Of a DNA stretch of 64,000 bases, positions 1 to 64,000 are shown piece by piece. The number at the start of each line of letters is the position of its first letter. Position 1 is the stretch's first letter. A model generated the notes under the pieces. It was not told the origin of the DNA. It saw only the letters and a list, made by a program, of their open reading frames with translations, and did no database searches. The position numbers and the translations under genes are program-made. The stretch comes from Isosphaera sp. (GTDB taxonomy: Bacteria > Planctomycetota > Planctomycetia > Gemmatales > Gemmataceae), in the NCBI GenBank assembly GCA_013822345.1, contig PNKH01000004.1:1-64000 (forward strand), in the 5' to 3' direction.

Positions 1-99
1 CACTGGGTGATTCCCCACGAATCTGTACAAGTTCACGTCGCCGGCCTGGAAGCCGATGGGGTCGTTCGAGATGAACCGGCCGAGGGTCGGGCTGTACAT
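1..99 (-). CDS. RHS repeat-associated core fragment, 3' part outside window
   Basis: The 33 visible codons begin MYSPTLGRFISNDPIGF and continue with AGDVNLYRFVGNHPV. This is the conserved signature of the RHS repeat-associated core, which normally closes the beta-barrel shell of proteins over 1000 residues long, just before a variable C-terminal toxin or effector. Here it starts at an ATG with AAGGAG six bases upstream, directly after the stop of the upstream gene, and no RHS shell is encoded in front of it. It is therefore either an orphan RHS tip or the remnant of a truncated RHS gene. The C-terminal part lies outside the window, so a toxin domain cannot be assessed. The family call is seen in the sequence. 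That the ATG is really used is inference. Confidence 0.6.
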   Translation of the reverse strand, partial: MYSPTLGRFISNDPIGFQAGDVNLYRFVGNHPV

Positions 100-110
100 C
101 GTCAACTCCT

Positions 111-1193
111 TCAGGACGCCGGGAACAGGAAGTCGTAGTCCGCAGTGATCGAAGCCGGCACTGGGCGGATCGGTGGACGGCCTTGCCGCAGCAGATCCCA
201 CCACGTCGCACGGGCCTCGGGGTCATTCAAACTGTAATCGATCACCCGGAGCGCCGCCATCTCTTTTTCCACTTCCCACGGGACCGTCCGCCACCGGCGT
301 CGGTCCGGCCTCAGCAGCACGTCGATCCGGCGGGGGAAGCGCGGCGGGTATAGGCTCTGGAGGTGCCGCTTCCACTCGGCGATCGTGCCGAGGACGCAGC
401 CCGGGTACCCGGCGGATTGCGGCGTCAGTTCCGCCGCGGCGCAGAAGCACTCGGCGGCCTCGCGGTAACGCTTGTGGTCTTGGAGCACGAACCCCCGCTG
501 CCCGACGGAGGTCGCCAACTCCCGCCGCGGCGAGAACGACTGAAGGTAGCCGAACAGTCGCTCCTCGTCGGCGTTGGTGATCGGCAGCGGCCACGCCCGG
601 TAGCGGTCGTCAGGCGGGTCGTCGAACCCCACGCCGGAGCACTCGATGTTGAATCGCTCCCCGGCTGCCGGGTCGTCCCACCGGGCGAACAGGTGCCGCT
701 TCGCACAGACCAGGCGGATCGGGTAGCCGAGCCGCCGGCCGATGCTCGCATAGACCACCGGTAGCGTTGCGCACGTCCCGCCCGGGCCCTGAATGACTCC
801 GTGGACGAACTGCTCGTGGAACTCGAACGGGACTTCCGGACCGGCACCGATCTTCGACGCGTCGAAGCGGACCCCGCAGTGCCGCTGCAGCACGCTCGCC
901 AACGCGAGCACCCGGAAGTACGCCTCCGAGTTCTTGAACTCCGCCGGGTTCGGCCGGAAGAACTCGTCGAGCCCCGCCTCGGTCCACCGCCGTACGAGGT
1001 CCGTCGCTGCGTCGAGCCACCGGAGGCAGCCCTCGACGTCGATCGCTTCCGCACCCGGCAGGCCCGCCGCGCAGGCCAGGTTCATCGCGGCAATGTCGTA
1101 GTGGCCCAACTCCTCGTCGGTGAGCGAGACCAACTCCCGCCACTCCGGGACGAGCCGAGGTCGCGGCGAGTGCGAGTAGAACGTCTCCGTCAC
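111..1193 (-). CDS. transglutaminase-like (SirB1-type) protein with TPR-like tail
   Basis: A 360-residue soluble protein. The middle contains a Cys-His arrangement of the transglutaminase-like fold: GGTC at about 138-141, HLFARWDD beginning at about 167, and FNIEC at about 181-185. The C-terminal part, around QRGFVLQDHKRYREAAECF, resembles a TPR pair as in SirB1-family proteins. The start is uncertain. A GTG at 1193 is chosen because the in-frame alternative at 1283 would leave only 16 bases after the upstream stop and would add a Gly/Arg-rich stretch unlike the family. Substrate and role are unknown. It lies at the downstream end of the MoxR/Bat cluster but may be independent of it. The RHS fragment follows 11 bases after its stop. 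Confidence 0.6.
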   Translation of the reverse strand: MTETFYSHSPRPRLVPEWRELVSLTDEELGHYDIAAMNLACAAGLPGAEAIDVEGCLRWLDAATDLVRRWTEAGLDEFFRPNPAEFKNSEAYFRVLALASVLQRHCGVRFDASKIGAGPEVPFEFHEQFVHGVIQGPGGTCATLPVVYASIGRRLGYPIRLVCAKRHLFARWDDPAAGERFNIECSGVGFDDPPDDRYRAWPLPITNADEERLFGYLQSFSPRRELATSVGQRGFVLQDHKRYREAAECFCAAAELTPQSAGYPGCVLGTIAEWKRHLQSLYPPRFPRRIDVLLRPDRRRWRTVPWEVEKEMAALRVIDYSLNDPEARATWWDLLRQGRPPIRPVPASITADYDFLFPAS

Positions 1194-1299
1194 GACTTGC
1201 CCACCACGATCGTTCGCGCGGCGGTGTCCCGGCCTCAACACGAAAACGGCCGGGGTGAACCCGGCCGCTCGCGCCCTCACCACCTCACCACCCGGAGCG

Positions 1300-2331
1300 T
1301 CACTTCTGGTAGATCGGCAGGTAGTGGGTCGGGACGCTCAGGATCAGGACCGCGATCGACGTCTGGTACGCCGCCCCGTACGCCGCCTCCCGCCGCTGGT
1401 CGTACCACGACCCGTTCGCCAGCTGGTACCCCGGGGCCAGCAGCCGGTCCCGCATCCGCTTGTAGTACTTCTCCCACACCTCCCCGCCGACCTGGTTCAG
1501 GGCGTGGGCCGCGTAGTAGTGGCCGTACCAGTAGTGCCCCTGGTCGTCCCCGGTCCGCTCCAGGTAGTCGACCGCCGGCTTGATGTCCTTCGCCTCGAAG
1601 TCCGCGCACAGGTACAGGACGCACACCCCGGCCGCCGTCCGGGCGTACCCCGGGCCGCTCGAGTACGGCTGGTACTTGTACCCCCCGCTCCGGGCGTCCC
1701 GGCACTTGTTGATGTACTTCAGGGCGTCGGCCATCACCTTGTCCGGCACCTGCAGCCCGGCGTCCTTCGCCCCGCGCAGGGCCATCACCTGCATGATCGT
1801 GACCGAGATGTCCGCCCCGGTCGGGCTCGGGTCGTACCGCCACCCGCCCTCGTTGTTCTGCGTCTTGACAATCAGGTCGATCGCCTTCTTCGTCGCCTTC
1901 TTCACGTCCGCGTCCCCGGTCATCCCGTACACCTGGGTCAGGGCCAGGGCCGCCATCCCGTGGCAGTACATGTTCCCGCCCCGCGAGCCGACCACGTACC
2001 CGTCCTCCCGGGTGCTCGCCAGCAGGTACCGGACCCCGGCCGCCACCACCTTCCCGTGGTCCCCCTGGTTCGGCAGGTGGCCGTTGGCCATGAACGCCAG
2101 CAGGGTGAACCCGGTGATCGCGGTGTTCCCCCACGACCCGTCGGCCGCCTGGTCCTTGGCCAGGAACTTCAGCGCCGCGTCCACCGCCCGCTTCGCTTCC
2201 GGGTCCATCTTCACCTTGTCCTCCGGCACCGTCCCCTTCGGCTCCTCCCGGGCGGCGGGCGGGTCGGCGGGGGTCGCGGGCACGGCGGCGGCGAGCCCGA
2301 GGACGGCGGCGAGCGCGATCAGGCGGACCAT
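1300..2331 (-). CDS. secreted prenyltransferase/squalene-cyclase-repeat protein
   Basis: A 343-residue protein with a signal peptide (about 1-22) and an alpha-alpha toroid of the terpenoid-cyclase/prenyltransferase type. Repeat signatures are QAADGSWG at 61-68 and a TQNNEGGWRY motif near 160. The catalytic DxDD or DCTAE motifs of true cyclases are not evident, so the fold probably serves binding or scaffolding. Proteins of this kind are common in planctomycetes near MoxR/VWA clusters. It is the last clear member of the cluster that begins with the MoxR gene, and GGAG lies 8 bases before the ATG. A 17-bp-arm hairpin separates it from the upstream coiled-coil gene. Confidence 0.75.
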   Translation of the reverse strand: MVRLIALAAVLGLAAAVPATPADPPAAREEPKGTVPEDKVKMDPEAKRAVDAALKFLAKDQAADGSWGNTAITGFTLLAFMANGHLPNQGDHGKVVAAGVRYLLASTREDGYVVGSRGGNMYCHGMAALALTQVYGMTGDADVKKATKKAIDLIVKTQNNEGGWRYDPSPTGADISVTIMQVMALRGAKDAGLQVPDKVMADALKYINKCRDARSGGYKYQPYSSGPGYARTAAGVCVLYLCADFEAKDIKPAVDYLERTGDDQGHYWYGHYYAAHALNQVGGEVWEKYYKRMRDRLLAPGYQLANGSWYDQRREAAYGAAYQTSIAVLILSVPTHYLPIYQK

Positions 2332-2373
2332 GTCGGGGTCTCCGTGGGGTTCGGGCGGCGGCCGTCAGCGGGG

Positions 2374-2410
2374 CGGGCCGGCGGGCCGACTCGGTCGGCC
2401 CGCCGGCCCG
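2374..2410. repeat. GC-rich perfect hairpin, 17-bp arms, 3-nt loop
   Basis: Arms at 2374-2390 and 2394-2410 pair perfectly, with the arm reading CGGGCCGGCGGGCCGAC. It lies 21 bases after the stop of the coiled-coil gene on the minus strand. No U-tract follows, so a canonical intrinsic terminator is not supported. Confidence 0.7.
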
Positions 2411-2430
2411 GGGGTGTTAGCGCTCGGACA

Positions 2431-5400
2431 TCACTTCCCGCCGGCGCCCGGGGCCGCCGGCTTGGCGTTCTTGATGTTCACGTTGTACTGCTTGATCAGC
2501 TCGCGGAACTCGGCCGGGAACTGGGCGTCGGGACCCTGGTTCACACTCTCCCGGTCCTTCTTCCGGAGGTTGAAGAACGTCCCGTCCCCGGTGGCGACGA
2601 CCCCGGTCGACCCCTTGGTGTTGAGCTTCTCGCCGCCCTGCATGTCGCCCTCACCCATCCCCATGTTCATCCCCTGCTGGGCGTTGCTGCCCATCCCCAT
2701 GCCCATGCCCATGCCCATGCCCATGCCTTGACCCATGCCCATGCCCATCCCCATGCCCATGCCTTGACCCATGCCCATCCCCATCCCCATGCCCATCCCC
2801 ATGCCCATGCCTTGACCCATGCCCATCCCCATCCCCATGCCGGGCATCATCCCCATGCCCATCATGCCCGCCTGCTGGGCGGCCTGGAGGGTGTCGAGGG
2901 CCTGCTGGAGGGACTGGGCGGCCTGCTGCTGATTCATCCCGGCCTGGCCGGGTTGACCCTGCTGCAGTTGCTGCTGGGCCTGCTGCAACTGGTTCTGGGC
3001 CTGCTGCAACTGCGGCTGCACGGCCATCGGGGCGTTCGCCTGGGCCTGCTGCAGGGCGGCCTGGGCGGCGTTGTTCGCCTGCTGCGACTGCTGCAGCGCC
3101 TTCGTCTGGTCGAGCAACTGCTGCTGCTGCTGGGCGAGCTGCCCGGGGTTCTGACCCATCATCCCCATCATGCCCATCGGCATCCCGTCCTTCGCCATCG
3201 GCATGCCCCCCATGGGCATCCCACCGTCCTTCGGCATCGGCATCCCGCCCATCGGCATCCCGCCGTCCTTGGGCATGGGCATGCCACCCATCGGCATCCC
3301 ATCCTTCGGCATCGGCATCCCGCCCATGGGCATGCCGTCCTTGGGCATGGGCATGCCACCCATCGGCATCATCCCCATCGGCATCCCGTCCTTGGGCATC
3401 GGCATCCCGTCCTTGGGCATCATCCCCATGGGCATGCCGCCCATCGGCATCATGGCGGCCTGCTTCAGCTGGTCCAGCGCCTTCTGCTGGTTCTCGATCG
3501 CGGCCGGCAGGTCGTTCTTCTTCAGCGCCTCGGCGGCCTTCTCGGCGGCCTTCGCCGCCTCCGGCAGCTTCTGGTCGGCGGCCTGCTTGGCGATCTCCTT
3601 CTGCAGGTCGGCGATGTTCGGCATCCCCTTGTTGTCCATCGGCATCATGCCCATCGGCATCATCGCACCCATCGGCATCATCCCGGCCATCATCATGCCG
3701 TCCATCGGCATCATGTTGGCCATGTTCGCCGCCTCCATCGCCTTCTGGGCGGCCATGTTCGCCTGGTCCAGCGCCTTCTGCACCTGCTGGGCGGCGTTCA
3801 TCGGGTCGACCTTGTTCGGCTGCAGGGCGGCCTGGTCCTTCGCCTCCTGGCCCTTCTTCTGGTCGAGCTGGGCCTGCACGTCCTTCGCCGCCTGGTCGAG
3901 CTTGTCGGCCGCGTCCTTCGCCTTCTCCCCGCCGGCCATCGGCATGTTCATCGCGAGGTCGTTCTTCGCCCCCTCCTGCTTCATCCCGGCCATGTCCACC
4001 TTCTCGGCCGCGTTCTTCAGGGCGTCGGCCGCCATCGGGTCGGACATCTTGGCCTGGTCGGCGAGGTCCTTCAGCTGCTGGGCGGCGTCCTTGGTCGGCG
4101 GGGTCAGCTCGTCCTGCTTCTTGGCGATCTCCCCGGTGTCCGGCTTCTTCGGGTCGGCGGCCGCCTTGTTCGCCTCCTTGGCCACGTCCTTCTCGTTCTT
4201 GGCCAGCTCGTCCAGCTTGTTCTTCAGGTCCTCGAGCCGGGCGATGTCGGCCCGCCGCTGCTCGATCTCCTTCGCCTGCTTCTCCAGCGCCGCCTTCGCC
4301 TCCTGCAGGTCCTTCAGCGCCTGCTGCTGGTCCGGCTTCGCCCCGGCCGGGTTCTTCTCGTCCAGCTTGTCGGACGCCTGCTTGGTGTCCTGGGCGGCCC
4401 GGTCCAGGGCGGCCTTGGCGTCCGGGTTCGGCGGCAGCGGCAGGTTCTTCACCGCCTCCGCCTCCTTCGCCACGTCCTTCTGGGCGACCTTGGCGGCCGG
4501 CAGCTTGGCCGGGTTGGCCTCGGCCTTGTCGGTCTTGGCCATCGCGTCGGCCTGGTCCTTGATGAGCTGGTCGACCCGCTCGGCGGCCTGCTTGACGGCG
4601 GCCAGCGGGTCCTGCTTGGCCAACTCGGCGGCGGCGATCTGACGGTCCAGCTCGGCCTTGGCCGCCTTCAGGTCGTCCAGGGCCTTGGCCTGCGGCTCCT
4701 TGGCCGCGTCGATGTTCCCCTTCCGCAGGTCGTCCTCGGCCTTCCACTGGTTCTTCTCGGAGGTCTGGCCGAGCATCTGGGCGACGTCCGGGGCGACCTC
4801 CAGGGTGGCCCGCTGGGCGTCCCGGGTGGCGAACTCGGCCTTGGTCTGCTGGTTGGCCAGCTCGTTCCCCTTGACCACCTTCGGGTCGAACCCGCTCTTG
4901 GTCGCCTTGTTCGCCTCCTCCTTGGTGATCGGCTCGGCGGCGTCGTTGTTGACCTTCTGTTGGAAGTCGATCGCCTTGTTCACCTTGTCGGCGGCGGCCC
5001 GCAGGGCCTCGACCCGGCCGACCGGCGGGTTGCGCAGGGCCGCGGCCAGGTCCATCAGCTCCTTGGCGTGCCGCCGCTGCCGCTCGCCGGCGTCCCCGAA
5101 CGCCCCGTCCCGCAGGGTCCGGGCGGTCAGGTCGATCTCGGCCACCAGCCGGGCCCCGCGGACCAGCACGTCGGCGGCGGCCAGCCGGTCCTTCTGCTCC
5201 GGGGTCAGGCTCTTGGACACCACCGGGTCGGTGACCAGCACCTCGATCTGCTTGAAGACGGCGGCCACCTCGCCCCTCAGGTCGGTCTCCTGGAGCGACA
5301 GGTCCTCGCGGTCGTCGATCACCTGGCGGCCCGGCCGGCGGGGCAGGCGGGCGTTGGTCAGGGTCTCGGCGTTGATGACCAGCTGGGCGTCGGCGGCCCG

Positions 5401-5835
5401 GTCCAGGCGGACGGCGGCCTCGTCCAGGTTCTTCACCACGTCCAGCTTGAACAGCATCCCGCGGAGTTGGTCGATCACCTGCCGCTGCTTGGCGAACGCC
5501 TCCCGCTGGGCGGCCGTCGCCTTCTCCGGGTTCGGGGCGGCGATCGCGTCCTCCAGGTGCTTGAGCACCTCCCGGAGTTGCTCGTCGGACAGCCCGCGGA
5601 GGCCGCCCGCCACGTCCTCGAGCATCTTCCGCTCGGCCGTCGGGGAGAGCCGCTGGTACGCCATCGCGTCCAGGGTCGACCCGGCCCGGCGGGCGGCCTC
5701 GTCCACCCGCTGCTTGATCTTCCGCTGCTCGTCCCGCTGCTTGGCCGGGTCGACGTCCTTGGACGTGGCCAGGGTGGCGGCGGCCCCGACCAGCAGGGCG
5801 ACGGTCAGGAACCGGGTGCGACTTCCGGCGGGCAT
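2431..5835 (-). CDS. secreted coiled-coil protein with Met-rich repeats
   Basis: A 1134-residue protein. A signal peptide (about 1-25) is followed by roughly 670 residues of charged Ala/Lys/Asp/Gln-rich sequence with strong coiled-coil character. Met-rich low-complexity tracts then occur at about 706-736, 793-889 (units such as GMPMPKDGMPMG) and 989-1066 (GMGMGMG and GQGMGMG units), separated by a Gln/Ala-rich coiled coil at about 890-985. The C-terminus is a compact segment ending in a QFPAEFRELIKQYN motif that I associate with planctomycete secreted proteins. The start is well supported by AAGGAGG 7 bases upstream. No catalytic domain is recognised. Dense methionines could bind copper(I) or another soft metal, or form a flexible surface; both are inference. 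It sits between a large membrane protein and the cyclase-fold protein. Confidence 0.75.
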   Translation of the reverse strand: MPAGSRTRFLTVALLVGAAATLATSKDVDPAKQRDEQRKIKQRVDEAARRAGSTLDAMAYQRLSPTAERKMLEDVAGGLRGLSDEQLREVLKHLEDAIAAPNPEKATAAQREAFAKQRQVIDQLRGMLFKLDVVKNLDEAAVRLDRAADAQLVINAETLTNARLPRRPGRQVIDDREDLSLQETDLRGEVAAVFKQIEVLVTDPVVSKSLTPEQKDRLAAADVLVRGARLVAEIDLTARTLRDGAFGDAGERQRRHAKELMDLAAALRNPPVGRVEALRAAADKVNKAIDFQQKVNNDAAEPITKEEANKATKSGFDPKVVKGNELANQQTKAEFATRDAQRATLEVAPDVAQMLGQTSEKNQWKAEDDLRKGNIDAAKEPQAKALDDLKAAKAELDRQIAAAELAKQDPLAAVKQAAERVDQLIKDQADAMAKTDKAEANPAKLPAAKVAQKDVAKEAEAVKNLPLPPNPDAKAALDRAAQDTKQASDKLDEKNPAGAKPDQQQALKDLQEAKAALEKQAKEIEQRRADIARLEDLKNKLDELAKNEKDVAKEANKAAADPKKPDTGEIAKKQDELTPPTKDAAQQLKDLADQAKMSDPMAADALKNAAEKVDMAGMKQEGAKNDLAMNMPMAGGEKAKDAADKLDQAAKDVQAQLDQKKGQEAKDQAALQPNKVDPMNAAQQVQKALDQANMAAQKAMEAANMANMMPMDGMMMAGMMPMGAMMPMGMMPMDNKGMPNIADLQKEIAKQAADQKLPEAAKAAEKAAEALKKNDLPAAIENQQKALDQLKQAAMMPMGGMPMGMMPKDGMPMPKDGMPMGMMPMGGMPMPKDGMPMGGMPMPKDGMPMGGMPMPKDGGMPMGGMPMPKDGGMPMGGMPMAKDGMPMGMMGMMGQNPGQLAQQQQQLLDQTKALQQSQQANNAAQAALQQAQANAPMAVQPQLQQAQNQLQQAQQQLQQGQPGQAGMNQQQAAQSLQQALDTLQAAQQAGMMGMGMMPGMGMGMGMGQGMGMGMGMGMGMGMGQGMGMGMGMGMGQGMGMGMGMGMGMGSNAQQGMNMGMGEGDMQGGEKLNTKGSTGVVATGDGTFFNLRKKDRESVNQGPDAQFPAEFRELIKQYNVNIKNAKPAAPGAGGK
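2691..2870. repeat. in-frame hexamer tandem repeat encoding Gly-Met
   Basis: Short units of CATGCC and CATCCC, interrupted by TTGACC, are repeated across this stretch. On the minus strand they encode GMGMGM with occasional GQ. The array lies wholly inside the coiled-coil/Met-rich gene and keeps its frame. Such arrays can change copy number by slippage without breaking the frame. Confidence 0.85.
3170..3450. repeat. in-frame tandem repeat encoding Met-Pro-Lys-Asp-Gly units
   Basis: About ten degenerate units of 24-36 bp encode variations of GMPMPKDG and GMPMGG in the same gene. Units differ mainly by synonymous changes (GGCATC versus GGCATG and GGGCAT on the plus strand), so the array is older than the hexamer array downstream. 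Confidence 0.8.
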
Positions 5836-5970
5836 CGGCGGGCCTCCTTCGGAGGGCAGGGCGGGGGGTCGGGGGGGCGACCCCGGCAGGGTTCATCCAC
5901 TATCGGACCGTTTCCGGCCGATTGCAACACGAAACATCGGCAGCGTTACGTTACATCTCCCGTGCCGGGG

Positions 5971-6043
5971 CGGGCGAACCGCGACCGTCCGGGAGCGGGT
6001 GACGCCCACGGACACCCGCTCCCGGACGGTCGCGGTTCGCCCG
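5971..6043. repeat. PAL-A palindrome copy 1, perfect 31-bp arms
   Basis: Arms 5971-6001 and 6013-6043 are perfect reverse complements with an 11-nt loop. The left arm contains CGAACCGCGACCGTCCGGGA. It begins 15 bases after the stop of the 746-residue membrane protein (minus strand). Compared with the copy at 41127-41200, a C-G pair is replaced by A-T on both arms. Confidence 0.9.
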
Positions 6044-6057
6044 GCCGGCGCCGGCCG

Positions 6058-8298
6058 TCAGTTCTTCGGGCGGAACACGTCGGCCTGGTCGTCGGCGATC
6101 TGGCGGAGCTTGTCCTGGAGCTTCTGCTTGGCCTCGTCCCGGGCCTTCAGGGCCGCGTACGCGTCCGCCTCGGTCACCACGATCTTCCGCACCGCCGTCT
6201 TGGTGTACCCGGCCGGGCGGTCCGGGTCCGGCTTCCCGTCCGGGCCCGGCAGCTTGTCGAACACCTCGACGTACACCTCGACCGTGTCCCCGATCTCGAT
6301 CGGCCGGTTGACCAGCACGGTCCGGTCCCCGACCCGCTCGGGCACCTTCTTCAACAGCCCGGACACCTCGAAGTTCCGCCGCCCGCCGGCCCCCAACTCC
6401 CCCGGCTCGTCCCGCGGGTTCCGCGACGGGAGCGGGTAGAACTCGACGTTCACCTTGTTCCGGTCGGGCCGCGGGACGCCCCGGAACGAGTCGAGGAACA
6501 GGCCCAACTCGGGGACGAACGGGGGCGGGTCCTTCTCCTTCGGGTCGCGGGAGAACCGGGTCAGCGGGAGGCGGTCGAAGATGAGCAACTCCGGGTCCTT
6601 CGCCGGGTGGTCGATGGGCGCCTCCGTCCCGTCCGGCAACTTCTTCTTCGGGTACGCGGCGAAGTCGACGCCCCGGGGGATGACCCGGTACCGGATGTTG
6701 GCGGCCCGCACCCCGACCTCCGACCGGGCGGCGAACACCACCTGGATCAGCCCGTCCGCGGTCAGGGCCATGTCCCACTCGTAGTCCTTCGGGTTCCCCT
6801 GCCCGTCGACCACCGCCGGGTCCGGGTTCCGGGTCGACTCCGGCTTGAACTCGACCGCCGGCGGCCGGTCCTCCCACATCCGGACGTTCCGCCGGATCTC
6901 CACCGGGTTGCGGAACCCCAGGTCGTCCTCCAGCAGCAGCCGGTACCCGACCGTCCGCGGGGTGGCCGGGAAGACGAACGCCGCCCGCTTCCGGTTCGGG
7001 TCGATCTCGCCCGGGTCGATCGGGTCCCGGGCCCGCTCCTCGGTCACCCCCGGCCGCTTCGTCGGCACCCGCTCGATCGGCACCAGTTTGGCCGCCCTCA
7101 CCGGCTTGTTGAACCGGGCGTCGACGATCACCTTCGACCCCGGCAGGGCGTCGACCACCTCGCCGCGGTCCCACCCGCCGGCCCGGCGGACGAACGGCTG
7201 GCCCTTCCGCGGCCCGTCCGGGACCCGGCCGAGGAAGTCCGGCAGGACCTGCTCGGCGGTCAGCGGCGGGTCGCGCGGGTCGTCCGCGCCGAGCTGCGGC
7301 GGGGCCTCGAACCGGACCCGCCCGGGCTCCCTCGTCCGCCCGTCCCCGAGCCGGGCCTGGTACTTGAAGTCGAGCGACGCCGGCGGGAGCTTGACCGAGA
7401 AGAACGCGGTCGGGTTGCCGTCGGCGTCCGGCTCGTTGGTCAGGGTGTAGTACTCCTCCGGCTCGTCCTCGAAGACCGGGTTCCCGTCCTGGTCCGTCGC
7501 CTGGCTGCCGTTCTTCAGGACCGGGCGGCTGGAGATCGGGACGACCCGGAGGGTGCCGGTGGCCGACGGACTGTACTCCCCGGACGCCTCGAACCGGACG
7601 ACCACCTCGGTCCCGGTCGGGTGGACCGGGGCCGTCCGGTCGGCGAGCTGGGTGCGGCGCGGGATCTCGGCCGGGAGCAGCGCCTGCCGCTTCAGCAGAA
7701 CCCCGGCCAGGCCCGGGTTCACGGCGAGGAACAGCCCCCACAGGAGCAGGACCGGGACGAGGACCGCGGCCGCGTACCCGGCCCGGCGGTACTCGACCAG
7801 GGCCATCACGTCGTGGTCGGCGGCGATCTCGCCGGCCTCCCGGGTGACCTCCCGGATCAGCGGCTGGGACATGCCCCGGGTGTCGGCGGTCGGGCGGTTC
7901 AGTTGCAGGGCGGTGACGAGCCGGTGGTCGAACACTGGGAATGCCTGCTCGGCCCGGGACGCGAAGTCGTCGACCGGCGGGGTCCGCCGCCACGGCCGGA
8001 CGAGGAGGAGGTACGCGAGGAACCCGGCCAGGGCGAGCTGGCCGAACGTCATGAGCACCCGGAGCCCGAACGGCGTCTCGCCGACCGACAGCGGGTCGGA
8101 CGGGGCGAACACCCGGGTCCGCCGCATCTGCCGCCGCCACCACTCGGACCCGGAGTACCGGTCGAACACCCAGTCGACGAGGCAGGCGAAGGCGAGGACG
8201 GTGCCGGCGACCGCGACCAGGCGGGCGGCGCCCCACAGGAGGAGGACGACCCGCTCCCGCGAGCGCCACCGGTCGAGCTGGCGGAGGACCGATTTCAT
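6058..8298 (-). CDS. large membrane protein of MoxR/VWA cluster (DUF4175-like)
   Basis: A 746-residue protein with three membrane helices near the N-terminus (about 17-44, 80-100 and 173-196). A long extracytoplasmic region of beta-rich, Pro/Arg/Asp-rich sequence follows, and the protein ends in a short helix. The arrangement resembles the DUF4175-type proteins found beside VWA proteins in MoxR clusters, but the assignment rests on layout rather than a diagnostic motif. AGGA lies 7 bases before the ATG. It follows the second VWA gene after a 327-base gap holding a complex palindrome. It probably works in the envelope with the VWA proteins. Confidence 0.65.
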   Translation of the reverse strand: MKSVLRQLDRWRSRERVVLLLWGAARLVAVAGTVLAFACLVDWVFDRYSGSEWWRRQMRRTRVFAPSDPLSVGETPFGLRVLMTFGQLALAGFLAYLLLVRPWRRTPPVDDFASRAEQAFPVFDHRLVTALQLNRPTADTRGMSQPLIREVTREAGEIAADHDVMALVEYRRAGYAAAVLVPVLLLWGLFLAVNPGLAGVLLKRQALLPAEIPRRTQLADRTAPVHPTGTEVVVRFEASGEYSPSATGTLRVVPISSRPVLKNGSQATDQDGNPVFEDEPEEYYTLTNEPDADGNPTAFFSVKLPPASLDFKYQARLGDGRTREPGRVRFEAPPQLGADDPRDPPLTAEQVLPDFLGRVPDGPRKGQPFVRRAGGWDRGEVVDALPGSKVIVDARFNKPVRAAKLVPIERVPTKRPGVTEERARDPIDPGEIDPNRKRAAFVFPATPRTVGYRLLLEDDLGFRNPVEIRRNVRMWEDRPPAVEFKPESTRNPDPAVVDGQGNPKDYEWDMALTADGLIQVVFAARSEVGVRAANIRYRVIPRGVDFAAYPKKKLPDGTEAPIDHPAKDPELLIFDRLPLTRFSRDPKEKDPPPFVPELGLFLDSFRGVPRPDRNKVNVEFYPLPSRNPRDEPGELGAGGRRNFEVSGLLKKVPERVGDRTVLVNRPIEIGDTVEVYVEVFDKLPGPDGKPDPDRPAGYTKTAVRKIVVTEADAYAALKARDEAKQKLQDKLRQIADDQADVFRPKN

Positions 8299-8400
8299 CT
8301 TGAGTTCCTGCGCTCGTTGGCGCCTCGCCGGGGGTCGATCGAGTCCGCGTCCGCAACCGCCGCGGCCGGGCCGGGGGTCGCCGCCGGCCGCCTCCTCAGG

Positions 8401-8590
8401 TGGCGCCCCTCACCCGGCCCCGACCGGGTCGGGGCCGACCTCTCCCCGGCGGGGAGAGGTGGGGGCCGCCGTGCCCCTCGACAGCTCCCCGGGTCGGCGA
8501 CGTTTCGAGGGGCCGCACCACCCCCACCTCTCCCCGCCGGGGAGAGGTCGCCGGCCGGCGCTCCGCCGGGCGGCGGGTGAGGGGCCGCCA
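8401..8590. repeat. PAL-H composite palindrome filling a 327-base gap
   Basis: The gap 8299-8625 between the second VWA gene and the membrane-protein gene holds this element and nothing else I recognise. Outer arms 8401-8415 and 8576-8590 pair with one bulge. Inside are a GGCCCCGACC/GTCGGGGCC hairpin and two copies of a CCTCTCCCC...GGGGAGAGG hairpin (near 8439-8459 and 8527-8548). A central CCCCTCGA/TCGAGGGG pair also occurs. It begins about 36 bases after the VWA stop. Confidence 0.75.
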
Positions 8591-8625
8591 CGCACCGAGA
8601 CGGCCCGCGGCCGACCCCGACCCGG

Positions 8626-11229
8626 TCAGCTCAGCCCGTTGAACTTCCGCAGCACCCACTCGACGGTCAGCAGCACGATCAGGGCGATCATCGCCCACTC
8701 GTTCCACAGCAGGGTCTCGGCCCGGGCGGTCTGCGGCACCGCCTGCGGCTTCACCTCGGCCGGCAGCCGGTGCAGCGTCTCCTCCCGGTAGAACCCGGCG
8801 TCGGCGTCCGCCCCGCGGGAGTCCCGGGTGAGCTTCCGCAGGGCCGGCTCGTCCATCGGCCCGGGGGCCAGCTCGTGGGTGTCCGGGTACGTCACCGGGA
8901 AGTTCAGCACCGCCAGGCTCTTGTTCTTCGGGTCGACCGTCAGCCGGAACTGCCCGGCCCTGTTGTACGCCAGGGTGGCGACGTACTCCCCGGCCACCCC
9001 CGGCACCTTCCGGAAGGTGACCGGGACCGACCGGTCCTTGTCGTCCGGGCCGGCGTCCAGCCGCTCCAGCGTCCCCTCCACCTCGTCCGACCCGAGCGGC
9101 TGGTAGTCGGCGTTGAACGCCCGCAGGTACACCTCCCCGGCCGTCCCGACGGTCGGGGCCGGGGTGTTCGACGACACCTGGGTCTGCTTGGTCCCGACGA
9201 TCCGCGGGATGCCGGCGGTGTACACCGCCTGGGTCCAGAACCGGCCGAAGTACTTCTCCTGGGTGTTGAACCGCCACCGCCAGGTGTCGTCGAACCCGAC
9301 GAACAGGACGTACCCCTTGCCGAACGTGTGCCCGGCCAGGAGCGGCATCGGCTTGTCCTCCGGGGCCGGGGTGCGGGCCGTCGGGTGGGACAGGAACACG
9401 TCCGCCGCCGGCTTCGTCCGGACCACCGGGTAGTGCCAGTAGAACGGCTTGAGCTGCTTCGGGTCCTGCAGCGCCGGGGGCGGGCCGGGCTTGCCCCACA
9501 GGTCGGCGTTCTCGACCACGTCGTCCTCCAGGGTGACGATCTGGGTGCGGGCCGACGCCGGGGCCAGGACCGGGACGAACCCGACCGGGTTGTCCAGCGC
9601 CTGGACCGGGAACCGGACCGGCTCGACCTCGACCGGCAGGACGTCGGCGATCGGGCTGGTCTCGGCCGCCCCCTTGGCGGTCGCCCACTCGGCCGGGCCG
9701 TGCCACCGCCCGGCGACGTGGATCAGCCCCCCGCCCTCGGTCACGAACTCCTTGATCACCTCCTGGTGCGGCCGGGTGAAGTACTTCCCGGGCACGTCCC
9801 CCAGGATCAGCAGGTCGAAGTCGAACAGGGTCTTGCGGAACTCGTCCTTGTCCATGTTCAGGACCCCGTCCACCTCCTTCGAGAAGTCGACCATCCACGG
9901 CGGGCCGGACCGCATCGCCGCCTTGTCCCCCTCGGTCAGGTAGAACTTCGCGTCCACCCGCCGGTCCCGCAGCAGGGCCCGCTGGAGGAACTTGAAGTCG
10001 TAACGCGGCAGCCCGTCGACCACCAGCACCTTCAGCTTCCGGTTCACCACCTGGGCCGGGCGGGAGACGGTGCTGGACAGGGCCTCGGCCCCGGAGGTGA
10101 TCGTCACCGTCGCGCTGTACTCCTGCTTCTTCGACTCCGCGTCGTCCTTCGTCGGGACGAACTTGACCACGGTCGCGAACGTCCGCCCGGCCCGCACCTC
10201 CTCCGGGGCCAGGGAGAACGACTCCTTCTTCGTCGCCACCTCCCGGTCCCCGTACCGGACGACGATCTCGGCCGTCCCGGCCGGCACCCCCTTGACCGTG
10301 TACCGGACCGGGATGGCGGCCGTGTCGTCGACGAACAGGGTGTTCGGCACGTCCACGTCGGCCCCGGCCCGGGACACCCCGGGGGTGCCGGCCGGGGCGG
10401 CCGCCGCGGTCGCCCCGCCGAACGCCGCCTGGAGTTGGCCGACGGTCGTCGCCCCGACCCCGTACACGTAGACCGGGATGTTCCGCCGGTAGCACTCCCG
10501 GGCCAGGTCGTCCAGGCTCTTCGGGCCGCCGTTCTCCCGCCCGTCGGTGACCACCACCAGCGCCGCCGGGGCGTCCGTGTCGTCCCGGTTCAGCAGCTCG
10601 AACCCGGCCGCCGCCAGGGCGGTCCGCGGCTCCTTCGCCTCCAGCCCCCTCAGCCACCCGTCGGACCCGGCGTCCCGCCCGGTCCGCCGGTCCCCGAACG
10701 TGTACACCTCCAGCGGGCCGACCGCCTTGAGCCGGTTCAGGATGTCGAACCGCGGGTTGGTCAGGGTCGCCCGGGCGATCTCGACCCGCTTCGCCTTCTC
10801 GGCCGGCAGGAGCTGGTCCCGGGGGACCAGCGACGACACGTTCTCGGCCGGCAGCCCGCCGATCGGGAGGAGCCCGAACGCGATCGCCGCCCGGGCCTGG
10901 TCGTCGTTCCCCGGGCGGGGGTCGACCGCGTCCATGCTCTGGGACACGTCGACCAGGACGACGACCGGGCGGAGCTTCTCGGTCGACTCGTCGGACACCA
11001 AGACCGGGCGGATCAGGAGGAAGGCGACGGCGGCGACGATCGCGACCCGGACGGCGGCCATCGCGACGCGAGCCCCGACCGGGATCCGCCCGGCCTCCCG
11101 GACGTACAGGTAGACCACCGCGGCGACGGCGAGGATGCCGAGGATGAGCGCGGCGACCGGCCACAGGGCGCCGCCGCGGCCGAAGTCGAGGCCGGCGAAC
11201 AGGGGTGCGAACGCGGACGCCGTGTGCAT
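8626..11229 (-). CDS. VWA membrane protein with glutamine-amidotransferase-like domain
   Basis: An 867-residue protein. Two N-terminal membrane helices (about 22-43 and 58-75) precede a von Willebrand A domain whose MIDAS motif is DVSQS at 94-98. A long Ig-like and amidotransferase-like extracytoplasmic region follows (around LKVLVVDGLPRYDFKFL and EVIKEFVTEGGGLIHVAG). A C-terminal membrane helix ends LLTVEWVLRKFNGLS. The start is placed at the ATG at 11229, directly before the hydrophobic segment. A longer frame upstream only reads through the PAL-F palindrome. By family knowledge these proteins are partners of MoxR AAA+ ATPases at the membrane. Metal-dependent ligand binding is inferred from the intact MIDAS. 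Confidence 0.8.
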   Translation of the reverse strand: MHTASAFAPLFAGLDFGRGGALWPVAALILGILAVAAVVYLYVREAGRIPVGARVAMAAVRVAIVAAVAFLLIRPVLVSDESTEKLRPVVVLVDVSQSMDAVDPRPGNDDQARAAIAFGLLPIGGLPAENVSSLVPRDQLLPAEKAKRVEIARATLTNPRFDILNRLKAVGPLEVYTFGDRRTGRDAGSDGWLRGLEAKEPRTALAAAGFELLNRDDTDAPAALVVVTDGRENGGPKSLDDLARECYRRNIPVYVYGVGATTVGQLQAAFGGATAAAAPAGTPGVSRAGADVDVPNTLFVDDTAAIPVRYTVKGVPAGTAEIVVRYGDREVATKKESFSLAPEEVRAGRTFATVVKFVPTKDDAESKKQEYSATVTITSGAEALSSTVSRPAQVVNRKLKVLVVDGLPRYDFKFLQRALLRDRRVDAKFYLTEGDKAAMRSGPPWMVDFSKEVDGVLNMDKDEFRKTLFDFDLLILGDVPGKYFTRPHQEVIKEFVTEGGGLIHVAGRWHGPAEWATAKGAAETSPIADVLPVEVEPVRFPVQALDNPVGFVPVLAPASARTQIVTLEDDVVENADLWGKPGPPPALQDPKQLKPFYWHYPVVRTKPAADVFLSHPTARTPAPEDKPMPLLAGHTFGKGYVLFVGFDDTWRWRFNTQEKYFGRFWTQAVYTAGIPRIVGTKQTQVSSNTPAPTVGTAGEVYLRAFNADYQPLGSDEVEGTLERLDAGPDDKDRSVPVTFRKVPGVAGEYVATLAYNRAGQFRLTVDPKNKSLAVLNFPVTYPDTHELAPGPMDEPALRKLTRDSRGADADAGFYREETLHRLPAEVKPQAVPQTARAETLLWNEWAMIALIVLLTVEWVLRKFNGLS

Positions 11230-11274
11230 GTCGTGGGACTCGCGTGAAACCCGTCGGTCCGAACCCGCCCCGCC

Positions 11275-11336
11275 GTCCGAGCCGGAAGCGTCAGCGACGG
11301 GCAAACGCGGCCGTCGCCGACGCTTCCGGCTCGGAC
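11275..11336. repeat. PAL-F palindrome, 26-bp arms with one mismatch
   Basis: Arms 11275-11300 and 11311-11336 share the PAL-F core GTCCGAGCCGGAAGCGT and pair except at one position. It starts 11 bases after the stop of the BatA/VWA gene on the minus strand. Confidence 0.85.
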
Positions 11337-11346
11337 CGACCCCCCG

Positions 11347-13548
11347 TCACCGCGCCAGGCCGCAGAACCACGCCCAGGCGGACTCCGCCACCAGGAAGAT
11401 GAGCAGCCCGAGCAGCGCCCACTCGGTCCACTCGCTCCGGGTCCGCAGGTTCTCCACCGCCGTCTCCGTCCCGGCCCCGGCCTGGACGATCGCCGGGGTG
11501 AACCCGACCCACTCGGCCACCTCCCGGTCGGCCGGCGGGGCCACGTTCTGCCCCTCCCGCGGGTCCGGGTTGACCGCGAAGATCGGGCCGGCCTCGTCCG
11601 CCTTCCCGGCCGGGACGATGTGGTACACCCCGGCCCGGCCGGTGTCCGTCCCGGTCACCGGCCGCCGCCCGTCCGGCCCTGCCGGCCCGGCCGTCAGCTT
11701 GGTCCGCGGGCGGAACCTCTCGTCCGGCAGGGCCGGGCCGACGAGGTCGAACGCCGCTCCGGGGTCGGCCGCCGTCTGCCACACCAGCGGGGTGCCGGCG
11801 GTCTCGGTCCCGCCGGCCACCTTCCGCCCGGTCAGGTGGGTGACGGTGAACACCGCCAGCGGGACGTGGAACGACCCCGGGTCGGCCGAGAAGTTCCCCC
11901 ACTGCTCGTCCAGCGCCCCGGCGACGAAGATCACCTCCCCGGCGTCGACCACCTTGCTGGCGACGTACGGGAACCCGCCGGTCGTCCGGGCCAGCACCCG
12001 CCCGCCGCCCGGTCCGGACGCGTCCAGCATCCGGGTGATCGCCACCCGCTGCAGGGCCTCGGCGTACGGCGACTTCCGGAACGGCCCGAGGAACGAGGCC
12101 TCGTCCACCTGGTCGGCGGCCGGGTAGAACGGGGCCGCCTCGGTCGCGGCGTGCAGCTCCTTCTTCAGGTCGAACGGCAGCAGCTTCGCCCCGCGCGACC
12201 CGAGCGCCTTGTTGTAGTCCTCGGGCTCGACCAGGTCGCCGCACGAGATCACCAGCCCGCCCCCGCCGCGGACGAACCGGGCCAGCTCGCGGAGGAAGTC
12301 GGGCGACAGCCCGGCGGTCGGGTCGGTGGTCCGGACCGGGGCGTTCAGCAGGTACACGATCTCCTTCCCGTCCAGGTCCTTCGGCCCGGCCTCGGCCGCC
12401 GACACCGTCTCGGTGTCGATGTAGTAGTTCGGCACCTTCCCGGGGTTCAGGGCGGTCTTGACGAAGTGGTCCCCGGACCCGGTCGGGTTCTCCGGCTTCG
12501 GCGACCCGTCGACCAGCAGGATGCCGACCTTGTCCCGGACCAGGATGGTCTTGTACAGGACGTTGTCCCCCGGCAGGTCGTCGCCCTTGACGGTCACGCT
12601 CACCACCCCGACGCCCGGCCGGTCCAGCCCGCCGGTCAGGGTGACCGGGTACGTCTGCCCGGGGTCGATCTGGTCGACCTGGATCTCGTCCTTCTCGACC
12701 ATCTTGCCGTCGAGGGCGAGGGCCACCTTCACCCCCTTGACCGGCTCGGCCCCGGTGTTCCGCAGGCTGACGACGAACGGGACGCTGGTCTTGGTGTGCG
12801 GGATCTCGGTCTTCCACGACACGTCGGCGACGGCCACGTTCGGGACCGCCTTGCCCGGGACCCCGCACCGGACGAACACGAGGTTGGCGACCTTCTTGAT
12901 CTCGTCGCACCGGCCGCGGACCGCCCCTTGCTGACGGTTCAGGGCGTCCTCCTGGAGGTCGGAGAAGACGTACACCTCGCGGGCCCGGTTCGACTCGGCC
13001 TTGACCGCGGCGAGCGCCTCGGTCAGGCCGGGGAACAGGTCGGAGGAGAGGCTGGTGGACTTGACCCGGGCGACCAGGGCGCGGGCCTCGTCCAGGTTGA
13101 ACTTGTCGCGCGGGCCGAGCAGGGCGGCCCGGTCGGAGCAGGTGATGACCTGGCAGGACGACCCCTTCGGGAGGGTGTCGAGGACGGCGGCGGCGGCCGC
13201 CCGGGCGCGCTCCAGCCGGGTCTTGTCGCCGTCCCGGGCGTCCATGCTGTAGGACGTGTCGAGGACGAACACGGCGTCGATCGCCCCGCCCCGGCCGGTG
13301 CCGGAGAGGGAGCTGGACGCCGGGCGGGAGATGGCCAGGGCGAGGAGGAGCAGGGCGAGGCAGCGGAGGGCCAGGAGGACCCACTCCTGGAACTTGAGCC
13401 GGCGGCTGGTCTGCTCGATCGCTTCCTTGAGGAACCGCATCGGCGCCCACGGGAGCGGCCGGTACCGGGCCTTGTAGAAGAAGTGCAGGGCGATCGGGAT
13501 CGAGACCGCCGCCGCCCCCCACATCATGCTCGAAGCCAGCAGTTGCAT
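11347..13548 (-). CDS. BatA-type VWA membrane protein
   Basis: A 733-residue protein. The N-terminus is a BatA domain: a helix at about 8-25, the ALHFFYKARYRPLPWAPMRF segment, and a second helix at about 55-75. A von Willebrand A domain follows with MIDAS motif DTSYS at 97-101, then CARDB/Ig-like extracytoplasmic domains and an amidotransferase-like domain (LARFVRGGGGLVISCGD). The last helix, near 706-730, reads WALLGLLIFLVAESAWAWF. Family knowledge links BatA-like proteins to MoxR ATPases in envelope stress tolerance. The gene follows the TIGR03067 genes by 39 bases and lies upstream of a second VWA protein of similar plan, so the two may form a heteromeric complex. Confidence 0.85.
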   Translation of the reverse strand: MQLLASSMMWGAAAVSIPIALHFFYKARYRPLPWAPMRFLKEAIEQTSRRLKFQEWVLLALRCLALLLLALAISRPASSSLSGTGRGGAIDAVFVLDTSYSMDARDGDKTRLERARAAAAAVLDTLPKGSSCQVITCSDRAALLGPRDKFNLDEARALVARVKSTSLSSDLFPGLTEALAAVKAESNRAREVYVFSDLQEDALNRQQGAVRGRCDEIKKVANLVFVRCGVPGKAVPNVAVADVSWKTEIPHTKTSVPFVVSLRNTGAEPVKGVKVALALDGKMVEKDEIQVDQIDPGQTYPVTLTGGLDRPGVGVVSVTVKGDDLPGDNVLYKTILVRDKVGILLVDGSPKPENPTGSGDHFVKTALNPGKVPNYYIDTETVSAAEAGPKDLDGKEIVYLLNAPVRTTDPTAGLSPDFLRELARFVRGGGGLVISCGDLVEPEDYNKALGSRGAKLLPFDLKKELHAATEAAPFYPAADQVDEASFLGPFRKSPYAEALQRVAITRMLDASGPGGGRVLARTTGGFPYVASKVVDAGEVIFVAGALDEQWGNFSADPGSFHVPLAVFTVTHLTGRKVAGGTETAGTPLVWQTAADPGAAFDLVGPALPDERFRPRTKLTAGPAGPDGRRPVTGTDTGRAGVYHIVPAGKADEAGPIFAVNPDPREGQNVAPPADREVAEWVGFTPAIVQAGAGTETAVENLRTRSEWTEWALLGLLIFLVAESAWAWFCGLAR

Positions 13549-13587
13549 CGCGGATGAACCTTGGGGTGCGTCTCGGCGGGGGCGCGG

Positions 13588-14106
13588 TTACTTCCCGGGG
13601 TCGGGCTTCGCGCGGGTGAAGACGAAAACCGTGTCGCAGGTGCCGGGCTTGGTCGGGTCGACCGCCTCCTGGAGCTTCCCGCCGCCCGGGAGCCGGTAGG
13701 CCAACGTCAGCCGGTCGCCGTCGAGCGCGTACCCGACGGCCGCGTCCGGTTCCGGGTCGGGCTTCCCGCCGGTGAACCGTCGCCCGCCCGTGAAGCTGAG
13801 GCGCTTCACCCCGCCCGCGGTGTCGAACGTCACCTTGGCGGTGACAGCCAGTTGGGCGACGCCAGCCCGACTCACCGTGGCGGTGTACTCGTCCCCGCGG
13901 AACTCCACGACGGTTTCGAGGCCGCCGTCCCTGGTCTGCACCGAAGACCCGGACCGAACGGACTCGGCCTGCCACCGCCCCTGAAGCTTGTCCCGGTCGT
14001 CCCCGCCCTTCATCAGGTGCTTGGGGACCGGGGCCGCGGCGGTCGGCGACCCGGCCAAGTAGACCGCGAGGTCGGACAGGGCGGCGAGCAGCAGTGCGGT
14101 TCGCAT
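13588..14106 (-). CDS. TIGR03067-like secreted protein
   Basis: A 172-residue protein with a short hydrophobic N-terminus that looks like a signal peptide. The DKLQGRWQAESV motif at about 38-49 marks the start of the TIGR03067 domain, a small beta-rich domain expanded in planctomycetes. Its function is unknown. The ATG has AGGAGG 7 bases upstream, and the stop of the preceding gene lies inside that spacer (4-base gap), so the two are translationally coupled. It sits between the DUF58 and BatA genes. Confidence 0.7.
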   Translation of the reverse strand: MRTALLLAALSDLAVYLAGSPTAAAPVPKHLMKGGDDRDKLQGRWQAESVRSGSSVQTRDGGLETVVEFRGDEYTATVSRAGVAQLAVTAKVTFDTAGGVKRLSFTGGRRFTGGKPDPEPDAAVGYALDGDRLTLAYRLPGGGKLQEAVDPTKPGTCDTVFVFTRAKPDPGK

Positions 14107-14110
14107 CGCG

Positions 14111-14656
14111 TCACCTCCTGGGGGCGGGCTCCACCTTCACCCGCGTCAGCACCCAGCCGGGGTGGTCCGGGTCGTCGAGCGTCCGCGGCCGCGGCTCCGT
14201 CGTGTCGCCCACCCGCACCCGGACGGTCGACCGGCCGTCGAACGCGTACACCCCGTGCAGTTTCGGGATCCGGCCCACCAGGTTCGCCACGTCGACCGGG
14301 TCGAGGTCGATTTCCTTCGGGTCGGCGGCCTCGTTCAGGGTGATCCGGTACGCCCGCCCGGCGACGCCCGCGGCCGACGACTCCCACCGGTCCCCGGCGA
14401 CGGTCACGACGTTCGGGGTGGTCCGCCCGCCGACCGCGATCTGCCAGTCGCCGCGGAACCGCTCCAGGTCGGTCCGCGGCTCCGGCTCGTGGATCAGGAA
14501 GAACCAGGCCGCGAACCCGGCGGCCGCGCCCAGTACGACGACCGCGGCGGGGAGGGCCAACCGGCGGGCTCGCGGCGAGCGGGGGGCGTGAGCCCCCTGA
14601 TGCGTGGACGGATCAGGGGGCTCACGCCCCCCGCTCGCCGGGGAAGCGTCCGTCAT
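14111..14656 (-). CDS. membrane-anchored TIGR03067-like protein with palindrome-encoded linker
   Basis: A 181-residue protein. Residues 1-31 are hydrophilic, a single membrane helix spans about 33-55, and the extracytoplasmic part opens with LERFRGDWQIAVGG, the same motif as in the adjacent TIGR03067-like protein. The ATG overlaps the DUF58 stop as ATGA (14653-14656). Residues about 6-28, rich in Pro, Gly, Ser and Arg, are encoded by a perfect 29-bp-arm palindrome. The palindrome seems to have entered the frame just before the membrane helix, where a flexible tail is tolerated. No function is known. Confidence 0.65.
   Translation of the reverse strand: MTDASPASGGREPPDPSTHQGAHAPRSPRARRLALPAAVVVLGAAAGFAAWFFLIHEPEPRTDLERFRGDWQIAVGGRTTPNVVTVAGDRWESSAAGVAGRAYRITLNEAADPKEIDLDPVDVANLVGRIPKLHGVYAFDGRSTVRVRVGDTTEPRPRTLDDPDHPGWVLTRVKVEPAPRR
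14573..14640. repeat. PAL-M palindrome inside a reading frame, perfect 29-bp arms
   Basis: Arms 14573-14601 and 14612-14640 pair perfectly around a 10-nt loop. The arm contains GGGGGGCGTGAGCCCCCTGA. It lies entirely within codons 6-28 of the membrane-anchored TIGR03067-like gene and brings no stop in that frame. Confidence 0.9.
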
Positions 14657-15543
14657 CGGCGGCCCGTCTGCAGGCGGCGGACGAGGTACTCGGCCAGGGC
14701 GTTGGCCAGCGGCCGGTCGGTCGGCATCTGGACGTAGTCGACCCCGCTCCCGTCGCACCCGCGGCGGAGGTCCTCCAGGTACTTGCCGACGATCCGCAGG
14801 TACGCCGGGCGGAGCAGGTGCGGGCGGGTCATCAGCTCCTCGAACCCCTCCAGCCCGATGAACCGGACGTTCCCGTCGAGCGGGAACCGGACCTCGTCCG
14901 GGTGCAGCACGTGGAACAGGACCACCTCGTGCCCGCGGAACCGGGCGTGCCGCAGCCCGGCCAGGGTCGGCTCGATGTCCTCCAGGCAGTCGGAGATGAG
15001 CACCACGATGCCGCGGCGGCCGGTCCGGTCGGCGACCTGGTCGAGGACCGGGCCGATGGAGGTCTTCTCCCGCGGCTGGGCGTCCTCCAGGATGTGGGTG
15101 ATGGCGTGGATGTGGCCGAGGTTGCTGCTGGTCGGCAGCTCGGCCACCACCTCGGTGTTGAACACCCGCAGCCCGGCCGAGTCGCGCTGGCGGATGACCA
15201 TGTACGCCAGGGACGCGGTCAGGAGCTTGGCGTACTCGAGCTTGTTCGTCGCCCCGCTCCCGTACCGCATCGAGTTCGACGCGTCGAGCAGCAGGTGGCA
15301 GGCGAAGTTCGTCTCCTGCTCGTACTGCTTGATGGTGTACCGCTCGCTCCGGCCGTAGCTCTTCCAGTCGATGTGCCGGATGTCGTCGCCCGGGACGTAC
15401 TCGCGGTGCTGGACGAACTCGACCGAGAACCCCTTGTACGGGCTCTTGTGGTCGCCGACCCGCAGCCCCTCGACGAGCTGCCGGGCCTTCAGCCCGAGGG
15501 CCTCGGCCCGGGCCAGGACATCGGGCTTCAAGTAGGTGGGCAT
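14653..15543 (-). CDS. DUF58 protein (MoxR partner)
   Basis: A 296-residue cytoplasmic protein of the DUF58 family, a degenerate VWA-like fold usually encoded after moxR. The signature QHREYVPGDDIRHIDWKSY spans 45-63, and a MIDAS-like DASNS lies at 87-91. It is short and lacks the N-terminal membrane helices of the other DUF58 protein at 50527. The start MPTYLKPD is chosen because upstream frame is only palindrome. It follows MoxR after a 108-base gap filled by a cloverleaf palindrome, and its stop overlaps the next start (ATGA). Confidence 0.85.
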   Translation of the reverse strand: MPTYLKPDVLARAEALGLKARQLVEGLRVGDHKSPYKGFSVEFVQHREYVPGDDIRHIDWKSYGRSERYTIKQYEQETNFACHLLLDASNSMRYGSGATNKLEYAKLLTASLAYMVIRQRDSAGLRVFNTEVVAELPTSSNLGHIHAITHILEDAQPREKTSIGPVLDQVADRTGRRGIVVLISDCLEDIEPTLAGLRHARFRGHEVVLFHVLHPDEVRFPLDGNVRFIGLEGFEELMTRPHLLRPAYLRIVGKYLEDLRRGCDGSGVDYVQMPTDRPLANALAEYLVRRLQTGRR

Positions 15544-15552
15544 GGTGATCCC

Positions 15553-15647
15553 GTAGGGTGGGCCGAGCCCGGCGCCTCGCCGGGCGAGTCCCACCAGGCG
15601 CCTCACGGTGGGACTCGGCCGCGAAGCGCGGCCTCGGCCCACCCTAC
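15553..15647. repeat. PAL-I four-way-junction (cloverleaf) palindrome
   Basis: An outer stem of 15 bp (15553-15567 with 15633-15647) closes three consecutive perfect hairpins: 15568-15584 (7 bp), 15585-15617 (11 bp) and 15618-15632 (6 bp). No base is left unpaired at the junction. It starts 5 bases after the MoxR stop and ends 9 bases before the DUF58 start. Confidence 0.85.
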
Positions 15648-15651
15648 CGAC

Positions 15652-16671
15652 TCAGGCCGCCACGGCCTTCGCCGCCGTCTTGACCAGCTCGCGGATCACC
15701 TGGTCGATGGTCACGCCCTCGCTCTGGGCGGCGAAGTTCAGGATCAGCCGGTGCCGCAGGATCGGGGTGGCGACCGCCACCACGTCGTCCCCGGCGACGT
15801 GGTTACTGCCGCGGAGCAGGGCGTGGGCCTTGGCCGCCAGGATCAGGTTCATGCTCGCCCGCGGGCCGGCGCCCCAGGTCAGCCACTTCGACACGAAGTC
15901 GGCCGCCTCCGGGGTGCCGGGCCGCGAGAGGCGGGTGATCCGCTTGGCGAACTGGAACACCTTGTCCGACACCGGCACCCGGCGGACGATCTGCTGCAGC
16001 CCGAGGATGTCCTCCCCGGTCAGCACCGGGGAGACGGTGGTCTTGGTGTCGGAGGTGCCGATCCGCATGATCTGCTCCTCCTCGGCGTCGGTCGGGTAGT
16101 CGACCTTGATGAGGAAGAGGAACCGGTCGAGCTGGGCCTCGGGGAGCGGGTAGGTCCCTTCCTGCTCGATCGGGTTCTGGGTGGCCAGGACGAAGAACGG
16201 CGACTTCATCGGGTGGTCGGTCCCGCCGATCGAGCACTTCCGCTCCTGCATCGCCTCCAGCAGGGCGGCCTGGGTCTTCGGCGGGGTGCGGTTGATCTCG
16301 TCGGCCAGGACGATGTTGGCGAAGATCGGCCCGGGCAGGAACTTGAACATCCGCTCCCGGGTGACCGGGTCGTCCTGGATGACCTCGCTCCCGGTGATGT
16401 CCGACGGCATCAGGTCGGGGGTGAACTGGACCCGCTTGAAGGTGAGGGCGAGGGCCTGGGCGAGGGTGCTGACCATGAGCGTCTTGGCCAGGCCCGGGAC
16501 GCCCATGAGCAGGGCGTGGGACCGGCAGAAGATCGCCATCAGCAGCTCGTCGACCACCTTCTCCTGCCCGATGATGACCTTGCCGATCTCCTTCCGCAGC
16601 TTCTGGTGCGCGGCCCGGAGCTTCTGGATCATCGCCACGTCGTTCTCGGCGGTCGGGCTGGTCGTGCTCAT
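15652..16671 (-). CDS. MoxR-family AAA+ ATPase
   Basis: A 339-residue AAA+ ATPase. Walker A is GVPGLAKT at 57-64, Walker B is VLADEINR at 121-128, sensor 1 lies in ATQNPIEQEG from 163, and LDRF is at 181-184. The MoxR family remodels or activates VWA-domain partners, and here DUF58 and two VWA proteins follow on the same strand. The start MSTTSPTAEND is preferred to an upstream in-frame ATG at 16749, which would add a poorly conserved 26-residue leader. It is the first gene of the cluster, after a 260-base gap that holds an AT-richer promoter-like patch. Confidence 0.9.
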   Translation of the reverse strand: MSTTSPTAENDVAMIQKLRAAHQKLRKEIGKVIIGQEKVVDELLMAIFCRSHALLMGVPGLAKTLMVSTLAQALALTFKRVQFTPDLMPSDITGSEVIQDDPVTRERMFKFLPGPIFANIVLADEINRTPPKTQAALLEAMQERKCSIGGTDHPMKSPFFVLATQNPIEQEGTYPLPEAQLDRFLFLIKVDYPTDAEEEQIMRIGTSDTKTTVSPVLTGEDILGLQQIVRRVPVSDKVFQFAKRITRLSRPGTPEAADFVSKWLTWGAGPRASMNLILAAKAHALLRGSNHVAGDDVVAVATPILRHRLILNFAAQSEGVTIDQVIRELVKTAAKAVAA

Positions 16672-16736
16672 GCGTGTCTCGGGGTGCTGGGCGGGCGCGT
16701 ACCGTTCCGGGGATTCACCGGGGGTGGGTGATAACC

Positions 16737-16767
16737 AATCTAAACACACGGGGCGGGGGGAGGCAAA
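16737..16767 (-). promoter_or_regulatory. possible sigma-70 promoter for the MoxR cluster
   Basis: On the minus strand TTGCCT (16761-16766) and TAGATT (16737-16742) are 18 bases apart in one of the few AT-richer patches of this area, about 65 bases before the MoxR ATG. Matches to consensus are partial, so this is only a candidate. Confidence 0.25.
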
Positions 16768-16931
16768 CCGTTCAACACGGGAAAAGCGGGAAAGTTACGG
16801 CCGGCGCGATCCGGCCGCGGCTCCGGGTGTCAGGAATTGCCCCGTGCAGGAGGCGTCGGTCCGGAATTCCTACGCCGCCGGGGCGGCCGGGGTTCGGGGG
16901 CCGCACTTCCGTCCGGCCCGGACGGACGCGC

Positions 16932-18626
16932 TCAGTCGTCGTCCTTCTCGGCCGGCAGCGGGTTGCCGGCCAGCACCCCGGCGACCGCCTTCCGGTCGGC
17001 GGTCATCCGCAGCCGGACCGGCGTCCGCTCCCTCAGGTCGGCGAGCCCGGCGTCCTTCCCGGCGAGCCGGACCTTGGCGTCGGCGTTCACCGGCAGGCAC
17101 AGCGTCACCCGCCGGCTGACGTCGTTCGCGTCGGCCTCGAACTCCACCACGATCGTCAGCGCGACCGGGTCGCAACTCTTCACCAGGGCCGGGATGTCGC
17201 CCTTGTCCCCGTCGGCGTGGACCGCCGTCACACTCTTCTTGTCCAGGGTCAGTTCGAGTTCGACCTTCCGCCCGGTGGGGACGTCCGCCAGCCCGGCCGG
17301 GAGGCGGTCCACCATAACCTCGGCGTCCGCGGCGACGGCCAGCGGCACCTCGAAGTCGACCCCGCCGTTCTCGACCCGGATGCTGATCGTCCCCTTCGCG
17401 GCGTCCACGGCCCGGACCTGGGACCCGGTCCGCGGCCACGACGCCCTCACCTCGGACGGGGTCTGCTCGTTCCCGACGTAGGTCAGGGCCACCCGCATCC
17501 CGGGCTGGAGGTCCGCGACGGCGACCGGCCGCTTCCCGAACAGCACCTTGGCCGCCGCCGGGACCGGGACGTCCGTCTCCCCGCCGTCCTCGTCCGGCTT
17601 CACCCGGATGCTGTTCTTGTCCGCGGCCACGGCCTTGATCCACCCGCCGATCGTTTCGACCCGCCGGGCCGGGTCCGGCTTCTTCTCGTCGTTCTGGCGG
17701 ACCGGCGCCGGGGCGGGCGGCCTCGGGAGCGGGACGGCGGCCGCGGGCGCGGCGGGGTCGGCCCCCGGGCCGGGCCGGGCGACCAGGCCGGCGGTGCCCA
17801 GCCCGAGCAGCCCGGCCAGGGCCAGTGCGGCGAGCGGCTTCATCGTGAGGTTCATGTCTCGGATCACTCCGTGCGAGAGTTCGAGGACCGCGGCCGGGGC
17901 CGCGCCGGTGGGTGCGGAACAGAGCCGCAGGGTGGCGGTGGCGAGGACCGCCGGAACGGCGGACGCCCGGCCCCCGACGGTCAGGGCCAGGAGGACGGCG
18001 GTCAGGGTGAACCCGCGGCGGACGAGCCGCTCCCGGACCCGCTCCTTGGCACGGTACAGCCGGCCGCGGAGTTGGCCGTCGGACAGCCCGAGGTGGCGGG
18101 CCACCTCGTCCTGCGACAGCCCTTCCAGGTGGCACAGGACGAGCGGCGACCGGAGCTTCTCGGGCAGCCGCGCCAGCTCCTCGTCGAGCGCCGCCTGGAG
18201 GGCGGTGAGGTCGGCGGGCGCCGGCGGGACCGGGGCGGCCGGTTCGGGCGCGGCGTCGGCCGGCGACCCCTCGCGGGCGGCCCGCCGGGCGGCCTGGCTC
18301 GCCGCCTTGCGCGACACCCTCGTCGCCACCTCGAACAGCCACCCGCCGAGGCTCTCACGCCACCGCACGGACCCCGCCTTGCGGGCGAGGACGAGGAACG
18401 CCGCCTGGAAGGCGTCGTCGGCGGTGTGCGGGTCGCGGAGGTGGCGGCGGCAGACGGCCCGGACCATCGGCCCGTGCCGGGCCATGAGGTCGGCGAACGC
18501 CCCCTCGGAGCGGTCGCGGACGAACCGCTCGATCAGCTCGCGGTCGGTCGCCGACCCGCCCGGGGAAACGCCCGCGAGCTTCATCAGCCGGCGGACGGCG
18601 GACGGGTCGGGTCGGCCGGAGGCCAT
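16932..18626 (-). CDS. ECF sigma factor fused to membrane-anchored C-terminal domain
   Basis: A 564-residue protein. Residues about 38-100 are sigma region 2 (HTADDAFQAAFLVLARKAG) and 140-203 are sigma region 4 (SQDEVARHLGLSDGQLRGRL). Hydrophobic segments then occur at about 207-220 and 263-283, and the remaining 280 residues form a beta-rich domain with several repeats of the type PVAVADLQPGMRVALTYV. This matches ECF groups of Gemmata-like planctomycetes that carry long C-terminal extensions. The extension may sense an envelope signal and control release of the sigma part; that is inference. The start MASGRPDPS is placed just before the conserved part. No separate anti-sigma gene is adjacent. 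Confidence 0.8.
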   Translation of the reverse strand: MASGRPDPSAVRRLMKLAGVSPGGSATDRELIERFVRDRSEGAFADLMARHGPMVRAVCRRHLRDPHTADDAFQAAFLVLARKAGSVRWRESLGGWLFEVATRVSRKAASQAARRAAREGSPADAAPEPAAPVPPAPADLTALQAALDEELARLPEKLRSPLVLCHLEGLSQDEVARHLGLSDGQLRGRLYRAKERVRERLVRRGFTLTAVLLALTVGGRASAVPAVLATATLRLCSAPTGAAPAAVLELSHGVIRDMNLTMKPLAALALAGLLGLGTAGLVARPGPGADPAAPAAAVPLPRPPAPAPVRQNDEKKPDPARRVETIGGWIKAVAADKNSIRVKPDEDGGETDVPVPAAAKVLFGKRPVAVADLQPGMRVALTYVGNEQTPSEVRASWPRTGSQVRAVDAAKGTISIRVENGGVDFEVPLAVAADAEVMVDRLPAGLADVPTGRKVELELTLDKKSVTAVHADGDKGDIPALVKSCDPVALTIVVEFEADANDVSRRVTLCLPVNADAKVRLAGKDAGLADLRERTPVRLRMTADRKAVAGVLAGNPLPAEKDDD

Positions 18627-18716
18627 GGGCGTGCGTCCCGGTGGCGGGGAACCGTTCCCCTCATTGTGACATGCCGGCCCGCGGCCGGGGCGCACGGGAA
18701 ATGTGCCGGTGGGCCA

Positions 18717-18947
18717 TCACGGCTCGCCGCGCGGGTTCGGCACCCCGCCGTACAGCCGACTCTTCCACCACTTCCGGTACTCCTTCGCCCGCCGGATCTC
18801 GGTGTTCCGGACGAAGTGCGGCTCGTACCACCACGGGGTCGGCTTGTGGGGCTTGCCCCTCCGCTTGTGCTGCTGGACCAGCTTCTTGAACCGCCGAAGT
18901 GCGTGCGCGATCGGCTCCCCGTCGTGGAGCCGCATGCGGAGACCCAT
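18717..18947 (-). CDS. rpsU: 30S ribosomal protein bS21
   Basis: A 76-residue basic protein. The N-terminal half, GEPIAHALRRFKKLVQQHK, matches the bS21 core. The C-terminal half carries a planctomycete-type extension with PTPWWYEPHFVRNTEIRRAK and an Arg/Lys-rich end. bS21 binds the 30S subunit near the anti-Shine-Dalgarno region and affects initiation. The gene stands alone between the ECF sigma gene and a 410-base divergent gap. A perfect 6-bp hairpin (18989-19004, loop GAAC) lies 42 bases before its ATG. Confidence 0.85.
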   Translation of the reverse strand: MGLRMRLHDGEPIAHALRRFKKLVQQHKRRGKPHKPTPWWYEPHFVRNTEIRRAKEYRKWWKSRLYGGVPNPRGEP

Positions 18948-18988
18948 GACCGTGCGTCTTCTCGGCTGACGCGGTACCGGTGGATGGT

Positions 18989-19004
18989 GCGGCCGAACGG
19001 CCGC
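18989..19004 (-). promoter_or_regulatory. small leader hairpin upstream of rpsU
   Basis: GCGGCC and GGCCGC flank a GAAC loop, 42 bases before the bS21 ATG. Ribosomal-protein leaders often carry regulatory hairpins, but nothing else supports a role for this one. Confidence 0.25.
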
Positions 19005-19039
19005 GGAGGGAGCGGGGTCGGGATGACCCCGGTGGGTGT

Positions 19040-19287
19040 GGAGTGTAACGGCCGGCCGAGGGAAGGGCAACGGCGAACCCGGAGCGTGAGCGACGGGGTG
19101 ACGTCACTTGGACCCGGTTCGACGTGGGACCCAGGCCGGTGGCCTGGGCTGAGGGAGGGCGGGCCTTCGGCCCTCAGCCACCCCAAGCCCCGAAGGGGCG
19201 GCCTTCCTCGGCCCAGGCCGCCGGCCTGGGTTCGGTTGGCTCCACCCCGTCGCTCACGCTCCGGGTTCGCCGGGGCCGTTACACTCC
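19040..19287. repeat. nested palindrome: PAL-C inside PAL-B inside an outer dyad
   Basis: Most of the 410-base divergent gap 18948-19357 (rpsU on one side, the cytochrome gene on the other) is this structure. Outer arms 19040-19053 and 19274-19287 are perfect (14 bp, GGAGTGTAACGGCC). PAL-B arms 19071-19100 and 19243-19272 are perfect (30 bp, core CGAACCCGGAGCGTGAGCGA). The PAL-B loop holds a PAL-C element with 25-bp arms 19130-19154 and 19206-19230 (two mismatches), which itself contains hairpins at 19161-19173 and 19187-19199. The rest of the gap shows nothing I can name apart from the small hairpin near rpsU. Confidence 0.85.
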
Positions 19288-19357
19288 TCCCGGTGGCAAT
19301 CGGTCCGCCGTTGTGGTACGTCGGATAGTGGAACCACCCGCGCCCCGGGGAGCCGCG

Positions 19358-22039
19358 ATGACCCGCCTCACCTGTCCGCTCGCCGCCGCGCTCGCCGCCG
19401 TCGCCTGGCCGGCGTCGGCCGCCGACGACCCGAAGGCCCTCGCCGCCGCGGCGCACACCGTGTTCCAGGCCCACTGCTACCGCTGCCACGGGCAGGACGG
19501 GTCCGTCGAGGGCGGGCTGAACTTCGTCAGCGACCTCGGCAAGCTCGTCGCCCGCAAGAAGGTCGTCCCCGGCGACCCGGCCGCCAGCCGGCTGTTCAAG
19601 CGGATGGACGACGGCAGCATGCCCCCGCCGGACGAGAAGCCCCGGCCCACCCCGGCCGAGTTGGAAGCGGTGAAGAAGTGGATCGCCGCCGGCGCCCCCG
19701 CCGGGGCGACGATCGAGGTGCGGCAACCGGTCGCCACCTCCGACGTGTACGCCGCCGTCCTCGCCGACCTCGAACCGATGGAGCGGCGGTCGCGGCGGTT
19801 CCAGCGCTACTTCTCCCTCGCCCACCTGCACAACGCCGGCCTGTCCGAGGGCGAACTCCAGACCTACCGGAACGCCCTCAACAAGCTCGTCAACAGCCTG
19901 TCGTGGGGGTCGAAGGTCGTCAACCCGGTGCCGGTGGACGCCGCCCGCACCGTCTTCCGCATCGACCTCCGGTGGTACGTCTGGGACGCCACCATCTGGA
20001 ACCGCATCCTCCAGGAGTACCCCTACGGCGTGCTCGACGACACGACCGCCGCCCGGGCCGCGTCGGTCGGGACGCTCACCAAGGTGCCGGTCATCCGCGC
20101 CGACTGGTTCGTCGCCACCGCCAGCCGCGCCCCGCTCTACTACGACGTGCTGCAACTCCCCGCGAGCCTCACCGAGGTGGAGAAGTTGCTGCGCGTCGAC
20201 GCGGTGCAGAACGTCCAGCAGGAGCGGATCGCCCGGGCCGCGTTCAACGGGTCCGGGGTGTCGCGGTTCAACCGCATCCTCGAGCGGCACGACTCGGCCC
20301 ACGGCATGTACTGGCGGACGTACGACTTCGACGAGCCGCCGCAGAACCTTGCCGACCGGCTGAACGGCAACCTCGTCCCGGACCCGCGGAACGTGTTCGC
20401 GTTCCCGCTCGGGCCGGCGGGCTTGGCCGAGTTCCCGTTCCGGCACGCCGGCGGCGAGGCGATCTTCGCCCTGCCGAACGGGCTGCACGCGTATTACATC
20501 GCCAACGCGATCAACGCCAAGCTCGACAAGGCCCCGGTCGCGGTCGTGTCCGACCCGCGGCGGCCAGACCGGGCGGTCGAGGCCGGGGTGTCGTGCATGT
20601 CGTGCCACGTGACCGGGATCCTGCCGAAGGCGGACCAGGTCCGCGACCACCTCGGCAAGAACCCGAAGGCGTTCTCCCGCGCCGAAACGGACCTGATCAA
20701 GGCGCTGTACCCGGGCAAGGACGCGGTGCTGAAGCTGATGGAGGACGACGCCAAGCGGTACGCGGAGGTGGTGGCGAAGACCGGGGCGAAGGTGTCGAAG
20801 TTCGAGGCGGTGAGCACCATCACCCTGCGGTACGAGGCGGACCTCGACCTCCCCACGGCGGCCGCCGAGGTCGGGCTGGAGCCGGAGGCGTTCCGGGAGC
20901 GGATCAGCCGGTCGGAGACGCTGACCCGGCACTTCGGGGCGCTGCGGGCCGGCGGCACCGTGTCGCGGCAGATCTGGCTGCAGGCGTTCGGCGATCTCGT
21001 CCGCGAACTCCGCCTCGGGACGCTGTTCCTCGCGAGCCTGAACGGGCCGACGAACCAGGACAACACCGGCGAGCTCGACCCGCTCGAATCCCGCGACGGG
21101 GCGGCGAACGGGATGGCGTTCACCCCGGACGGGCTGCGGGCGGTGGTCGCGGCGGCCGACCGGAGCGTCCGGCTGTGGGACGTGGAGGGCCGGCGCGATG
21201 TCCGCCGGTTCGTCGGCCACACCGCGAGCGTGTGGGCGGTGGCGCTGTCGGCGGACGGGCGGTGGGCGATCAGCGGGGGGATGGACGGGACGGCCCGGGT
21301 GTGGGAGGTGGCGACCGGGCAGGAGCGGCGGAAGTACGCGGAGCACGGGAGCCTGGTGAGCGCGGTGGCGTTCAACCCGAACGGCCGGTGGGGCATCTCC
21401 GGCGGGTTCGACGGGGTGGTGGCGGCGTGGAAGGTGGCGACCGGCGAGGAGGTCTGGCGGGTCGAGGGACTGGGAGTGGTGACGGCGCTGGCGGTGGACC
21501 CGACCGGCGGTTTCGTGGCGGTGGCGGCGAACCGGACGGTGCAGTTGCTCGACCTGAACACGGGTCAGCCGGTCCGGGCGCACGGGCCGCTGCCGGCGCC
21601 GGTGGTGAGCCTCGGGGTCAGCCCGGACGGGAAGTGGTACGCGGCGGGTGACGACGCCGGCGCGACGCGGGTGTGGAAGCTCGGGGAGGCGAAGGCGGCG
21701 TCGGTGCTGACCGGGCACGACGGACCGGTGCGGTCGGTGGCGGTGAAGGACGGCGGGCGGTGGGTGCTGACGGCGGGTGCGGACCGGACGGTGCGGCTGT
21801 GGGACGCGGCCGGCGAGCCGGGAGCGTTAGCGACCGGGGGGACGGTGTTCCGGAAGCACGGGGCGCCGGTGGTGAGTGCGGCGTTCCTGGCGAACGGGAC
21901 GCAGACGCTGTCCGGGGACCGGGACGTGACGGTGCTGCCGTGGAAGATCGACGCGTTGCTGAAGGCGGCCCCCACCCCGCCGAAGCCGCCCGAGACGCCG
22001 AAGGCCCCGCCGGACATGATCCCGTACGCCAAGCCGTGA
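19358..22039 (+). CDS. PSCyt1-type cytochrome c / WD40 repeat protein
   Basis: An 893-residue secreted protein. A signal peptide (1-20) precedes a planctomycete-type cytochrome domain with haem motif CYRCH at 40-44, and a second CMSCH motif occurs near 413. The C-terminal third (about 585-870) is a WD40 propeller with blades such as VRLWDVEGR and GHTASVWAVALSADGRW. Family knowledge places such proteins in the periplasm or paryphoplasm, probably with redox or scaffold roles; the substrate is unknown. The ATG at 19358 directly precedes the signal peptide, and longer in-frame sequence upstream comes from the palindrome. It converges with the MASE1-PAS gene, leaving 52 bases between stops. Confidence 0.85.
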   Translation: MTRLTCPLAAALAAVAWPASAADDPKALAAAAHTVFQAHCYRCHGQDGSVEGGLNFVSDLGKLVARKKVVPGDPAASRLFKRMDDGSMPPPDEKPRPTPAELEAVKKWIAAGAPAGATIEVRQPVATSDVYAAVLADLEPMERRSRRFQRYFSLAHLHNAGLSEGELQTYRNALNKLVNSLSWGSKVVNPVPVDAARTVFRIDLRWYVWDATIWNRILQEYPYGVLDDTTAARAASVGTLTKVPVIRADWFVATASRAPLYYDVLQLPASLTEVEKLLRVDAVQNVQQERIARAAFNGSGVSRFNRILERHDSAHGMYWRTYDFDEPPQNLADRLNGNLVPDPRNVFAFPLGPAGLAEFPFRHAGGEAIFALPNGLHAYYIANAINAKLDKAPVAVVSDPRRPDRAVEAGVSCMSCHVTGILPKADQVRDHLGKNPKAFSRAETDLIKALYPGKDAVLKLMEDDAKRYAEVVAKTGAKVSKFEAVSTITLRYEADLDLPTAAAEVGLEPEAFRERISRSETLTRHFGALRAGGTVSRQIWLQAFGDLVRELRLGTLFLASLNGPTNQDNTGELDPLESRDGAANGMAFTPDGLRAVVAAADRSVRLWDVEGRRDVRRFVGHTASVWAVALSADGRWAISGGMDGTARVWEVATGQERRKYAEHGSLVSAVAFNPNGRWGISGGFDGVVAAWKVATGEEVWRVEGLGVVTALAVDPTGGFVAVAANRTVQLLDLNTGQPVRAHGPLPAPVVSLGVSPDGKWYAAGDDAGATRVWKLGEAKAASVLTGHDGPVRSVAVKDGGRWVLTAGADRTVRLWDAAGEPGALATGGTVFRKHGAPVVSAAFLANGTQTLSGDRDVTVLPWKIDALLKAAPTPPKPPETPKAPPDMIPYAKP

Positions 22040-22091
22040 CGGTCAGCGGGCGCACCGGGGTCCGAAGTTCGAACGCCCGGGACCTGCTCCT

Positions 22092-23636
22092 TCACCGGCC
22101 CTCGCCGGGGCGGGCGAGGTCGGCCGCATCGGTAAGTTGGGAGGCCAAGCAGTCGGGGCAGATCCCGTGCGTGAAATCGCCCTCCGTGTGGGTGCGCAGG
22201 TAGTGCTCGAGGGACTGCCAGAAGCCGCCGTCGTCCCGCATCTTCTTGCACCACGCGCAGATCGGGATGAGCCCCCGGAGGGTTTTCACCTCGGCCAGGG
22301 CCCGCCGGAGTTGCTCGATCAACTCGGCCTTCGCAGCCTCCACCTCCCGCCGGTCGGTCACGTCCCGGGTGACGCCGATCACCCGGCACACCCGGCCGTG
22401 GTCGTCGCGCAGCGGGAAGGCGCGGGCGCTGACCCACCGGACCGTCCCGTCCGGCCGCACCACCCGGAACTCGTGGTCGTGCGGCTCGCCCACCCGCGCA
22501 CGGTACGACTCGAGGACCCGCCCGCGGTCGTCCGGGTGGATCCCGTCCAGGAGGGAGCCGGGGTTGTCGTACACGCCCGCACGGGGGCGCCCCCAGATCG
22601 CGTCGTAGGCCGGGCTGAGGTAGACCACCCGGCCGAGGTCCGGGGTGACGACCCAGAACACCTCCTCGATCGTGTCGGTCACCTGCCGGTACCGCTCCTC
22701 GCTCTCCCGCAGGGCGGCCAAGGCCCGCTCCCGCTCCCCGAGCGAGACCGCGAGCACCAGGTTCCCCACGCTGAGCACCACCAGGAAGAGTTGCGCCACG
22801 ATCAGGCGGTGGGCCGCGGGGACGGACGGGTCGGCGAACGGCCCCCGCCCGCGGCCGGTGTTCCACATCGCGACGAGCGCCACGAGGAGAACGGTGGCCG
22901 TCGTCCCCGGGGTGCCGAACCGCAGGGCCGCCCAGAGGATCACGGGGAAGATCGGGAACGGGTACCCCGGAAGGTTCGGTCCGCCCGCCGGCGCTGCGAA
23001 GATCAGGAGCGACACGGCGGCGGCGGTCGCGGTCAGCCCGGCCGCCTCCACCCCCCGGGCGACCGACACGGCCCCCGGCCGCGCCCGGGCGACATCGGCC
23101 CAGCCAACCAGCACCGGGGTGACCAGCACCGCCCCCATGCAATCGGCCAGCCAGAACGTCAGCCACACGGACCCGAAGTCCGGCGCGCCCAGCCCGAAGA
23201 CGACGACGGCCGACCCCGGCAGCGCCGCCGCGGCGCACGTCGCCACCGCGACGGCGTAGAGCGAGAACACGTCCCGGGTGGTCCCCAAGGGGGCGGACGC
23301 GCCGCGCCACCGCCGCCACAGCCCGGCGGTCAGACAGGGCTCCGCGACGTTCACGGCCGCGAACCCCAGGCAGACGGCCGGGGGGATCCCTTCCAGCCAG
23401 TTGACCAGCAGACAGGCCAGGGCGGCGACCAGCACCAACCCCCTCCAGTAGCGCCGGTCGCTGACGAGCAGTGCGCCGAGGAGGAGGCCGTTCGGCGGCC
23501 AGAAGACGGCGAACTTCTCGGGTTCGGTGCGGAACGCCAGCCCCAACTGGGCCGCCGCGACGTAGGCGAGGAGGAGGACCGCCGGACGTGTCAGTCGGGC
23601 CGGCGGCTGGGCGGCTGTGGCGTCGGATGGGGGCAA
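22092..23636 (-). CDS. MASE1-PAS sensor protein with Cys-rich tail
   Basis: A 514-residue protein. About eight membrane helices of MASE1 type (residues about 17-310, FRTEPEKFAVFWPPNGLLLG) are followed by a PAS/PAC domain (EERYRQVTDTIEEVFWVV to about 440). The tail holds LIPICAWCKKMRDDGGFW and HGICPDC. There is no histidine kinase, GGDEF or EAL domain, so the output is unclear. The four cysteines resemble a zinc ribbon and recur in the response regulator at 59947. The start is a TTG with GGAG 7 bases upstream. An 8-bp dyad (23716-23753) lies about 80 bases upstream. Confidence 0.8.
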   Translation of the reverse strand: MPPSDATAAQPPARLTRPAVLLLAYVAAAQLGLAFRTEPEKFAVFWPPNGLLLGALLVSDRRYWRGLVLVAALACLLVNWLEGIPPAVCLGFAAVNVAEPCLTAGLWRRWRGASAPLGTTRDVFSLYAVAVATCAAAALPGSAVVVFGLGAPDFGSVWLTFWLADCMGAVLVTPVLVGWADVARARPGAVSVARGVEAAGLTATAAAVSLLIFAAPAGGPNLPGYPFPIFPVILWAALRFGTPGTTATVLLVALVAMWNTGRGRGPFADPSVPAAHRLIVAQLFLVVLSVGNLVLAVSLGERERALAALRESEERYRQVTDTIEEVFWVVTPDLGRVVYLSPAYDAIWGRPRAGVYDNPGSLLDGIHPDDRGRVLESYRARVGEPHDHEFRVVRPDGTVRWVSARAFPLRDDHGRVCRVIGVTRDVTDRREVEAAKAELIEQLRRALAEVKTLRGLIPICAWCKKMRDDGGFWQSLEHYLRTHTEGDFTHGICPDCLASQLTDAADLARPGEGR

Positions 23637-23715
23637 CGCGACGCTCCAGGCCCCACACCGGAGGGGGTCGTGCGGCGGACGTGGCGGCCGCGTGCTGTGT
23701 CGGGTTCGGAGACCA

Positions 23716-23753
23716 TAGTGAAATGACCCCCAGACCGCAACGAACTTTCACTA
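23716..23753. promoter_or_regulatory. dyad TAGTGAAA/TTTCACTA upstream of the MASE1-PAS gene
   Basis: Perfect 8-bp arms at 23716-23723 and 23746-23753 have centres 30 bp apart, about three helical turns. They lie in the AT-richest part of the 200-base gap between purK and the MASE1-PAS gene. A regulator binding site is possible, but no regulator is adjacent. Confidence 0.3.
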
Positions 23754-23836
23754 AATCATCACGATTTCTGAATGGAACCGGTCCGGTGGCCGGTACCACC
23801 CGGGCGAACGGTCCGTCCGGGACGTGGGCCCGCGGC

Positions 23837-24940
23837 TCAGGTCCCCGGGGCTCGCTCGAACTGCCGGTCCCAGTCCGGCAGCTTCTCGGCCAGGTCGTCC
23901 GCGCTCGCGGCCCGCAACGTGACGTGCCCGACCTTCCGCCCCGGCCGCGGCGACTTACCGTAGGTGTGCAGCTTCGCGTCCGGGTTCGCCAGCACCTCCG
24001 CCGCCGGCGGCACCGACCCGATGAAGTTGTACATCGCCGACCACCCGACCGCGTCGCACCGCCCCAGCGGCAAGCCGCACACCGCCCGCAGGTGGTTCTC
24101 GAACTGCGACGTCACCGCCGCGTCGATCGTCCCGTGCCCCGAGTTATGCACCCGCGGGGCCATCTCGTTCGCCAACAGCCGCGGCCCGTCCTGGAACCAC
24201 TCGACCGTCAGCACCCCGACGTAGTCCAACTCCGCCAGCACCCGGCTCGCGTACTCCGCCGCCCGCTCCGCCAGCTCCTCGCCGGTGTTCGCCGCCGGGG
24301 ACACCGACCGGTGCAGGATGCCGTCGCGGTGGACGTTCTCGATCAGCGGGTACGTGGTGACCTGACCGTCGCGGCCGCGCACCGCGATCACCGACAGCTC
24401 GCGGTCGAACGGGACGAACCCTTCGAGGATCAGCGGCCGGCCGCCGAGCCGCTCCCACGCGGCGTCGCAGTCGGCCGGCGTCCGGAGCACGGCCTGCCCC
24501 TTGCCGTCGTACCCGAACCGCCGCGTCTTCAGCACCGCCGGCAGCCCGATCTCGCGCACCGCGGCGTCGAACTCGGCCCGCGAGTCGACCGCGGCGAACG
24601 GCGGGGTGGGGATGCCGAGCGAGGCGAAGAACTCCTTCTCGGCGAGCCGCTCCTGCGACACCTCCAGGGCCCGCGGCGGCGGGAACACCGGCACCCTCTC
24701 GGCCAGCCAGCGGGCACTCTCGACCGGCACGTTCTCGAACTCGAACGTCACCACGTCGGACGCCCGGGCCAGTTCGTACAGCGCCCGGAAGTCGTCGAAC
24801 TCGCCGCGGATCTGCGGGCAGACCTGGCCGGCCGACGACTCCGCCGCCGGGTCGAGGACGGTGCAGCGGACGCCGAGCGGGTGGCCGGCGAGGGCGAGCA
24901 TCCGCCCGAGTTGTCCGCCGCCGAGGACGCCGACGCGCAT
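23837..24940 (-). CDS. purK: 5-(carboxyamino)imidazole ribonucleotide synthase
   Basis: A 367-residue ATP-grasp enzyme of purine synthesis. It carboxylates AIR with ATP and bicarbonate to give N5-CAIR. The N-terminal GGGQLGRM lies at 7-14. The ATP-grasp core includes [21 protein letters not shown] and [16 protein letters not shown], all typical of PurK. Length is normal. GAGG lies 6 bases before the ATG. No purE is adjacent. It is divergent from zwf, sharing an 83-base gap. Confidence 0.95.
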
Positions 24941-25023
24941 GGGTCACCTCGCTCCGCCCGGGTCGCGGCCGAACGGTTACCATACCATGTCCCCGAGTCA
25001 CCACTACCTCCGGGGTCGCACGC

Positions 25024-26490
25024 ATGGCATCGCCGCTCACGGTCGTCATCATCGGGGCGTCCGGGGACCTGACCTACCGGAAGCTCGTCCCGGCCCTGTT
25101 CAACCTCGCCCGGAAGGGCCGGCTGCCGGCCGAGGCGCGGGTCCTCGGGGTGGCCCGGTCGGAGTACACCGACGACTCGTTCCGGGAGCACCTGACCAAC
25201 AAGTTCCGGTACGAGCTGTCCGGGGCCGGGGAGGCGTTCGACGCCCCGGCGTGGGACGAGTTCATGAGGCGGGTCCGGTACCTGGAGGCGGACGCCGGGG
25301 ACGCGGCCGGGGCGAAGGCGCTGGCCGACCGGCTGGCCGCCGACGAGGGGCCGGGCGGCGGCCGCCGGCTGTTCTACCTGTCGGTGTCCCCGAAGTACTA
25401 CCCCGCGATCGCCGGGCACCTGGCCGGGGCCGGGATGACCCAGGAGGTCGGCGGGTACCGGCGGGTGGTGATCGAGAAGCCGTTCGGCCGGGACCGGGCG
25501 TCGGCGGTCGAGCTGAACGCCGCCCTGCACCGGCACTGGCGGGAGGACCAGCTGTACCGGATCGACCACTACCTGGGGAAGGACACGGTCCAGAACATCC
25601 TGGTGTTCCGGTTCGCCAACACCCTGTTCGAGCCGCTGTGGACGGCCCAGTACGTCGACCACGTGCAGATCACGGTGGCGGAGAAGGTGAAGGTCGGGCG
25701 GCGGGGCGACTACTACGACAAGAGCGGGGTGCTCCGGGACATGATCCAGAACCACCTGCTCCAGATCCTGACGATGGTGGCGATGGAGGACCCGAGCCGG
25801 TTCACCGCCGACAACCTGCGGAACGAGAAGCTGAAGGTGCTGTCGGCCGTCCGGGTGCGGGAGCCGGGGGCGGCGGCCCGGGCCGGGGTCGCCCTCGGGC
25901 AGTACGACGGGTACCACGCCGAGCCGGGGGTGCCGGCGGACTCGAAGACCCCGACGTACGCGGCCGTCCGGCTGGAGGTGGAGAACCGGCGGTGGCGCGG
26001 GGTGCCGTTCTACCTGCGGAGCGGGAAGGGGCTGGCGGACCGGTACAGCGAGGTGATGATCCAGTTCCGGTGCCCGTCCCACCTGCCGTTCTCGCTCCCG
26101 GCGGGCGAGGTGATGCAGTGCAACCGGATCACCATGGTGGTTCAGCCGAACGAGGGGATCAGCCTGAACTTCCAGACCAAGGTGCCGGACGTCGACGGGG
26201 TCCACCTGAAGCCCCGCGACCTGGCGTTCGACTACAAGCGGTCGTACGCCGACAAGGCCCTGCCGGAGGCGTACGAGCGGCTCCTGCTGGACGCGATCCA
26301 GGGGGACGCGTCGCTGTTCATGCGGGCGGACGAGATCGAGCGGGCGTGGGAGGTGATGGACCCGATCATCGCCGCGGCCGAGGCCCCCGACGCCCCGCAG
26401 CCGCAGAGGTACGCGGTCGGGTCGCAGGGCCCGGCGGCCGCGGACGAGCTGCTGAAGGCCGAGGGCCGGGCGTGGCAACAGGTCGGGTGA
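25024..26490 (+). CDS. zwf: glucose-6-phosphate 1-dehydrogenase
   Basis: A 488-residue enzyme that oxidises glucose 6-phosphate to 6-phosphogluconolactone with NADP or NAD, the entry to the oxidative pentose phosphate pathway. The nucleotide-binding motif [11 protein letters not shown] spans 11-21. The substrate and active-site motif RIDHYLGK starts near 179, and the EKPFGRD segment is present. Length matches the family. No pgl or gnd neighbours are seen. It converges with the OPT transporter gene, and a palindrome fills the gap between the two stops. Confidence 0.95.
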
Positions 26491-26496
26491 GCCGCC

Positions 26497-26580
26497 CCGT
26501 CGGGTGCGTCGGGGTCCGCTTCGGACCGACGACGCACCCGCGGCCGCCGGTGCGTCGTCGCTCGAAGACTCGCCCGACGG
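26497..26580. repeat. PAL-J palindrome between convergent zwf and OPT genes
   Basis: Outer 8-bp arms (26497-26504 and 26573-26580) enclose a hairpin with 10-bp arms 26502-26511 and 26530-26539 plus an inner GGTCCG/CGGACC stem. It begins 7 bases after the zwf stop and ends 5 bases from the other stop, so it could act on both transcripts. Confidence 0.7.
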
Positions 26581-26584
26581 CACC

Positions 26585-28948
26585 CTACGCGGGCGCCGGC
26601 CGCTCCCGCCGACTCCCGACGTACAACAGGAACGCGGCGAGCAGCCCGAACACCGCCACCGCCACCACCTTCGCCGTCCCGTCCGCGTCCGGCTTCCACT
26701 CCGGCTTCCCCGTCTCCGGGTTCGGGGCCGCGAACAGGTGGAACCCGAAGTTCAGGGCCTGCGTCAGGTCGTCGGAGAACGAGAAGAACGCGATCAGCAG
26801 CCCGCACAGGGTGCCGCCGGCGATGTACCCGCTGGCGAGCAACACCCCCGGGCTGGTCTCCGCCTCGGCCTCCGACCGCGCCCCGCCGCCGCGCAGCCGG
26901 TCGGCCAGGAGCCGCACCATCCCGCCGACGAAGATCGGGACGGTCGAGGCCAGCGACAGGTACATCCCGACCGCGACCGGCAGGGCCGACACCCCGCACA
27001 GCTCCAGGGCGACCGCGATCGTCACCCCGGTCAGGATCAGGCTCCACTCCAGCGTCCCGCCCAGGATCCCCCGGATGATGTTCGCGAACAGGGCCGGCTG
27101 CGGGGCCTCCGTGAACCCCTTCGGGGCGTCGTTCCCCGCGTCGTCGGTCTCCGCCACCCGGTCGATCGGCACGTCCGCCCGGTACGCCGGCCGGCCGGCC
27201 TCGTCCACCAGGTACCGGCCCGGCTTGAGCCGGTCGTGCTCGTCCTTCCGGACGTGCACCACCCGGTACTCCTTCGTGTCCGCCTCCCACCCCGGGCGGG
27301 TCCCGTCGGCCTCCACCTTCCGGTCGTACGGCTTGCCCGGCCGCTCGGCCGGGGCGCCCTCCGGGACCTTCACCACGGCGTCCGCCGGGAACCCCTTCTT
27401 CGTGTAGTGCGTCCCGCCGCGGTTCAGGTAGAGCATGGTCGCCCCGATCACCAGGGCCGACGTGACCGCCCCGATCAGGATCGCCCACTGCTGCTTCGAC
27501 GGGGTCGCCCCGACCAGGTATCCGGTCTTCAGGTCCTGCGACGTGGTCCCGCCGTTCGACGCCGCGATGCACACCACGGCCGCGACCATCAGGGCGGTGA
27601 GCCAGTAGTCCGGCCCGTTCCGGCCGAGCACCAGGAAGATCAGGCAGACCATCAGCAGGGCGGCGATGGTCATGCCCGAGATCGGGTTGGACGAGCTGCC
27701 GACCTCGCCGGTCAGCCGGCTCGACACGGTCACGAACAGGAACCCGAACAGGAGCATCAGCCCGGCCCCGAGCAGCCCGAACGGGTTCAGCCCGAGGCCG
27801 AGGCCGGGCACCGCCGCGAGGACCAGCACCAGCGCCAGGCTGCCCCACAGGACGACGGTCATCGGCAGGTCGCGGTCGGTCCGCCCGGCCGACACCCCGC
27901 CGCCGGCCCGGCTGGCCCGCAGGTCCCGGAGGCCGGCGGCGACCGACCCGAAGATCAGCGGCAGGGCCCGGCACATGCTGATGATCCCGCCGGCCGCCAC
28001 CGCCCCGGCCCCGATGTACCGGACGTAGTTCTCCTTCAGCCCGCCGGGCGACATGTTCCGGATCAGCCCCGGGTTGTTCAGGTCCTGCGGCTTGTCCGGG
28101 TTCCACTCGGCCGGCGGGACCGGCTCGGTCAGCTTCTCGCCGAAGGTGGCGATCGCCGGGGCCAGGGCGAAGTACGACAGGACCGCCCCGGCCATCATCA
28201 GGCAGGCGATCCGCGGGCCGATCAGAAACCCGACCCCGATCAGCTCCGGTGCGAGTTCGCCACTGAGTTGCCCGCCCTTCAACCCGCCCTTCGCCCCGGT
28301 CGTCGGGTCCACGGTGTACAGCCGGACCGACGGGACCGACGCCCACAGGTTCGCCGCCCCGGTCAGGAACTTGTGCACCAGGGCGATCCCGAACCCGACG
28401 AACACCATCTTCGCCGTCGCCCCGCCCTTCTCCCCGGCCACCAGCACCTCGGCGCACGCCGTCCCCTCCGGGTAGATCAGCTTGCCGTGCTGCTTGACGA
28501 TGAACGCCCGCCGCAGCGGGATCATCATCAGGATCCCGAGCACCGCCCCGAGCACCGACACCGTCATCACCCGCACCGGGTCCATCTCGAACCCGAGCAA
28601 GAGCAGTGCCGGCATCGTCACCCCGACCCCGAACGCGATACTCTCCCCGGCGCTCCCGGCCGTCTGGACGACGTTGTTCTCCAGGATCGTCGTCTTCCGG
28701 ACGTTGAACGCTTTCGAGATCGCCCGGAACAGGGTGATCGACAGGACCGCGATCGGGACCGACGCGGAGACGGTGAGGCCGACCTTCAGCACCAGGTACA
28801 GCGACGATGCCCCGAAGACGATGCCGAGGACAGTACCGGCAAGGATCGCCGGCAGGGTGAACTCGGGCGGGGACTCGGCCGGCGGGACGAACGGCTGGTG
28901 CGGCGGCGCCTCGGGGGCGTCCGCCCCCGGCGGCTTCGGGTCCGACAT
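26585..28948 (-). CDS. OPT-family oligopeptide transporter
   Basis: A 787-residue integral membrane protein with about 14 or more predicted helices. The N-terminal region FTLPAILAGTVLGIVFGASS, the NNVVQTAGSAGESIAFGVG segment, and late motifs such as ASGYIAGGTLCGLL fit the OPT family. This family couples oligopeptide or metal-chelate uptake to proton flow. A large soluble insert around residues 515-620 contains charged sequence (VKVPEGAPAERPGKPYDRK) and is bigger than in many relatives. Substrate cannot be deduced. It stands alone, convergent with zwf. Confidence 0.9.
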   Translation of the reverse strand: MSDPKPPGADAPEAPPHQPFVPPAESPPEFTLPAILAGTVLGIVFGASSLYLVLKVGLTVSASVPIAVLSITLFRAISKAFNVRKTTILENNVVQTAGSAGESIAFGVGVTMPALLLLGFEMDPVRVMTVSVLGAVLGILMMIPLRRAFIVKQHGKLIYPEGTACAEVLVAGEKGGATAKMVFVGFGIALVHKFLTGAANLWASVPSVRLYTVDPTTGAKGGLKGGQLSGELAPELIGVGFLIGPRIACLMMAGAVLSYFALAPAIATFGEKLTEPVPPAEWNPDKPQDLNNPGLIRNMSPGGLKENYVRYIGAGAVAAGGIISMCRALPLIFGSVAAGLRDLRASRAGGGVSAGRTDRDLPMTVVLWGSLALVLVLAAVPGLGLGLNPFGLLGAGLMLLFGFLFVTVSSRLTGEVGSSSNPISGMTIAALLMVCLIFLVLGRNGPDYWLTALMVAAVVCIAASNGGTTSQDLKTGYLVGATPSKQQWAILIGAVTSALVIGATMLYLNRGGTHYTKKGFPADAVVKVPEGAPAERPGKPYDRKVEADGTRPGWEADTKEYRVVHVRKDEHDRLKPGRYLVDEAGRPAYRADVPIDRVAETDDAGNDAPKGFTEAPQPALFANIIRGILGGTLEWSLILTGVTIAVALELCGVSALPVAVGMYLSLASTVPIFVGGMVRLLADRLRGGGARSEAEAETSPGVLLASGYIAGGTLCGLLIAFFSFSDDLTQALNFGFHLFAAPNPETGKPEWKPDADGTAKVVAVAVFGLLAAFLLYVGSRRERPAPA

Positions 28949-29019
28949 GGCGGGACTCGGTTCGGGTGTGGACGGGGAGATGTGCGAAAGCTTACCCGCC
29001 GCGGCGGAGAAGGGAAGGG

Positions 29020-29077
29020 CCGAGCCGGGCGCGTGGGCGACGGGCTTCGGCTTCCGTCGCTCACGCGCCCGGCTCGG
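29020..29077. repeat. PAL-F variant carrying a stop codon, 24-bp arms
   Basis: Arms 29020-29043 and 29054-29077 pair with one mismatch. Relative to PAL-F, the GAA of the left arm and its partner TTC are replaced by GGC-type bases on both arms. The right arm includes 29061-29063, the stop of the zinc-ribbon gene. Confidence 0.8.
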
Positions 29078-30080
29078 ACGGGTCGCCGAGGACCAGGTCG
29101 AGGACCCAGCACCCGCGGACGTGCTCGCCGCCGGACCGGCAGTGCGACAGCAGCTCCGCTTCCTCGTCCGGGCACCCGGCGTCCTGGAGGGCGTCGGCCA
29201 GCACCGGCATCCCGGAGAAGTCCCGGGCTTCCCACATCCCGCGGGCCAGGGACAGCACGGTGCCGGTCCGCCACCCCGGGTCGAGGGCGGCCGGGCGGAA
29301 CGGGTTGCCGAAGATGTCCCGGGCGGCGAGGCGGTGGGCCGCCTCCTCCGTCGGGACCACGTTCCACCAGCCCTGGAAGTGGTCGGCCGCGGCCCGGGCC
29401 AGGGCCTCGTACGCCGCCACCCGGGCCGGGTCCGGCGACCGGCCGAGGACGCCGTCGGTGTGCGGGTCGGCCATCCCCCGGGCCACCGCTGACAGGTGCG
29501 GGGTCAGCCGGTCGCCGGGGCGGAGGGCGTCGGTCCCGGCGTCCGGGAAGGCGTTCCGGAGGGCGTCGATCACCCCGGCGCGGTGCGGCTCCAACTCCGG
29601 CGCGAGCGGGAAGGCGGCCAGCGACCGCGGCGGGAACCGGCGGTCCCGCTCCGCCTCCCGGCACCCAGTCGCCACCCGGGCGACCCACTGCTGGAGGTCG
29701 CCGGTGTCCCCGCGCGCCCACGCCCCGGCGACGCCCCACACCGCCCGGGCGACGTCCGCCGCCGGGCCGCCGGCGACGGCCGGCGGGTCGTTCAGCAGGT
29801 CCGCGGCCGCCCGGTCGAGGGCCGCCGGGTCGTGCCGGCCGAGCGCCTCGGCCGCCGCGGCGGCGCTCGGCCGGCACGACCCGGCCCGGCGCAGGCATTC
29901 CGCGGCGAGGGCCAGCAGGGCGCGGGTGGTGCGCTGTCGGCGGGGCCGGTCGGGGAAGTCCGGGATGGGGCCGGCCAGCCCCCACAGCGGTTGGCCCCCG
30001 GCCGGCGGGGCGCAGTGCCAGCACCGCCGGCCGTCCCAGGCGTAACTGAACCCGCACGACCGGCAGCGGGGCGTCGGCAT
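29061..30080 (-). CDS. planctomycete protein with N-terminal zinc ribbon, unknown function
   Basis: A 339-residue protein. The N-terminus MPTPRCRSCGFSYAWDG and the following RRCWHCA provide two CxxC pairs, likely a zinc ribbon. The remainder is helical and rich in Ala/Arg. It ends with a GNPFRP...WRTGTVLSLARGMWEARDF...CWVLDL region that I recognise as a C-terminal module common in Gemmata-like genomes but cannot assign a function. GGAG precedes the chosen ATG. The last residues (SEPGA) and the stop are encoded by a PAL-F palindrome arm, so the C-terminus has probably been altered by the element. Confidence 0.55.
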   Translation of the reverse strand: MPTPRCRSCGFSYAWDGRRCWHCAPPAGGQPLWGLAGPIPDFPDRPRRQRTTRALLALAAECLRRAGSCRPSAAAAAEALGRHDPAALDRAAADLLNDPPAVAGGPAADVARAVWGVAGAWARGDTGDLQQWVARVATGCREAERDRRFPPRSLAAFPLAPELEPHRAGVIDALRNAFPDAGTDALRPGDRLTPHLSAVARGMADPHTDGVLGRSPDPARVAAYEALARAAADHFQGWWNVVPTEEAAHRLAARDIFGNPFRPAALDPGWRTGTVLSLARGMWEARDFSGMPVLADALQDAGCPDEEAELLSHCRSGGEHVRGCWVLDLVLGDPSEPGA

Positions 30081-30136
30081 GGCGGGCTCCGGGCCGGGGG
30101 CGGACACCCGGTCATGCTAGCAGACCCGCCCGCACC

Positions 30137-30559
30137 CTACCCCTTCGGCTTCTTCTTCGGCGGCTTCGGCGGGTCGGGGTCGCGGTCCGGCTCCGAGTCG
30201 CCCTGCCCGACCTGGTCCTCGGCGAACCGGAACGCCTCCCGCTCCGCCCGCTCCCACTCCCCCGAACGGGCCATGGCGACGATCCGGTCGAACCCGGCTC
30301 GCTCCTCCGGCGTCATCTTCCCCTCCCGGGTCAGTTGCTCCAGCCGGGCCTCGACCCGCCCCAGCCGGGCCTCGTCCCGGGTGTTGCACGCCGCGTACAA
30401 CAGCCGCATCAGCGACAGCGACTCCCGGCTCGTCACCGGCGGGTACTGCCGGCACCCGGGCCACCAGATCACCACGAGCGGGACGGCCAGCACCGCCGCC
30501 GCCCCGACCAGCCAGCGGAGCCGCGAGCGCGGCGCGTCGTCGTCGGGGTTAGTGGTCAC
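30137..30559 (-). CDS. small single-helix membrane protein
   Basis: A 140-residue protein of unknown function. One membrane helix (about 15-33, WLVGAAAVLAVPLVVIWWPG) is followed by an acidic helical region and a Pro/Lys-rich end (PPKPPKKKPKG). It overlaps the upstream DUF1559 gene by 11 bases, so co-translation is likely. The pairing suggests a role with the prepilin-like protein, which is inference. Confidence 0.65.
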   Translation of the reverse strand: MTTNPDDDAPRSRLRWLVGAAAVLAVPLVVIWWPGCRQYPPVTSRESLSLMRLLYAACNTRDEARLGRVEARLEQLTREGKMTPEERAGFDRIVAMARSGEWERAEREAFRFAEDQVGQGDSEPDRDPDPPKPPKKKPKG

Positions 30560-31517
30560 CGGGAACGTCCCCCAGGTTCATGCTCGACAGGGCTGCCCAG
30601 GTGTTCAGGTTGACCCGGGTCGCGATGAACCGCACCGACCCGTCCCCGAACAGCACCTGGCCGCCCGGCCACGGGGCGTACATCTGGCAGACGTGACACG
30701 TCGGGAAGCTCGGCGGGTGGACCACCCCCGGCTCGCCGTCCGCCGGCCCGCTGTGGCACAGCACCAGGGTGGCGCCCGCGTCGCACTCGGTGAACGGGAA
30801 CCGGCCCGGGTCGTTCGGGCAGACCTCCGCCCCCGGCACCACCCCGACCCACGTCTTGTCGCTGACCGTGGTGTGCTCCCCGACGAACACCGTCTGGCTC
30901 AGCCCGTCGGTGACGTTCCCCTTCCGGGTCCGCGAGTTGCGGAAGAACGGCCCGGTCCCGGGGATCCCGGACAGGTCCGCCAGGTCGTACGCCCACGACT
31001 CGTCCTGCCCGTTGTTGGCGACGTAGTGGCTGATGCCGAACTCGGCGAGGACCGCCCCGCCGGCGTCCCGCACCCGCATCGTCGGCCCGGCGTTCGGGGC
31101 GCCCGGGTTGACGAACACCTTGACGGTGCTCCGGACCGCGGCCGCGTTCGTCGGGTGGTCACACGGGAGGTCGAGGCGGAGCTGGCGGAACAGCGGGTCC
31201 TGTTCGAGGTACGGCAGGAGGAACGTGCCCCACGCCCACCCCGGGCCGGTGTCGACGGCCGGGACCGGCTGACCCGGGAGGCCGGCCTGGTAGCCCGGCG
31301 GGTAGCGGCCGGTCACGCCCTCGGAGTTGTGCAGGGCGACGCCGATCTGCTTGAGGTTGTTGGTGCTCTGGGTGCGGGCCGCCGCCTCGCGCACCTTCTG
31401 GACGGCCGGGAGGAGGAGGCCGATCAGCATCCCGATGATGGCGATGACCACCAGCAGCTCGATCAGGGTGAACCCGGGTGATGGGCGGTGGCGTGGGATG
31501 TGCGGCATCGAATGCAT
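30549..31517 (-). CDS. DUF1559 prepilin-like protein
   Basis: A 322-residue protein. The N-terminus GFTLIELLVVIAIIGMLIGL is a type IV prepilin cleavage and methylation segment. It is followed by LLPAVQKVREAAARTQSTNNL, the diagnostic DUF1559 motif. The C-terminal region WPGGQVLFGDGSVRFI is the H-X9-DG type end seen across the family. These proteins are hugely expanded in planctomycetes and are thought to be exported by pseudopilus machinery, but their function is unproven. ATG codons at 31517 and 31508 are both possible starts. An AT-rich dyad lies 34 bases upstream. Confidence 0.9.
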   Translation of the reverse strand: MHSMPHIPRHRPSPGFTLIELLVVIAIIGMLIGLLLPAVQKVREAAARTQSTNNLKQIGVALHNSEGVTGRYPPGYQAGLPGQPVPAVDTGPGWAWGTFLLPYLEQDPLFRQLRLDLPCDHPTNAAAVRSTVKVFVNPGAPNAGPTMRVRDAGGAVLAEFGISHYVANNGQDESWAYDLADLSGIPGTGPFFRNSRTRKGNVTDGLSQTVFVGEHTTVSDKTWVGVVPGAEVCPNDPGRFPFTECDAGATLVLCHSGPADGEPGVVHPPSFPTCHVCQMYAPWPGGQVLFGDGSVRFIATRVNLNTWAALSSMNLGDVPGDH

Positions 31518-31550
31518 CAGTTGATAGAGGAAGGGCGAAGTCGATCATTA

Positions 31551-31563
31551 GTTTAGACTAAAC
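31551..31563. promoter_or_regulatory. AT-rich operator-like dyad GTTTAGACTAAAC
   Basis: A perfect 13-bp dyad, with partly symmetric flanks (TTA on one side, AAA on the other), lies 34 bases upstream of the DUF1559 start. The surrounding AT content is unlike the rest of the window. It looks like a repressor site for a small dimeric regulator. No regulator gene is adjacent. Confidence 0.4.
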
Positions 31564-31614
31564 AAATGCTTCGTCAACACTTGTTCTGCTACAGTGGTGA
31601 TCGGGTACGTCGAA

Positions 31615-31714
31615 CCCAGGCCGTTGGCCTGGGCTGAGGGAGATCGGCCCTTCGGGCCTGAAGAGTCTGAGCCCCGAAGGGGCGGCCTCCCTCAGCCCAG
31701 GCCAACGGCCTGGG
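31615..31714. repeat. PAL-C palindrome, perfect 28-bp arms
   Basis: Arms 31615-31642 and 31687-31714 pair perfectly and contain CCCAGGCCGTTGGCCTGGGC. The loop holds two further hairpins at 31646-31658 and 31671-31683 (GCCCC-GAA-GGGGC). Like the PAL-C copy near 19130, it lies in a divergent promoter gap rather than after a stop codon. Confidence 0.9.
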
Positions 31715-31784
31715 ACCCACGTCCACGGCCCGGAGTCGACCAACACGGCCCGGGCCAATGACCCGGATGTGAAAGGGCAGGGCG

Positions 31785-33095
31785 GTGACCGAGGCGGAAG
31801 CGTTCCTCCAACGGGTTCGCGCGTTCCCGGACGACGACACCCCGCGCCTGATCTTCGCCGACTGGCTGGAAGAACAGGACGGCGGGGTGGCGCGGGCCAC
31901 GTTCATCCGCGTCCAGGTCGCCCTGACCCGGCTCGGGGACGAGGCGGACACCGTCCGCGACCGCCTCCGGGCCGCCGAGCGCGACCTCCTCGACGCCCAC
32001 CGCGAGGAGTGGACGGCGGCGTTCCGTGGGCTGGCGACCGGGCTCGAGTTCCGCCGCGGGTTCGTCGAGGAGGTGAAGGTCGCGGCCCGGCCGTTCGTCC
32101 GCCGGGCCCACGAGCTGTTCGCCGCCGCCCCGGTCCGGCACGTCCACCTGCTCGACGCCGGCAGCAGCCTCGACGCCGCCCTACGCTGCCCGTACCTGTC
32201 CCGCCTCACCGCCCTGACCGTCTACGCCCAGCACGCCGGCGAGCCGCTCGCCCGGGCGGTCGCCGGGTCGGAGCACCTGTCCGGGTTGAAGGCCCTCCAC
32301 CTCGGGCGGAACCGGCTGGAGGACGACGCGGCCGATCACCTCGCGGGGAGCGCCGTGCTGGCGAACCTGGAGGAGTTGGACCTGGCGGAGAACGAGCTGG
32401 GGGAGACGGGGGCGGCGGCGCTGGCGGCGTCGCCGCACCTGGGCGGGCTGCGGCGGCTGGAACTGGGCGGCAACCGGCTCGGGCCGGCCGGGGCGGAGGC
32501 GCTGGGGGCGTCGGAGCGGCTGGCCGGGCTGCACCGGCTGGGGCTCCGGGGGAACGAGGTCGGGGCCGGCCGGCTCTACACCCTGACCCGCGCGTCCGAA
32601 CTGCTCCGCGTCCCGGAACTCGACCTGTCCGCGAACGGGCTGACGGCGGCCGGGCTGCGGGTCCTGCTCACCCGCCGGCCCGGCCCGGCCGCGGTGCGGC
32701 TGCGCGACCTCGACCTCGGGCACAACGCCGGCCTCGGGGACGACGGGGCGCGGGTGCTGGCCGGGTGCCCGCACCTGGCCGGGGTGCGGGCCCTGCGGCT
32801 GTCCGACTGCGGGGTCGGGAACGACGGCGCCCGGGCTCTGGCGGAGAGCCCGTACCTGGACCAGCTCGCCACCCTGGACCTGTCGAACAACCCGGTCGGC
32901 GACCCCGGGTTCCGGGCGTTCCTCGACACCCCCCACCTCCGCTCCCTGTGCCGCCTCACCGCCCCCACCCTCGGGGTCTCGTCCCGGATGCAGCACGCCC
33001 TCGACGCCCGGTTCCGCCGCGGTCCAGGTTTGCCTTGCCCCTCGCCGACCGGCGGGTATAGTCCCGGCCCCCGACACCACGGACCCGAGCGATGA
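31785..33095 (+). CDS. TIGR02996 domain / leucine-rich repeat protein
   Basis: A 436-residue protein. Residues 1-45 (EAEAFLQRVRAFPDDDTPRL then FADWLEEQ and ATFIRVQ) form the TIGR02996 repeat-companion domain, first defined in Gemmata obscuriglobus. Residues about 150-400 are leucine-rich repeats of ribonuclease-inhibitor type (LEELDLAENELGETGAAALA, LRRLELGGNRLGPAGAEALG). There is no signal peptide, so it is probably cytoplasmic and mediates protein binding. The start is GTG with an AAAGG-type ribosome site. The stop overlaps the following lipoprotein start (ATGA). Confidence 0.85.
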   Translation: MTEAEAFLQRVRAFPDDDTPRLIFADWLEEQDGGVARATFIRVQVALTRLGDEADTVRDRLRAAERDLLDAHREEWTAAFRGLATGLEFRRGFVEEVKVAARPFVRRAHELFAAAPVRHVHLLDAGSSLDAALRCPYLSRLTALTVYAQHAGEPLARAVAGSEHLSGLKALHLGRNRLEDDAADHLAGSAVLANLEELDLAENELGETGAAALAASPHLGGLRRLELGGNRLGPAGAEALGASERLAGLHRLGLRGNEVGAGRLYTLTRASELLRVPELDLSANGLTAAGLRVLLTRRPGPAAVRLRDLDLGHNAGLGDDGARVLAGCPHLAGVRALRLSDCGVGNDGARALAESPYLDQLATLDLSNNPVGDPGFRAFLDTPHLRSLCRLTAPTLGVSSRMQHALDARFRRGPGLPCPSPTGGYSPGPRHHGPER

Positions 33096-33886
33096 CCCGA
33101 ACCCCGCCCCGCCGGGCCGCCGGCCTCTTGCTCGTCCTCCTCACCGGGTGCGGGACCACCCGGATGACCGACTCCCCGCGGGCCGCCACCGAGATGCTTC
33201 TCATCTCCCAGGCGGCGGACAACGCCGTCGCCCAGATCGACTTCACCCCGCTCGCCGGCAAGGCGGTGTTCCTGGACGCCTCGGGGGTCCCGGACAAGGA
33301 GGTGGACAAGGGGTACCTGGTCAGCCTCGTCCGGCAGCAGCTGGCCGCGGCCGGGGCCCTGGTGTTCGACGACAAGACCCGGGCCGAGTACGTCGTCGAC
33401 CTCCGGTCCGGCGGGCTCGGGACGGACCGGCACAGCATGCTGGTCGGCACCCCGGCGGTCCAGCTGCCGGGCGTCGTCCCCGGGCTGCCGACCAACCTGA
33501 GCGTCCCGGAGCTCGCCCTGATGAAGAAGAACGACCAGCGCGGGGTGGCGAAGGTGGCGGTGTTCGCGTACAGCCGGGTGACCGGGCGGGCGGTGTGGCA
33601 GTCCGGCACGTCCGAGGCGATCAGCCAGGCGAAGGACACCTGGGTGTTCGGGGCCGGGCCGTTCAGCCGCGGGAGCATCCGGAAGCGGACCGAGCTGGCC
33701 GGGGAGCCGCTCCCGGCGATCCCGACCCTGTTCGGCAGTACCACCCCGACGGGGCCGCCGGCCGGCCCGGTCGGGGAGCAGTTCTTCCCGAACTTCGAGG
33801 CCCCGGCCCCGCCGCGGGTCGTCCCCGCCGGGCTGCTGGGGGTGACGGGTGCGGCGGCGGTCGCGGATCAGCCGGTCGTGCGGTGA
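33092..33886 (+). CDS. planctomycete lipoprotein (DUF6655-like)
   Basis: A 264-residue lipoprotein. The signal peptide ends LLVLLTGCGTTRMTDSPRA, with a lipobox cysteine near 21. The body contains AVFLDASGVPDKEVDKGYLV and WQSGTSEAISQAKDTWVFGAGPF, which I associate with the DUF6655 group. Function is unknown. The C-terminal 50 residues are Pro-rich. Its ATG overlaps the stop of the LRR gene, so the two are translationally coupled even though one product is cytoplasmic and the other exported. Confidence 0.65.
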   Translation: MTRTPPRRAAGLLLVLLTGCGTTRMTDSPRAATEMLLISQAADNAVAQIDFTPLAGKAVFLDASGVPDKEVDKGYLVSLVRQQLAAAGALVFDDKTRAEYVVDLRSGGLGTDRHSMLVGTPAVQLPGVVPGLPTNLSVPELALMKKNDQRGVAKVAVFAYSRVTGRAVWQSGTSEAISQAKDTWVFGAGPFSRGSIRKRTELAGEPLPAIPTLFGSTTPTGPPAGPVGEQFFPNFEAPAPPRVVPAGLLGVTGAAAVADQPVVR

Positions 33887-34011
33887 CCCGGCCGGCCACG
33901 GCGGCGGGAACGCCCGGGCGGGGTGAAGTCGGCCCCCCGGCCGGCCGAAGTGTGGACGTGGCGGGGCGGAGCGGACCGCCCGGCCCTCGACCGACACCCC
34001 CCGGGTGCCCC

Positions 34012-34209
34012 ATGCAACCGTCCGTCCCGAGCCCGTCCGCCCGCGACGCCGAGCCGAACGTCGAACTCCTCCGCCGCACCGGGTGGTCGGTCGGGGTGTC
34101 GGCCGGGGACTACTGTGTCGCCTGGCGGGGCCGGGACGAGGCGGTGTTCGAGTGGCGGTCCGGGGGGTGGCACCAGATCGGCGGCCGCGGCTCCCCGGAC
34201 GGGTTGTGA
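34012..34209 (+). CDS. small 65-residue protein of unknown function
   Basis: An ATG-initiated frame with a hydrophilic N-terminus and a compact aromatic core (RTGWSVGVSAGDYCVAWRG and FEWRSGGWHQIGG). The pattern suggests a small beta-sheet protein. There is no close ribosome site and no recognised family. It stands between the lipoprotein gene and the next small gene. Confidence 0.45.
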   Translation: MQPSVPSPSARDAEPNVELLRRTGWSVGVSAGDYCVAWRGRDEAVFEWRSGGWHQIGGRGSPDGL

Positions 34210-34238
34210 GACCGGTCGGAAGAATCCTCACAATCCGG

Positions 34239-34267
34239 TTGACCCCCCGCCGGGGGCGGGTTAGGGT
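34239..34267 (+). promoter_or_regulatory. sigma-70-like promoter before the 60-residue gene
   Basis: TTGACC (34239-34244) and TAGGGT (34262-34267) are separated by 17 bases. The expected start of transcription lies about 43 bases before the ATG at 34317. It probably drives the small gene and rsmE. Confidence 0.4.
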
Positions 34268-34316
34268 GGGGTTTGATTGTCCCGTCAGATCGCCCTCCCT
34301 CCCCAAGGGTGACACC

Positions 34317-34499
34317 ATGAACGTCGCACCCCGCGACCCCGCGGTCCTGGAGTCGTACCCGACGTTCTGGGACGCCGCCCCGGTCCCGGCCCCGGTCGCC
34401 CCGGTCGCCGCCGAGGACGCCTACACCGCCTTCGTCGCCCGGGCCGAGGACGACCTGCCGGACGAGCCGCCCGCGGCCGAGACCACGTCCGAGTCGTAA
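34317..34499 (+). CDS. small acidic Pro/Ala-rich protein, 60 residues
   Basis: Begins MNVAPRDPAVLESYPTFWDA and ends with an acidic stretch (EDDLPDEPPAAETTSES). No membrane helix, no Cys and no recognised family. The composition suggests a largely disordered protein. It has its own promoter-like sequence and AAGGGTG upstream, and it is followed 11 bases later by rsmE, so both are probably on one transcript. Confidence 0.5.
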   Translation: MNVAPRDPAVLESYPTFWDAAPVPAPVAPVAAEDAYTAFVARAEDDLPDEPPAAETTSES

Positions 34500-34510
34500 C
34501 CCGGCCCCTC

Positions 34511-35203
34511 ATGTCCGACCGGTTCTACACCCCCGACCCGCTCGGCCCCGGCGAGTACGTCCTGTCCGGGGCCGAGGGGCACCACCTCGCCGCCGTCCGG
34601 CGATTCGGCCCCGGCGACCGGGTCACCCTGTTCAACGGCGACGGGCACGACTACCCGGCCGAGGTGCTCGGCGCCGGGAAGAAGTCCGTCACCCTCCGAA
34701 TCCTCCGGGCCGAGGCGGCCGACCGCGAGTTGCCGTTCCCGCTGGTCGTCGGGTCGGCCCTGCCGAAGGGCGACCGGGCCGACTTCCTGGTCGAGAAGCT
34801 GACCGAGCTCGGGGTGACCCGGTTCGTCCCGCTGGTGACGGCGCGGGCGGTGGTCCGGCCGAAGGCGTCGGTGGCGGAGAAGTTCGCCCGGGCGGTAGTC
34901 GAGGCGAGCAAGCAGTGCGGGCGGAGCCGGCTGATGGCGGTCGACCCGCCGCGGGCCTGGGACGAGTTCCTGGCGCTGCCCGACCTGCCCGAATCGCGGT
35001 GGGTGCTGCGCCCCGGCCCGGGCCGGGTCGGAACGGCGGGGGAGGGCGGGGCGGCGGTGGCGGTCGGGCCGGAAGGGGGCTTCACGGCGGACGAGGTGGC
35101 GGCGGCCGAGGCGGCCGGGTGGCGGGCGGCGGGGCTCGGGCCGCGGGTGCTGCGGGTGGAGACGGCGGCCGTCGCGGCGGCGGCACTGTGGTCGACCGCG
35201 TAG
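34511..35203 (+). CDS. rsmE: 16S rRNA (uracil-1498-N3)-methyltransferase
   Basis: A 230-residue SPOUT methyltransferase that methylates U1498 of 16S rRNA using S-adenosylmethionine. The N-terminal PUA-like region (EGHHLAAVRRFGPGDRVTLF) and the trefoil-knot motifs VGPEGGFTADEV and LGPRVLRVETAAVAA identify it. Length is normal for the family. The TAG stop touches the first base of a PAL-G palindrome. Confidence 0.95.
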   Translation: MSDRFYTPDPLGPGEYVLSGAEGHHLAAVRRFGPGDRVTLFNGDGHDYPAEVLGAGKKSVTLRILRAEAADRELPFPLVVGSALPKGDRADFLVEKLTELGVTRFVPLVTARAVVRPKASVAEKFARAVVEASKQCGRSRLMAVDPPRAWDEFLALPDLPESRWVLRPGPGRVGTAGEGGAAVAVGPEGGFTADEVAAAEAAGWRAAGLGPRVLRVETAAVAAAALWSTA

Positions 35204-35262
35204 CTCCCGCCGCTTGCGGCGTTGCGGGCGACGACGCCCGCAACGCCGCAAGCGGCGGGAGC
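35203..35262. repeat. PAL-G palindrome copy 1, perfect 28-bp arms
   Basis: Arms 35203-35230 and 35235-35262 with only a 4-nt loop; core CCGCCGCTTGCGGCGTTGCG. It fills the gap between the convergent rsmE and kinase genes, starting at the last base of one stop and ending 4 bases from the other. Confidence 0.9.
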
Positions 35263-35265
35263 GGG

Positions 35266-36180
35266 TCAGTAGTCCCGCTCCCCGATCTTCTCCAGCGCCT
35301 CCTTGAACGCGGCGGCCGTCTGGTACCGCTCGTGCGGCTCCTTTCCGACCGACTTCCGCAGGACGGCGGCCAGCTCGTCGTCGACCTTCGGGTTCAGGTC
35401 CTGGGGGTCGCGGGCGGGGGTGTTCAGCCGCCGGCGGAACGTCTCCTCGCTCGACGGCGACCGCTCCCACGGGAGCTGCCCGGTGAAGATCTCGAACGCC
35501 GTCACCCCGAGGGCGAACAGGTCGATCCGGTGGTCGGTCGGCTTCCGCTTGATCAGCTCCGGGGCGAGGATGTCGGCCGTCCCGGTCCGGTTCCCGCCGG
35601 TGGTGAACGCCGGGGTGTACGGGACGGTCAGCCCGAAGTCGATCAGCTTCAGCACCCCCTCGGCGTCGACCATCACGTTCCGCGGGCACAGGTCCCGGTG
35701 CAGCCACTTGTTGTCGTGCAGGTACTGGACGGCGTCGCACAGCTGGGTCATGAACCGCACCCGGTTGCCGACCAGCTGCGGGCTGCGGGTGTCGATCAGG
35801 ACGTTCAGCCCGTTCCCCTGCACCCACTCCATCACCAGGTACGGCTCGCCCTTGGTCGTCACCCCGTGCTCGTACCCGCGGACGATGTTGTCGTGCCGCA
35901 GGGCCATCACCACCTCGCCCTCGCTCGGCTTCTTCAGCCCCTGGAACCGGGCCTCGAACTTCCGCGTCTTCTCCTTGTCCATGATCTTCAGGCAGACGGT
36001 CCGGCCGAGCTCCCGGTCGTACGCCCGGTACACCTTCGACATGCTCCCCGGGCCGCCCTGCCCGCTCAGCTCGAACCGCTTCTCGACGTTCGCCCGCTTC
36101 AGCCCGCGCCTCGGGGTGCCGGCGGACGTCCCGCCGCCGCCCTTCTTCTTGCCGCCGAACAGGAAGTCGAACAGGCCCAC
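35266..36180 (-). CDS. serine/threonine protein kinase (Hanks type)
   Basis: A 304-residue soluble kinase with no transmembrane or sensor domain. A glycine-rich loop lies at about 40-50 (GQGGPGSMSKV), the ATP lysine is K65 in VCLKIM, the catalytic loop HRDLCPRN is at 161-168, DFG is at 181-183, and APEL with RIDLFALG follow. A Gly/Lys-rich N-terminal tail (GGKKKGGGG) may mediate membrane or nucleic-acid contact. The start is GTG with GAGG 6 bases upstream. Targets are unknown. The neighbouring accD (92 bases upstream, same strand) may be co-transcribed. Confidence 0.9.
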   Translation of the reverse strand: MGLFDFLFGGKKKGGGGTSAGTPRRGLKRANVEKRFELSGQGGPGSMSKVYRAYDRELGRTVCLKIMDKEKTRKFEARFQGLKKPSEGEVVMALRHDNIVRGYEHGVTTKGEPYLVMEWVQGNGLNVLIDTRSPQLVGNRVRFMTQLCDAVQYLHDNKWLHRDLCPRNVMVDAEGVLKLIDFGLTVPYTPAFTTGGNRTGTADILAPELIKRKPTDHRIDLFALGVTAFEIFTGQLPWERSPSSEETFRRRLNTPARDPQDLNPKVDDELAAVLRKSVGKEPHERYQTAAAFKEALEKIGERDY

Positions 36181-36272
36181 GGGAACCTCGGCCGAGGTCG
36201 GCGGAACGGGGTTCGGACAGCCAGGTGCTGATGACAGGATACGCCACGGGCGGCGGGCCGACCGGGTTTCGG

Positions 36273-37100
36273 TCAGCCGAGCCGGCAGTAGTCGATCACC
36301 CGGGCGACCTCGGTCCGCAGGTCCTTCCGCGGGACGATCCGGTCGACGAACCCGTGGGCCAGCAGGAACTCGCTCGTCTGGAACCCGTCCGGCAGGTCGA
36401 TCCGGATGGTGTTCTTGATCGTCCGCCGGCCGGCGAACCCGACCATCGCCCCCGGCTCGGCGAGGGTGATGTCGCCCTGCAGGGCCCAGCTCGCCGCCAC
36501 CCCGCCCATCGTCGGGTTGGTCAGGATGCACACGTACAGCCCGCCGGCCGAGTCGTACCGGGCCAGCGCCGCCGACACCTTCGCCATCTGCATCAGCGAC
36601 AGGATCCCCTCCTGCATCCGGGCCCCGCCGCCGCTGCCGCTGACGAAGATCAGCGGCCGCCGCAGCTCGGTCGCCCGCTCCGCCGCCCGGGCCAGCTTCT
36701 CCCCGACCACGCTCCCCATGCTCCCGGCCATGAACGCGAAGTCGGTGATCCCGAGCACCACCCCGCGGCCGCGGATGAACCCCTGGCCGGTGACCGCCGC
36801 GTCCGGCATCCCGGTCTTGCTCTGCTCCTCCTTCAGCCGCTGGTGGTACGGGACGCGGTCGACGAACCCGAGCGGGTCGCACGGCTGGAGGCCGGCGTCC
36901 CACTCCTCGAACGTCCCCTCGTCGAGGAGCTGGGCGACCCGGTCGCGGGCCGGCATGGCGAAGTGGTGGTCGCACTCCGGGCAGACGTGGTGTCGGGCCT
37001 CGACCTCCTTCTTGTAGACCGTGGCCTTGCACTGCGGGCACCGGACCCACAGCCCCTCCGGCACGCCCCTCCTCGGCCGCTCGGTCGTCATCTGTTCCAT
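36273..37100 (-). CDS. accD: acetyl-CoA carboxylase carboxyltransferase subunit beta
   Basis: A 275-residue subunit that transfers carboxyl from biotin to acetyl-CoA to form malonyl-CoA, the first step of fatty-acid synthesis. The N-terminal zinc ribbon has Cys at 21, 24, 40 and 43 (CPQC and CPEC). The crotonase-like core includes [20 protein letters not shown] and [15 protein letters not shown] codons at 37100 and 37091 are both possible. No accA is adjacent. It follows pgk after 114 bases holding a G-rich imperfect palindrome. Confidence 0.95.
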
Positions 37101-37207
37101 CGGGTGTCGGGGGTCGGGTGTGTCGGGTATCGGACGGACCGACGGGGCCGGGTGAGACGGGCGAATCGTCCGACACGATACCCGACGCCCGATCCCCGGT
37201 ATACCCG
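37100..37207. repeat. PAL-L imperfect palindrome of TCGGGT units
   Basis: TCGGGTGTCGGG-like units on the left and GATACCCGAC-like units on the right pair imperfectly. The best part is GTCGGGTATCG with CGATACCCGAC. It starts about 7 bases after the pgk stop and reaches the accD start. Confidence 0.5.
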
Positions 37208-37214
37208 ATTCCTC

Positions 37215-38420
37215 CTATCGGTCGTCGATCTGGGCCAGGCTCCGGAACGGCTTCCCCTCGACGTAGGCGAGGAACGCCCCCCCGCCGGTCGAGACGTGGG
37301 TCATCTTGTCCGCGTACCCGAACTGCTCGACCGCCTCCGCCGTCTCGCCGCCGCCGACCACCGTGACCGCCGCCGAGGTGGCCATCGCCTCGGCGACCTC
37401 CTTGGTGCCGCGGGCGAACGCCGGCTGCTCGAACCACCCGACCGGGCCGTTCCAGATGACCGTCCCGGCCGTCCGGATCTCGGCGGCGAACAGCGCGACC
37501 GTCTTCGGGCCGATGTCCACCCCCGCGTACCCGGCCGGGATGGCGCCGTCGCACACCCGGGTCTGGGCCAGGTCGTCGGAATTGGCGGCGACCGAGTCGA
37601 CCGGCAGGACGATCTTGCCGCCGACCTCGCCGAGCAGCGGCCGGGCGGCCGTCACCTCCTCGTCGGCCACCGGGGTCGCCCCGACATCGACCCCGCGGGC
37701 TTTCAGGAAGGTGTACGTCATCTTCCCGCCGACGAGCAGCTTGTCCACCTTCGACAGCAGCACCCGGATGAACGCGATCTTGTCCGACACCTTGGCCCCG
37801 CCCATGATGCCGATCATCGGCCGCCTCGGGTTCGCCATCAGCCCGTCGATGATCTCGAGTTCCCGGGCGACCAGGGTGCCGACGGCCCGCGGCTTGCCGG
37901 CCGCCTTCAGGGTGGCGGGGACGGCGACCATGCTGGCGTCGTGGTCGTTGTGGCAGGTGCCGAAGGCGTCGTTGACGTACGCGTCCCCGAGGTCCGCGAT
38001 CGCCTGGGCGAAGGCCGCGTCGTTCTTCTGCTCGCGGGGGTCGAAGCGGAGGTTCTCGAGCAGGAGCACGTCGCCGGGCTTCATCGCCGCGACCGCGGCG
38101 GCGGCCGCCGGCCCGACCACCTCGCCCGCGGCCTTCTTGACCGGCCGGCCGAGGAGTTCGCCGAACCGCTCGGCGACGCGGTCCGTGGTGAGGAGCTTGC
38201 GCTCCTCGGCCGTCGCCTTCTCGGGCCGGCCGAGGTGGGTCATGGCGACGACGGCGGCGCCGGCGTCGAGGAGCCTGCGGACGGTCGGCAGGGCCCCGCG
38301 GACGCGGCGGTCGTTCTTGACCGCACCGGTCTTCTTGTCGAGCGGGACGTTAAAGTCGACCCGGACGAGGACCCGCTTGCCGGCCAGGTCGCCGAGGTCG
38401 TCGAGCGTCGTCTTCGGCAC
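37215..38420 (-). CDS. pgk: phosphoglycerate kinase
   Basis: A 401-residue glycolytic enzyme that makes ATP from 1,3-bisphosphoglycerate. The N-terminal VRVDFNVPL, the MTHLGRPE segment, GGAKVSDKI and the C-terminal GGGETAEAVEQFG loop are all family hallmarks. The start is a GTG at 38420 with a GAGGGG-type site. It lies downstream of gapA on the same strand, so successive steps of glycolysis are adjacent, separated by a PAL-D palindrome. Confidence 0.95.
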   Translation of the reverse strand: MPKTTLDDLGDLAGKRVLVRVDFNVPLDKKTGAVKNDRRVRGALPTVRRLLDAGAAVVAMTHLGRPEKATAEERKLLTTDRVAERFGELLGRPVKKAAGEVVGPAAAAAVAAMKPGDVLLLENLRFDPREQKNDAAFAQAIADLGDAYVNDAFGTCHNDHDASMVAVPATLKAAGKPRAVGTLVARELEIIDGLMANPRRPMIGIMGGAKVSDKIAFIRVLLSKVDKLLVGGKMTYTFLKARGVDVGATPVADEEVTAARPLLGEVGGKIVLPVDSVAANSDDLAQTRVCDGAIPAGYAGVDIGPKTVALFAAEIRTAGTVIWNGPVGWFEQPAFARGTKEVAEAMATSAAVTVVGGGETAEAVEQFGYADKMTHVSTGGGAFLAYVEGKPFRSLAQIDDR

Positions 38421-38458
38421 CCTACCCCTCCCGTTCGTCCAGCGTGTCGAGCCAGGTC

Positions 38459-38569
38459 CGCCCGGGGTTGGCACCCCGGTCTATTCCCTCCCCACCCCTT
38501 CGGGGTTCAAGGCCGTCTTCAGCCCCGAAGGGGCGGCCAGGGAATAGACCGGGGTGTGAACCCCGGGCG
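38459..38569. repeat. PAL-D palindrome copy 1 between gapA and pgk
   Basis: Arms 38459-38489 and 38539-38569 pair except for a 2 by 2 internal mismatch and contain CACCCCGGTCTATTCCCT. The loop contains CCCCTTCGGGG (38495-38505) and GCCCCGAAGGGGC (38522-38534), which can pair with each other. A direct repeat GCGAACCCCGGGCGG follows to 38585. It ends 16 bases from the gapA stop. Confidence 0.85.
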
Positions 38570-38585
38570 GGCGAACCCCGGGCGG

Positions 38586-39683
<1,098 letters not shown>

Positions 39684-39788
39684 TTACGGTACGAGTCCGG
39701 GCGGCGGATTCCAACCCACCCCTTGCCCCGCCGCCCGCGGCGTGCGACAACTGTGTATTCCCCCACCCGTTGCGCCCGGAGGTCCGCC

Positions 39789-41069
39789 GTGTCCCGCCTC
39801 TCCCGCCGCCAGTTCCTCCACACCACCGCCGCCGGCGGGGCCCTCCTCGCCCTCCCGGCGAGCACCTACCGGGCGGCCGTGCTCGCCCAGGACAAGCCGT
39901 CGGACAGGATCCGCATCGGGTGCGTCGGGGTCGGCGGCCAGGGCCGCGGGAACATGAACGCCCACCTGAAGAACGTGGTGGCGGTGTGCGAGGTGGACGC
40001 CGACCGGCTGGCGGCCGCGGCCGCGGCGGTGGAGAAGGGCGGGAACAAGCCGCAGGCGTTCGCCGACCACCGGAAGATGCTGGAGATGAAGGACCTGGAC
40101 GCGGTCGTGATCAGCACCCCGGACCACTGGCACGCCCAGATCACGGTCGACGCCTGCACCGCCGGCAAGGACGTGTACTGCGAGAAGCCGCTGACCCTGA
40201 CGGTGGCCGAGGGGCGGGCGATGGTGAAGGCCGCCCGGGCGAACAAGCGGGTGGTGCAGACCGGCAGTCAGCAGCGGTCCGGGAAGGAGTTCCGCCAGGC
40301 GTGCGAGCTGGTCCGGAACGGGGCGATCGGGAAGGTGCGGGAGGTGAAGGTCGGGCTGCCGGGGCCGAACTTCAAGGGGCCGGCGGTGGCTGACAGCGAG
40401 CCGCCGAAGAACCTCGACTACGACCGGTGGCTCGGGCCGGCGCCGCTGCGGCCGTTCAACGAGAAGCGGGTCCACTACCTGTTCCGGTTCTTCTGGGACT
40501 ACAGCGGCGGGCAGATGACGAACTGGGGGGCGCACCACCTGGACATCGCCCAGTGGGGCCTGGGGATGGACGACGCCGGGCCGGAGGTGGTCGTGGGGGT
40601 GGGGACGTTCAACAAGGACAAGTGGTTCGAGACCCCGGAGTCGGCGAAGATCGAGTACACGTACCCGGGCGGGGTGCCGGTCCGGTGCAGCCTCGGGAGC
40701 GGCGGCTACCCCGGCGGGACGACGTTCGAGGGCGACAAGGGGACGGTGCACGTCAACCGCGGGAAGATCGAGGTGGTCCTGAACGGGGAGAAGGTGGCGG
40801 ACCCGTACAAGCTGCCGACCGGGGAGGTGAAGCTGTACGTGTCGCCGGGGCACGCGGCGGACTGGCTGGCGTGCATCAAGGCGCGGAAGAACCCGGTCTG
40901 CGACGTGGAGATCGGGCACCGCAGCGCGACGGTGTGCCACCTCGGGAACATCGCGGTCCGGACCGGGCGGAAGATCACCTGGGACGCGGCGAAGGAGGAG
41001 ATCATCGGGGACAAGGAGGCGAACGAGATGCTGTCGCGGCCGTATCGCAAGCCCTGGACGCTGGGGTAA
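39789..41069 (+). CDS. Tat-exported Gfo/Idh/MocA oxidoreductase
   Basis: A 426-residue protein. The twin-arginine signal SRLSRRQFLHTTAAGGALL is followed by an NAD(P)-binding Rossmann domain (IRIGCVGVGGQGRG) and the EKPLTLT motif of the Gfo/Idh/MocA family. These enzymes oxidise or reduce sugars and related polyols, and glycoside-cleaving roles are known for some. The exported form is greatly expanded in planctomycetes. The start is GTG with GGAGG 6 bases upstream. No sugar-specific neighbour allows the substrate to be named. Confidence 0.9.
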   Translation: MSRLSRRQFLHTTAAGGALLALPASTYRAAVLAQDKPSDRIRIGCVGVGGQGRGNMNAHLKNVVAVCEVDADRLAAAAAAVEKGGNKPQAFADHRKMLEMKDLDAVVISTPDHWHAQITVDACTAGKDVYCEKPLTLTVAEGRAMVKAARANKRVVQTGSQQRSGKEFRQACELVRNGAIGKVREVKVGLPGPNFKGPAVADSEPPKNLDYDRWLGPAPLRPFNEKRVHYLFRFFWDYSGGQMTNWGAHHLDIAQWGLGMDDAGPEVVVGVGTFNKDKWFETPESAKIEYTYPGGVPVRCSLGSGGYPGGTTFEGDKGTVHVNRGKIEVVLNGEKVADPYKLPTGEVKLYVSPGHAADWLACIKARKNPVCDVEIGHRSATVCHLGNIAVRTGRKITWDAAKEEIIGDKEANEMLSRPYRKPWTLG

Positions 41070-41083
41070 CGCCCCGGGGCCGC

Positions 41084-41116
41084 GGCCCGCTACGGCCGGC
41101 CCGGCCGTAGCGGGCC
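41084..41116. repeat. perfect 16-bp-arm hairpin after the oxidoreductase gene
   Basis: Arms 41084-41099 and 41101-41116 flank a single C (arm GGCCCGCTACGGCCGG). It lies 15 bases after the stop on the plus strand and just before a PAL-A element. Confidence 0.8.
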
Positions 41117-41126
41117 GGCCGGGTTC

Positions 41127-41200
41127 CGGGCGAACCGCGACCGTCAGGGAGCGGGTGTCGGAGGCGCAACACCCGCTCCCTGACGGTCGCGGTTCGCCCG
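41127..41200. repeat. PAL-A palindrome copy 2, perfect 32-bp arms
   Basis: Arms 41127-41158 and 41169-41200 pair perfectly around 10 bases; the left arm contains CGACCGTCAGGGAGCGGG. It lies between the convergent oxidoreductase and WD40 genes. Relative to copy 1, C to A in the left arm is matched by G to T in the right arm. Confidence 0.9.
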
Positions 41201-41226
41201 GCCCTTCATGCCCGGGGCGCGGCCCG

Positions 41227-42327
41227 CTATGGCCGGACCGGCTCGTCCGACTCGGCGGAGAACGTGCGGAGCACCTTGCCGTCGGCCAGCGACACCAGCT
41301 GCACCCCGTTGCACCCGACGAGCAGGGTCTTGCCGCCGGGGGTGAACGCGAACCGCACCGGGTCGGTCTCCGGGCGGAACCTGGTCCCGGTGAACCGGGC
41401 GTAGACGGTGCGGAACCCGCCGTCCTCGAACGCGAACCGCCGCACCTCCTTGCCGGACTCCCGGTCCCACACCACCACCTCGCCGCTCGCCTGGTCGCCG
41501 GCCGCCAGGAACCGGCCGTCCGGGCTGAAGAACGGGTGCGCCCGCCCCTTGGTCTTCGTCTCGGCCGACCGCAGCTCCTTCCACGCCCGGTCCCAGACCT
41601 TCACCGCCCCGCCCGGGTGTCCGGTGGCCGCCTGCGCGCCGTCCGGGCTCACCGCCACGGTGTACACCGGGTCGGTGAGCTTCGCGCTCTCGGCCGCCGG
41701 CCGGCCCTCGGCGGGGTCGTACCGGACGAGGTAGAACTCCTGGAAGTTGACGATCCGCGCGCCGGCGAGTTGCTTGCCGTCGGGGGTGAAGGCGAACCCG
41801 AACCCGCGCGGGAAGCCCTTCCCGTCGGCCACCACCTTGTCCCCGGCGAGGTCGCGGACCTCGACCCGGCCGGAGACCCCGACGGCGAGCTGCTTGCCGT
41901 CCGGGCTGAGGGCGAACGCGGCCCCGGAGCGGGTGTCGTAGACGCGGGGCCGGGCGTCCGGGTCGAGGCCGCGGACGAACACCTTGTCGTCGTCCACGCT
42001 ATCGCCGGGCGTGTAGACGCGGCCCCAGACGACCGACTTGTTGTCCGGGCCGAACGCGAGTTTCAGGACGTCCCCGTGGGTCGGGATGGTGGCGACGAGG
42101 GCGCCGGTGTCGGCGTCCCAGACGCGGACGGCCCCGTTCTTCGCTCCGCCCGCCCCCGGCCCCATGCCGTTGAACCCGGCGGCGACCAACTTCCCGTCGG
42201 CCGAGGCGGCGACCGCCATGGCCGACCGCCCGGCGTCTTTCGGGCGTGGGATGGTGAACGTCTTCGGGGACCAGTCCTCGGCCGGCACCGGGGCCGCGAG
42301 GACGAGGGCCAACAGTGCGGGGGGCAT
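41227..42327 (-). CDS. secreted WD40-like repeat protein
   Basis: A 366-residue protein with a signal peptide (MPPALLALVLAAPVPA) and about seven propeller blades. Repeats include DAGRSAMAVAASADGKLVAA, VRVWDADTGALVATIPTHG and VAVSPDGAQAATGHPGGAVK. Function is unknown; such propellers usually mediate protein binding. AGGAG lies 8 bases before the ATG. It follows the P-II gene by 65 bases on the same strand and may be the last gene of the fhcA operon, or independent. Confidence 0.75.
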   Translation of the reverse strand: MPPALLALVLAAPVPAEDWSPKTFTIPRPKDAGRSAMAVAASADGKLVAAGFNGMGPGAGGAKNGAVRVWDADTGALVATIPTHGDVLKLAFGPDNKSVVWGRVYTPGDSVDDDKVFVRGLDPDARPRVYDTRSGAAFALSPDGKQLAVGVSGRVEVRDLAGDKVVADGKGFPRGFGFAFTPDGKQLAGARIVNFQEFYLVRYDPAEGRPAAESAKLTDPVYTVAVSPDGAQAATGHPGGAVKVWDRAWKELRSAETKTKGRAHPFFSPDGRFLAAGDQASGEVVVWDRESGKEVRRFAFEDGGFRTVYARFTGTRFRPETDPVRFAFTPGGKTLLVGCNGVQLVSLADGKVLRTFSAESDEPVRP

Positions 42328-42392
42328 GGGGCGGACTCCTGGGACGGGGGTCATTGTCGGCCGCGGCCCGCCGGCGGCCACCGGGTGGGGCC

Positions 42393-42740
42393 TCAGATCG
42401 CCTCCGGGCCGCGCTCGCCGGTCCGGATGCGGATGCAGTCCTCGAGCGGCAGGATGAAGATCTTCCCGTCGCCGATCCGGCCCTCCGGGCCGGTCCGGGC
42501 GGCGGCGATGATGGCGTTCACCGTCGGCTCGACGAAGTCCTCGTTGACGGCGATCTGGAGCTGCACCTTCCGCAGCATGTTGACGGTCAGCTCGTGCCCG
42601 CGGTACACCTCGGTGTGCCCCTTCTGCCGGCCGAACCCGAGGACGTCGACGATGGTCAGGCGGAACACCTCGACGGTGTTCAGCGCCTCCTTCACGGCGT
42701 CCAGCTTGTTCGGCTGGATGATGGCCAGGATCAGCTTCAT
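42393..42740 (-). CDS. P-II family signal-transduction protein
   Basis: A 115-residue trimeric regulator type. The N-terminus MKLILAIIQPNKLDAVKEAL, the T-loop GFGRQKGHTEVYRGHEL, and the C-terminal GPEGRIGDGKIFILPLEDCI with RIRTGERG are typical. P-II proteins bind ATP/ADP and 2-oxoglutarate and report nitrogen and energy status. Position 51, the uridylylated tyrosine in Escherichia coli GlnB, is Leu here; Tyr46 is kept. Its ATG overlaps the stop of the metallophosphatase gene (ATGA). No amtB or glnA is adjacent, so GlnB and GlnK cannot be distinguished. Confidence 0.9.
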   Translation of the reverse strand: MKLILAIIQPNKLDAVKEALNTVEVFRLTIVDVLGFGRQKGHTEVYRGHELTVNMLRKVQLQIAVNEDFVEPTVNAIIAAARTGPEGRIGDGKIFILPLEDCIRIRTGERGPEAI

Positions 42741-43357
42741 GACGGCACCCGCCGCGGCTCCAGCACCCACCGGTCGGTGTCCACGACCGCGAACGCCCCG
42801 GCGAACAGCGGGGCCACCACCACAAGATACCGCCGCCCCGGCTCGAACGTCAGGGGGCTGGTGCCGTCCCACCCGACCGGGCCGGCGTCGGACAGCGCCA
42901 GCCAGCGGTGGAAGTGGCCGAGCAGGCAGACCCGGTGCGGGACGGCGGCGAAGCTGCGGGCGGCCCGCCCGGCGTCCTCCGGCCGGCCGCCGAACGCCCA
43001 CAGGTCGCCGACGCTCTCCGGGTCCAGGAACGGTTCGACGTGACTGAAGTGGCACCCGCCGAGTTCGAGCCGCGGCCGCATCGTCGCCAGGTACGCCAGC
43101 GTCTCGGCCGGGAACCTGGCCCGGGCCTCGTCCCCCACGTCGCGGCACAGCCCGTGGTCGTGGTTCCCCCACACCCCGACCGCCCCGGACCGCTCCAGCA
43201 GCGCCGCGACGCCGGCCGCGTCCTCCCACGCCCCGTGCAGGTCGGACGTGTCGCCGAGCGAGACGGTCGCGTCCACCCCGTCCGCCCGCAGGGCGGCGAG
43301 CGCGGCGGCGAGTTTGTCCACGTCGTCGTGGATGTCGGTCACGACCCCGATCCGCAT
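42737..43357 (-). CDS. calcineurin-like metallophosphatase
   Basis: A 206-residue phosphoesterase. Metal-ligand motifs are TDIH at 7-10, GDTSD at 35-39, GNHDH at 64-68, and a late GHFHRW. This is the order of the YfcE/MPE fold. A small unit of this kind could act on phosphodiesters or phosphoproteins; the substrate is not known. The start lies inside the end of fhcA (19-base overlap) and its stop overlaps the P-II start, so all three are translated from one message. Confidence 0.85.
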   Translation of the reverse strand: MRIGVVTDIHDDVDKLAAALAALRADGVDATVSLGDTSDLHGAWEDAAGVAALLERSGAVGVWGNHDHGLCRDVGDEARARFPAETLAYLATMRPRLELGGCHFSHVEPFLDPESVGDLWAFGGRPEDAGRAARSFAAVPHRVCLLGHFHRWLALSDAGPVGWDGTSPLTFEPGRRYLVVVAPLFAGAFAVVDTDRWVLEPRRVPS

Positions 43358-44997
43358 GGCACCACCGCCTCGCCGTGGGTCAGGTACTCGTCCCCGACCG
43401 GGTAGTTCTCGAACCCGAGCGAGTACGCCGACTCGAACCACTCCCGGATGTGCGGCAGCGCCCCGGTGTCGTACTCCGGCCGGGCGACCAGCGCCGGGCC
43501 GAACGGGGCCAAGCGGATCTCGCCGTTCTCGACCACCAGCTGCCCCGCCTTGAACACGTACCGCGGCAGCTCGAACATCGCCCTACGGTCCGCGTTCGGC
43601 GTGTAGACGGTCACGTCCGCGTCCGCCCCGACGCCGAGGTGGCCCTTGTGCGCAAGCCCGAGCATCCGGGCCGGCCCGGCCCGCGTCACGATGGCGATCT
43701 CGTTCAGCGTGTACTCGCGGTCGAGGTCCGGCAGGGTACACCAGTCCTTGAGCTTCGCCGGCACCCGCTTCAGCACCTCCCGGCGGTAGTCCCGGCTCAT
43801 CAGCAGCGCGCAGATCTCCGGGTACGCGAGGAACGACCCGCCGTTCGGGTGGTCGGTGCTCATCCCGACCCGCCACGGGTCCGTCACGAGCAGGTACCAC
43901 TCCAGCCCGATCGCCCACTGCAGCGCGTGGACCAGGCTCTTCTCCTTGTACTCGATCGGGACGATCCCGCACCCGCCCTCGCACTCGGTGTCGCCGTTGA
44001 ACCACTTCCGCCCGGTGACGCGGTGGAGGAAGTAGCCCAGCGGGCCGTCCCCGGTCATCGACGTGGTGTCCCCGAACAGCACCTGACCGACGTCGACGGT
44101 GGCGTCCCGGTGGCCGTTCACCCAGTCGGCGAGGTCGGGCACCCGCGACCGGAACGTGTCCTGGTCGTCCGGCCCGCCGCCGTAGCTGTGGAACTGGACG
44201 TGGGTGAAGTGCGCCCGGTGGCCGCCGGCCGCCTTCATCGTCTCGAGCGTGGTCGCCCAGTTCCCGGGCATGCCGAGGCGGTTGCAGTGGACGTGGACCG
44301 GGTGCGGCAGCCGCAGCTCGTCCGCCACCCGCGCCACCGCCGCGACGATCTGCCGGCCGGTCACCCCGAACCCGGGGACCACGTCGTCGAGCCCGGCCAT
44401 GCCGTTGCGGCCCTGCTTCCACGCCTCGACCCCGCCGGGGTTCACCAGCTTCAGGGCGTACCCGCGGGTGGCGTGCAGGAGCCACCCGCAGAACGCCCGG
44501 ACGCGGTCGTGCTCGCCGCGGCCGAGCTGGTCCATCAGGTAGTGGTTGTTCCCGACGAGGACGAAGAACCCCTTGTCGATGACCGGGGTGTCGTGGAACT
44601 CCTCGTGGGTGTGCCTGGCCCCGAGCGGCGGGATGGCGGCGTCGAAGACGGTGGTGTACCCGAGGCCGGCGTACAGGTACCCGGTGGCGAACGTGGTCGG
44701 GGTGCTGCCGAGGGTGCCGGAGCGGAGCAGGGCGGTGCGGCGGAACGGGTGCGGCCGGCGGTCTTCCGGGCGGAGCTTGCGGGCGACGTTCACCTTCGGC
44801 CCGGCGATGTGGGCGTGCATGTCGACGCCGCCGGGCATCACCACCAACCCGGACAGGTCGTACACGCGGTCGGGAACCGCGTCGGGGTCGGGCGCGGCGA
44901 CCACCTTCCCGCCGCGGACCCAGAGGTCCTTCACCCGGCCGTCGACGCCGTTCGCCGGGTCGTGGACGGTGCCGCCGGCCAGCTTGAGGAGCGCCAT
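43339..44997 (-). CDS. fhcA: formyltransferase/hydrolase complex subunit A (FhcA/FwdA-like)
   Basis: A 552-residue amidohydrolase-fold protein. The metal motif HAHIAG starts at H61, K183 in GYALKLVNPGG matches the carboxylated lysine, and later motifs include HVHCNRLGMPGNW, HFTHVQFHSY and STDHPNGGSF. These are hallmarks of formylmethanofuran dehydrogenase subunit A and its bacterial relative FhcA, which works in tetrahydromethanopterin-linked C1 oxidation. It is the first gene of an overlapping three-gene set. The partner subunits fhcB, fhcC and fhcD are not in the window. Confidence 0.9.
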   Translation of the reverse strand: MALLKLAGGTVHDPANGVDGRVKDLWVRGGKVVAAPDPDAVPDRVYDLSGLVVMPGGVDMHAHIAGPKVNVARKLRPEDRRPHPFRRTALLRSGTLGSTPTTFATGYLYAGLGYTTVFDAAIPPLGARHTHEEFHDTPVIDKGFFVLVGNNHYLMDQLGRGEHDRVRAFCGWLLHATRGYALKLVNPGGVEAWKQGRNGMAGLDDVVPGFGVTGRQIVAAVARVADELRLPHPVHVHCNRLGMPGNWATTLETMKAAGGHRAHFTHVQFHSYGGGPDDQDTFRSRVPDLADWVNGHRDATVDVGQVLFGDTTSMTGDGPLGYFLHRVTGRKWFNGDTECEGGCGIVPIEYKEKSLVHALQWAIGLEWYLLVTDPWRVGMSTDHPNGGSFLAYPEICALLMSRDYRREVLKRVPAKLKDWCTLPDLDREYTLNEIAIVTRAGPARMLGLAHKGHLGVGADADVTVYTPNADRRAMFELPRYVFKAGQLVVENGEIRLAPFGPALVARPEYDTGALPHIREWFESAYSLGFENYPVGDEYLTHGEAVVPCGSGS

Positions 44998-45010
44998 GCG
45001 GCGATTGTAC

Positions 45011-45071
45011 GTCCGAGCCGGAAGCGTGAGGACGGAAGCGGAGACCCGTCGCTCACGCTTCCGGCTCGGAC
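45011..45071. repeat. PAL-F palindrome with one-base deletion in one arm
   Basis: Right arm 45046-45071 is an exact PAL-F arm. The left arm, from 45011 (GTCCGAGCCGGAAGCGTGAG), lacks one C, and the pairing otherwise holds. It begins 13 bases after the stop of the Pro-rich secreted gene. Confidence 0.8.
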
Positions 45072-45083
45072 ACCGGGCCTGCG

Positions 45084-46085
45084 TCACTTCCCGCCGGGCG
45101 TCCAGTTCCCGCCGGCCGGGGCGGCCGGGGCCGGGGTGGCGCTCGGCTGCCACCGGGCCGGCTCGTCCGCGGCCGGGGCGGGCTTCGCCGCCTCGACGCC
45201 GGCGGCCGGGACGGTCACCGGCGGGAGCACCGGCAGCGCCGGGAGCGGCGCCGCCGGGACGGCCGGGTCGGCCGGGCGCGGCAGCAGCGGGGCCAGGGTG
45301 ATCGGGGCGGCAACCGCCGGGGTCGGTGGCGCGGTCAGGGTCGGGGTCGCGACCGGGACCGGTGCCGGCGTCGGCGGCAGGTACACCGGGTCGACGGACG
45401 ATGTGGCGGCCGGCGCCGGCGGCCTGGCCGGGGGCGGCGGGGGGGCGGCCGGCGGGGGGCGGCGGGTCGGGGTGGTGGCGTAGGCCGGCGGGTCGGACCC
45501 GGGCGGCGGGCGGGTCGGGTCGGCGACCGGGACCGGGAACGCCCCGGGCGTCGCCCCGGTGATCGAGTGCCAGTTGGCCGACGCCGTCGGGTACTGACCG
45601 GCCGGGGCGAACGGGTTCCCGCCGGGCGTCACCGACCCCCACCCGTACCACCGGTACGCGGGCGGGCCGGCGTACACCGGGGCGCCGGTCGGGGTGGTGC
45701 CGCGGAACGGCGTCTGGGCGTCCGCCGCCGGAGCCGGAGGTGGTGCCGGCCGGGCGGGCTTCTCCGGGACGAACGTCCCCTTCAGCTTGTCGATCCCCTT
45801 CGCCAGCGTCGGCTCCGGCTTCGCCAGCGGGGGCGGGGCGGTGCCGCCGGCCGGGCGGACGTACGGGTCGGGCCGGCCGGGCCAGACCGGCGGGCGGTTC
45901 ACCGGGGTGCTCCCGGGATGCGCCGGCAGCTCCTCCGCCGCCGCCCGGGCGACCACCCGGACGTCGGCCGGGTCGGCCGGGACCGGCGGGAGGAGCACCG
46001 CCCCGCGCCTCGGCCCCTGGCCGGCGGCCGCGGCCGCCGACACCCCGAGCCCGAGTACCCCGAGCACCACGCCTCTGACCCGCAT
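45084..46085 (-). CDS. secreted Pro/Ala-rich protein
   Basis: A 333-residue protein with a signal peptide (about 1-22, VLGVLGLGVSAAAAAGQ) and a body very rich in Pro, Ala, Thr and Val. No conserved domain is visible. A middle segment (YRWYGWGSVTPGGNPFAPAG) is richer in aromatic residues. It probably belongs to the cell envelope or an exported matrix. It lies downstream of a similar low-complexity gene and of a polysaccharide-export gene. Confidence 0.65.
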   Translation of the reverse strand: MRVRGVVLGVLGLGVSAAAAAGQGPRRGAVLLPPVPADPADVRVVARAAAEELPAHPGSTPVNRPPVWPGRPDPYVRPAGGTAPPPLAKPEPTLAKGIDKLKGTFVPEKPARPAPPPAPAADAQTPFRGTTPTGAPVYAGPPAYRWYGWGSVTPGGNPFAPAGQYPTASANWHSITGATPGAFPVPVADPTRPPPGSDPPAYATTPTRRPPPAAPPPPPARPPAPAATSSVDPVYLPPTPAPVPVATPTLTAPPTPAVAAPITLAPLLPRPADPAVPAAPLPALPVLPPVTVPAAGVEAAKPAPAADEPARWQPSATPAPAAPAGGNWTPGGK

Positions 46086-46122
46086 GGCCGTCCCCCGTCG
46101 TCCGTAACGAGTGTGTCTCCGA

Positions 46123-46183
46123 CCCGGAGCGCGGCCGTCCCGGCCGCTTCTTCAGACAGCGGCCGGGACGGCCGCGCTCCGGG
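46123..46183. repeat. PAL-K palindrome, perfect 26-bp arms
   Basis: Arms 46123-46148 and 46158-46183 with a 9-nt loop; arm core GGAGCGCGGCCGTCCCGGCC. It starts 5 bases after the stop of the small Gly/Pro-rich gene on the minus strand. Confidence 0.9.
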
Positions 46184-46187
46184 GCCG

Positions 46188-46682
46188 TCACCGGGTCCGC
46201 GGCCGCGGCGTCGCCCCGACCCCGGACACCCCGGTCCGGGCCCCGCCGGCCTGGCCGAACGGGCTGGGGAAGTACCCGCCGGTGTTGTTGAACACCGCCG
46301 GGTGCCCGGCCGGCGGGAGGACGTACCCCGCCCCCGGGCCCCCGCCCGACGGGTCGGCGGGCGCCAGCTGCGGGAAGAACAGCGGGCGGTTCCCGCCGCC
46401 GGCGACGAACGGCGCCCCGCCGAACGCCCCGAACCCGGCCGCCACCGTCCCGGGCCGGACGCCGTAGTAGTAGTTCACCCCGGCGTTCCCGCCGCGGAGC
46501 AGGTTCAGGTACGGGCTGAGCGGCTGGTTCACCGGGTTGTAGACGTTCGGCATGATCGCCGACGGGTTGATGACCGGCACCCCCGACCCGCCGGTCCCGG
46601 GGTACGGCTGGGTCGGGAACTGCTGGGCCGACGCGGCGGCGGCGGTCAGGAGTCCGGCGGCCGCGGCGATCAACACTCGCAT
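46188..46682 (-). CDS. secreted Gly/Pro/Asn-rich protein
   Basis: A 164-residue protein with a signal peptide (1-20, ending ASAQQ) and a Gly/Pro/Asn/Tyr-rich mature part (QPLSPYLNLLRGGNAGVNYY). This pattern occurs in small planctomycete secreted proteins that I cannot name. GAGG precedes the ATG. It follows the polysaccharide-export gene with a PAL-E palindrome between them and is probably on the same transcript. Confidence 0.65.
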   Translation of the reverse strand: MRVLIAAAAGLLTAAAASAQQFPTQPYPGTGGSGVPVINPSAIMPNVYNPVNQPLSPYLNLLRGGNAGVNYYYGVRPGTVAAGFGAFGGAPFVAGGGNRPLFFPQLAPADPSGGGPGAGYVLPPAGHPAVFNNTGGYFPSPFGQAGGARTGVSGVGATPRPRTR

Positions 46683-46706
46683 GGGGTGTCCCTCGTGACG
46701 GGTGGC

Positions 46707-46768
46707 CGGGAGGGCGAGGCTCCTGCCGAGCCGCGGACGCCAGGCTCGGCAGGAGCCTCGCCCTCCCG
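46707..46768. repeat. PAL-E palindrome copy 1, perfect 26-bp arms
   Basis: Arms 46707-46732 and 46743-46768; core GGGAGGGCGAGGCTCCTGCC. It starts 22 bases after the stop of the polysaccharide-export gene. Confidence 0.9.
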
Positions 46769-46789
46769 ACGCACCTCCGGAGCCGTCTC

Positions 46790-47737
46790 TCAGTTGCCGA
46801 AGATGCCGTTGTTGTTGTTCCCGCCCTGGCGGTTGCCGACCTGGTTGACGGTCGCCGCCCCGAGCAGGGTGATGCCGAACACCCGCTCGATCGGGGCGAA
46901 GACGCGGGCCAGGGTGCGGTCGACGGTGACCAGCCGCTGGGCCTTCACGTACACCCGGTCCCCGGGCAGCAGTTGGTAGTTGGTGGCGGTGATCCCGTGC
47001 TGGCTCATCCCGACCCAGTCGACCGGGAGGATCTGCCACGGCTGGCCGGGGTGCGGGGTGCGGCGGGCGACCCAGATGTTACGCTTGCTGGACACGTCCT
47101 GCAGTCCGCCGACGTTCGCGATCGCGTCCAGCACCGTCTCGCTCCCGGTGATCGGGAACCGGGCGATCTGCTCCCCGGCCGCCGGCCCGCCGCCGTCGAA
47201 GAACACGTAGTACTGCTTGCTGTTGTACGCCAGCACGTCGACGATCACGGCGATCGACTCCGGCCGGGTGTCGAACTCCTTCAGGGCCGGGTTCTCGACC
47301 ACCTGCCGGCGGATCGCCTCGGCCGCCTGCTCCAGGGTCAGCCCGGACACCGGGACCGACCCCCAGTACCCGATGTTCACCGACCCGTCCGGGCGGACCA
47401 GGAACGGCCCGGACACCGGCTGGACCGGCAGCCCGATGACGCCCGGCTTGGTCAGCAGCTTGGTCTTGGTCGGGTCGGCCGGGTCGACCTCGGGGGCGCC
47501 CGTGACCGGGTTCAGGACCGGCACCTGGGCCCGCTGGACGACCTCGATCTGGAGCTGGTCCGGGGCCTCGATCACGTACGGCGGGAGGGTGATCTTGTCC
47601 AGCTCCCGCGGCACCGCCCCGGGCGGCGGCACCGCGACCGGGCCGGCGCAGTCCCGCGGCCCGACCTGTGCGTGGTGGCACCCGAACCCGCCGAGCACGG
47701 CGAACAGGCACGCCCCGACCGCCGCCCCGCGCCCCAT
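46790..47737 (-). CDS. polysaccharide biosynthesis/export lipoprotein (Wza-like)
   Basis: A 315-residue outer-membrane-type protein. The lipobox ends LGGFGC with Cys20. A polysaccharide-export domain (ITLPPYVIEAPDQLQIEVVQ, PFLVRPDGSVNIGYWGSVPV) is followed by SLBB-like repeats (FDGGGPAAGEQIARFPITG), and the NYQLLPGDRVYVKA motif closes the region. It resembles exporters of extracellular polysaccharide, but the Asn-rich end and lack of a Wzc partner nearby leave its pathway open. GGAGG lies 8 bases before the ATG. Confidence 0.85.
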   Translation of the reverse strand: MGRGAAVGACLFAVLGGFGCHHAQVGPRDCAGPVAVPPPGAVPRELDKITLPPYVIEAPDQLQIEVVQRAQVPVLNPVTGAPEVDPADPTKTKLLTKPGVIGLPVQPVSGPFLVRPDGSVNIGYWGSVPVSGLTLEQAAEAIRRQVVENPALKEFDTRPESIAVIVDVLAYNSKQYYVFFDGGGPAAGEQIARFPITGSETVLDAIANVGGLQDVSSKRNIWVARRTPHPGQPWQILPVDWVGMSQHGITATNYQLLPGDRVYVKAQRLVTVDRTLARVFAPIERVFGITLLGAATVNQVGNRQGGNNNNGIFGN

Positions 47738-47828
47738 GTCGCACCCTCCGACGAGACATCGCCGACGGTGTTATCGTCGCCCCCGGAACGCCGCCGTGAG
47801 CCATTCCGGCGGAAGCCGCGGGATTGGT

Positions 47829-49208
47829 TCAAGGGGCGGGGGATGGGGTGGGAAGAGCGACCGCGGTCCCGTCGGCGAGGGCGCCGAGGTTGCCGTCGAC
47901 CACCTGCTCGGACCCGGTGAACGGGGCCCACGGGCCGGAGGTCAGCGTCGCCTTCCGCCGGCCGAACACCTGGATGCTCCCGGCGTCGGACCGGCCGAGT
48001 TGGACCCGGTACTTGACCGCCTTGCCGTCCTCGACCAGGAACGCGTAGTGCGTCTCGTCGGCGGCCAGGACGCAGGCGTTCGGCAGGACCAGGGCGTCGG
48101 CGGCGGACGCCCGGATCTGCACGACCGCGTAGGTGCCGGGGGCGAGCGCCCGGTCGGCGTTGACCACGTCCACCTCGACCCGCAGCGTCCGCGACTCGGG
48201 ACTCAGGGAGCGGGCGGTCCGGGTCACCGTCCCGGGGTACTCGCGGCCGGCGAGCGCGGGGACGCGGACCACCGCGGGGGCGCCGGGGCCGGCCTTGTCG
48301 GCGTTCACCTCGGGGATGTCGGCGAACACCCGGAGTACGTCCACCCGGGCGACGGTGAAGAGCGGCCCGCTGGTCGGCTGGACGAAGGTCCGGGTGTTGA
48401 CGTTCCGGGCGGTGACCACCCCGGGGAACGGGGCCGAGATGGTGGCGTAGGACCGGAGCGACTCGACCCGGGCGGCGTCCGCCTGGGCCACCTTCACCCG
48501 CGCCGCGGCGGCCTCGATGTCGGCCTCGACGCGGGCCTTCCGGGCGACCCGCTCCAGGACCATCGCCTTCGCCGTCGCCACCTTCGCCTCGGCCTCCGCC
48601 TTCGCCGCCTTCGCCGAGTCCAGGTTCCGGGTGTACACGTTCCGGGTCTGGGCGTCGGCCACCCCGCCCATGATCTGGGCGTTCACTTGGTCGAGTTCCG
48701 CCTTCCACCGGACCACGTCGGCGTCCGCCCGGACCGACCCGGCCTCGGCGTCTTTCACCATCGCCTCGGCGGCCGCCACCTGGGCGTCGGCCACCCCGCG
48801 CTCCAGTTCCGCCTGCTTCTGCTCGGCGGTGGCCCGGGCGACCGTCGCCGTCCGCTCGGCCGCCTCGGCGTCGAGCTCCGGGATGTCGAGGGTGGCGAGG
48901 AGCTGCCCGGCGGCGACCTCGCTGCCGATGTCGACGACCGGGGGCGGCCCGCCGGGGAGTTGCGCCCCGGTCGGGTCCGGGGCGAGGGCCTTGACGTAGG
49001 CGGGGAACTTGGCGACGAGCGGGGTGACCTCGAACGGCTCGACCGTGCCGGGCTGTTCGATCACCCACTGGAGCGGTTGACGCTTCGGGGACGCGACCTT
49101 GACCTTCACCGGGCCGGGGTCGGCGGGGGACGCGGCGCCGGCGGGGGCCGGGGCGGACCGGTTGCACCCGACGGCGGCGGCGAGGACGAGCCAGCGGAGT
49201 CGGCGCAC
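47829..49208 (-). CDS. RND/HlyD-type periplasmic adaptor lipoprotein
   Basis: A 459-residue membrane-fusion protein. A lipobox ends at Cys15 (LAAAVGC). A barrel-sandwich half (EVAAGQLLATLDIPELDAE), a long alpha-hairpin of Ala/Glu/Lys-rich sequence (about 125-245) and the second half (ATISAPFPGVVTARNVN) follow, then a beta-barrel region. Such adaptors connect an inner-membrane pump to an outer-membrane channel. No pump or channel gene is adjacent, so the system is incomplete here. The start is GTG with GAGG 8 bases upstream. Confidence 0.85.
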   Translation of the reverse strand: MRRLRWLVLAAAVGCNRSAPAPAGAASPADPGPVKVKVASPKRQPLQWVIEQPGTVEPFEVTPLVAKFPAYVKALAPDPTGAQLPGGPPPVVDIGSEVAAGQLLATLDIPELDAEAAERTATVARATAEQKQAELERGVADAQVAAAEAMVKDAEAGSVRADADVVRWKAELDQVNAQIMGGVADAQTRNVYTRNLDSAKAAKAEAEAKVATAKAMVLERVARKARVEADIEAAAARVKVAQADAARVESLRSYATISAPFPGVVTARNVNTRTFVQPTSGPLFTVARVDVLRVFADIPEVNADKAGPGAPAVVRVPALAGREYPGTVTRTARSLSPESRTLRVEVDVVNADRALAPGTYAVVQIRASAADALVLPNACVLAADETHYAFLVEDGKAVKYRVQLGRSDAGSIQVFGRRKATLTSGPWAPFTGSEQVVDGNLGALADGTAVALPTPSPAP

Positions 49209-49352
49209 GGCGGGGACCTCGGGGTCGGGGGCGATAGGATTCTACCTCCCCCCCGCCGGCGCGCGTACCGGAATCGGGTCGGGCGGCCGGCGTCTTCACC
49301 AGGTCGGGCCGTACTCTGTCTCCTGACCTCTGCCCCCTGACCTCTGGCGCCC

Positions 49353-50336
49353 ATGCCCCCCGCCGACGTGGCCGGCACCGCCGGCCGGATCATCGCGAAC
49401 ATCGAGAAGGTGATCATCGGCAAGCGGCCGCAGGTGACGCTCGCGGTCGCGGCGTACTTCTCGGAGGGCCACATCCTGCTGGAGGACGTGCCGGGGGTGG
49501 CGAAGACGATGCTGGCGCGGGCGCTGGCCCGGAGCGTGGGCTGCACGTTCAAGCGGCTGCAGTGCACCCCCGACCTGCTGCCGACGGACGTGACCGGGGT
49601 GTCGGTGTTCAACCAGAAGACGGCCGAGTTCGAGTTCCGGCCCGGCCCGGTGTTCGCCCAGACGCTGCTGGCCGACGAGATCAACCGGGCGACCCCGCGG
49701 ACGCAGGCGGCGCTGCTGGAGGCGATGGCGGAGCGGCGGGTGAGCGCCGACGGCCAGACCTACGTGCTGAAGCCGCCGTTCCTGGTGGTGGCGACGCAGA
49801 ACCCGGTCGACCAGGAGGGGACGTTCCCGCTCCCGGAGGCGCAGCTCGACCGCTTCCTCGTTCGGCTGAGCCTCGGGTATCCGAGCCTGGAGGAAGAGGG
49901 GAAGATGCTGGCCAGGCTGCAGAAGGGGCACCCGATCGAGGACCTGAAGCCGGTGGTGAGTGCGGACGACGTGCTGGCGTGTCAGGAGGCGATCCGTGGG
50001 GTCCACGTCGACGAGAAGGTGACGCGCTACATCCTGGAGATCGTGCACGCCAGCCGGGGGCACGAGGACGTGGCGCTCGGCGGCAGCCCACGGGCGTCGC
50101 TGGCGCTGTTCCGGACGGCGCAGGCGCTGGCGGCGGTCGCCGGCCGGGACTTCGCCCTGCCGGACGACGTGAAGCGGATGGCGCAGCCGGTGCTCGCCCA
50201 CCGGCTGATCCTGAAGCCGGAGAGCCGGCTGCGGAAGCGGACCGCGGCGGCGGTGGTGAAGGACCTGGTCGGGGACGCCCGGGTGCCGGTCACGGACCGG
50301 CAGAAGGCGGAGAGTGAGGACATGTTCGACCGGTAG
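49353..50336 (+). CDS. MoxR-family AAA+ ATPase (second copy)
   Basis: A 327-residue ATPase. EDVPGVAKT is Walker A near 50, LLADEINR is Walker B, ATQNPVDQEGTFPLPEAQLDRF contains sensor 1, and a C-terminal lid domain ends at KAESEDMFDR. It is closer to the common MoxR type than the paralogue at 15652 and is paired with a membrane DUF58 protein downstream. No VWA proteins follow. It is divergent from the adaptor gene. Confidence 0.9.
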   Translation: MPPADVAGTAGRIIANIEKVIIGKRPQVTLAVAAYFSEGHILLEDVPGVAKTMLARALARSVGCTFKRLQCTPDLLPTDVTGVSVFNQKTAEFEFRPGPVFAQTLLADEINRATPRTQAALLEAMAERRVSADGQTYVLKPPFLVVATQNPVDQEGTFPLPEAQLDRFLVRLSLGYPSLEEEGKMLARLQKGHPIEDLKPVVSADDVLACQEAIRGVHVDEKVTRYILEIVHASRGHEDVALGGSPRASLALFRTAQALAAVAGRDFALPDDVKRMAQPVLAHRLILKPESRLRKRTAAAVVKDLVGDARVPVTDRQKAESEDMFDR

Positions 50337-50352
50337 ACGGCGGCGGTTCTGG

Positions 50353-50512
50353 AGCCCCGAAGGGGCGGCGAGGGAATAGCCCGGGGTGTGAACCCCGGGC
50401 GGTCAGGGCGGCCCGGGCGGGGTGGGCGACGTGGTCGGGGTTCCGTGTCGGTGGTGCCCGGGGTTCCGCTGCGCTCCACCCCGGGCTATTCCCTCGCCGC
50501 CCCTTCGGGGCT
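50353..50512. repeat. PAL-D palindrome copy 2, perfect 36-bp arms
   Basis: Arms 50353-50388 and 50477-50512 pair perfectly and contain AGCCCCGAAGGGGCGG and AGGGAATAGCCCGGGGTG. A second stem follows inside (GAACCCCGGGC 50390-50400 with 50456-50466). It starts 17 bases after the MoxR stop and ends 15 bases before the DUF58 ATG. Confidence 0.9.
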
Positions 50513-50526
50513 ACCGGACGGGAACG

Positions 50527-51888
50527 ATGCTCTGGTTCCTCGCCATCGCCCTGCTGCTCGGCCTCGCCCTCGCTCTGCAGGCGGGGCTGGTCGCGTTCGC
50601 CGGGTACGTCCTCCTCGGCGTGTTCGTCGTCTCCCGCTACCTCGCCCGCCGGTGGGTCCACGACCTCCGCGCCGAGCGCCACTGCGACGCCACCCCGCGC
50701 GAGGTCGGCGAATCGACCGAGGTCCGCGTCACGCTGTCCAACGCCGGCGGCCTGCCGATCCTCTGGGTGCTCGTCGAAGACCTCGTCCCCGACCTGTCCC
50801 TGCGGCAGAAGCCGGCCCGGCTGTCCGTCAAGGGGAAGCGGTTGCAGGTCGTCAGCCTCGGCGGCCGCGGCACCCGCACCGTCCGCTACTCCGTCACCTT
50901 CCTGATGCGCGGGTACTACCCCCTCGGCCCGACCCTCCTCGAAACCGGCGACGTGTTCGGCCTCCACCGCCGGCACCGCGTCGTCGGCAGGCCGGTCTAC
51001 GTCATGGTCTACCCGAAGGTGGTGCCCCTGCCGAAGTACGACTTCGCCTCGGAACGGCCGCTCGGCGAGATCCGCCTACAGAACCGGCTGTTCGAGGACC
51101 CGACCCGCACCGCCGGCGTCCGCGAGTACCAGTTCGGCGACCCGCTCCAGCGCGTCCACTGGAAGGTCACCGCTCGGACCGGCGTCCTCCACTGCCGGGT
51201 GTACGAGCCGACCAGCCTCGCCGGCGCCACCCTCCTGCTCGACTTCCACCGCGACGGGTACCACAGCCGCGGCGAACCGCACCGGTCCGACCTCGCCGTC
51301 ACCGCCGCCGCCAGCCTCGCCTACGCCGTGTCCGTCCTGAACCAGCAACTCGGCCTCGCCAGCAACGGCCGCGACGCCGCCGACCGCATCCGGGCCGAGT
51401 CGTTGGAGGAGCAGGCCCAGCCCGAAGACGGCTACGAGACGCGCGACGCGGCCCGCGACCGGTTCGACCTCCGCGAGGAGAACGACCGCCTCCGGCCGGT
51501 GGTCGTCGACACCCGCCGCGGGTTCGACCAGTTCCAGAAGGTCCGCGAGGCGCTCGCCCGGCTCGAACTCACCGACGGCGTCGGGTTCGCCAGGCTCGCG
51601 CTGGAGACGGCCCCGCGGATGCCGCGCGACGCGACCGTCATCGCCGTCTTGCCGCGGGTGCCGGTCGACAGCGCGGTCGCCCTCGGCACCCTACGGCGGC
51701 AGGGGTTCGCGGTGACGGCGATCCTGATCGGGCTGGACGAGTCGCAGAAGTTGGAGGCGCACGGCCGGCTGCTCGCCGAGGCGGTCCGCGACATCCGGTA
51801 CGTGAACACCGAGGAGGAGTTGGCCAACCTCGGCGGGGCGGCCGCCGCCGGGATGGCGATGTACACCGTCGACGTGCCGCTGGCGTGA
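50527..51888 (+). CDS. membrane DUF58 protein (MoxR partner)
   Basis: A 453-residue protein. Two N-terminal membrane helices (LWFLAIALLLGLALALQAGL and AFAGYVLLGVFVV) precede a beta-rich domain and then the DUF58 signature REYQFGDPLQRVHWKVTART near 198-217. The C-terminal half carries a VWA-like fold. It is the partner of the MoxR gene just upstream. Unlike the DUF58 gene at 14653 it has membrane helices and is not followed by Bat genes. The ATG at 50527 is preferred because upstream frame is palindrome. Confidence 0.85.
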   Translation: MLWFLAIALLLGLALALQAGLVAFAGYVLLGVFVVSRYLARRWVHDLRAERHCDATPREVGESTEVRVTLSNAGGLPILWVLVEDLVPDLSLRQKPARLSVKGKRLQVVSLGGRGTRTVRYSVTFLMRGYYPLGPTLLETGDVFGLHRRHRVVGRPVYVMVYPKVVPLPKYDFASERPLGEIRLQNRLFEDPTRTAGVREYQFGDPLQRVHWKVTARTGVLHCRVYEPTSLAGATLLLDFHRDGYHSRGEPHRSDLAVTAAASLAYAVSVLNQQLGLASNGRDAADRIRAESLEEQAQPEDGYETRDAARDRFDLREENDRLRPVVVDTRRGFDQFQKVREALARLELTDGVGFARLALETAPRMPRDATVIAVLPRVPVDSAVALGTLRRQGFAVTAILIGLDESQKLEAHGRLLAEAVRDIRYVNTEEELANLGGAAAAGMAMYTVDVPLA

Positions 51889-51906
51889 GCAGGTCAGAGT
51901 CCGCGC

Positions 51907-51965
51907 GGGAGGGCGAGGCTCCTGCCGAGCCTAGCGCGATGGCTCGGCAGGAGCCTCGCCCTCCC
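51907..51965. repeat. PAL-E palindrome copy 2, perfect 25-bp arms
   Basis: Arms 51907-51931 and 51941-51965, identical in core to copy 1. It lies 19 bases after the DUF58 stop and 11 bases from the stop of the convergent FkbM gene. Confidence 0.9.
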
Positions 51966-51975
51966 ACGCCACCCC

Positions 51976-52860
51976 TCAGCCGCCCGGCGCCGGGTCGGGC
52001 AGCGCCAGGGTGTTGTCCGGCGGCGAACCCAGCAGCGACACCGGCCGCACCGTCCCGTCCGGCAGGACATGGTGGGTCGAGTACCCGGCGGCCCGGAGGA
52101 GGGCGTCGATCTCGGCGAACACGTCGACCCCCGACACCTCCCGGCGGTGGCGGCGGGCCCACTCCATCGTCTCGAACACCACGACCGGGCGGTGCCGCCG
52201 CAGCGTCTCCCCGGCGCCCCGGAACACCTCCCACTCCATGCTCTCGACGTCGACCTTAACGAAGTCCACCCGCGGCAGGGCCAGGCGGGCGACCAGCCCG
52301 TCCAGCGTCTCCACCGGCACCGCGGCCCCCGTCCCGGCGGCCGGGCACGGGTTCCGGTCGTGCAGCGAGGCGTTGTACGGGGCGTTCCCGTCCGGCTGCC
52401 ACCACAGCGTCCCGGGCTCCGCCCCGATGCCGGCGGCGACCACGGTGATCCGGTCGCGGAGCCGCGGGTTGAGGTCGATGCTCCGCCGCATCCGTCCGCG
52501 GTACGGCGGCCCGGGCTCGACCGCGACCACCCGCCCGCCGGGGCCGACCGCCGCCGCCAGTGACAGGGTGGCCGCCCCGACGTTCGCCCCGACGTCGAGG
52601 CAGCAATCGCCCGGCTTTACGAACCGGACGATCGCCCGCGCCACCTCGGCCTCACAACTCCCGCTCAGCATCACCAACTCGATCGGGTTCGACGGGTCGA
52701 TGCGGACCGACAGGCCGCCGGCGTACTTCCGGAACACGAAGTCCCGGCCCCGCCGGACGAACCGGGCGAGCGACGGGCGGCGGCGCAGCAGCGGGACCAG
52801 GAGCCGGTCCGGGAGGCGGGGGACGATTGCCCGGACGAGCGGGCCGAGCAGGCGGTTCAT
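51976..52860 (-). CDS. FkbM-family methyltransferase
   Basis: A 294-residue SAM-dependent methyltransferase. The SAM-binding region CCLDVGANVGAATLSLAAAV and the VAVEPGP strand are followed by the family motif VDFVKVDVESMEWEVFRG. FkbM enzymes often O-methylate sugars or polyketides, and the neighbourhood does not fix the substrate. GGAG lies 8 bases before the ATG. It shares a 57-base divergent gap with the UbiA gene. Confidence 0.9.
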   Translation of the reverse strand: MNRLLGPLVRAIVPRLPDRLLVPLLRRRPSLARFVRRGRDFVFRKYAGGLSVRIDPSNPIELVMLSGSCEAEVARAIVRFVKPGDCCLDVGANVGAATLSLAAAVGPGGRVVAVEPGPPYRGRMRRSIDLNPRLRDRITVVAAGIGAEPGTLWWQPDGNAPYNASLHDRNPCPAAGTGAAVPVETLDGLVARLALPRVDFVKVDVESMEWEVFRGAGETLRRHRPVVVFETMEWARRHRREVSGVDVFAEIDALLRAAGYSTHHVLPDGTVRPVSLLGSPPDNTLALPDPAPGG

Positions 52861-52917
52861 GCGACGGACTCCGGGCGGGGCGGTGGCGGCCGGACAAGAT
52901 CCGTATCTTGTGTCCTC

Positions 52918-53847
52918 ATGTCAAGCCCGCGCCTGCTCGCGTTCGCCCAGCTCCTGCGGTTGCCGAACGTCTTCACCGCGTTCGCCGACATCGCCCTGGC
53001 CACCGCCGCCGGGGCCGCCGTCCTCCCGGAGACGCCGGCCGGGTTCTGGGCGTCGGCCGCCCTCCTGGCCCTCGCGTCCGGTTGCCTGTACCTGGCCGGG
53101 ATGGTGTTCAACGACGTGTTCGACCGGGCCGAGGACGCGGCCGCCCGGGCGTTCCGACCCATCCCGTCCGGCCGGGTCACGGTACGGACCGCCGTCCTCC
53201 TCGGCGTCACCCTGTTCGGCCTCGGCCTGGCGTTCGCCGCCCTCGCCGGGTTTCCGGGGGGCGAGGCCTGGAACCCCGCCCCGCTCACCTACGCGGTCGG
53301 GATCGTCGCCGCGGTCCTGGCCTACGACGGGTCGCTGAAACGCACTCCCGTCGGGCCGCTGGCGATGGCGAGCTGCCGGTTCCTGAACGTGCTGCTCGGG
53401 TTGTCCGCCGTTCCGGACGCGGCCCTCGACACCCCCACCCGAATCCACCTCGCCGGGGTCGTCGGCCTGTACATCGTCGGGGTGACGTGGTTCGCCCGCA
53501 CCGAGGAGGGCCGGAGCCGGCCGCGCCACCTGCTCGCGGCGGCGGGTGTCATCGCGGTGTCACTCGCCCTCGGGCTGGTGCTGAAGGCCCGGCTCCCGGC
53601 CGACACCGGGACCGTCCTGTTCCCGTACCTGCTGGTGCTGTTCGGGTTCTTCGTCGGCAGGCCGGTCGCCCGGGCGGTGGCGTCCCCGGGGCCGCGGGAG
53701 GTGCAGCGGGCGGTCAAGCGGTGCGTCCTCGGCCTCGTCGCCCTCGACGCCGTCCTCGCCACCGCGTTCGCCGGCCTCTCCGGGCTGGCGATCCTTCTGC
53801 TGCTCCCGCCGGCAGTTTTGATCGGGCGGTGGGTCTACTCGACCTGA
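52918..53847 (+). CDS. UbiA-family prenyltransferase
   Basis: A 309-residue membrane protein with about nine helices. The first Asp-rich motif NDVFDRAED spans 65-73, and a later YDGSLKRTPVG segment fits the second conserved region. The family attaches prenyl chains to aromatic rings or other acceptors (quinones, haem, chlorophyll, phospholipids). Planctomycetes encode several paralogues, and the acceptor cannot be named here. Confidence 0.85.
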   Translation: MSSPRLLAFAQLLRLPNVFTAFADIALATAAGAAVLPETPAGFWASAALLALASGCLYLAGMVFNDVFDRAEDAAARAFRPIPSGRVTVRTAVLLGVTLFGLGLAFAALAGFPGGEAWNPAPLTYAVGIVAAVLAYDGSLKRTPVGPLAMASCRFLNVLLGLSAVPDAALDTPTRIHLAGVVGLYIVGVTWFARTEEGRSRPRHLLAAAGVIAVSLALGLVLKARLPADTGTVLFPYLLVLFGFFVGRPVARAVASPGPREVQRAVKRCVLGLVALDAVLATAFAGLSGLAILLLLPPAVLIGRWVYST

Positions 53848-54067
53848 CGGCCGGAACGGCCGGGGCGAAGATCGTCCGAAAGCGGAATTTTTTCGATTGT
53901 AACAAGGCGGGTTGGTGGGTACCGTGTGAATCCGTCCGGGGCGTAGTCGCACTTTCCTCATGCTCGGGACGAAGGCTCGCGCCGGACCGATCGGGTCGAG
54001 TACCCCGGTCGACACCGTTCTTCGTCCGCGGCTCGTTCCGACCCCGTCCGACTCGTGGTGACCCCGC
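53848..54067. other. 220-base intergenic region with T-run
   Basis: No gene is seen. A weak CGGCC/GGCCG stem-loop follows the UbiA stop, and a six-T run is at 53888-53893 in an AT-richer stretch. The T-run is about 25 bases from the stem, too far for a standard intrinsic terminator. The AT-rich part may hold the promoter of the HEAT lipoprotein gene. Confidence 0.4.
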
Positions 54068-54565
54068 ATGTCTCGCCAGGCGCGAGGCGCGCCGCCCCGG
54101 CGCGCCGCACTCGTTCCGGTTATCTTCTTCGCCCTCGGGTGCGGGGGCGGGGGACCGACCGCGGAGCAGCTGCGGGCGAAGGCGGCCGACCCGGCCGGCG
54201 CGGCCGCCGACCGCGAGCGGGCCGCCCTGGCCCTGGCCGACAAGGGGGCGGAGGGGAAGGAGGCCCTCAAGACCCTCCTCAAGTCGGCCACCGAGCCGGG
54301 GGTGAAGGCGGCCGCCGTGTCCGGGCTGGCCGCGCTGGACGCGTGGGACTCCGTCCCCCTGCTGCTCGACGCCATGGACGACCCGGCGGAGGCCGTCCGG
54401 GCCCGGGCCGGGGCGGCGGTGGCGAAGTTCGTCGGCAAGGACTTCGGGTTCAAGGCGTCCGCCCCCCCGGACGAGCGGAGGGCGGTCCTCGCCGTCGTCC
54501 GGGCGGAGTACGCGAAGATGGCCAAGTCCCCCCCGCCCCGGTACCAGAAATCCCCCTCCCCCTAG
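54068..54565 (+). CDS. HEAT-repeat lipoprotein
   Basis: A 165-residue protein with a lipobox (VIFFALGC) and two or three HEAT-like helical repeats ([40 protein letters not shown]). Its end is Pro-rich. It probably acts as a binding module anchored in a membrane. The prepilin-like gene follows 10 bases later, so the two are likely co-transcribed. Confidence 0.75.
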
Positions 54566-54575
54566 GAAGGCCGTC

Positions 54576-55475
54576 ATGAGACCGCGCCGTTCCGGGTACA
54601 CGCTGAGCGAGCTCCTCGTCGTCATCGCCGTCATCGCCCTGCTGATCGGCCTGCTGATGCCGGGCGTGCAGAAGGTCCGCCAGGCCGCGGCCCGGACGAA
54701 GTGCGCGAACAACCTCCGGCAGATCGGGTTCGCGGTCGAGAACCACCGGATCCAGCGGAACGGGAAGCTGAACACCCCGGTCTGGATCACCCAGCTCGCC
54801 CCGTACTGGGAGAACAACCGGACGGTGCTGAAGTGCCCGATGGCGGTCCAGTCCAACGCCGGGCAGACGCTCGACGTCCGCCTCCGGGTGAACACCGGCG
54901 GCGGCCGGTTCTACACTATCCCGTTCGACGCCACCAACCCGCGGTGGCGGCTCAACCCGCCGCCCCCACTCCCCCAGGCCCCGGCCGGGCGGACCGGCAC
55001 GGTCTGGGCCCTGGAGGACGCCACCGACGGCGACTTCAACGACCTCGTGGTGTTCGTCGAGAACACGGCCGGCGGGTTCACCCTCACCGCCCTGTCCCGG
55101 AACGCCGGGTACACGTTCGACCTCGTCGACGCCGCCGGCAGCGTCCTGATCTCCCCGTTCCACCCGGGGACCGGGGCCACCTACACCGCCGGGTCGAGTG
55201 ACTACGCCCTGAACGCCCAGACCCGCCTGCTCGGCAAGGGCGGCGGGGACTCGAACCGGGTCCTGGCCCTGGACTACAACAAGACGGTGGCCGACGTGGT
55301 CGGGGGCGGGGCCCCGGACCTGGCCGGGTGGCCGAACCTCGTCGCCCCGCGGCACTTCCCGATGGCCAACGTCCTGTTCTACGACGGCCGGGTCGAGGCC
55401 CGCACCCCCGAGAGCATCGACCCGCGGGTGACCAGCATCCACAACGACCTGTGGCGGCCCGCCGACTTCCCGTGA
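54576..55475 (+). CDS. prepilin-like protein with DUF4114-type motif
   Basis: A 299-residue protein. The N-terminus [20 protein letters not shown] is a type IV prepilin segment followed by [20 protein letters not shown], close to DUF1559. In the middle, [17 protein letters not shown] resembles the Asp-rich calcium-type motif of DUF4114 domains. The C-terminal [13 protein letters not shown] is the usual DG end. It is thus a DUF1559 relative with a possible metal-binding insert. AGGAAGG lies just before the ATG. Confidence 0.8.
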
Positions 55476-55478
55476 CCC

Positions 55479-55534
55479 GTTCCGCCGCTTGCGGCGTTGC
55501 GCTCAGGGGAGCGCAACGCCGCAAGCGGCGGAAC
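55479..55534. repeat. PAL-G palindrome copy 2, perfect 26-bp arms
   Basis: Arms 55479-55504 and 55509-55534 with a 4-nt loop, starting 4 bases after the prepilin-like gene. Relative to copy 1, C to T in the left arm is matched by G to A in the right arm. The remaining bases to 55645 show no feature I can name. Confidence 0.9.
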
Positions 55535-55645
55535 AGCCGGCCCCTTGCGTCGCCCCGACCGACCGCGTACCGTGGTCCCAACCCCGTGCGGGTCGGGACC
55601 ACGGTCGTTTCCATTCCCGGCCCGCCCGTTCCCCGAGCACCCACC

Positions 55646-57355
55646 ATGACCCCCGACCGCCGTTCCTTCCTCGCCGCCGGAGGCGCCGCCGTGGCCGGCC
55701 TGCTCACCCCCGACGTGTCCGCCCAGGACCAGCCGGCCGACCCGGACGCCGCGGCCAAGGAGTTCGTGGAGGCCCACGAGGCGAAAATGAAGCCGCTCGA
55801 CATCGCGGCCGGCCTCGCGTGGTGGAACGCCAACATCACCGGCGACGACGCCGACTTCAAGAAGAAGGAGGACGCCCAGAACCAGATCGATGCCGCCCTG
55901 TCCGACCCGAAGCCGTTCGGGGTGCTCAAGGGGATCAAGGCGGCGGCCGACGCCGGCAAGGTGAAGGACCCGGTCCTGGCCCGCCAGGTCGACCTGCTGT
56001 ACCTCCAGTACCTGGAGAAGCAGGTGCCGCCGGCCCTCTTGAAGCGGATCACCGCCAAGGCGAACGCGGTCGAGCAGGCGTTCAACGTGTTCCGGGCCAA
56101 GGTGGACGGGCAGGAGGTCCCGGACAGTAAGGTCCGGAGCACCCTGAAGGAGTCGGCCGACTCGGCGGTCCGGCAGAAGGTGTGGGAGGCGAGCAAGGGG
56201 GTCGGGGCGGTGGTCGAGGCCGACCTGAAGGAGCTGGTCAAGCTCCGGAACGAGGCGGCCGTCAAGCTCGGGTTCAACAACTTCCACCACATGACCCTGA
56301 CCCTGAACGAGCAGGACGGGGGCGACCTGGTCAAGCTGTTCGACGAGCTGGACGAGCTGACGAGGCAGCCGTTCGCCGACGCCAAGAAGGAGATCGACGC
56401 CCGGCTGGCGGAGAAATGCGGGGTGAAGGCCGACGAGCTGCAGGCGTGGCACTACCACGACCCGTTCTTCCAGGAGTCGCCGGCGGTCTTTGGCGGCAAC
56501 CTGGACGCCCCGTTCGCCAAGGCCGACATCCCGAAGCTGTGCGCCACCTTCTACGCCGGGATCGGCCTGCCGGTCGACCGGGTGCTGGCGAAGAGCGACC
56601 TGCGGGAGAAGAAGGGGAAGAGCCCGCACGCGTTCTGCACCGACATCGACCGGGAGGGCGACGTCCGGGTGCTGGCGAACATCGTCCCGAACGAGTACTG
56701 GATGGGGACGATGCTGCACGAGCTGGGGCACGCGGTGTACTCCAGCCTGAACATCCCGAAGGAGCTGCCGTACCTCGTCCGGGCGGAGGCGCACATCCTC
56801 ACCACCGAGGGGGTGGCGATGCAGTTCGAGCGGTTCAGCAAGTCCCGGGCGTGGCTCGAGAAGATGGGGGTGACGGTCGACAAGCCGAAGGAGTTCGACG
56901 AGGCCGCTGCGAAGGTGCAGCGGAACCAGTTGCTGATCTTCAGCCGGTGGTGCCAGGTGATGCTGCGGTTCGAGAAGGCGATGTACGAGGACCCGGCCCA
57001 GGACCTGAACGGGCTGTGGTGGGGGCTGGTCGAGAAGTACCAGCAGGTGAGGCGGCCGAAGGACCGGAACGCCCCGGACTACGCGAGCAAGATCCACATC
57101 TGCAGCGCCCCGGTGTACTACCACAACTACATGATGGGCCAGTTGTTCGCCTCGCAGGTGCACCACACCGTCGCCCGGGACGTGTCGAAGGCCGACCCGA
57201 AGCGGGCGATCTACGTCGGGGACAAGAAGGTCGGCGAGTTCATGAGGGAGAAGGTGTTCAAGCCGGGCCGGACGCTGACGTGGAACGCGCTGACCAAGCA
57301 CGCCACCGGCGAGGAGCTGAACGCCAAGGCGTTCGCCAAGGACTTCCAGGCCTGA
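55646..57355 (+). CDS. M2-family metallopeptidase (peptidyl-dipeptidase A-like)
   Basis: A 569-residue exported zinc peptidase. A Tat-like signal (DRRSFLAAGGAAVAGLL) precedes a helical body. The zinc site HELGH is at 358-362, and the third ligand is probably E388 in TTEGVAMQF. Length and motifs fit the angiotensin-converting-enzyme family (M2), which releases dipeptides from C-termini. The physiological substrate in bacteria is unknown. It is followed by a PAL-B palindrome. Confidence 0.9.
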   Translation: MTPDRRSFLAAGGAAVAGLLTPDVSAQDQPADPDAAAKEFVEAHEAKMKPLDIAAGLAWWNANITGDDADFKKKEDAQNQIDAALSDPKPFGVLKGIKAAADAGKVKDPVLARQVDLLYLQYLEKQVPPALLKRITAKANAVEQAFNVFRAKVDGQEVPDSKVRSTLKESADSAVRQKVWEASKGVGAVVEADLKELVKLRNEAAVKLGFNNFHHMTLTLNEQDGGDLVKLFDELDELTRQPFADAKKEIDARLAEKCGVKADELQAWHYHDPFFQESPAVFGGNLDAPFAKADIPKLCATFYAGIGLPVDRVLAKSDLREKKGKSPHAFCTDIDREGDVRVLANIVPNEYWMGTMLHELGHAVYSSLNIPKELPYLVRAEAHILTTEGVAMQFERFSKSRAWLEKMGVTVDKPKEFDEAAAKVQRNQLLIFSRWCQVMLRFEKAMYEDPAQDLNGLWWGLVEKYQQVRRPKDRNAPDYASKIHICSAPVYYHNYMMGQLFASQVHHTVARDVSKADPKRAIYVGDKKVGEFMREKVFKPGRTLTWNALTKHATGEELNAKAFAKDFQA

Positions 57356-57365
57356 CGCCGGGCGC

Positions 57366-57435
57366 GGCGAACCCGGAGCGTGAGCGACGGGGTGGGCGCG
57401 GCCAACCACCCCGTCGCTCACGCTCCGGGTTCGCC
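57366..57435. repeat. PAL-B palindrome copy 2, perfect 30-bp arms
   Basis: Arms 57366-57395 and 57406-57435 with a 10-nt loop; core CGAACCCGGAGCGTGAGCGA, identical to the PAL-B arms near 19071. Here the loop carries no insert, so this copy shows the simple form. It lies 11 bases after the peptidase stop. Confidence 0.9.
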
Positions 57436-57599
57436 AGCCATCCCCAACTCCGCCACGCGCCCGGCCGTGAACGGGCGTTCCCTCAAACATCACCGATTCA
57501 GGGAAGATTCCGTTGGCGGTCCCCGACCGTCGCGTGTAAGACTGAGCGACCGGAAGCGCTGTGTCGCGGTGACCAGTCACACCACACGGGGACGTGCGC

Positions 57600-58307
57600 A
57601 TGGACCGTCGTGAACTGTTCGGGGCCGTCGGGGTTCTCGGGACCGGGATGGCGTGCGGGACGGCGACGGCCGCGCCGCACGGCGGCAAGCCCGGGGACGG
57701 CCCGCTCGGCGGGCCGCACCTCCACTTCTGCGGCATCCACATGGCGAAGGCCGACCCGAAGATCCAGTTCGTCACCCAGCACTACTGCGCCGCCCACACC
57801 GGCGGGGCGGACGGGGACGTGTTCCAGTGCGTCCTGTTCGACGGGACCGGGAAGAACGCCAAGCTGGTCGGGGTCGAGTACCTGATCTCGGACGCCGCGT
57901 ACCGCAAGCTGCCGGACGCGGAGAAGAAGTTCTGGCACGCCCACACCTACGAGGTGCTCGGCGGCGGGCTGGTCGCCCCCGGGATGGACCCGAAGGACGA
58001 GATGGCGTTCATGAAGGTGGTCCTCACCACCTGGGGGAAGGCGTGGCACACCTGGCCGAACCCGGCGACGGCGGTCCCGGTCGGGGAGCCGATGCTCATC
58101 TGGTCGCTGATGGCCGACGGGCAGGTGGACGAGAAGGTGCTCAAGGCCCGGGACAAGGAGTTCGGGGTCGACACGAATAAGATCCGGGAGGCCCGGGTGA
58201 AGGAGATCGGGCTGGAGGTGCCGAAGGTGTCGCTGCCGAAGAACCCCGACGCGGTCGGGCGGCAGTGGACCGACGGCGGCGAGGACAAGCCGACCCCGAA
58301 GAAGTGA
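57600..58307 (+). CDS. DUF1264 protein (oil-body-associated-protein-like)
   Basis: A 235-residue protein with a Tat- or Sec-type N-terminus (MDRRELFGAVGVLGTGMACG). The body contains FCGIHMAKADPKIQFVTQHY, GVEYLISDAAYRKLP and WHAHTYEVLGGGL, all conserved in DUF1264. Plant relatives associate with oil bodies; bacterial function is unknown. The ATG at 57600 follows GGGGA. The next gene starts 9 bases after its stop. Confidence 0.85.
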   Translation: MDRRELFGAVGVLGTGMACGTATAAPHGGKPGDGPLGGPHLHFCGIHMAKADPKIQFVTQHYCAAHTGGADGDVFQCVLFDGTGKNAKLVGVEYLISDAAYRKLPDAEKKFWHAHTYEVLGGGLVAPGMDPKDEMAFMKVVLTTWGKAWHTWPNPATAVPVGEPMLIWSLMADGQVDEKVLKARDKEFGVDTNKIREARVKEIGLEVPKVSLPKNPDAVGRQWTDGGEDKPTPKK

Positions 58308-58315
58308 GTCGCCCC

Positions 58316-59050
58316 ATGGAACGCCGGCTGGCCGACGACGAGATCCTCAAGACCGCCGACAAGCTCCGCGGCCGGATCGCCGAGCGGTTCCCGGAGTCCG
58401 GCCTGTCCAAGGTGGCGGCGGAGTTGGTCGAGGTGACCCGCGAGTCGGTGTCCCGGGCGGAGGCGATCCGCCGGCCGGACCTGTGGGTCCGCGGCGGGCT
58501 GGTGCTGGTCGGGTTGCTCGCCGCCGGCGGGGTCGTCTGGCACTTCGCCACCAGCCCCGACCTGCGGGACGGGGTGCTGAACCTGTTCTGGTTCCTGGAC
58601 GCGGCGAAGGGCGTCGGGCTGTACCTGGTGGCGGCCGCGGTCTTCCTGGTCACCCTGGAACTGCGGCTGAAGCGGCGGAAGGCCCTGAAGGCGGTGCACG
58701 AGCTGCGGGCGATGGCCCACCTGATCGACATGCACCAGCTGAGCAAGGACCCGGAGCGGATCGGGTCGAAGGACGCCCCGCTGACCGAGTCCGGCCGGCC
58801 GATGACGGCGGAGGAGGTCGGGCTGTACCTACACCACTGCACGCAGTTGCTGGCGATCGTGAGCAAGGTGGGTCAGCTCTACGTGCAGGACCTCCCGGAC
58901 GCGCCGGCCTTGGCGGCGGTCGACCACTGCGAGGGGCTGGCGACCGGGCTGACGGCAAAGATCTGGCAGAAGATCATGATCCTCGACCGCCTCCGCGGCG
59001 CCGGCGGAAACGGCGGCGGGGGGTTGACGGACGAACCGGCGGGCGGGTAA
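58316..59050 (+). CDS. two-helix membrane protein of unknown function
   Basis: A 244-residue protein. A charged helical N-terminus (about 1-58) precedes two membrane helices (about 60-78 and 97-117). The C-terminal helical cytoplasmic part includes VHELRAMAHLIDMHQLSKDP. The HxxxMHQL pattern and nearby LYLHHCTQLL are conspicuous but match no family I know. It is probably co-transcribed with the DUF1264 gene upstream. The stop is 36 bases before bfd. Confidence 0.6.
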   Translation: MERRLADDEILKTADKLRGRIAERFPESGLSKVAAELVEVTRESVSRAEAIRRPDLWVRGGLVLVGLLAAGGVVWHFATSPDLRDGVLNLFWFLDAAKGVGLYLVAAAVFLVTLELRLKRRKALKAVHELRAMAHLIDMHQLSKDPERIGSKDAPLTESGRPMTAEEVGLYLHHCTQLLAIVSKVGQLYVQDLPDAPALAAVDHCEGLATGLTAKIWQKIMILDRLRGAGGNGGGGLTDEPAGG

Positions 59051-59051
59051 A

Positions 59052-59080
59052 CTGCTAATGAGACGTGATCTCAACAGCAG
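59052..59080 (+). promoter_or_regulatory. two-part dyad in the bfd leader
   Basis: CTGCT (59052-59056) pairs with AGCAG (59076-59080) and TGAGA (59059-59063) with TCTCA (59069-59073). The right side overlaps the purine-rich bases in front of the bfd ATG at 59087. It could be a regulator site or an RNA hairpin that hides the ribosome site. Confidence 0.35.
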
Positions 59081-59086
59081 GGCGCC

Positions 59087-59356
59087 ATGAGCCAGACGGT
59101 CGGTTCGGACTGCGGGGGGGACTGCCGCGGGTGCGCCGCGGTCGGGAGCTGTGCCGACCGCTTCGTCTGCCGGTGCCTCCGGGTGACCGAGCGGGAGGTG
59201 ATCCACGCCGTCGTCGCCCTCGGCCTGCGCACCCTGACGGAGGTGCGGCAGGCGACCGAGGCCGGGACCGGGTGCAGCTGCTGCCACCGGGAGCTGTCCG
59301 CCTACCTCGCCGTCTACTCCGCGTCGTCGTCCCCGAACATCTGCTCGGCCAGGTAG
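59087..59356 (+). CDS. bfd: bacterioferritin-associated ferredoxin-like [2Fe-2S] protein
   Basis: An 89-residue protein. The BFD fold is shown by CRC at 28-30 and C63/C66 with the GTGCSCCHRELSAYL end, and it binds a [2Fe-2S] cluster. In other bacteria Bfd reduces bacterioferritin to release iron. An N-terminal extension adds four more cysteines (C9, C13, C16, C22), unusual for the family. Its last 43 bases overlap the end of the bacterioferritin gene on the other strand. Confidence 0.85.
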   Translation: MSQTVGSDCGGDCRGCAAVGSCADRFVCRCLRVTEREVIHAVVALGLRTLTEVRQATEAGTGCSCCHRELSAYLAVYSASSSPNICSAR

Positions 59357-59799
59357 CGCTCCAGCCCGACCTTGTCGATCAGCCCGAGCTGCGTCTCCAG
59401 CCAGTCGACGTGCTCCTCCGACTCCTCCAGGATCTCCAGCGCCAGCTTGTGGCTCCCGTTGTCCTTCTGGTCGATGGCCAGGTTCACCAGCTCGTTGTAC
59501 GCCTTGACCCCGCCGAGCTCGAGCTTCAGGTCGTTCTCGAACTGCTCCTTCACGTCCGCCCCGACCCGGATCACGTCGTACCGGGCGATCTCCGGGACGC
59601 CCTCCAGGAACAGGATCCGCTCGATGATCCGGTCGGCGTGCTTCATCTCCCCGATCGACTCGTCGTAGTGCTTCTTGGCCAGCCGCAGGAACCCCCAGTT
59701 CTTGCACATCTTCGCCTGGACGAAGTACTGGTTGATGGCGGTCAGCTCGATGGTCAGGGCCCGGTTCAGGGCGTCGACGACGGCGGGGTTGCCTTGCAC
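59314..59799 (-). CDS. bfr: bacterioferritin
   Basis: A 161-residue ferritin-like subunit. It aligns without gaps to Escherichia coli Bfr when started at the GTG at 59799 (GAGG 6 bases upstream). E18, E51, M52 (haem ligand), H54, E94 and H130 are conserved. Position 127, normally the Glu of the second ExxH di-iron motif, is Ser (ESEEH). Bfr stores iron as ferric mineral in a 24-mer. Convergent with bfd, its probable electron donor. Confidence 0.9.
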   Translation of the reverse strand: MQGNPAVVDALNRALTIELTAINQYFVQAKMCKNWGFLRLAKKHYDESIGEMKHADRIIERILFLEGVPEIARYDVIRVGADVKEQFENDLKLELGGVKAYNELVNLAIDQKDNGSHKLALEILEESEEHVDWLETQLGLIDKVGLERYLAEQMFGDDDAE

Positions 59800-59879
59800 G
59801 GCCGGCCTCACACGGTGGGGAAGGGTCGTGCGGGTCGTTGTACGGAGTAGGGCGGCAGAGGCCGTGCCGAAAGCCGGCC

Positions 59880-59941
59880 GGGAGGGCGAGGCTCCCGCCG
59901 AGCCGTGTCGCTCCGGCTCGGCGGGAGCCTCGCCCTCCCGG
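59880..59941. repeat. PAL-E palindrome copy 3, perfect 26-bp arms
   Basis: Arms 59880-59905 and 59916-59941. Compared with the other PAL-E copies, T to C in the left arm is matched by A to G in the right arm. It starts 6 bases after the response-regulator stop on the minus strand. Confidence 0.9.
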
Positions 59942-59946
59942 CCGGG

Positions 59947-60546
59947 TCAGCCGTGCGACGTGTCGCCGCACTCCCGGGCGAGGCACGGCGGGCAGATGCC
60001 GTGGGTCACCCGCAGGTCGGTCAGCTCGGTCACGTACTCCTCGACCGACTGCCAGTAGTCGCCGTCGTTGCGGATCCGCTTGCACCACGCGCAGACCGGC
60101 AACAACCCGTGCAGCCGGCTGACCCGGGCGAGCGACTCCTCCAACTCCTTCACCCGGTCGGCCAGGCCCTGCTGCAGGCTCACCACCCGCTCCCCGACCC
60201 GCAGCCGCGATTCCAACTCGGCCCGGTCGAACGGCTTGGTGACGTAGTCGTCGGCCCCGCTGTCGAGCCCGGCGACGACGTCCGCCCGGTCGCCCTTGGA
60301 GGTGAGCAGGATGGCGTAGGTCGGGACCGGGCGGTTCAGGGAGCGGACGAGCCGGCACACGTCCGGCCCCTCCAGCCCGGGCATCACCCAGTCGAGGACG
60401 GCGAGCCGCGGGGCGTCGTCCCGGCGGAGGACCTCCCAGGCGGCCTCCCCGTCGGCGGCGGACACCACCTCGTGGCCCCACCCGGCCAGGGTCCGCTCTA
60501 GCACCTTGCGGGAGACGGTGTCGTCGTCGGCGACCAGGATGCGCAT
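59947..60546 (-). CDS. response regulator with Cys-rich zinc-ribbon-like tail
   Basis: A 199-residue protein. A receiver domain (acidic pocket D7-D9, phosphoacceptor D52, T82, K104) is followed by a coiled coil (about 110-145) and a tail with C152, C155, H182, C185 and C188 (VCAWCKRIRND and HGICPPC). The tail matches that of the MASE1-PAS protein at 22092. There is no DNA-binding domain. It is downstream of the hybrid kinase on the same strand, with a PAL-F palindrome between, and may receive phosphate from it. Confidence 0.85.
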   Translation of the reverse strand: MRILVADDDTVSRKVLERTLAGWGHEVVSAADGEAAWEVLRRDDAPRLAVLDWVMPGLEGPDVCRLVRSLNRPVPTYAILLTSKGDRADVVAGLDSGADDYVTKPFDRAELESRLRVGERVVSLQQGLADRVKELEESLARVSRLHGLLPVCAWCKRIRNDGDYWQSVEEYVTELTDLRVTHGICPPCLARECGDTSHG

Positions 60547-60578
60547 CAGTCGAGATCCGGTAGTGAATGGGGCGAGGT

Positions 60579-60624
60579 CCGTCCGAGCCGGAAGCGTGAG
60601 CGACGGTTCACCTCAACCCGTCGC

Positions 60625-60645
<21 letters not shown>
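60579..60645. repeat. PAL-F palindrome containing a stop codon, perfect 28-bp arms
   Basis: Arms 60579-60606 and 60618-60645. The right arm contains bases 60625-60627, the stop of the hybrid kinase, so the last residues (SEPEA) are encoded by the palindrome. Confidence 0.9.

Positions 60646-64000
<3,355 letters not shown>

Follow-up and report, generated by a model that had tools for sequence, protein, structure and literature searches.

The window analyzed here, a stretch of 64,000 nt, carries two pairs of genes that encode a MoxR-type AAA ATPase and a DUF58 protein (Table 1). In the first pair, the MoxR stop codon TGA (15652-15654, reverse strand) lies 4 nt ahead of a 95-nt inverted structure, and the DUF58 ATG follows 9 nt after it. 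The whole gap measures 108 nt, and would measure 13 nt without the element. RNA folding of 15543-15657 gave a minimum free energy of -84.2 kcal/mol (z -7.8, with 0 of 200 shuffles as good), in which a closing stem of 14-15 bp and a first hairpin of 7-8 bp share a boundary movable by one pair, followed by hairpins of about 11 and 6-7 bp. Apart from this one-pair shift between stem and first hairpin, the coordinates, length and four-way pairing given in the preliminary description are correct. At the Rfam gathering score, 15553-15647 had no match, and the only two matches of the window, both to Acido-Lenti-1, lie elsewhere. RNAalifold covariation gave little information: double changes were found in 3 of the 23 predicted pairs, all in the third hairpin, with nearly invariant stems otherwise.

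Table 1. Features of the two MoxR-DUF58 gene pairs and of the elements in their gaps
Feature	Position	Strand	Description
Whole element	15553..15647		Two GTAG-tagged REP units forming an inverted (head-head) dimer, or REPIN
REP unit 1	15553..15595	+	GTAG, GGTGGG stem arm, inner hairpin CCCGGCG-cct-CGCCGGG, CCCACC arm; from the sequence and the 41-copy alignment
Inter-unit spacer	15596..15606		Sequence varies from copy to copy
REP unit 2, inverted	15607..15647	-	Other inner hairpin, GCCGCG-aag-CGCGGC; end CTAC
MoxR-type AAA ATPase, upstream gene	15652..16749	-	AAA_3, E 2.8e-61; start uncertain
DUF58 gene, downstream	14653..15543	-	E 1.1e-42; ATG start at 15543
Second MoxR-type AAA ATPase gene	49353..50336	+	AAA_3, E 7.1e-63
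Second DUF58 gene	50527..51888	+	DUF58, E 1.9e-13
Second-pair palindrome	50353..50512		Other dispersed repeat family; left arm is Rfam Acido-Lenti-1 (RF01687)

Pattern search revealed that the element belongs to a dispersed family with 125 exact two-ended copies genome-wide, compared to none for the backward (reversed) control. DNA similarity search in the same genome gave at least 92 matches at 40 distinct places, with 40 of 359 candidates scored, and a covariance model built from 41 copies matched all 150 scored candidates (at least 150 matches, both strands counted, from 27058 first-look candidates). The ends are sharp: in 39 copies compared by eye together with their flanks, likeness stops at the positions corresponding to 15553 and 15647, beyond which the flanking sequences seem to have nothing in common.

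Each copy consists of two inverted REP units of ~42 nt, with GTAG outside, arranged around a spacer of 6-23 nt (mostly 10-13). The commonest unit reads GTAG-GGTGGG-CCGAG-(palindromic core)-CGAGT-CCCACC. The spacers are highly diverse, with 97 distinct sequences among 111 read, and the cores comprise 76 distinct sequences that are palindromic in all those read. GTAG stands at 225 of the 238 ends of 119 copies, a share that is partly built in, as these copies were selected by a near-GTNGGGTGGG (near-GTNG) pattern; the copies picked up by plain similarity show the same ends. Half units of the dimer are also present in the genome.

A single long hairpin is the predicted fold of 100 of the 119 copies as RNA and 91 as DNA, whereas the cloverleaf is the minimum-energy fold of 16 and 24, respectively. 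The “perfect cloverleaf” of the preliminary description therefore holds for the copy at 15553-15647 but was rejected as a trait of the family, being the fold of a minority. This copy branches because its two units carry different cores; in units with a shared core, the cores are able to pair with each other. By the terminology of PMC3733652 (Di Nocera et al. 2013), this copy is a heterodimer, and, on the predicted folds, the cloverleaf is incidental to the family. In three copies (L035, L050 and L064) an exchanged arm makes the unit's own hairpin perfect and disrupts the central stem. This suggests that the individual units, rather than the cloverleaf, are what is preserved.

The 119 copies are sited predominantly at gene 3' ends. 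Co-directional genes border 46 of them, convergent genes 42 and divergent genes three; another 17 fall within a called ORF and 11 at the edge of a contig or stretch, so that 88 of the 91 classified intergenic copies are co-directional or convergent. Among 130 gene 3' ends beside an element, 44 take their stop from the TAG of its GTAG, 52 lie at 0-15 nt, 14 at 16-50 nt and 18 further away, and two overlap otherwise, distances that carry some error since the genes were called by a home-made finder. The 17 copies inside called ORFs, including L033, L034, L065 and L067 among the first 41, may be translated or may mark wrong starts.

The covariance model matched 10 of 41 genomes, all within the 19 of the same genus, under stricter filters by which weak matches are lost. 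At all ten loci read in relatives, the ends are GTAGGG with other inner arms; because the ends are shared and the inner arms differ, species seem, on these sequences, to have their own subfamilies.

These features are those of GTAG-tagged REPs. As described by Di Nocera et al. 2013 (PMC3733652), this superfamily, reported in Planctomycetes and with R. baltica named (section 5), forms head-head dimers with GTAG at the outer ends, stem-loops whose palindromic inner loop is set off by unpaired bases, and inverted homo- and heterodimers. Its members lie between co-directional or convergent genes, at the same 3'-end position (<20 bp), and their TAG is supplied as stop codon to flanking ORFs. However, the head-head spacers described there are usually conserved and most dimer spacers span 20-100 bp, whereas those of the present family are short and variable. 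The words GGTGGG and GGGTG are absent from the main text of that paper, to which the comparison is confined, as the consensus sequences of the 24 families stand in its Figure 1. Compared to the REPIN outlined by Bertels and Rainey 2011 (PMC3116915), the element shares the inverted REP doublet, the less conserved spacer, the hairpin fold, the many copies and the occurrence of single units, but its lineage is a planctomycete, and no RAYT gene flanked by this REP was found at the Y1 loci examined (see below). It further shares GTAG, an adjoining CT in a third of copies and a mismatched stem like that of the E. coli REP with the E. coli and Stenotrophomonas REPtrons as presented in PMC8266576, and differs from them in being known from sequence, with the enzyme class deduced. 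Altogether, we regard it as a new family of a known kind, GTAG REP dimers, although it may coincide with one of the 24 families of PMC3733652.

The surroundings of the copies lend indirect support to mobility, through a CT bias and through a lack of target-site duplications. CT is found at positions -3/-2 outside the element at 40 of 235 ends, against a background of 4% (p 9e-15, for a position tested after PMC8266576 had been consulted, with 11 positions of five dinucleotides compared). At least one end has it in 39 of 116 elements and both ends in one; the copy at 15553-15647 has none. By analogy, this enrichment would be as expected for a REP transposase: according to PMC8266576, E. coli TnpA-REP requires GTAG and cuts at a CT beside the REP, and the Stenotrophomonas and Marinomonas enzymes also cut at CT. 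GTAG plus CT is nevertheless not a strict signature, because those two enzymes tolerate more change in GTAG and that of Marinomonas cuts at CA too (PMC8266576).

The genome has five matches over the cut-off to the Y1 (IS200-like) transposase family PF01797. An exact search for GTAGGGTG, which misses degenerate copies, found it beside the gene at none of 51 Y1 loci, five from this genome and 46 from eight relatives, over 1.5-2.5 kb (less at contig ends); its sole occurrence at these loci is within a transposase reading frame. No REP-like repeat was seen next to C49, one of the five Y1 genes of this genome. With no RAYT flanked by its REP at these loci of nine genomes, as judged by the exact word, the family is left without assignment to a REPtron. 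Among 26 Y1 loci scanned in element-free genomes, one (L320) has GTAGGGTG once. Y1 genes occur in eight of eight element-bearing genomes compared and in six of nine element-free genomes (the ninth element-bearing relative, G018, being left out), so that co-occurrence singles out no enzyme. Two other loci are candidate REPtrons of other families. At L029 (G000:C14:8501-8653), a GTGGGGCAGG/GTGGGGCAGGCATTCCTGCCTGCC-type repeat flanks one of the Y1 genes of this genome and has also invaded the 5' end of that gene, and at L204 (G004:C143, about 2000-2900) a RAYT-like gene has GTAG-tagged palindromes (GTAGCCGCGAC...) on both sides, in the latter case a candidate GTAG REPtron with another REP sequence. 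As to timing, recently moved units should share their spacers, and the rarity of shared ones (97 distinct of 111) counts against recent movement.

The second MoxR-DUF58 gap (50337-50526) also holds a large palindrome of a different family, as the preliminary description had stated, and the Rfam search placed its left arm in Acido-Lenti-1. This family, listed as an sRNA, matches the window at 50353-50399 and 31670-31714, and 38458-38570 resembles it by DNA likeness only. The palindrome at 50340-50520 has at least 108 DNA matches in the genome (40 of 416 candidates scored), often as inverted pairs by eye. With loci picked partly by eye, Acido-Lenti-1 matches of E <= 0.01 were found at 10 of 20 Y1 loci compared to 2 of 17 control loci; at the gathering score, one of 35 Y1 loci has matches (L083, with five copies around the gene), and both control matches are above that score. 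Class 3 Y1 enzymes are reported in Planctomycetes and Acidobacteria in PMC6006769, and Acido-Lenti-1 here may be the REP of such enzymes rather than an sRNA gene.

The preliminary description had called for a comparison of MoxR-DUF58 gaps in related genomes, and had held that relatives lacking any structure there, with equal expression of both genes, would speak against a role for it. Among 15 of 18 same-genus relatives searched, 14 have a close copy of pair 1 (L209-L222) and one, G007, has paralogues only. By an automated criterion, 12 of these 14 gaps hold a palindrome or an inverted-arm cassette; G011 has an imperfect palindrome below the threshold, and G012 has a bare gap of 17 nt, which supplies the structural half of that counter-evidence. 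The GTAGGGTG element itself is in none of the 14 gaps. By eye, one kind is common to G008 and G013, arms of the GTTCCAAGTTCC type are seen in G004, G006 and G010, and cassettes of the GTTTCGCGTT type in G014 and G015; the others differ. Cassettes in the gaps of the genus and of wider relatives encode four-helix-bundle proteins (TIGR02436) and a GxxExxY protein (TIGR04256), and the protein of another has a sub-threshold match to a REP transposase (NF047646, E 2.7e-9).

Inserts of about 440-680 bp are seen in the MoxR-DUF58 gaps of L113/L210, L122/L221, L125, L134, L140, L145, L151, L160, L161 and L186. By eye, inverted arms composed of short, degenerate tandem repeats enclose a small ORF in most of them, and this ORF encodes a four-helix-bundle protein (the three scanned are TIGR02436, others are similar by eye), a REP-transposase-like protein (L151) or a GxxExxY protein (L186). 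Short ORF-less palindromes with similar arms (L116, L118 and L119) may be solo forms of these inserts. Gaps of 400 nt or more in L163, L172 and L183 show no clear arms or known ORF by eye.

Occupancy by the automated criterion was compared over 15 conserved junctions of the genus. Of 15 genomes, the window included, 13 have an occupied pair 1 gap, against 50 of 113 cases at the 13 other junctions (p 0.002), and pair 2 is occupied in 6 of 10 (p 0.5 against the other junctions). Such occupancy is not a chance outcome, because 69 of all 138 co-directional cases are occupied compared to 2-4 of 138 in dinucleotide shuffles of the same gaps; the criterion scored the gap of L272 as empty although an imperfect palindrome is visible there. 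Elsewhere in the same gene series, the junction from 8626-11304 to 6058-8298 (8299-8625 in the window) has palindromes in 10 of 12 genus genomes. Among named Gemmataceae-like loci plus the window, an inverted repeat is found in 19 of 33 MoxR-DUF58 gaps and 25 of 112 control gaps (p 2e-4). This second test covers 52 of 80 DUF58 loci, the best 80 of 438, plus the window; 15 loci with no MoxR upstream were excluded from the list of gaps, and 12 rows were set aside because their inserts measured at least 400 nt. Its 33 focal gaps were chosen by position, one of them (L150, counted positive) lacking a MoxR match upstream, and it sees the 160-nt second palindrome of the window only in part (z -0.4). 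At 59874-59945, between two co-directional called genes, the window has a further inverted repeat of about 31 bp with a 10-nt loop by eye (region z -10.2).

The preliminary description had proposed that a structure at this junction is useful. Palindromes do recur there, in both pairs and in both tests. That the structure was built for the purpose is not supported, given the 125 exact copies, the minority status of the cloverleaf, the occupancy of 50 of 113 cases elsewhere and pair 2, which does not differ from other junctions. Part of the contrast between pair 1 and its controls may come from overlapping or translationally coupled controls that are unable to accept inserts. Judging from the sequences compared, the pattern would mainly reflect tolerance of insertion right after a stop codon, selection for a stem being less likely.

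Three other explanations were weighed against a REP dimer. In one, the element is a cis-acting RNA structure of the MoxR-DUF58 operon that would determine how much of each protein is made relative to the other, its repeat origin being secondary. The excess of occupied MoxR-DUF58 gaps, at pair 1 in the genus and among the named loci plus the window, argues for it, as does a stem that begins 4 nt past the MoxR stop, given that E. coli REPs less than 16 nt from a stop are reported to cause ribosome stalling and reduce translation (PMC12306157). However, a neighbouring junction is filled in 10 of 12 genomes, pair 2 is unexceptional and the gap of G012 is bare; moreover, the element has 125 copies, and it was the striking look of this junction that led to its being picked for the test. 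We consider this explanation improbable. Another is an intrinsic transcription terminator or attenuator, to which a very stable GC-rich intergenic stem and the 42 of 119 copies between convergent genes would be suited. A consensus scan of 15300-15900 that required a T-run found no terminator-like site, that is, no stem-loop followed by a T-run, on either strand. An intrinsic terminator was consequently rejected, and this class of explanation appears scarcely credible.

With its sharply bounded inverted ends and its many copies, the element could also be a MITE, a non-autonomous element derived from a DDE transposon that has inverted ends. Such an origin is very improbable, as the GTAG ends, the double-hairpin make-up and the CT bias fit REPs, and no target-site duplication of 2-9 bp rises above shuffles (for length 3, two observed compared to 1.9 shuffled); a MITE with duplications was rejected on the latter ground.

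We thus conclude that 15553-15647 very probably belongs to a species-level family, present in many copies, of GTAG-tagged REP dimers (REPIN, or “head-head” dimer) in a Gemmata-type planctomycete, spread by a putative Y1 route. The family would have moved as folded single-stranded DNA, with a transposase of the REP-type Y1 class (RAYT / TnpA-REP) presumably recognizing GTAG and the hairpin and cutting at CT. The element would have landed in a MoxR-DUF58 gap of ~13 nt and left both genes intact. It looks like a copy of a dispersed, probably mobile repeat and like no special control device for MoxR and DUF58, and no promoter pattern was found in 15300-15900. Once transcribed, the element is probably a passive stem immediately past the MoxR stop. 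Intergenic REPs stabilize upstream mRNA, for instance in malE-malF, and by analogy with E. coli REPs this stem may shield the upstream message or slow ribosomes there.

With the stem closed, 13 unpaired nt separate the MoxR stop from the DUF58 start, compared to 12-20 nt in the bare gaps of both pairs (n=5), a closeness that might preserve re-initiation. One could extend this into a broader conjecture, which we hold to be rather unlikely: uncoupled junctions in Gemmata-type gene series, with MoxR-DUF58 foremost, would be filled repeatedly and independently by palindromes of different families. These would be retained because, when fully paired, an insert folds out of the way and the stop stays as close to the start as it was before, so that re-initiation is kept and the upstream message is at the same time protected or slowed by the stem. 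If so, any palindrome would serve, whatever its sequence.

For the REP dimer reading, the consequences reach beyond this junction. The conserved co-directional junctions examined around both pairs in this genus are filled by palindromes half the time, so a search for repeats is advisable before any single striking structure in such genomes is given a local function. REPs of this phylum have little description in the literature found, and among 12 papers listed of 165 from the open-licence literature, no title joins Gemmata with REPIN or RAYT. What began as an RNA story at one locus becomes a genome-wide repeat family with a sequence, a copy number and a siting rule.
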